IMG/VR virus record: IMGVR_UViG_3300025112_000255 | Span: 1 to 20,046 of that record | Direction: 5' to 3' (one strand) | DNA from: a virus | DNA: 20,046 bases | In this document: positions 1 through 20,046 of the stretch, in pieces | How the letters are laid out: each line of letters opens with the position of its first letter | Numbering within the stretch: position 1 is the stretch's first letter | The notes under the pieces: model-generated | What the model was told of the DNA's origin: nothing | Databases searched by the model: none | What the model saw: the letters and a program-made list of their open reading frames with translations, nothing else | Translations under genes and position numbers: made by a program

Positions 1-45
1 TCTGTATTACAAATTTCTAGACCTACAGAGGTCACAACAACATAA
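1..45 (+). CDS. 3' end of an upstream gene (partial)
   Basis: The first frame is open from the window edge and closes with TAA at 43-45, giving a tail that ends in PTEVTTT. It stops four bases before the Shine-Dalgarno-like AAGGA of the next gene, as expected for a tightly packed phage operon. Only about 14 residues are visible, so no product can be named. The frame of the next gene is also open to the window edge, so that gene could in principle start earlier and this tail could be spurious. Confidence 0.4.
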   Translation, partial: SVLQISRPTEVTTT

Positions 46-52
46 GGATAAT

Positions 53-301
53 ATGCCGTTCATAGAACAAGAATCAAAAGATGAAATACAAACAATAAAA
101 GGTGAAAAAGTTAGGGTTCTGACACCTGAAGTAGAGGTAACACTAACTAATACTGAAACAGGTCAAGAGTATATGTCAGATAAAGAAGCTGACGATGATG
201 TAGATCATCCAGAGACTGCTACTAAAAGAGAACACATTAAAAGAGATGTTCATGTAAAAGTGAAACAAGTTATTTTAGGTGCTCAAACCAAGGGATTGTA
301 A
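53..301 (+). CDS. Small acidic phage protein of unknown function
   Basis: This 82-residue protein is highly charged and has no membrane segment. Its centre carries a TNTETGQEYMSDKEADDDVD stretch, followed by TATKREHIKRDVHVKV. I recall similar short proteins in uncultured marine phages next to structural genes, but know no function. The ATG at 53 follows AAGGA at 44-48 with a short spacer, which supports this start. The reading frame has no stop back to base 2, so a longer form cannot be excluded from this window. It lies directly ahead of the Gly-rich structural genes, which suggests a virion or assembly role by position only. Confidence 0.65.
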   Translation: MPFIEQESKDEIQTIKGEKVRVLTPEVEVTLTNTETGQEYMSDKEADDDVDHPETATKREHIKRDVHVKVKQVILGAQTKGL

Positions 302-332
302 AATACAACGAAATAGGATATTTTAAACGACT

Positions 333-2249
333 ATGGCAATTACAGACATTATTGAAGAATCAGAAGTCATCGACGCTGGTGCGCCAAGCATCAAGTACGA
401 AGGCGAAAGACCTCTTCAAAAAGAAAATATCAAGACGGCTGGTCCTGATTGGTATATTAAAAGATTAGAACACCTAATGTTTTTAGGTTATGAATATGAT
501 GAAGCTGGTGAAATAGCTTCTGATAATGAAAAGTATTTTGAAGCTATTGGTTCAGACGAATCACGGAACACGGACCAAGAAGAAATCGTAGAAGAAGAAG
601 GAATTATGAGAGCGGCTCATGGTGGGGCTGCTAGAAGAAGATATTTTTCAGGAGCATATGGTCAAGGTGCAGGAGATAGAGGAGGAGACCCTCGTGCAAG
701 TAAATCACAAAATGTAACTGGTAGGCAGGCAGACAACAGAAGAGATGCAGCAGCAGAAGCCAGAGAAAGAGCAAGGGCAAATCAAGCTACTTCTCAATCA
801 GCACAAGACATACAAAGAAGCAGAGAAATGAAAGAATTAATAGCCAAGCAACAAGCAGAAAAAGATTATGATGTAACAGGAACTAAAAAAATACCAGAAG
901 GTCCCACAACTACTGGTGGTGGTGATGGGTGGAACATACCATCTCCATGGAAACGAAGCACTCATTATAATTTAGCAACTGCGATTCCTGGTTCAAAAGG
1001 AAGAATTACAAACATGAGAAAAGCTTATGCAGAATATTTAAAAAGCATGGGCATAACACCTTCTGAAGAATTAGAAGATACAGAAAATTTATTTAATTAT
1101 TTTGATAAACAAGCTTTTGATAAAACACAGCCAGGACCTATTAACATTGGTGACAAAAGTAAACTAGGATACGTTCAAAACTATGGAGATTTTATAGCTG
1201 AAAAATTTGGTGCACCTGGTGTTAAGCATTCTGGTAATGTAGGTCATTTAGAAAAGTTTGTTAAGACGTATGAAAAAAACCCAGACGGAAGTTTTAAATT
1301 AAGTGCTAGAGGAAATAAAATTCCTGCTTCATATGGTTATAAAGATAAAACCGGTGACGATGGTGGTGTTGGTGGTTCTCAATCAGAATGGCAACGATTA
1401 GGTTATCCAAGTCCAGCAGCGTATCAAGCTGCAATGAGTGGTGGCATGGGCGCTGGATCCGGGAGCAGTGGAAGTGGCTCCGATGAAGAAGAAGATTTTG
1501 AATTAGCTTTAGCTTTTAGAGCTGATGGTGGAAGAGTACCGGCAGCATTCGGTGGAATGATGGGTAATGATGGCAGACGTGCTTATGGTTTAGGAAGTAT
1601 ATTTAAAAAAGCTAAGAAGATATTTAAAAGTCCATTAGGTCAAGCGGCACTATTGGGTTTAGGTGGTTGGAAATCAAGTTTATTTAGTGGTAAAGGTGGT
1701 TTCTTGAAGAACATTGGTGGATGGTTCGGAAAAGAAGGCGCATTATCTAAAATGGGATTAGGGAAAGTAGCAGGTGGAATTGGTTTAGCTTCACTTGGTG
1801 CAGGTATGTTAGCTAAAGGTTATCAAGATGAAGACGAAGATGGTTACGATGATAACACAGGTTTTAGTGTAGAAGAAATTAGAAACAGCCCATATAAATA
1901 TTTAGCACCAGCGAATAAAGCCTATGGCGGAAGAATAGGAGCTGAAGAAGGTGGACTCATGGACATGGGTGGTATGGAAAAAGATTATAGAGCCGATGGT
2001 GGATTCGTTCCTATCGGTGGTAAAGAAAGAGCGGACGATGTTCCAGCTCGATTAAGTAAAAATGAATTTGTCTTTACAGCTGATGCTGTCAGAAATGCTG
2101 GCGGAGGAGATATAGACAAAGGCTCAGAAGTTATGTATAATGTAATGAAAAACCTAGAAGCCGGAGGTGACGTATCACAAGACTCGCAAGGCTTAGATGG
2201 CGCTAGAGAAATGTTTCAAACATCACAAAGATTAGAGGAAGTGCTATAA
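333..2249 (+). CDS. Gly-rich phage structural protein with ARLSKNEFV motif
   Basis: This 638-residue protein is probably a virion or ejection-associated protein. The acidic N-terminal part (1-90) is followed by a basic, Ala/Gln-rich coiled-coil-like stretch (about 125-175). A Gly/Ser linker sits near residues 370-385. Residues about 394-420 carry an RADGGRVPAAFGG motif. Residues 426-499 form a Gly-rich hydrophobic segment with basic ends that could enter a membrane. A second Gly-Gly-Arg motif (YGGRIG) and RADGGFVPIGG precede the C-terminal motif ADDVPARLSKNEFVFTADAV (about 567-586). I recall this C-terminal motif from structural proteins of marine phages, and similar ARLS.GEFV motifs from tape-measure-like proteins. 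The exact role is unknown. The start lacks a strong Shine-Dalgarno sequence. The stop overlaps the next ATG as TAATG. Confidence 0.7.
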   Translation: MAITDIIEESEVIDAGAPSIKYEGERPLQKENIKTAGPDWYIKRLEHLMFLGYEYDEAGEIASDNEKYFEAIGSDESRNTDQEEIVEEEGIMRAAHGGAARRRYFSGAYGQGAGDRGGDPRASKSQNVTGRQADNRRDAAAEARERARANQATSQSAQDIQRSREMKELIAKQQAEKDYDVTGTKKIPEGPTTTGGGDGWNIPSPWKRSTHYNLATAIPGSKGRITNMRKAYAEYLKSMGITPSEELEDTENLFNYFDKQAFDKTQPGPINIGDKSKLGYVQNYGDFIAEKFGAPGVKHSGNVGHLEKFVKTYEKNPDGSFKLSARGNKIPASYGYKDKTGDDGGVGGSQSEWQRLGYPSPAAYQAAMSGGMGAGSGSSGSGSDEEEDFELALAFRADGGRVPAAFGGMMGNDGRRAYGLGSIFKKAKKIFKSPLGQAALLGLGGWKSSLFSGKGGFLKNIGGWFGKEGALSKMGLGKVAGGIGLASLGAGMLAKGYQDEDEDGYDDNTGFSVEEIRNSPYKYLAPANKAYGGRIGAEEGGLMDMGGMEKDYRADGGFVPIGGKERADDVPARLSKNEFVFTADAVRNAGGGDIDKGSEVMYNVMKNLEAGGDVSQDSQGLDGAREMFQTSQRLEEVL

Positions 2250-3169
2250 TGGCTACAACAACACAACGTAATTTACCCCCAAAATTTATTGAAGACATAG
2301 GTGTTGATCTATCAAAACAATTAGTAGCATCAACAGGGGTACCTACAGTATCAACGGGAATAACAGGAATATCCCAACAAGCAGGTGAATCTGCTAAAGA
2401 TTTTGCAGCAAGACAACAAGCTGCTAAAGCTTTTACAACAAGACAACAAAGTTTAAAAGGCCTTGCACCAGAAATAGCTGGACAAACAGCTCTTCAACAA
2501 AAAGCAACGCAACTTGCAGGTCAAGGTGTTGGTGCTTATCAACCATATGTTGCAGGGGCGGAACAACTTATGGGACCTGGTGGTGGAACCGGTGCGGGTT
2601 CTATTCAGGAATATATGTCACCATATCAACAACAGGTGATAGATGTTTCTTTACAAGAATTTGATAGAAACGCAGGAATTAACAGACAAAAAATGAGAGA
2701 TAGTGCTGTTGCAGCTGGAGCTTTCGGTGGTGGAAGAGATCAAGTTATGCAATCAGAATATCAATTAGGAAGTGATAGAGAAAGAGCATTACTTCAAGCA
2801 AATTTACAACAGCAAGGTTTCCAACAAGCACAGGCAGCTAGAGGACAAGATTTTGAACGACAAAAAGGTTTAGCAAGTATGGTACCAGGATTACAAAGAC
2901 AAGATATTCAAACTTTAGGATCAGTGGGCGCAGCAGATCAAGCACAAGCACAAGCAGGTTTAGATGCAACAAGAGAAGCAGCAAGGCAGGCTACCTTCTT
3001 ACCGCAAGAAAATTTATCTAGATACGCAGGTCAAGTGGCTGGACTAATGGGTGGATATCCGGGGTCAACACAATCAACTAATGTACCAAATCCTTCACCA
3101 ATGCAAGCTGCATTGTCCATGGGTACTGGACTTGCAGGGATCTATGGATCACTAACAGGTAAATATTAA
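2249..3169 (+). CDS. Gln/Ala-rich virion protein, candidate internal (ejection) protein
   Basis: This 306-residue protein is rich in Gln, Ala and Gly and has no signal peptide. Residues about 125-165 read YMSPYQQQVIDVSLQEFDRN, then a segment ending AAGAFGGGRD. I recall this PYQQ...AFGG.R pattern from phage virion proteins of podovirus and other tailed-phage particles. A long Gln-rich helical region follows (about 165-245). A Gly-rich hydrophobic C-terminus (about 285-306) ends the protein. It starts on a TAATG overlap with the previous gene and ends on another, so the trio is probably translationally coupled. Its size and position before a 1394-residue protein resemble the small internal core proteins of T7-like phages, but that comparison is inference. 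Confidence 0.6.
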   Translation: MATTTQRNLPPKFIEDIGVDLSKQLVASTGVPTVSTGITGISQQAGESAKDFAARQQAAKAFTTRQQSLKGLAPEIAGQTALQQKATQLAGQGVGAYQPYVAGAEQLMGPGGGTGAGSIQEYMSPYQQQVIDVSLQEFDRNAGINRQKMRDSAVAAGAFGGGRDQVMQSEYQLGSDRERALLQANLQQQGFQQAQAARGQDFERQKGLASMVPGLQRQDIQTLGSVGAADQAQAQAGLDATREAARQATFLPQENLSRYAGQVAGLMGGYPGSTQSTNVPNPSPMQAALSMGTGLAGIYGSLTGKY

Positions 3170-4356
3170 TGAATAGAATTTTAAAAAGACCGATGTTTAG
3201 ATTAGGTGGAAGTGCAGAAGGAATTACTTCTGGACTGGACGGACCTGATATTAATGCATCGAGACAAGGGTATGACCCGGGTGGTGTTGTGTATCCTAAA
3301 AGTAGTGAGATAATTGATCAAGATGAAGAGTGGACGGATGTTGTAGGTACCGGAGGAACTGGTAATAATACAATAGTAGAAGAAGCAATTAGTAGTGCTG
3401 GTCCAAATGAATCATGGGAAGATATCTTTAGAAGAGCAAAGAGTGAAAGACAAAGAATGAGGGAAGAAGAAGGCCTTGACTCAGAAGGTATTAAACCAGG
3501 ACAACCTGGTTCTGTATCAAGTATGTTAACTAATTTTGCTTTAAACCTAGCAGCTCAACCTGGTGGAAATTTAATAGGAGCTGTTGGTAAAGCGGGTGGT
3601 CCTGCTTTTGAGAAATTTCAAGGAGCAAGAATGGCTGATAAGTTAAGCGGAAGAAAAGAAAAAATAGATATGTTTGATGAAGCTAGTGATACTGCTACAG
3701 ATATTTTTAAAGCTCAAGAAGAAACAAGAAGAGATATTGCTACACAGAAATTAAAAGGCAAACAAGTTTATGCTAAGCAACAAGCCGCTGATCAATTAAA
3801 AGTAATATATGAAGGAGAGATTTCAGGTTTAGAAGATAAGTTATCACAAGCTACTGATCCAGAAGAGAAAAAAACTATTAAGAAACAAATCCAAGATAAA
3901 AGAGATGAGCTGCAAGATAAAATTATATCTGTTCTAACAGATAGTCAAACTAGAAGTGAGAGTGTTCAAGAAATTATTATAAAATTAATTGACTCAGGAG
4001 ATTTAGATCTAGACACAGTACTTAAATATTACCCAGAGATAGCAGAACTTGTGCCTGAAGAAAAAGCTACTGGAGGAAGAGTTGGATATCAAATGGGCGG
4101 TGAAATTGTAGAAGAATTTAACGAGACACTAGACACTGAGCCTGCACAAACTGCTACTGACCCTGCACAAACTCAAGATTTAACGTATGAAGAATTAAGA
4201 TCTAGATTGCCTAGACAAATTGGCAACGACATTGTTGCTTTATTGGCTATGAGTAAACAAGCATTAATAGATTTTGCAAATATACAGACCCAACAAGACG
4301 TGGATAATTTTAATCAATCATATAACGTAGATCTAGCATTGCCACAGGAGGGTTAA
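3169..4356 (+). CDS. Phage structural protein with RPMFRLGG N-terminus and coiled coil
   Basis: This 395-residue protein begins with MNRILKRPMFRLGGSAEGIT, an N-terminus I recall in many marine phage proteins of unknown function. A short Gly-rich hydrophobic stretch (about 114-144) is followed by a strongly charged coiled-coil region (about 158-254). A TGGRVGYQMGGE motif sits near residues 302-313 and echoes the Gly-Gly-Arg motifs of the gene two upstream. The C-terminal 58 residues form a separate acidic domain starting LTYEELRSRLP and ending VDLALPQEG. An exact 12-base repeat gives two PAQT units just before it. The gene starts on a TAATG overlap. Probably a virion or assembly protein; function unknown. 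Confidence 0.6.
   Translation: MNRILKRPMFRLGGSAEGITSGLDGPDINASRQGYDPGGVVYPKSSEIIDQDEEWTDVVGTGGTGNNTIVEEAISSAGPNESWEDIFRRAKSERQRMREEEGLDSEGIKPGQPGSVSSMLTNFALNLAAQPGGNLIGAVGKAGGPAFEKFQGARMADKLSGRKEKIDMFDEASDTATDIFKAQEETRRDIATQKLKGKQVYAKQQAADQLKVIYEGEISGLEDKLSQATDPEEKKTIKKQIQDKRDELQDKIISVLTDSQTRSESVQEIIIKLIDSGDLDLDTVLKYYPEIAELVPEEKATGGRVGYQMGGEIVEEFNETLDTEPAQTATDPAQTQDLTYEELRSRLPRQIGNDIVALLAMSKQALIDFANIQTQQDVDNFNQSYNVDLALPQEG
4141..4173 (+). repeat. Short direct repeat inside coding sequence
   Basis: CCTGCACAAACT occurs at 4141-4152 and again at 4162-4173, a 21-base period that encodes two PAQT units in the linker before the C-terminal domain. It keeps the reading frame, so it looks like a local linker duplication rather than a regulatory site. 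Confidence 0.6.
4347..4352 (+). promoter_or_regulatory. Shine-Dalgarno AGGAGG deciding a GTG start
   Basis: AGGAGG lies in the last codons of the preceding gene, five bases ahead of the GTG at 4358. It is one of the strongest ribosome binding sites in the window and supports GTG as the start of the 1394-residue gene. Confidence 0.8.
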
Positions 4357-4357
4357 A

Positions 4358-7300
4358 GTGGATCCTTTCAAACCAAAAAAAAAGAATCGGCTTTACGAAG
4401 TAGATCACGATAGAATAGTCGCCCAAGCTAAAAAAAAATTAAACAAACCTAGAAAAGAAGTTAAGTTTACTTGGGAAGGTTTAAAAAAGGCTATTCCTTT
4501 ATTAGAAACTAATCCTTTTGATCCAAGAAAATTAAAAAGAATAAAAGAATTAACCGAGGGCGCACCAGCTAAAGAAAAAGATTACATCGAAGGTTTTGAA
4601 GAAATAGAAAAAGTTTTATATGGTGGTGTTCAAGATCTAGGATACAGTATAGGAAGTTTACTTACTGAAGGAATAGATTTAACGGTAGGTAGAATTCCTA
4701 AAGACAATACTAAATTTACAGAAAAGCTAACAGAAGTTTACAACGAAAATAAAATTGAAGATCCTGAAACTTTAGTTGGAGAGCTTGCAAAAATAGGGGT
4801 TCAATGGGGTATACCTGGAAGTGCTGTTTTAAAAATTGGTGCAAGAGCTAGAGGGATTGCTAAAAGTAGAGAAGCTCTTGGTAAATTAACAAAGATTCAA
4901 AGAGGAACTTCAATAGCAAAACGTGCTGGTTACATGGCTGGTTCTTTTGCAGCAGTAGATTTTATAGCGAGTGATCCTGAGACACCAACCATGGTATTGG
5001 AAAAAGAAAGTGAAGAAGGTAAATCAGGAACAGAGTTAGCTTTAACACGATTTAAAAACAGATTAAGATTCGGAGCTGAAGGGGCAGCGCTCGGAGCGGG
5101 CTTTACTTTACTAGGAAAACCAGCAAGAGTTGTTGGTAGTTTTGGAGTTAAGTATGGTCTATTTAAACCAGCAGGTTATGCATTAAGAGCGGCTAACTGG
5201 GCTGTGGTAGATCCTTTGGCTTGGATGTTAGCTAGGACTCCAGGTCTTCGTGCCGCGAATCGTGGATTAAGAAATGCTAGTGCATTTACTGTAGAAAAAT
5301 TAATGAATCCAATCTTAAGTAGAAACTTTAAATTTAAACAGTTACCTGACTTTGATGACTGGAGATTGTTTAGTACTAAAAGTAAAGATCCATTAAAAGC
5401 AAGATTAAAAAAACTTGATAATTTTTTAGCAGCTTTTAGATCGGTAGGTAAATACACAGGTTTAGGTTATCAAGTAACATCAGAGGCTAAAAGAAAAATT
5501 AAATCACAATCAAAAACTATTAACAAATGGTTAGAGTCCCTTGAATTTAAAGCTTATAATTTAGCTAAAGGCTCAAAAAATTTATACAATACTAATACTA
5601 CTTCACCGGCTAGTATGGATTATTATTTAGATCATGTTTTATCTTATTTAAAAGGACAAAAGAAATTAAGTGCTATACCTGAAGAATTAAGAACCCCGGC
5701 TCATGAACTTAATAAAGAATTAATTAAAATTAAAAAAACATTTGGTGATCTCCTACCGGCAGGAGAAATAAAAGATTACATGTTAAATAATATTAAAACT
5801 TATATGCGGAAGTCTTTTTCTATCTTCACCAATCCAGCATACAATCCACCGAAAGAAGTCTACGCTAAAGCAGTTGATTGGGTTACGGATAATGTAGTTA
5901 AAAAAAATAAAGATTTAAAAGAAGCAGCAAAACTATCCTATCCAAAACAAAATGCAGCCGCAGCCAATAAAACTTATGCGGAATCTATTGTAAGTAAAAT
6001 ATTACAGGATGGAAAACAAAATGCTCAAGACCCATTAAAGATGTTACAGAGAATGGCCAAAGAAGAATTAAGATCTGATCAACTATTAAAAACAGGAGAA
6101 GAATTACCCACAGCTATTAAAAGATTATTGGGAGAAGAAAATAATTTAAAATCTTCGGTGTTACAGACTACATCCCATGCCATAACTCAATCAGCTAATA
6201 AAAGAATGTTTGATAGACTAGCTGATATTGGACAAAAGGAAGGTTGGTTGTTTAAAAGTAAAGCACACGGAATTGGAAAAGGAATTTTAGATGTAAGTGA
6301 TAGAGGAATTGGAAATATAAAAGGATTGGGCTTGTTAAAAAGTAACATCTCTAAACTTCATTCATCTAAACAAGTGCTTCAAGCTATAAAAGGAACTCCT
6401 GGTACTTTAGATAGTTGGATTCAAAATGATATCTACAGAGGAATCCTTCAATTAAAAGTAGCAACTCAATTTGGTAAAACAGTTTTATCTCCAGCAACTC
6501 AAGTTAGAAACGTTACATCTGCAAGTATGTTTCCATTAGCTAATGGTCATATAGGTGGAAGATCATCTGTAACTGAAGCAATAAAGATGACAGTAGATGA
6601 TATCTTTGGTGCAGGGAAAGTAATTGATGAAGCTGCCTTTATAAAAAATATAGAAAATAAAATTAGCCTCGGCGTGTTAGATGAAAATATATACACCGCT
6701 GAATTAAAAGCTGTTCTACAGGATATTAAATCAGGAGCTAAAGTTAAGAGCATGGATAGCTTATTAAATAAACTAACCAATAATAAATTTGTTAAAAAAG
6801 CAACTCAAGTATATGCAGGAGGTGATAACTTATGGAAATGGTATGGTCATGAGTATGTAAAATCTCAGATGAGACATATGTATAGTACGGTTGATGACAT
6901 TGCAAAATGGACCAAGGAAATAACAGGAAGAGAATTTCAACGAACAAATACCTTTACTGGAAAAGTAAAAACATTTGGCGAAGCTGTGGATGAAGCGGCA
7001 GCATGGGAAATTAGAAATACTTATCCAACTTATAGTAAAGTTCCAGAGTTTGTAAAAAATATTAGAAAGTTACCGTTTGGTAATTTCGTATCTTTCCCGG
7101 CAGAAATGATAAGAACAACTACTAACATATTAAACATTGCATCTAAAGAAGCAGCCTCAAGCAATCCTTTATTAAGACAAGTAGGTTATAGAAGAATGAT
7201 GGGGGCGTATGTTACATTAGGTGGAGCTAGTTGGGGAGTATCAACCATAGCACAAAACCTAACAGGCGTAACAATGGAACAAATAGAAGCTTATAAAAGA

Positions 7301-8542
7301 AGTCTTTCTGCTCCATGGAATTCAAGAGCAACTATCATTCCAATTAATAAATGGAAAGACGGTGTTGGTAAAGCAATTAACTTCTCATACTTTAGTCCTT
7401 ATGACGTAGTCGTTCAACCCATAGAAGCTTTTATGAAAACTCTTCAAGAAGGTAAAATGAATGATGAGAAAAGAACCGAAATATTTTTTCAAATGATTAA
7501 TCCTTTTGGTGAAGGGCCAGTTGGTAAAACAATTCAACCATTTATTTCTGAAGCAATTGCATTAGAAAAATGGAATGATGTAGCTCCTGCAGGATTCTTT
7601 ACAGGAGGAAGAGGTGGTGAAACTAAAACAGGTGCAAAAGTTTATAGCGATAATGATGAAATTGGAACTAAGATTGCAAAATCTTGGGCACACATGTGGG
7701 AAGGAATTCAACCCGGTGCAGTAACAACGGCTGGTAAACTATATAAAGGAGCTATTGGTGATGTAACTAAAAGTGGAAGACCGGTATCCTTACAGGATGA
7801 AGCTCTTGCATTATTATCTGGAATTAGAATTATCAATGTGGATGTACCACAGACCATGCAGTATAAAATATCAGAATATAATAGAGGAACTAGAGCTGTT
7901 ACTGAAACAGAGACTATGTTTAACTTAGAGAACTGGCGAACAAGAGGACCTGAAACATTGGCTGGAGAATTTAGAGACATACAAGATGAAAATTATAGAG
8001 TGAATAAAGATTTTTATAGAGTACTTAAAGATGCAATGGACGTTGGGGTTTCACGGAAAGATCTTTTTAAAATTCTTAAAAAAAGAGGGATGCCTTCTAA
8101 AAAAATTAATTGGTTGTTAAAAGGAAAAAATATTCCTTACAGTGCATACGATAAACGTATGAAATTAAGATTAAAAGAGGCCAAAGACTTAGGAAAAGAA
8201 TTAGGAAAAGATAAATCTTCTGATTTCAAAAAATACTTTTATCCTAAGAGTGAGTTTAGAAGAATTGAAAGAGAGTATAAAAGAAAATCTTTAGCTCCAG
8301 AAGAAAAAGTTAACAGAAGTATTATTGATAGAGTTACTGATTACTTTAGTGAAAAAGTTTCACCACAAGGAGAAACTATTAAAACAGCACAGGTGCAAAG
8401 AATACAAACACCACCATTACCGGGAACACCAATGCCTTCTCAAAGTTTAATGGCACAGTCACCTCAAAAAATAAATGGGTTGACACGTAGTGAACAGGCA
8501 TTACTATCACCAGAAGAAAAAGTAATTGCGGCGAGGACTTAA
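4358..8542 (+). CDS. Very large virion-associated protein, candidate DNA-ejection protein
   Basis: This 1394-residue protein is the largest in the window, comparable in size to the large internal core protein of T7-like phages. The GTG start is set by AGGAGG five bases upstream. After a basic N-terminus come Gly/Ala-rich hydrophobic stretches at about 147-175, 190-205 and 238-300, which could insert into a membrane. Residues about 700-732 hold TVLSPATQVRNVTSASMFP. I recall similar SP.T..RN motifs from large polyvalent phage proteins. Residues about 905-985 contain LPFGNFVSFPAEMIRTTTNI and a Gly-rich hydrophobic patch. The C-terminal 160 residues are very Lys/Arg-rich and then become Pro/Gln-rich. 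I see no lysozyme, peptidase or NTPase motif. An ejection role rests on size, order and hydrophobic segments only. Confidence 0.6.
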   Translation: MDPFKPKKKNRLYEVDHDRIVAQAKKKLNKPRKEVKFTWEGLKKAIPLLETNPFDPRKLKRIKELTEGAPAKEKDYIEGFEEIEKVLYGGVQDLGYSIGSLLTEGIDLTVGRIPKDNTKFTEKLTEVYNENKIEDPETLVGELAKIGVQWGIPGSAVLKIGARARGIAKSREALGKLTKIQRGTSIAKRAGYMAGSFAAVDFIASDPETPTMVLEKESEEGKSGTELALTRFKNRLRFGAEGAALGAGFTLLGKPARVVGSFGVKYGLFKPAGYALRAANWAVVDPLAWMLARTPGLRAANRGLRNASAFTVEKLMNPILSRNFKFKQLPDFDDWRLFSTKSKDPLKARLKKLDNFLAAFRSVGKYTGLGYQVTSEAKRKIKSQSKTINKWLESLEFKAYNLAKGSKNLYNTNTTSPASMDYYLDHVLSYLKGQKKLSAIPEELRTPAHELNKELIKIKKTFGDLLPAGEIKDYMLNNIKTYMRKSFSIFTNPAYNPPKEVYAKAVDWVTDNVVKKNKDLKEAAKLSYPKQNAAAANKTYAESIVSKILQDGKQNAQDPLKMLQRMAKEELRSDQLLKTGEELPTAIKRLLGEENNLKSSVLQTTSHAITQSANKRMFDRLADIGQKEGWLFKSKAHGIGKGILDVSDRGIGNIKGLGLLKSNISKLHSSKQVLQAIKGTPGTLDSWIQNDIYRGILQLKVATQFGKTVLSPATQVRNVTSASMFPLANGHIGGRSSVTEAIKMTVDDIFGAGKVIDEAAFIKNIENKISLGVLDENIYTAELKAVLQDIKSGAKVKSMDSLLNKLTNNKFVKKATQVYAGGDNLWKWYGHEYVKSQMRHMYSTVDDIAKWTKEITGREFQRTNTFTGKVKTFGEAVDEAAAWEIRNTYPTYSKVPEFVKNIRKLPFGNFVSFPAEMIRTTTNILNIASKEAASSNPLLRQVGYRRMMGAYVTLGGASWGVSTIAQNLTGVTMEQIEAYKRSLSAPWNSRATIIPINKWKDGVGKAINFSYFSPYDVVVQPIEAFMKTLQEGKMNDEKRTEIFFQMINPFGEGPVGKTIQPFISEAIALEKWNDVAPAGFFTGGRGGETKTGAKVYSDNDEIGTKIAKSWAHMWEGIQPGAVTTAGKLYKGAIGDVTKSGRPVSLQDEALALLSGIRIINVDVPQTMQYKISEYNRGTRAVTETETMFNLENWRTRGPETLAGEFRDIQDENYRVNKDFYRVLKDAMDVGVSRKDLFKILKKRGMPSKKINWLLKGKNIPYSAYDKRMKLRLKEAKDLGKELGKDKSSDFKKYFYPKSEFRRIEREYKRKSLAPEEKVNRSIIDRVTDYFSEKVSPQGETIKTAQVQRIQTPPLPGTPMPSQSLMAQSPQKINGLTRSEQALLSPEEKVIAART

Positions 8543-8733
8543 TGGCAAAAGATGATGCACTACAGAGAATAAATTCTCATGAAAAGTTATGCAGGATTAT
8601 GCAGAAACAAACTCATGACAAGATTCATTCTATGGAGAATCAAATGCATAGAATAGAGAGTATTTTATTGGTATCTGTTGGTGCCTTGATCTCTGGTATG
8701 GCATATGTTATCTTTACTTTACTTACAAAATAA
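8542..8733 (+). CDS. XhlA-like small membrane protein, candidate holin
   Basis: This 63-residue protein has an amphipathic coiled-coil N-terminal half (about 5-40, heptad-like HSMENQMHRIESI) and one membrane helix at about 41-60 (LLVSVGALISGMAYVIFTLL), ending in a single Lys. That arrangement, with no signal peptide, is the pattern of the haemolysin XhlA family and of several phage holin-type proteins. It lies six bases ahead of the M15 peptidase gene, which supports a lysis role. It begins on a TAATG overlap with the large virion gene. Holin activity is inferred from topology and position; a virion or signalling role for a small membrane protein is also possible. Confidence 0.6.
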   Translation: MAKDDALQRINSHEKLCRIMQKQTHDKIHSMENQMHRIESILLVSVGALISGMAYVIFTLLTK

Positions 8734-8738
8734 AAATC

Positions 8739-9224
8739 ATGCAACTATCGAAACATTTTAAACTAGAAGAAATGACTAAATCAATGACGGCAACTCGTAA
8801 GGGCATTGACAACTCTCCAGGAGCAGGTGATATAAAAAATTTAGAAAACGTATGTTATGAAATACTAGAACCAGTGCGAGCTAAGTTTGATAAACCTATT
8901 ACGATTACATCGGGCTATAGATCTGAGGCGCTGTGTGAAGCGATCGGCAGCAAAAAAACGTCGCAACATGCAAAGGGCCAGGCGGTTGACTTTGAAATAG
9001 GTGGTGTACCAAATATTCAGATTGCTTACTGGCTTCAAGCAAACGTAGACTTTGACCAATTAATTTTAGAGTTCTATAACCCTGATGATCCTGCGGGGGG
9101 TTGGGTACATGTTAGCTACAATGAAAAAGGATCTAACAGAAAACAAGTATTAACTTACGACGGAAAAAGCTACGAAAACGGACTTCCAGAGATGAAATGG
9201 TCCGGTGGAAAAGTCGTTTCCTAA
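8739..9224 (+). CDS. Peptidase M15-type endolysin (zinc D-Ala/L-Ala-cutting wall peptidase)
   Basis: This 161-residue enzyme matches the short single-domain M15 peptidases (Peptidase_M15_3 type) that cut peptide bonds in peptidoglycan. The SGYRS motif is at 58-62. SQHAKGQAVDFE at 75-86 supplies zinc ligands His77 and Asp84. Glu111 in LILEFYNP fits the catalytic base, and His124 in GWVHVS is the third ligand. All key residues are present, so it should be active. There is no signal peptide, so it would need the neighbouring small membrane protein or similar to reach the wall. Alternatively such peptidases can be virion-borne, but the adjacent XhlA-like gene favours lysis. The exact bond cut is not readable. 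It is followed by a convergent gene 30 bases away. Confidence 0.88.
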   Translation: MQLSKHFKLEEMTKSMTATRKGIDNSPGAGDIKNLENVCYEILEPVRAKFDKPITITSGYRSEALCEAIGSKKTSQHAKGQAVDFEIGGVPNIQIAYWLQANVDFDQLILEFYNPDDPAGGWVHVSYNEKGSNRKQVLTYDGKSYENGLPEMKWSGGKVVS

Positions 9225-9231
9225 AATCTCA

Positions 9232-9246
9232 CCGCGCGTCGCGCGT
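9232..9246. terminator. GC-only palindrome between convergent genes, possible bidirectional terminator
   Basis: Only 30 bases separate two genes that end facing each other (9224 and 9255). Within them CGCGCGTCGCGCG can fold as a five-base-pair stem (9233-9237 with 9241-9245) and a three-base loop. The run stands out in AT-rich DNA. No good T-tract follows on the plus side; on the minus side a short TTTT follows. It could be a weak terminator in either direction or a collision-buffering hairpin. The stem is short, so confidence is limited. Confidence 0.4.
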
Positions 9247-9254
9247 ATATCCTA

Positions 9255-10685
9255 CTAAATCCATGACCTTAATTCTTCTCCTAAAACTTCTGATGCTATG
9301 TTTATTTTTTTACGGAGAGCTTTTACGATTTTTTCGTCTACGGTCTCTTCACAAATCAAGTCTACATATGTTACGGATTTTTGTTGTCCAATTCTGTGTG
9401 CTCGGTCTTCTGACTGCAGTCTTTTTTCTAAGTCATATCCGTTAGAATAGTAAATAACGGTGTTTGCGGCCGTCAAAGTAATGCCATAGCCGCCCGTAGA
9501 AGGCGTTCCGACCATAAACCGACACCTAGGGTCGTCCTGAAATTTCTTTATATTAGGCTGTCTCTCATCCTGTGGAGTTAACCCATAATAATCAACCACG
9601 GAACCTGGACCATACTCTTTAACTATAGCTTTAATAATAGCATTAATATCGTATTGATAATGAGCCCAGATAATAGCTTTTCCCTCTGTTTCATCAAGTA
9701 CATTCATTAACTCATCTATTCTATTGTTAGCAATAATCTGAGTAGTGCCATCGTCTGCGGTAAAATGTCCACATGTGATTTGATGTAATCTCATTAATTG
9801 AGTTAATACATTAACGGTAGTCACTTGTTTGCCATTTAAATTAGCAAGGGCAGTTTCTTTCATTTGAAGATATAGTTTATTTTGATCAGGACTAAGTTTA
9901 ATATTTCTTTTTAAGTATATCTTTTCGGGTAAATCTAAGCAGTCTTCTTTTAATACTCTATAAGAGAATCCCTTTAATTGATCAGACAATTCTCCTAGAT
10001 TTTTAAAACCAGAAACTACTTGAACCGATCTGCCATGTAAATGCAAAGTCTTCATTTCCGCATACCTATTTCTAAATGCATAATAAGAAGTAAAGTCCAA
10101 TAACCACGGACTTAAAAAACCACATTGACTATATAAATCTAATGGATTTTTAGTGACAGGAGAACCTGTCATTATTCTTCTATATTTAGCATCTTCGGAT
10201 AATTTAAGAATATTTTTAGTTCTTTTAGCGGAAGGAGTTTTAATAGTAGTGCTTTCATCAATAGCCATTAAAGTATTATGGCAAGATAAGAATTTTTTAG
10301 CAAAGTCTACACCCTTGGTAGTACTAAAAGCTTCAACATTCATAATTAAAATATGAAGTTGTTCTTCTGGTTCGAAAAGACTGTCTAATTTTTCTTGTTG
10401 TTTTTTAGTTATATTAGGTTGCCACAATACAGCCATATTTTCAATATGGTCTGGTAAATGCGCAGGGATTTCTTGATTATACCAAGTTCCAATTACACCT
10501 TTAGGTGCAACAATTAAAGCACCATCAACTTTACCTTTATCATAAAGCATAGATAAATTATCTATTAACACTTTTGTTTTACCTGTACCCATTTCCATAA
10601 AATAGGCATAAGTTTCTCTGTTCCATGACTTTTCTAACGCGGTCATTTGATGCGCGTACGGTTTCATTTTAAATTTATATTTCAT
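9255..10685 (-). CDS. SNF2-family helicase/ATPase (superfamily 2)
   Basis: This 476-residue protein is a complete two-lobed superfamily 2 ATPase of the SNF2/DEXH type. An N-terminal YAHQ (10-13) fits the Q-like motif. Walker A is MGTGKT with Lys36. Motif Ia is LIVAPKGV (57-64), motif II is DES (Asp143-Glu144-Ser145), motif III is TGSPV (173-177). The second lobe ends in QSEDRAHRIGQQ (424-435), the SNF2 motif VI with the arginine finger region. There are no chromatin-binding extras, so it is a minimal phage version, likely acting on DNA in replication, recombination or repair. It is the only minus-strand gene in the window. The ATG follows an AAGAAG-like weak ribosome site, and a sigma70-like promoter lies about 20 bases upstream. 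Confidence 0.92.
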   Translation of the reverse strand: MKYKFKMKPYAHQMTALEKSWNRETYAYFMEMGTGKTKVLIDNLSMLYDKGKVDGALIVAPKGVIGTWYNQEIPAHLPDHIENMAVLWQPNITKKQQEKLDSLFEPEEQLHILIMNVEAFSTTKGVDFAKKFLSCHNTLMAIDESTTIKTPSAKRTKNILKLSEDAKYRRIMTGSPVTKNPLDLYSQCGFLSPWLLDFTSYYAFRNRYAEMKTLHLHGRSVQVVSGFKNLGELSDQLKGFSYRVLKEDCLDLPEKIYLKRNIKLSPDQNKLYLQMKETALANLNGKQVTTVNVLTQLMRLHQITCGHFTADDGTTQIIANNRIDELMNVLDETEGKAIIWAHYQYDINAIIKAIVKEYGPGSVVDYYGLTPQDERQPNIKKFQDDPRCRFMVGTPSTGGYGITLTAANTVIYYSNGYDLEKRLQSEDRAHRIGQQKSVTYVDLICEETVDEKIVKALRKKINIASEVLGEELRSWI

Positions 10686-10703
10686 AATTTTTCTTCTTTC
10701 TAT

Positions 10704-10739
10704 GGGTTGACATATAGTTCATCTTGCATTATATGTCAA
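10704..10739 (-). promoter_or_regulatory. Leftward sigma70-like promoter for the helicase gene
   Basis: Reading the minus strand, TTGACA (10739-10734) is followed by 17 bases and TATATG (10716-10711). That is a perfect -35 hexamer and optimal spacing with a fair -10. Initiation would fall near 10704, leaving about a 19-base leader before the ATG at 10685. It is the mirror image of the rightward promoter in the same 33 bases. Confidence 0.7.
10707..10739. repeat. Perfect inverted repeat overlapping divergent promoters
   Basis: TTGACATATA at 10707-10716 is the exact reverse complement of TATATGTCAA at 10730-10739, with 13 bases between. Each arm contains the -35 of one promoter and the -10 of the other, so the two promoters cannot both be occupied easily. 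The dyad could also be an operator for a dimeric regulator. No regulator gene is recognisable next to it. Confidence 0.85.
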
Positions 10740-10742
10740 GAC
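10707..10742 (+). promoter_or_regulatory. Rightward sigma70-like promoter, predicted leaderless start
   Basis: TTGACA at 10707-10712, a 17-base spacer and TATATG at 10730-10735 form a good sigma70-like promoter. Standard spacing puts transcription start at about 10742-10743, the ATG of the next gene. No Shine-Dalgarno sequence exists between promoter and ATG, consistent with a leaderless message. It would drive the replication module. Confidence 0.7.
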
Positions 10743-11102
10743 ATGAAAGTAGAAAATATCGTTTATGTTATACAAGAAGTTCCCGGTACTAAAGCTGGTA
10801 ATCCTAAAATTAATATTATGGGTGCAGCTAAATATGGTAAAATAAAATTTTTACTTCCGGAACTTTCTCAAATTATTTTTTCTCCAGGTCCTTTAATTTT
10901 TAAATTAAGAAAAGGTTTAAAAGATTTTAAAGAAGGAGATCATTTATTATTAACAGGTGATCCTGCAATAATAGGTGTGGCATGTTCAATAGTTTCTGAT
11001 ATTACTAATGGCAAATACAATCTATTAAAATGGGATAGACAAGAAAGTCAATATTATCCTATTGAAATTAACTTATACGAGAAAGGAGAAATTGATGATT
11101 GA
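10743..11102 (+). CDS. Conserved-type phage protein of unknown function, first gene of replication operon
   Basis: This 119-residue protein begins MKVENIVYVIQEVPGTKAGN. A longer frame exists upstream, but it would run through the divergent promoter and encode an unlike, aromatic-rich peptide, so the ATG at 10743 is preferred. The middle reads INIMGAAKYGKIKFLLPELS and later LLLTGDPAIIGVACSIVSDI, suggesting an alpha/beta fold. The end is YYPIEINLYEKGEIDD. I recall close relatives in many uncultured marine phages, always annotated as hypothetical. There is no membrane segment, and no catalytic motif that I can name. It overlaps the next gene by eight bases (ATGATTGA). It could be a replication accessory judging by its operon. 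Confidence 0.8.
   Translation: MKVENIVYVIQEVPGTKAGNPKINIMGAAKYGKIKFLLPELSQIIFSPGPLIFKLRKGLKDFKEGDHLLLTGDPAIIGVACSIVSDITNGKYNLLKWDRQESQYYPIEINLYEKGEIDD
11083..11088 (+). promoter_or_regulatory. Shine-Dalgarno AAGGAG deciding the 11095 start
   Basis: AAGGAG lies six bases before the ATG at 11095, inside the end of the preceding gene. It argues for this start rather than the in-frame ATG 33 bases upstream. Confidence 0.75.
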
Positions 11103-11643
11103 TTTTGAAAAAGACCAGGAGGACGTGTTAAAGAAAACTGATAATATACAATCTCTGGCAGACCAAGTTCAAAAACTAGACTCTTTAACTAAGAGACTTG
11201 AACTACAAGAAGACAATATAAAGAGTACAAAAAAAGAATTAGAATATTTATCTGGAGAGGTTATTCCAACAATGATGAGTGAGATGGGTTTATCCCATCT
11301 TAAACTTATGGATGGATCTTCAGTAGATGTTAAACCGAACTATAGCGCCACTATTACTATAGCAAATAGGGAAGCGGCGTTTAACTGGCTTCGAAACAAC
11401 GGCCTAGGAGATATCATTAAAAACGAAATCTCCGTTTCATTTGGTCGTAACGAAGATAACAAGGCGAGCAGTTATGCAGACCTTGCGAGGAGTCAAGGGT
11501 TAGAACCACAACAAAAGTTGAAGGTAGAGCCCATGACTCTGAAAGCGTTAGTCCGTGAGCGTATTGAGGCAGGAAAAGACATGCCAACGGAACTTTTCAA
11601 CATATTTGTTGGAAATAAAACAACAATAAAAAGGAAACAATAA
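11095..11643 (+). CDS. Phage protein with coiled-coil N-terminus, unknown function
   Basis: This 182-residue protein has a coiled-coil half at about 10-62 (leucine heptads around LDSLTKRLELQEDNIKSTKK). A compact domain follows, with LKLMDGSSVDVKPNYSATI and then FNWLRNNGLGDIIKNEISVS (about 100-119). This coil plus NWLR.NG.GD.IKNE pattern is one I recall from T7-like and siphovirus-type phage genomes near replication genes, as a domain of unknown function. The C-terminus (TLKALVRERIEAGKDMPTEL) is helical and ends in basic residues. The start at 11095 is set by AAGGAG and the eight-base overlap. The second half uses noticeably more G/C-ending codons than its neighbours. Function unknown. Confidence 0.8.
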   Translation: MIDFEKDQEDVLKKTDNIQSLADQVQKLDSLTKRLELQEDNIKSTKKELEYLSGEVIPTMMSEMGLSHLKLMDGSSVDVKPNYSATITIANREAAFNWLRNNGLGDIIKNEISVSFGRNEDNKASSYADLARSQGLEPQQKLKVEPMTLKALVRERIEAGKDMPTELFNIFVGNKTTIKRKQ

Positions 11644-11645
11644 TA

Positions 11646-12407
11646 ATGAACCAAGAAATAGCTAAAAAAGCAAATGCAGGTGCATTGGCAACGAATTTAT
11701 TCGAAGAAGATGCAAATGCTGGCTCTCAGAATATGACGCAAGAAGATCTTGCATTACCATTTCTGAAAGTCTTAGGACAATTATCTCCTGAAGTTAATGA
11801 GAGGGATGGGAAACATATTCAAGGTGCTAAACCTGGAATGATTCTCAACAGTGTCACAAACGAATTGTTTGATGGTGCAAAGGGGATAGATGTTTTACCA
11901 GTCTACTATGAGAGAAAATATGTAGAATGGAAAGACAGAGGTGAGGGTAAAGGCGCTCCAGTAGCAATTCATAATGCCGAAAGTGGTATTATTGAAACAA
12001 CTACTAGGGATAAATCATACAAAGATCGTCTACCTAATGGTAATTACCTAGAGAACACTGCAAATCATTTTGTAATTCTTTTAGGTAAGAGTCCACAAAC
12101 AGCATTGATATCTATGAAGGCTACTCAATTAAAGATTAGTCGTAAATGGAATTCAATCATGATGGGTCTTAAACTACAAGGTAAGAACGGTTTATTTACG
12201 CCGCCAACATATAGCCACATTTATAATCTAAAGACTGTTCAGATGTCTAATGACAAAGGAACATGGTTTGGATGGGAAGTGTCTAAAGTTGGACCAGTTA
12301 CAGATAAAGGTGTTTACGAAGTAGCCAAAAACTTTGCTGAAAGAGTCGGTAAGGGTGATGTTGAAGTTAAACACGGATCTGAAAACAAAGATTCAACACC
12401 GTATTAA
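11646..12407 (+). CDS. Phage protein of unknown function, candidate ssDNA-binding or replication accessory
   Basis: This 253-residue protein starts MNQEIAKKANAGALATNLFE. A conserved-looking core begins at TQEDLALPFLKVLGQLSPEV (about 31-50) and continues with GAKPGMILNSVTNELFDGAK. Beta-rich segments follow, with GIDVLPVYYERKYVEWKDR, then SMKATQLKISRKWNSIMMGL and a TWFGWEVSKVGP strand. I recall relatives in marine and enteric phages placed just ahead of primase/polymerase genes. A single-strand DNA-binding role is a plausible guess from position, the aromatic and basic content and beta-rich look, but the acidic tail typical of such proteins is absent. AAGGAA nine bases upstream supports the start. 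Confidence 0.75.
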   Translation: MNQEIAKKANAGALATNLFEEDANAGSQNMTQEDLALPFLKVLGQLSPEVNERDGKHIQGAKPGMILNSVTNELFDGAKGIDVLPVYYERKYVEWKDRGEGKGAPVAIHNAESGIIETTTRDKSYKDRLPNGNYLENTANHFVILLGKSPQTALISMKATQLKISRKWNSIMMGLKLQGKNGLFTPPTYSHIYNLKTVQMSNDKGTWFGWEVSKVGPVTDKGVYEVAKNFAERVGKGDVEVKHGSENKDSTPY

Positions 12408-12419
12408 CGAATCCTAGGT

Positions 12420-12453
12420 AGTGGGCGTCTAAGCGAGAGTGGATACGCCCACT
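12420..12453. other. GC-rich stem-loop in the gap before the primase gene
   Basis: AGTGGGCGT (12420-12428) and ACGCCCACT (12445-12453) are a perfect nine-base inverted repeat with a 16-base loop. It fills most of the 60-base gap between two same-strand genes. There is no T-tract on either strand, so it is not a standard intrinsic terminator. It may be an RNA processing or stability element, a partial attenuator or a DNA-level site. The rest of the gap holds no good promoter. Confidence 0.6.
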
Positions 12454-12467
12454 TAATAAGAAAATGT

Positions 12468-13964
12468 ATGATAGAAAAATTTAAAAATATATTTAAAGGC
12501 TTAGAAAGAGCCCATGGATGTACTAAGGTTGGTCCAAGTAATAATAACGGAGAAAAAGTTAAAGGACAATCTTTTGTGGTACGAGAATATGTAACAGATG
12601 AACTTTGGTCAAAACATTTACAAGGGACACAAAGTTTAGGAATTATTCCAATCAATGAAGAGAATCAATGTGTGTGGGGATGTGTAGATATAGATTCATA
12701 TGCAGGATTCGATCATAAAAAATTAATAGATAAAATAAAAAGTTTTAAACTACCTCTGGTGGTGTGTAGGTCAAAGAGCGGTGGCGCTCATGTGTTTCTT
12801 TTCTCAGAGACTCCCGTCGACGCAGAAAGAATGAGAGACAAACTTACAGAGATAAAGACACTACTAGGATACGGCGGATCAGAAGTCTTTCCAAAACAAA
12901 TCAGATTAAAATCAGCAGACGACACAGGAAACTTTTTAAACTTACCATACTTTAATGGTGATGATACTTTAAGATATGCATTTAAAGAAGATGGTAATGC
13001 AGCAACTTTAGAAGAATTTTATGAGATCTATAATAATGTAAAACAACTAGATGTTGGTCTCGTAAAAGTACAGAGGCCCCAATCAGAATTTTCTGATGGG
13101 CCTCCGTGCATAGAACTTATGGCAGCAAATAGTATTGAAGAAGGTGGTAGAGACAACGCATTATTTCATTACACAGTTTATGCTAAAAAGAAATGGCCAT
13201 CTGGTTGGCAAGGAAAAGTTTCTTTGTTTAATGAAAAATATGTCAAACCAATCTACGATGATGCAGGATTAAATAGAATTATAAAACAACATGAGAAAAA
13301 AGATTGGGGTTATAAATGTAATGATACTCCAATGTGTAATTTGTGTGATAAAAAATTATGTAAGAGTCGTAAGTATGGAATAGGAGATGAGATAGTATTT
13401 CCATCACTAACAGATTTACAAAAAATTAAATTAGAAAAACCTTATTATTATCTAAATGTAGATGGAGAAAGATTATATTTAGAGAATGTTAAATTTTTAA
13501 AACAACAGAATTTATTCCAAGAAGCTGTTATGGAACAGTTGGACTTTAAACCACCAACAGTTAAACCAAAAGATTGGGATATGATAATAAATCCACTGAT
13601 GAAGAATCACGAACCTGTTGAACCACCTGAAGGTGTAACAACTAATGATCAATTACAGAATCATTTAGAAGAGTTTTGTTTAAATAGACACATTGGAACT
13701 GAAATAAGTGATCTTAAACGAGGTGGTGTATGGACTGATGAAGGCTACCATCACTTTATATTTAGTAAATTCTATAATCAATTTTTAATCAGACAGAGAT
13801 GGGATGTAAATTATTCTAGAACTGCACAAATGTTAAAAGAAGTTTGCAATTGTGAAGACAAAAGAATTGGTAAAGATAGAACTTCAGTATTTAGAGTAAA
13901 ACAATTTGATCTAAAAGAAGAAGAGTATACGCAAAAAGAACTTAAACCGAAGGATGTATTCTAA
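12468..13964 (+). CDS. Archaeo-eukaryotic-type primase (Prim-Pol) with Cys cluster
   Basis: This 498-residue protein looks like a DNA primase/primase-polymerase of the AEP superfamily, closest in style to the TOTE-type primase domain. Catalytic acids are Asp74 and Asp76 in CVDIDS. The nucleotide-binding SKSGGAHVFLF gives His108, and SEVFPKQ supplies Glu139, a plausible third metal ligand. Residues about 214-275 (GRDNALFHYTVYAKKKW) resemble a primase C-terminal helical domain. Cys284, Cys290, Cys293 and Cys298 form a C-x5-C-x2-C-x4-C cluster for zinc or iron-sulfur. The last 200 residues have no Walker motif, so helicase activity must come from elsewhere. A strong hairpin lies inside the gene at 13073-13104. 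The gene follows the 12420 stem-loop and overlaps the next by TAATG. Ribosome site is weak. Confidence 0.82.
   Translation: MIEKFKNIFKGLERAHGCTKVGPSNNNGEKVKGQSFVVREYVTDELWSKHLQGTQSLGIIPINEENQCVWGCVDIDSYAGFDHKKLIDKIKSFKLPLVVCRSKSGGAHVFLFSETPVDAERMRDKLTEIKTLLGYGGSEVFPKQIRLKSADDTGNFLNLPYFNGDDTLRYAFKEDGNAATLEEFYEIYNNVKQLDVGLVKVQRPQSEFSDGPPCIELMAANSIEEGGRDNALFHYTVYAKKKWPSGWQGKVSLFNEKYVKPIYDDAGLNRIIKQHEKKDWGYKCNDTPMCNLCDKKLCKSRKYGIGDEIVFPSLTDLQKIKLEKPYYYLNVDGERLYLENVKFLKQQNLFQEAVMEQLDFKPPTVKPKDWDMIINPLMKNHEPVEPPEGVTTNDQLQNHLEEFCLNRHIGTEISDLKRGGVWTDEGYHHFIFSKFYNQFLIRQRWDVNYSRTAQMLKEVCNCEDKRIGKDRTSVFRVKQFDLKEEEYTQKELKPKDVF
13073..13104. other. Strong intragenic hairpin at the primase domain boundary
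   Basis: GAGGCCC (13073-13079) pairs with GGGCCTC (13098-13104), and ATCAGAA (13082-13088) pairs with TTCTGAT (13091-13097). The stem has 14 base pairs, a two-base bulge (CA at 13080-13081) and a minimal loop. It encodes the linker between the primase catalytic domain and the C-terminal part. It is the strongest fold I found in the window and no T-tract follows. Confidence 0.75.
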
Positions 13965-14164
13965 TGAAACTAAGATGTTTTATAGAAAGCTTTATTGATG
14001 TAGGGAGTGGATTAATTTTAGCAATCTTAATTCAGTTATATATATTTCCATTCTTTGGATTATACCCAACGATCTGGGATAGCTTACATATTGCATTAAT
14101 ATTTACTGCAGTTTCAATTATTAGATCATCAATATGGAGACATTTTTTTAGGAGATATAGATGA
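13964..14164 (+). CDS. Small two-helix membrane protein (DUF7220-like)
   Basis: This 66-residue protein has two predicted membrane segments. The first is at about 12-34 (VGSGLILAILIQLYIFPFFG) and the second at about 42-55 (IALIFTAVSIIRSSIW), followed by a basic RHFFRRYR tail. The I(E/D)S..D...G....L.QL.IFP.FG...AL.FT..SI.RS pattern is one I recall from a widespread phage family of unknown function, which I believe is DUF7220. Positive-inside reasoning puts the basic C-terminus in the cytoplasm. It sits between primase and helicase with a TAATG overlap upstream and an ATGA overlap downstream, so it is made along with the replisome. A role tethering replication to the membrane is only a guess. 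Confidence 0.75.
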   Translation: MKLRCFIESFIDVGSGLILAILIQLYIFPFFGLYPTIWDSLHIALIFTAVSIIRSSIWRHFFRRYR

Positions 14165-15654
14165 AAACAATAGTATTAGGACCACCAGGTACAGGAAAAA
14201 CAACTACACTCTTAAATAAAGTAGATAGTTATTTAAAAGAAACTGACCCAGATAAAATAGGTTACTTTGCTTTCACTCAAAAAGCTGCATACGAAGCAAG
14301 AGACAGAGCAATGAAACAATTTAATTATACAGAAGATGATCTTCCATACTTTAGAACTTTACACTCACTAGCATTTAAAAAACTTGGACTTAAAAAAGAT
14401 CAAGTAATGCAACCAAGACACTACAGAGACCTTGGGAAAAAGCTAGGGTTTCCAGTAGCTTACGCCGAACATCAAGAGGATCATGGATTCTTTACATCTG
14501 ATAGTGAGTACCTACAAATAATTAATTTAGCAAAACTTAGAAATATAACTCCAGATCAACAATACGAACTTCAAGAACATACTCAAGATTTAGAGAGAAA
14601 CAAACTTACTATTATATCTAATGAGTTGGAAAGATATAAAAAAGAATATGGTCTAATAGATTTTAATGACATGATTTTAAATTTTATAAAATCAGATAAG
14701 TCTCCAAACTTTGATGTTGTATTCATTGATGAAGCTCAAGATTTATCTTCAATGCAGTGGGACATGACAAAAACTATTTGGAATAAAGCACAAGATACTT
14801 TTATTGCGGGAGACGATGACCAGGCTATTTTTAAATGGGCTGGTGCTGATGTAGATTCTTTTATAGCCTTACAAGATCAAATGATAAATCTTCCACTTAT
14901 TCAATCACATAGAATACCAATGAAAGTTCATAGACTGGCTATGGGAATTATAAATAGAATTAGAAATAGAATAGATAAAAATTGGAAACCTAAAACTAAT
15001 GAAGGAAGTTTACACAGACATTTTGATATAGAATCAATTAATATGTCCTCTGGCGAATGGTTGATACTATCTAGAACTAAATACATGCTTAAAGAAATAG
15101 AAGATACTTTGTATCGTAAAGGTTTGTATTATGAGAATAAATATAAAAAAAGTTATGAGAAAGATATGCAAGAAGCAGTCACAGACTGGGAACATTTAAG
15201 ACAAGGACAATTAATGTCTTATAAACAAATTGAAAAGATTTATGGTTACATGAATCCTGAACATGTAGATAAAAATAAATTAAAAGGAATGGTGAAAGAA
15301 TCCTTCTATGGTATTGACGCATTGACCAAGGACCACGGATTAAAAACTAACAAAGTTTGGTTTGAAGCTTTTAATGAAGCGGGTCAACAACGAGTAAATT
15401 ATTTAAGAAAGATGAGAGCGAATGGTGAGAAATTAAATAAACCACCAAGAATAAAATTATCTACGATTCACGCCGCTAAAGGGGGTGAATGTGAAAACGT
15501 TGTGTTGTTAACTGATCAAACAAAAACAACTATGAATACATATGAAAAGAATCCTGATGATGAAAATAGATTATACTACGTAGGTGCAACACGAACAAAA
15601 GAAAACTTACATATAATAGAACCAAAACATCCAGAAAAAGGATTTATAATATGA
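14161..15654 (+). CDS. UvrD/Rep-type superfamily 1 DNA helicase
   Basis: This 497-residue ATP-dependent helicase has every main superfamily 1A motif. Walker A is GPPGTGKTT with Lys13. Motif Ia is FTQKAAYEARDRA. Motif II is IDEAQD (Asp190-Asp194). Motif III is GDDDQAIFKWAG (217-228). A SHRIP motif IV follows. Motif V is STIHAAKGGE (434-443) and motif VI is YVGATRTKENL with Arg478. It is shorter than bacterial UvrD (about 720 residues), so the 1B/2B accessory domains are reduced, as in other phage members. AGGAGA five bases upstream supports the start. With no hexameric helicase visible nearby, it is a candidate for unwinding at the phage fork, though a repair or recombination role is possible. 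Confidence 0.93.
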   Translation: MKTIVLGPPGTGKTTTLLNKVDSYLKETDPDKIGYFAFTQKAAYEARDRAMKQFNYTEDDLPYFRTLHSLAFKKLGLKKDQVMQPRHYRDLGKKLGFPVAYAEHQEDHGFFTSDSEYLQIINLAKLRNITPDQQYELQEHTQDLERNKLTIISNELERYKKEYGLIDFNDMILNFIKSDKSPNFDVVFIDEAQDLSSMQWDMTKTIWNKAQDTFIAGDDDQAIFKWAGADVDSFIALQDQMINLPLIQSHRIPMKVHRLAMGIINRIRNRIDKNWKPKTNEGSLHRHFDIESINMSSGEWLILSRTKYMLKEIEDTLYRKGLYYENKYKKSYEKDMQEAVTDWEHLRQGQLMSYKQIEKIYGYMNPEHVDKNKLKGMVKESFYGIDALTKDHGLKTNKVWFEAFNEAGQQRVNYLRKMRANGEKLNKPPRIKLSTIHAAKGGECENVVLLTDQTKTTMNTYEKNPDDENRLYYVGATRTKENLHIIEPKHPEKGFII

Positions 15655-15905
15655 AAGATATATACACAAGACAAGTGGGCGGAAACCATTATAAATCAAT
15701 GGTTATTCAGCCATCAGAATTTATAAATAAAAATAATATTCCTTTTGCTGAAGGCAATGCAATTAAATATTTATGTAGACACAAACAGAAGAATCAAAAA
15801 CAAGATTTGGAAAAAGCAATTCATTATTGTCAAATGGCAATTGAACGTGATTACCCAGATAAACAAGAAACAAATAAACATAACTCATGGGGAATATTAA
15901 AATGA
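15651..15905 (+). CDS. DUF3310-type phage protein
   Basis: This 84-residue protein matches the DUF3310 family, common in phage replication/nucleotide gene clusters. The N-terminal GGNHY motif is at 10-14, QPSEFI follows at 20-25, and the hallmark GNAIKYLCRHKQKN is at 35-48, followed by a DLEKAIHY helix. The family is often called a nucleotide kinase-like protein in annotation, but I see no Walker motif and the biochemical role is unproven. The start overlaps the helicase stop (ATGA) and AAGGA lies eight bases upstream. It overlaps the polymerase gene in the same way, which ties it to replication. Confidence 0.88.
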   Translation: MKDIYTRQVGGNHYKSMVIQPSEFINKNNIPFAEGNAIKYLCRHKQKNQKQDLEKAIHYCQMAIERDYPDKQETNKHNSWGILK

Positions 15906-17749
15906 TACAAGTACCACTATTTAAACCACAAACTGAATGGCTACCGCCAGAAGAATTTCCAGATCTATCAAAATATGATGAGATCGCAATCGACTTAGAA
16001 ACCAAAGACCCTAACCTAACTAAAATGGGATCAGGATCAGTAGCCAAGAATGGTGACGTTGTGGGAATAGCTGTCGCTGTTAAAGACTGGTCGGGTTATT
16101 ATCCAATCGCCCATGAAGGTGGTGGTAATTTAGATCGTAAAAAAGTTTTAAAATGGTTCCAAGGTGTGTTGAGCACTTCAGCCATGAAAATATTTCACAA
16201 CGCCATGTACGACGTATGTTGGATAAGAGCGCTCGGTTTAAGTATTAACGGAAAAATTGTAGACACGATGATTGCATCGGCCCTAGTTGATGAGAATCAA
16301 ATGCGTTATGACTTAAACAACTGTTCAAAAAGATACACTGGAAAAGGAAAAAATGAAACAGAATTATATCAAGCTGCAAAAGATTGGGGTGTTGACGCCA
16401 AGGCAGAAATGTATAAACTACCTGCCATTTATGTTGGCGCTTATGCAGAAAAAGATGCTGAAATAACTTATGAGCTTTGGCAAGAATTAAAAAAAGAAAT
16501 TATCAATCAAGATTTAAAATCTATCTTCCAACTAGAAACTGACTTATTCCCCTGCCTCGTAGATATGCGCTTCTTAGGAGTTCGTGTAGATATTGAAGGA
16601 GCCCACAAATTAAAAGAAGAGTTAAGTAAAGAAGAAAAAGAATGCCTATTAAAAGTAAAAAAAGAAACATCAGTAGATGTCCAAATATGGGCTGCGAGAT
16701 CAATCGCTCAAGTTTTTGAAAAACTTCACCTACCATTCGACCGCACTGAAAAAACAAATTCTCCATCATTTACTAAAAACTTTTTGCAGAATCACGCCCA
16801 CCCACTCGTGAAACTAATAGCCCGCGCTCGTGAAATAAACAAAGCGCATACCACATTTATTGATACCATAATAAAACATAATCATAAAGGGAGAATACAT
16901 GCTGAAATTAACCAACTAAGAGGAGATAATGGCGGAACAGTAACTGGAAGGTTTAGTTATTCTAATCCTAATCTCCAGCAAATTCCAGCTAGAAACAAGG
17001 AACTTGGACCACGGATTAGGTCCTTATTTGTGCCCGAGGAAGGCCATACATGGGGTTGTTTTGACTATTCCCAGCAAGAGCCTAGGCTGGTAGTGCATTA
17101 TGCCTCTTTACAGAATCTCTATGGAGTGAACGAAGTATTGGACTCGTATAATGAGGGCGATGCCGATTTTCATACTATCGTTGCAGACATGGCAGAGATA
17201 CCTAGATCACAGGCCAAGACTATAAACCTTGGTCTGTTCTATGGTATGGGAAAAAATAAATTACAAGCTGAACTTGGAGTCTCTAAAGAAAAAGCTGAAG
17301 ATCTTTTTAAACAATATCATAACAAAGTTCCATTTGTAAAACAGTTGATGGACAATGTTATGTATAGAGCACAAGACTCAGGTAAGATTAGAACTTTACT
17401 TGGAAGACTTTGTCGGTTCCATCTATGGGAACCAAATCAGTTTGGAATTCATAAAGCCTTGTCACACGAAGCAGCGCTCGCGGAACACGGACCAGGGATC
17501 AAACGTGCTTACACTTACAAAGCTTTGAATAAATTAATTCAAGGTAGTGCAGCAGATATGACAAAAAAAGCAATGTTAGAACTTTATAAAGAAGGAATCA
17601 CCCCGCACATACAAGTTCATGATGAATTAGATATCTCTGTCAACAACAATTCTGACAAAATAAAAGAGATAATGGAAGGTGCAGTTACACTTGAAGTTCC
17701 TAACAAAGTAGACTATGAATCCGGGCCAAATTGGGGTACAATAGAATAA
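15902..17749 (+). CDS. polA: DNA polymerase I (family A) with 3'-5' exonuclease
   Basis: This is a 615-residue replicative-type family A polymerase. Exonuclease motifs are complete: Asp31 and Glu33 in IDLET, Asp104 in FHNAMYD, and Tyr181/Asp185 in YAEKD, so proofreading is expected. TVTGRFS and NPNLQQIP precede polymerase motif A DYSQQEPR (Asp388). Motif B runs R435-x3-K439-x3-L443-x3-Y447, placing Leu where E. coli Pol I has Phe762. Motif C is VHDE (His573-Asp574-Glu575). There is no 5' nuclease domain, as usual for phages. An in-frame ATG exists at 15887, but the ATG at 15902 overlaps the previous stop as ATGA and has GGGGA upstream, so it is preferred. It ends the replication operon. Confidence 0.94.
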   Translation: MIQVPLFKPQTEWLPPEEFPDLSKYDEIAIDLETKDPNLTKMGSGSVAKNGDVVGIAVAVKDWSGYYPIAHEGGGNLDRKKVLKWFQGVLSTSAMKIFHNAMYDVCWIRALGLSINGKIVDTMIASALVDENQMRYDLNNCSKRYTGKGKNETELYQAAKDWGVDAKAEMYKLPAIYVGAYAEKDAEITYELWQELKKEIINQDLKSIFQLETDLFPCLVDMRFLGVRVDIEGAHKLKEELSKEEKECLLKVKKETSVDVQIWAARSIAQVFEKLHLPFDRTEKTNSPSFTKNFLQNHAHPLVKLIARAREINKAHTTFIDTIIKHNHKGRIHAEINQLRGDNGGTVTGRFSYSNPNLQQIPARNKELGPRIRSLFVPEEGHTWGCFDYSQQEPRLVVHYASLQNLYGVNEVLDSYNEGDADFHTIVADMAEIPRSQAKTINLGLFYGMGKNKLQAELGVSKEKAEDLFKQYHNKVPFVKQLMDNVMYRAQDSGKIRTLLGRLCRFHLWEPNQFGIHKALSHEAALAEHGPGIKRAYTYKALNKLIQGSAADMTKKAMLELYKEGITPHIQVHDELDISVNNNSDKIKEIMEGAVTLEVPNKVDYESGPNWGTIE

Positions 17750-17756
17750 ACATAAA

Positions 17757-17763
17757 AGAGGAG
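17757..17763 (+). promoter_or_regulatory. Shine-Dalgarno AGAGGAG for a 38-residue gene
   Basis: AGAGGAG stands six bases ahead of the ATG at 17770, in the short gap after the polymerase stop. Its quality and spacing are the main reason to accept the 38-codon frame as a real gene. Confidence 0.75.
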
Positions 17764-17769
17764 TATATT

Positions 17770-17886
17770 ATGGAAAAAGTAAAACAACACGCTAAGAGAA
17801 TATGGAACTTAGCCATTAGCAATAAAAAAGCTACAATTGTAGCCATAGTTGCTGTTATTATAGTAGTACATTTAATTACTAACTAA
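17770..17886 (+). CDS. 38-residue single-pass membrane micro-protein
   Basis: The peptide begins MEKVKQHAKRIWNLAISNKK, a basic amphipathic segment, then has one membrane helix of about 15 hydrophobic residues (ATIVAIVAVIIVVHLI) and ends TN. A strong ribosome site at 17757-17763 supports it. I recall similar basic-helix-then-TM micro-proteins at this position, after polA, in marine phages. Basic N-terminus suggests it sits inside with the C-terminus out. Function unknown; holin, antiholin or membrane-stress roles are possible but not shown. Confidence 0.75.
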   Translation: MEKVKQHAKRIWNLAISNKKATIVAIVAVIIVVHLITN

Positions 17887-17896
17887 TTTATCATGC

Positions 17897-18547
17897 ATGG
17901 CCTATTTGAATGCGAACATCCCTGTGACGTATGCACAGATCAGGAGAGAATATCTCTATGATCTTAAAGATCATCATGGCGAAGTTGAAGATTGTATTAT
18001 CTTCGGCATGGCTTCGATTACTGGTCGTCCGATTTTGTTCCACGCAATTATGGAAAATGGTGCAGTCTTCTACCGTTTACCAATCTCTGCATTCATTCAA
18101 AGAGGTTTTGAAGCAAAAGAAGTTCCTCAACATAGGTTGGATGAACTTCAGTTATGGAATTGTTTTAGTTACTATCCTGCTGTTACTTCTTACGACATCT
18201 TAGATGGACAATGCGGTAAATATTTTGGAAAAGATAAGAAATTACACCCAGGAAAATATTTATTTACTGTTGACTGGGCGCATCCAGAGAGTAATATAGT
18301 AGACACTGATCATTCAGAAATTCCGCACGAACATAAGTGCGCACACATAATTGCCTTAGATGATGGTAATTATGCGGCTCAGCCAAACAATCGTATCATA
18401 TGGAGTATTCCATCATTTACAGTTAGGAATGAAGTTCCTGATTGGAAAGTACAAACAAGTGATTGGAATGTCGAAGATACTGGTAAATGGAAAACAGAAG
18501 ATACCGATAGGTTCTTTTATAATATTGAGGAAAAAAAAGATGATTAA
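17897..18547 (+). CDS. Conserved-type marine phage protein of unknown function
   Basis: This 216-residue soluble protein begins MAYLNANIPVTYAQIRREYL, with a Tyr/Asp/His-rich region DLKDHHGE. The middle holds PILFHAIMENGAVFYRLPIS and an LQLWNCFSYY patch. Near residue 145, HEHKCAHIIALDDGNYAAQP and then NNRIIW form the most distinctive motif, with three His and one Cys that could bind metal. Residues about 181-206 contain imperfect repeats of DW.V..SDW.VEDT and GKWKTEDT. I recall this protein as very common in uncultured marine phages, always hypothetical. The start has no clear Shine-Dalgarno sequence. Upstream is the 38-residue membrane peptide. An enzyme or particle protein are both possible. 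Confidence 0.8.
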   Translation: MAYLNANIPVTYAQIRREYLYDLKDHHGEVEDCIIFGMASITGRPILFHAIMENGAVFYRLPISAFIQRGFEAKEVPQHRLDELQLWNCFSYYPAVTSYDILDGQCGKYFGKDKKLHPGKYLFTVDWAHPESNIVDTDHSEIPHEHKCAHIIALDDGNYAAQPNNRIIWSIPSFTVRNEVPDWKVQTSDWNVEDTGKWKTEDTDRFFYNIEEKKDD

Positions 18548-18626
18548 AAAAATTAAAAAAATAATTTGCTGGCCTTTTAAAAAAGCACTTGACTGGTTAG
18601 CAAGTGGATTGCCCAAAGGAAAATAA
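18540..18626 (+). CDS. 28-residue cationic amphipathic micro-protein
   Basis: The ATG at 18540 overlaps the previous stop by eight bases, and GAGG lies nine bases upstream. The peptide is MIKKIKKIICWPFKKALDWL followed by ASGLPKGK, strongly basic with two Trp and a helical hydrophobic face, suggesting membrane-surface binding. It ends on a TAATG overlap with the next gene, so the spacing itself supports a real coupled gene. A longer same-frame reading exists upstream, but it lies inside the preceding gene and is not favoured. Function unknown; membrane-active peptide is a guess. Confidence 0.6.
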   Translation: MIKKIKKIICWPFKKALDWLASGLPKGK

Positions 18627-18817
18627 TGGCTAAATGCACTAAATGTTTTCACAATTGTCATTGTAGCGGAGAACTACATGCAGATGAGTATGGTACATGT
18701 GGTTGTAAAGATTGTGAATGTATAAATAAACAAGAGCGAGCCCAAGATTTAACTTATGAATCAAAATCAGATGTATGTGTTGTTGATGACACCGGTGAAT
18801 GTGAAAGTTGCCAATAA
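18626..18817 (+). CDS. Cysteine-rich small protein, candidate metal-binding
   Basis: This 63-residue protein has eleven cysteines. The first cluster is C4-x2-C7-x3-C11-x-C13 with His9 and His12. A HADEYG turn (18-23) leads to C25-x-C27-x2-C30-x-C32. A C-terminal set is C51, C59 and C62. The spacing fits zinc knuckle or metallothionein-like binding rather than disulfides, as there is no signal peptide. I recall short KCTKC.HNCHC proteins in marine phages with no assigned role. It starts and stops on TAATG overlaps. The metal bound and the partner cannot be read from the sequence. Confidence 0.75.
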   Translation: MAKCTKCFHNCHCSGELHADEYGTCGCKDCECINKQERAQDLTYESKSDVCVVDDTGECESCQ

Positions 18818-19038
18818 TGAATGACAAAATCATCACCGCACTACTTGCTATTCTCATTGCTCTCGGAGGCTGGACCCTTTCGAGAACCTTTTCACTCTCA
18901 CAAGATATGGTGTTGGTTAAAGAAAAAATTACTCATATTGAAAAAGATATGGAAGAAGCTGTGTGGAATACTCTACAGGAACCTGAAGATAAAAAGAAAA
19001 AGAAACGAAAGAAGAAAAAAAAGAAAAAACAGAATTAA
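18817..19038 (+). CDS. Membrane/coiled-coil protein with poly-Lys tail (paralogue A)
   Basis: The preferred ATG at 18817 overlaps the previous stop (TAATG), giving 73 residues; a TTG start three codons earlier is possible. One membrane helix covers about 5-21, followed by GWTLSRTFSLS (18-28). A short helix (VLVKEKITHIEKDMEEA) precedes a tail that is almost all Lys/Arg (about 57-72). The first 28 residues match the protein encoded at 19244 at 17 positions without gaps, so the two are related. The basic tail would keep the C-terminus in the cytoplasm or bind nucleic acid or envelope phosphates. Function unknown. Confidence 0.75.
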   Translation: MNDKIITALLAILIALGGWTLSRTFSLSQDMVLVKEKITHIEKDMEEAVWNTLQEPEDKKKKKRKKKKKKKQN

Positions 19039-19044
19039 TGCCTC

Positions 19045-19251
19045 ATGAAGATCTTTCACAATGAGTGGGAAAAATGGGTTATTATTGCCTGTATTTTATT
19101 CCTCATTTTCATAGGCCTATCAGGATGTAATTATCAAATGGTACCCTATGAAACTAAGATGGAGTATGGTACAACGGATACAGATTCTAAGAATGATAAA
19201 CTTTCTGAAAAAAGATTTATCACTCAAACCTGGAGATGGAAACATGATTGA
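19045..19251 (+). CDS. Small lipoprotein, candidate outer-membrane spanin subunit
   Basis: This 68-residue protein has a lipoprotein signal: hydrophobic WVIIACILFLIFIGLSGC (11-28) with a perfect LSGC lipobox and Cys28 as the lipidation site. The mature part is only about 41 residues, with YGTTDTDSKNDKLSEKRF as its main feature. Small mature lipoproteins next to coiled-coil membrane proteins are the usual form of two-component spanins, which fuse the two membranes at lysis. However, the usual Pro-rich content is missing. The start is seven bases after the previous stop; an eight-codon out-of-frame frame (19038-19064) overlaps it. It overlaps the next gene by eight bases (ATGATTGA). Confidence 0.75.
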   Translation: MKIFHNEWEKWVIIACILFLIFIGLSGCNYQMVPYETKMEYGTTDTDSKNDKLSEKRFITQTWRWKHD

Positions 19252-19495
19252 AAAATTAATGACATTGCTTGTGGGAATTTTACTAGCCCTAGCCGGCTGG
19301 ACACTTACTCGTACGTTTGATCTTTCTACAACTCAAGCAGTGCAACTGGATAAAGTTTCTAAACTTGAAAGACAGGTGGAAAAACTAGAAGATAAAATGG
19401 ATAAGATGATGGACTCTGATGAAGAAATTATGGATCAACATAAAAAACTATTCGAGAAACTCGAATCAGGAAACACGGGGTATAGTTATAACTAA
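19244..19495 (+). CDS. Membrane/coiled-coil protein (paralogue B), candidate inner-membrane spanin-like
   Basis: This 83-residue protein has one membrane helix at about 5-21 followed by GWTLTRTFDLS (18-28), then a long heptad coiled coil (about 36-74, LDKVSKLERQVEKLEDKMDK onward). That N-terminal anchor plus coil is the usual look of inner-membrane spanins, and it overlaps the lipoprotein gene by eight bases, but this is also a common plan for other phage membrane proteins. GGAG eight bases upstream fixes the ATG at 19244. It is related to the protein at 18817 over the first 28 residues, after which the two differ. Ends on TAATG. Confidence 0.75.
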   Translation: MIEKLMTLLVGILLALAGWTLTRTFDLSTTQAVQLDKVSKLERQVEKLEDKMDKMMDSDEEIMDQHKKLFEKLESGNTGYSYN

Positions 19496-19623
19496 TGCCA
19501 TTTAAATCAGAAAAACAAAGAAGATATTTATGGAAGAACGAGCCTAAAATAGCTCGTGATTGGACTAAGACCTATGGAAGCAAACCCGTAGGAAAGAAAA
19601 AGAAAACTAAGAAGAAAAAATAA
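19495..19623 (+). CDS. 42-residue basic protein, KSEKQRRYLW family
   Basis: The peptide starts MPFKSEKQRRYLWKNEPKIA, then RDWTKTYGSKP and a basic tail rich in Lys (KKKKTKKKK). I recall the motif FKSEKQRRYLW.N.P.IA..W from many marine phage micro-proteins of unknown function, which strongly supports this short frame. Both ends are TAATG overlaps. The tail resembles that of the protein encoded at 18817 in being nearly all Lys. It may bind nucleic acid or the particle; no function is known to me. A six-base stem (19538-19543 with 19552-19557) lies inside it and is probably coincidental. Confidence 0.8.
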   Translation: MPFKSEKQRRYLWKNEPKIARDWTKTYGSKPVGKKKKTKKKK

Positions 19624-20039
19624 TGGCACTTAAAATTTCAGAAGAAGCGGCGGTTCAAATGCCGATGAAAACGGTAGCGAGTTTAATTTGTATGGTCGCG
19701 ATCGGCACCTGGGCTTACTTCGGTATCATTGAGACTCAAAACAAAATTCAAACCACAGTAGAACTAATGTCTAAAGATTTAATAGAGAATACAGATTTTA
19801 GAATCAAGTGGCCGCGGGGTCAATTAGGTTCGCTTCCTGCAGATTCCGAGCAATTTATGATGATCGAGGATTTATACAAGTCCACGGATAAGTTAAATAA
19901 ACATATCGAGAATATGGCTTTAAACAAAGTAAACATAGAATTTTTAAGAAAACAAATGGATAAAGTTTTAGAAGATATAGAAAAATTAAAAGATGCGAAT
20001 AGAGATATGCATTATAAAACTAATGGAGGTACACATTGA
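19623..20039 (+). CDS. Single-pass membrane protein with C-terminal coiled coil
   Basis: This 138-residue protein has one membrane helix at about 17-36 (TVASLICMVAIGTWAYFGII), with basic Lys16 before it. A short helix follows (about 38-55). A distinctive FRIKWPRGQLGSLPADSEQF segment (about 59-78) is probably a compact motif. A long coiled coil fills the C-terminal part (about 85-130, LYKSTDKLNKHIENMALNKV onward). I recall this FRIKWPRG segment in small proteins of marine phages with no assigned role. It begins on a TAATG overlap with the 42-residue gene. Topology suggests a periplasmic or cytoplasmic coil; it could belong to the same envelope complex as its neighbours. Confidence 0.8.
   Translation: MALKISEEAAVQMPMKTVASLICMVAIGTWAYFGIIETQNKIQTTVELMSKDLIENTDFRIKWPRGQLGSLPADSEQFMMIEDLYKSTDKLNKHIENMALNKVNIEFLRKQMDKVLEDIEKLKDANRDMHYKTNGGTH
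20025..20030 (+). promoter_or_regulatory. Shine-Dalgarno GGAGGT before a gene cut by the window edge
   Basis: GGAGGT lies five bases ahead of TTG at 20036. The spacing suits a TTG start overlapping the previous stop (TGA at 20037-20039). Confidence 0.5.
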
Positions 20040-20046
20040 TCGAGAC
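20036..20046 (+). CDS. Start of next gene (partial, TTG start)
   Basis: TTG ATC GAG AC begins after GGAGGT, overlapping the preceding TGA. Only three codons are visible, so the product is unknown and the start is uncertain. Use of TTG would be unusual in this window, where ATG is nearly universal. Confidence 0.4.

Follow-up and report, generated by a model that had tools for sequence, protein, structure and literature searches.

A conserved 33-bp dyad between a SNF2-type helicase gene and viral replication genes: a probable pair of interlocked divergent promoters with known precedents

Introduction

The promoters of bioA and bioB in E. coli lie in a symmetric stretch of DNA, and bioO is the operator of BirA. 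They represent one of five divergent overlapping promoter pairs studied in PMC12825309. In pLS20 the two divergent promoters Pc and Pr are interlocked, the −10 box of Pr having been inferred to lie at the −35 box of Pc and its −35 box at the −10 box of Pc (PMC4207663). Steric hindrance prevents interlocked promoters from being occupied together (PMC12825309, PMC4207663), and for the bidirectional promoters of E. coli competition was described solely under strong activation of one direction (PMC12825309). A related class shares a single −10 box, around which the divergent starts are 7–25 bp apart (PMC12825309, PMC10268837).

Here we describe a 33-bp dyad from a 20-kb viral record (20,046 nucleotides; this whole stretch is called the window below), which is located between a helicase gene and a divergent run of replication genes. 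The HTVC023P-type pelagiphages possess the same helicase/replication junction, with HTVC023P and HTVC027P being without the dyad, and promoters are not mentioned for these phages in PMC9599517 or PMC12753301.

Results and Discussion

The nearest phage records to the window are psg01, HTVC027P and HTVC023P, with which part of the query shares about 67–73% DNA identity, and as two of these three phages infect Pelagibacter we infer a SAR11 host. The earlier note on this DNA was right in naming the SNF2 helicase as the only plausible minus-strand gene of the window and in placing the replication genes rightward; helicase and first rightward gene are separated by 57 bp (Table 1).

Table 1: Features of the helicase/replication junction in the window.
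Feature	Position	Strand	Basis
SNF2-type helicase gene	9255–10685	−	Pfam PF00176 and PF00271, PHROG 62
Predicted 18-nt helicase leader AUAGAAAGAAGAAAAAUU with purine-rich ribosome-binding stretch	10686–10703	−	sequence; plus-strand CTTTC at most 6 nt from the dyad in 67/69 relatives
Predicted leftward transcription start, A	10703	−	geometry, 7 nt past the −10
Dyad left arm TTGACATATA	10707–10716		exact reverse complement of 10730–10739
Rightward promoter, −35 box TTGACA	10707–10712	+	sequence; kept in relatives
Leftward promoter, −10 position TATATG, spacer 17 nt	10711–10716	−	in relatives TATATT, TATCTT, TATGTT and others
Dyad right arm TATATGTCAA	10730–10739		TATATTGTCAA or TATATGTCAA in 61/69 distinct relatives
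Rightward promoter, −10 position TATATG, spacer 17 nt	10730–10735	+	TATATT there in most relatives
Leftward (helicase) promoter, −35 box TTGACA	10734–10739	−	sequence; kept in relatives
Predicted rightward transcription start, A of ATG (10742 also possible)	10743	+	7 nt past the −10; ATG at that offset in 55/69 distinct relatives
First rightward gene, Pam3_gp32 family PF23992	10743–11102	+	family match; predicted structure
GAAAG immediately following the initial bases of the ATG, mirroring CTTTC at 10696–10700	10745–10749	+	3–8 nt from the dyad in 69/69 distinct relatives
Remaining rightward replication run: Pam3_gp33-like, Pam3_gp34-like, primase, DUF7220, helicase (PHROG 1967), DUF3310, DNA polymerase	11095–17749	+	family matches

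Relatives of the first rightward gene (Pam3_gp32, PF23992) are found in 96 phage records. A comparison of its product by sequence with solved structures gave no match; the AlphaFold model is good (mean pLDDT 87.5), and structural searches with it led almost exclusively to CARF/SAVED proteins and ring nucleases as best matches. With Foldseek the best E value was 3e-3 at a TMq of 0.4–0.5, and with VIA-align the best match reached a Z of 7.6 (rmsd 4.0 over 107 residues), a value below 8 that may reflect only a common arrangement. The consistency of the CARF/SAVED matches suggests that the modelled protein might be a cyclic-oligonucleotide-binding early protein, with possible relevance to CBASS or type III CRISPR. 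The primase (12468–13964) matches the AEP-TOTE primase domain PF22548, which is named after the TOTE conflict systems.

Letters and coordinates of the dyad had been noted correctly: a script check confirmed that TTGACATATA and TATATGTCAA are exact reverse complements with 13 nt between them and 33 bp in total, while an inverted-repeat tool did not have the dyad among its 25 longest repeats. A 10-bp inverted repeat alone is nothing unusual for DNA of this composition, with three perfect repeats observed within 60 nt and about 2.6 expected. Among 100 order-2 random windows none contained the spaced motif TTGACA-N21-TGTCAA, and among 400 random windows none had two TTGACA promoters interlocked in antiparallel orientation; the stronger argument against chance is the conservation in relatives described below.

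Each arm contains one TTGACA and the −10 position of the opposite promoter, and the spacing is 17 nt in both directions, as had been claimed. Two divergent −35/−10 sets with proper spacing are therefore present on the same DNA, with the restriction that both −10 hexamers of the window (TATATG) match the consensus at only 4/6 positions and are without the final T. As the −10 boxes reach only 4/6, a sigma70 scan of the window listed neither of the two promoters. A TATATG −10 box is weak by E. coli standards, and it is credible that it is tolerated in Alphaproteobacteria. In four surveyed Alphaproteobacteria the majority of sigma70 promoters is without the −7T, and in the surveyed bacteria 17 bp is the commonest spacer and 6 bp the commonest distance between −10 and start (PMC8407463); SAR11 is not among the bacteria of this survey and the preference of the host here is thus an extrapolation. 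A literature search for a SAR11 promoter map or start sites found none that was useful.

A polymerase bound in the rightward direction would begin transcription with the A of the ATG at 10743 or with a base adjacent to it, giving a leaderless mRNA of the replication run, and this prediction is based on the ATG being located 7 nt after the −10 in most relatives. Such mRNAs without a leader have been described in Alphaproteobacteria (PMC7566282). In the leftward direction the polymerase would start near 10703 and produce a helicase mRNA with a short leader, in which AGAAAG is present. A quasi-palindrome reaches past the dyad (10690–10756), with the CTTTC on the helicase side mirroring the GAAAG on the replication side, and both predicted transcripts would therefore have similar purine-rich beginnings. 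This extended region folds at −25 kcal/mol with a z of −7, and none of 200 shuffles was as stable.

For the analysis of close relatives we used loci found by the helicase protein alone together with the window, which resulted in 70 distinct junctions of sufficient length. TTGAC...GTCAA is present between both genes in 69 of them, with a dyad length of 34 bp in 40, 33 bp in 21 and 37 bp in 8 junctions. The −10 of each relative was taken as the best hexamer at spacers of 16–18, meaning that the spacer range in the following numbers is given by construction and that the free-gap scan described below is the real test. The rightward −10 is nearly invariant, being TATATT with spacer 17 (40 junctions) or 16 (13), TATATG with spacer 17 (11) and TATGAT or TATGTT with spacer 18 (5). 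On the helicase side TATATT, TATATG, TATCTT, TATATA, TATAAG, TATGTT and a few others were found, with spacer 17 in 63 and spacer 16 in 6 junctions. This −10 thus drifts and breaks the symmetry; both −35 boxes are fixed. The first rightward ATG follows the −10 after 7 nt in 55 junctions, after 6 nt in 7, after 8 nt in 5 and after 21–22 nt in 2. The latter two (L022 and L030) have no ATG at the fixed offset and keep the GAAAG, possibly as a ribosome-binding site for the later ATG.

Perfect arms over 10–12 bp are present in 36 of the 69 distinct relatives and absent in 33. Among the 34-bp elements position 8 of the left arm pairs with its mirror position in 25 of 40 cases and mismatches in 15. 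This position is identical to position 4 of the helicase −10, the sole variable position of this box in the 34-bp elements and one at which sigma70 is tolerant. The arm types AA/AA and AT/AT change jointly, with one mixed case (L033), and the helicase tree shows between three (supported branches) and five changes of type; with only three independent pairs on supported branches, this co-change is too small a sample for significance. Transfer of the element in one piece is a possibility. It is the promoter geometry that is conserved and not a rigid palindrome.

Exact-arm scans of IMG/VR, with the gap left free over seven sizes, gave at least 233 elements; these scans select perfect arms, and we therefore took gap length and gene context from them and no rates of conservation. 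Among the matches listed, a helicase homologue starts within 150 nt of the dyad and points away from it in 227 of 233. The other six comprise two without a helicase match and with the first rightward gene present, one (L238) having both genes and failing the distance test, and three from unrelated viruses. Among the matches listed, distinct elements with TTGACATATA are 33 bp long in 73 of 74 cases and those with TTGACAATATA are 34 bp long in 82 of 87, and both combinations result in 17-bp spacers in both directions. As the longer arm together with the longer total length keeps 17 bp both ways, the spacing between −35 and −10 appears to be held. Layout and spacing are accordingly conserved features of this junction in the close relatives.

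The exact window-type 33-bp dyad was also found in the three unrelated contigs (L123:3387–3419, L125:5343–5375 and L128:1976–2008), flanked by divergent ORFs in each of them; L123 had no match to a phage record. Apparently these are independent uses of the same layout.

Three close relatives (L054, L055 and L056) have an identical junction, and here the rightward promoter boxes, −35 as well as −10, have been lost from the original site. Their helicase promoter (TTGACA-17-TATATT) is intact and a separate rightward TTGACA-16-TATATT is located downstream, with 7 nt between its end and the ATG. The two promoter functions can therefore exist apart. With regard to the question whether relatives conserve only one arm, these three indeed keep just one promoter at the original site, against the dyad in all other distinct close junctions.

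Beyond the close relatives the picture is more diverse. In the psg01 clade TTGAC...GTCAA is present in 74 of 80 loci, usually with 37 bp, where TATAAT at a spacer of 19 gives the best match leftward and the rightward −10 is weak; the complete psg01 genome, the one complete genome with the dyad among the phages compared here, has a single copy of it. None of the 77 loci of the HTVC027P clade contains the dyad, and in HTVC027P itself helicase and gp01 are still divergent. Outside of the close clade, the counter-evidence named by the earlier note (absence of the dyad with both genes still divergent) is thus found in part. In 49 of 54 distinct junctions of the HTVC027P clade we found CTTTCT-N18-20-(G/A)AAAG around a TATATA-type core, which is apparently a promoter pair with a shared −10. 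The CTTTC...GAAAG of the window hence persists in this clade without the TTGACA arms. HTVC023P has neither the dyad nor the HTVC027P-type element. The published RNA-seq data, BioProject PRJNA1253180, are from HTVC027P, a phage without the dyad.

Taken together, the 33-bp dyad is most probably an interlocked pair of divergent sigma70-type promoters that is read by the RNA polymerase of the host, presumably SAR11. The presence of two overlapping promoters in opposite directions is well supported at the sequence level by the 17-bp spacer being kept as the arm length changes, by the start codon 6–8 nt from the −10 and by the separation in L054–L056. Each arm would be a composite serving as −35 for one direction and as −10 for the other. 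Both promoter sites are located on the same DNA, which would leave room for one polymerase at a time. The two directions would therefore compete, which is plausible given the consensus −35 boxes on both sides, and the ratio of helicase to replication transcripts would then depend on how strong the two −10 boxes are relative to each other. We infer the activity of both promoters, their start sites, the use of the host sigma70 and the competition. Setting of a ratio is plausible, given the drift of the −10 on the helicase side at constant −35 boxes in both directions. The proposed function as a switch found no support, since neither a regulator nor a feedback was found: no recognised repressor is among the genes near the junction that have a family match, several of them having no assigned function. 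Real competition needs regulated activation of one direction (PMC12825309, PMC4207663), and a switch needs differential regulation (PMC4207663). Counting against the promoter reading are the −10 boxes of the window with their 4/6 matches, which the scan misses, the extrapolated preference of a host that is itself deduced from relatives, the weak rightward −10 together with the leftward spacer of 19 in the psg01 clade, HTVC023P being without the element, and the co-switching of the arms, which is more than plain sigma70 promoters require. The latter could result from whole-element transfer or from the palindrome being corrected by template switching. The boldest version, a regulator-free two-way promoter with selected symmetry in which steric competition alone fixes the helicase-to-replisome ratio and which was rebuilt in three architectures at this junction across the phage group, we regard as unlikely.

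A serious possibility is that both promoters are real and that their symmetry is a by-product of template-switch repair or whole-element transfer with negligible competition between polymerases. As it accepts the two promoters and disputes only their regulatory meaning, its probability overlaps with that of the interlocked pair. The co-switching arms and the junction being a longer quasi-palindrome fit such an origin, as does the finding that published bidirectional promoters compete little at basal activity (PMC12825309); both −35 boxes being perfect consensus argues against it, as their occupancy may exceed that of the weak E. coli examples. We consider it quite improbable that the dyad is mainly an operator. 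In this case a dimer of a regulator, encoded by phage or host, would bind to both arms, thereby repressing the two promoters or balancing them, for which BirA at bioO in E. coli would be a precedent. Arms identical over 10–12 bp in 36 of 69 relatives are beyond what a promoter needs, and they change jointly 3–5 times on the helicase tree with the one mixed case L033. Bacterial exact TTGACAATATA dyads are moreover mostly located in one-directional upstream regions, some adjoining HTH-repressor-like genes or holding CsoR-like inner repeats by eye, and therefore the letters of the dyad can belong to operators. However, the distance from TTGACA to TGTCAA, constant within each arm type, is 21, 22 or 25 bp in different relatives, which is unlikely for one rigid dimer, and the symmetry is broken in many relatives (for example at position 8 in 15 of the 40 34-bp elements). 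Only one copy is present in the complete psg01 genome, L054 does without the dyad, no exact AA-type dyad among 84,980 genomes came from a record named SAR11, and the first rightward product is modelled as alpha/beta and not as a plain HTH protein. The operator suggested by the earlier note is weakened by these findings.

That only one direction is a true promoter and the other match is incidental would explain why the rightward −10 is nearly invariant and the leftward one drifts, yet both TTGACA boxes persist, L054 keeps the full leftward promoter after having lost the rightward one there, and the helicase has an upstream gap of just 57 bp, making this very unlikely. Even less probable is an RNA or DNA hairpin acting as terminator, cruciform or origin. 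The stable fold of the extended region would agree with it, but the predicted transcripts begin outside of the stem, position 8 of the left arm varies without compensation and the HTVC027P-clade junction is without a TTGACA stem. There was no terminator call at the dyad and nothing above the gathering score in an Rfam search of the junction; the hairpin or terminator reading was rejected.

The scan of the 84,980 genomes for the exact AA-type dyad gave 10 matches, most of them one-directional and resembling operator-bearing promoters, and as none is from a record named SAR11 a host origin of the motif was rejected. Bacterial chromosomal TTGACAATATA dyads (L325:486–519, L330:2516–2549, L327:7602–7633 and L328:1159–1190) are located upstream of genes resembling HTH regulators or enclose ATACCC/GGGTAT repeats that by eye resemble CsoR operators.

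Conclusion

In summary, the layout of the dyad is conserved in close relatives and has known precedents. As the HTVC023P-type pelagiphages are widespread, it is of more general relevance that the junction predicts two start sites and a leaderless replication mRNA. The same gene pair moreover offers a natural series of interlocked promoters, a wider dyad, an apparent shared −10 and two separated promoters, which could be used to test the regulatory use of polymerase competition, a question raised by recent work in E. coli. Like bioA/bioB the window has divergent overlapping promoters in a symmetric stretch, and it differs in that BirA binds bioO while no binder is known here. With the shared −10 bidirectional promoters of E. 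coli and Salmonella it would have in common that one short sequence serves two polymerase orientations without simultaneous binding (PMC12825309, PMC10268837). Judged from the predicted starts, 10703 and 10743 with a distance of 40 bp, and from the two −10 boxes (10711–10716 and 10730–10735), which do not overlap, it does not belong to this class; the HTVC027P-clade junction probably resembles the shared −10 type more. The interlocked geometry itself is not new, because the boxes of Pr and Pc in pLS20 have been inferred to coincide, and as in pLS20 divergent promoters on the same DNA would allow occupancy by a single polymerase (PMC4207663). The difference is that pLS20 combines a strong Pc with a weak Pr needing the regulator Rco, operators and looping (PMC4207663), whereas here, where no regulator is known, both −35 boxes are consensus and the arms are mirror images.
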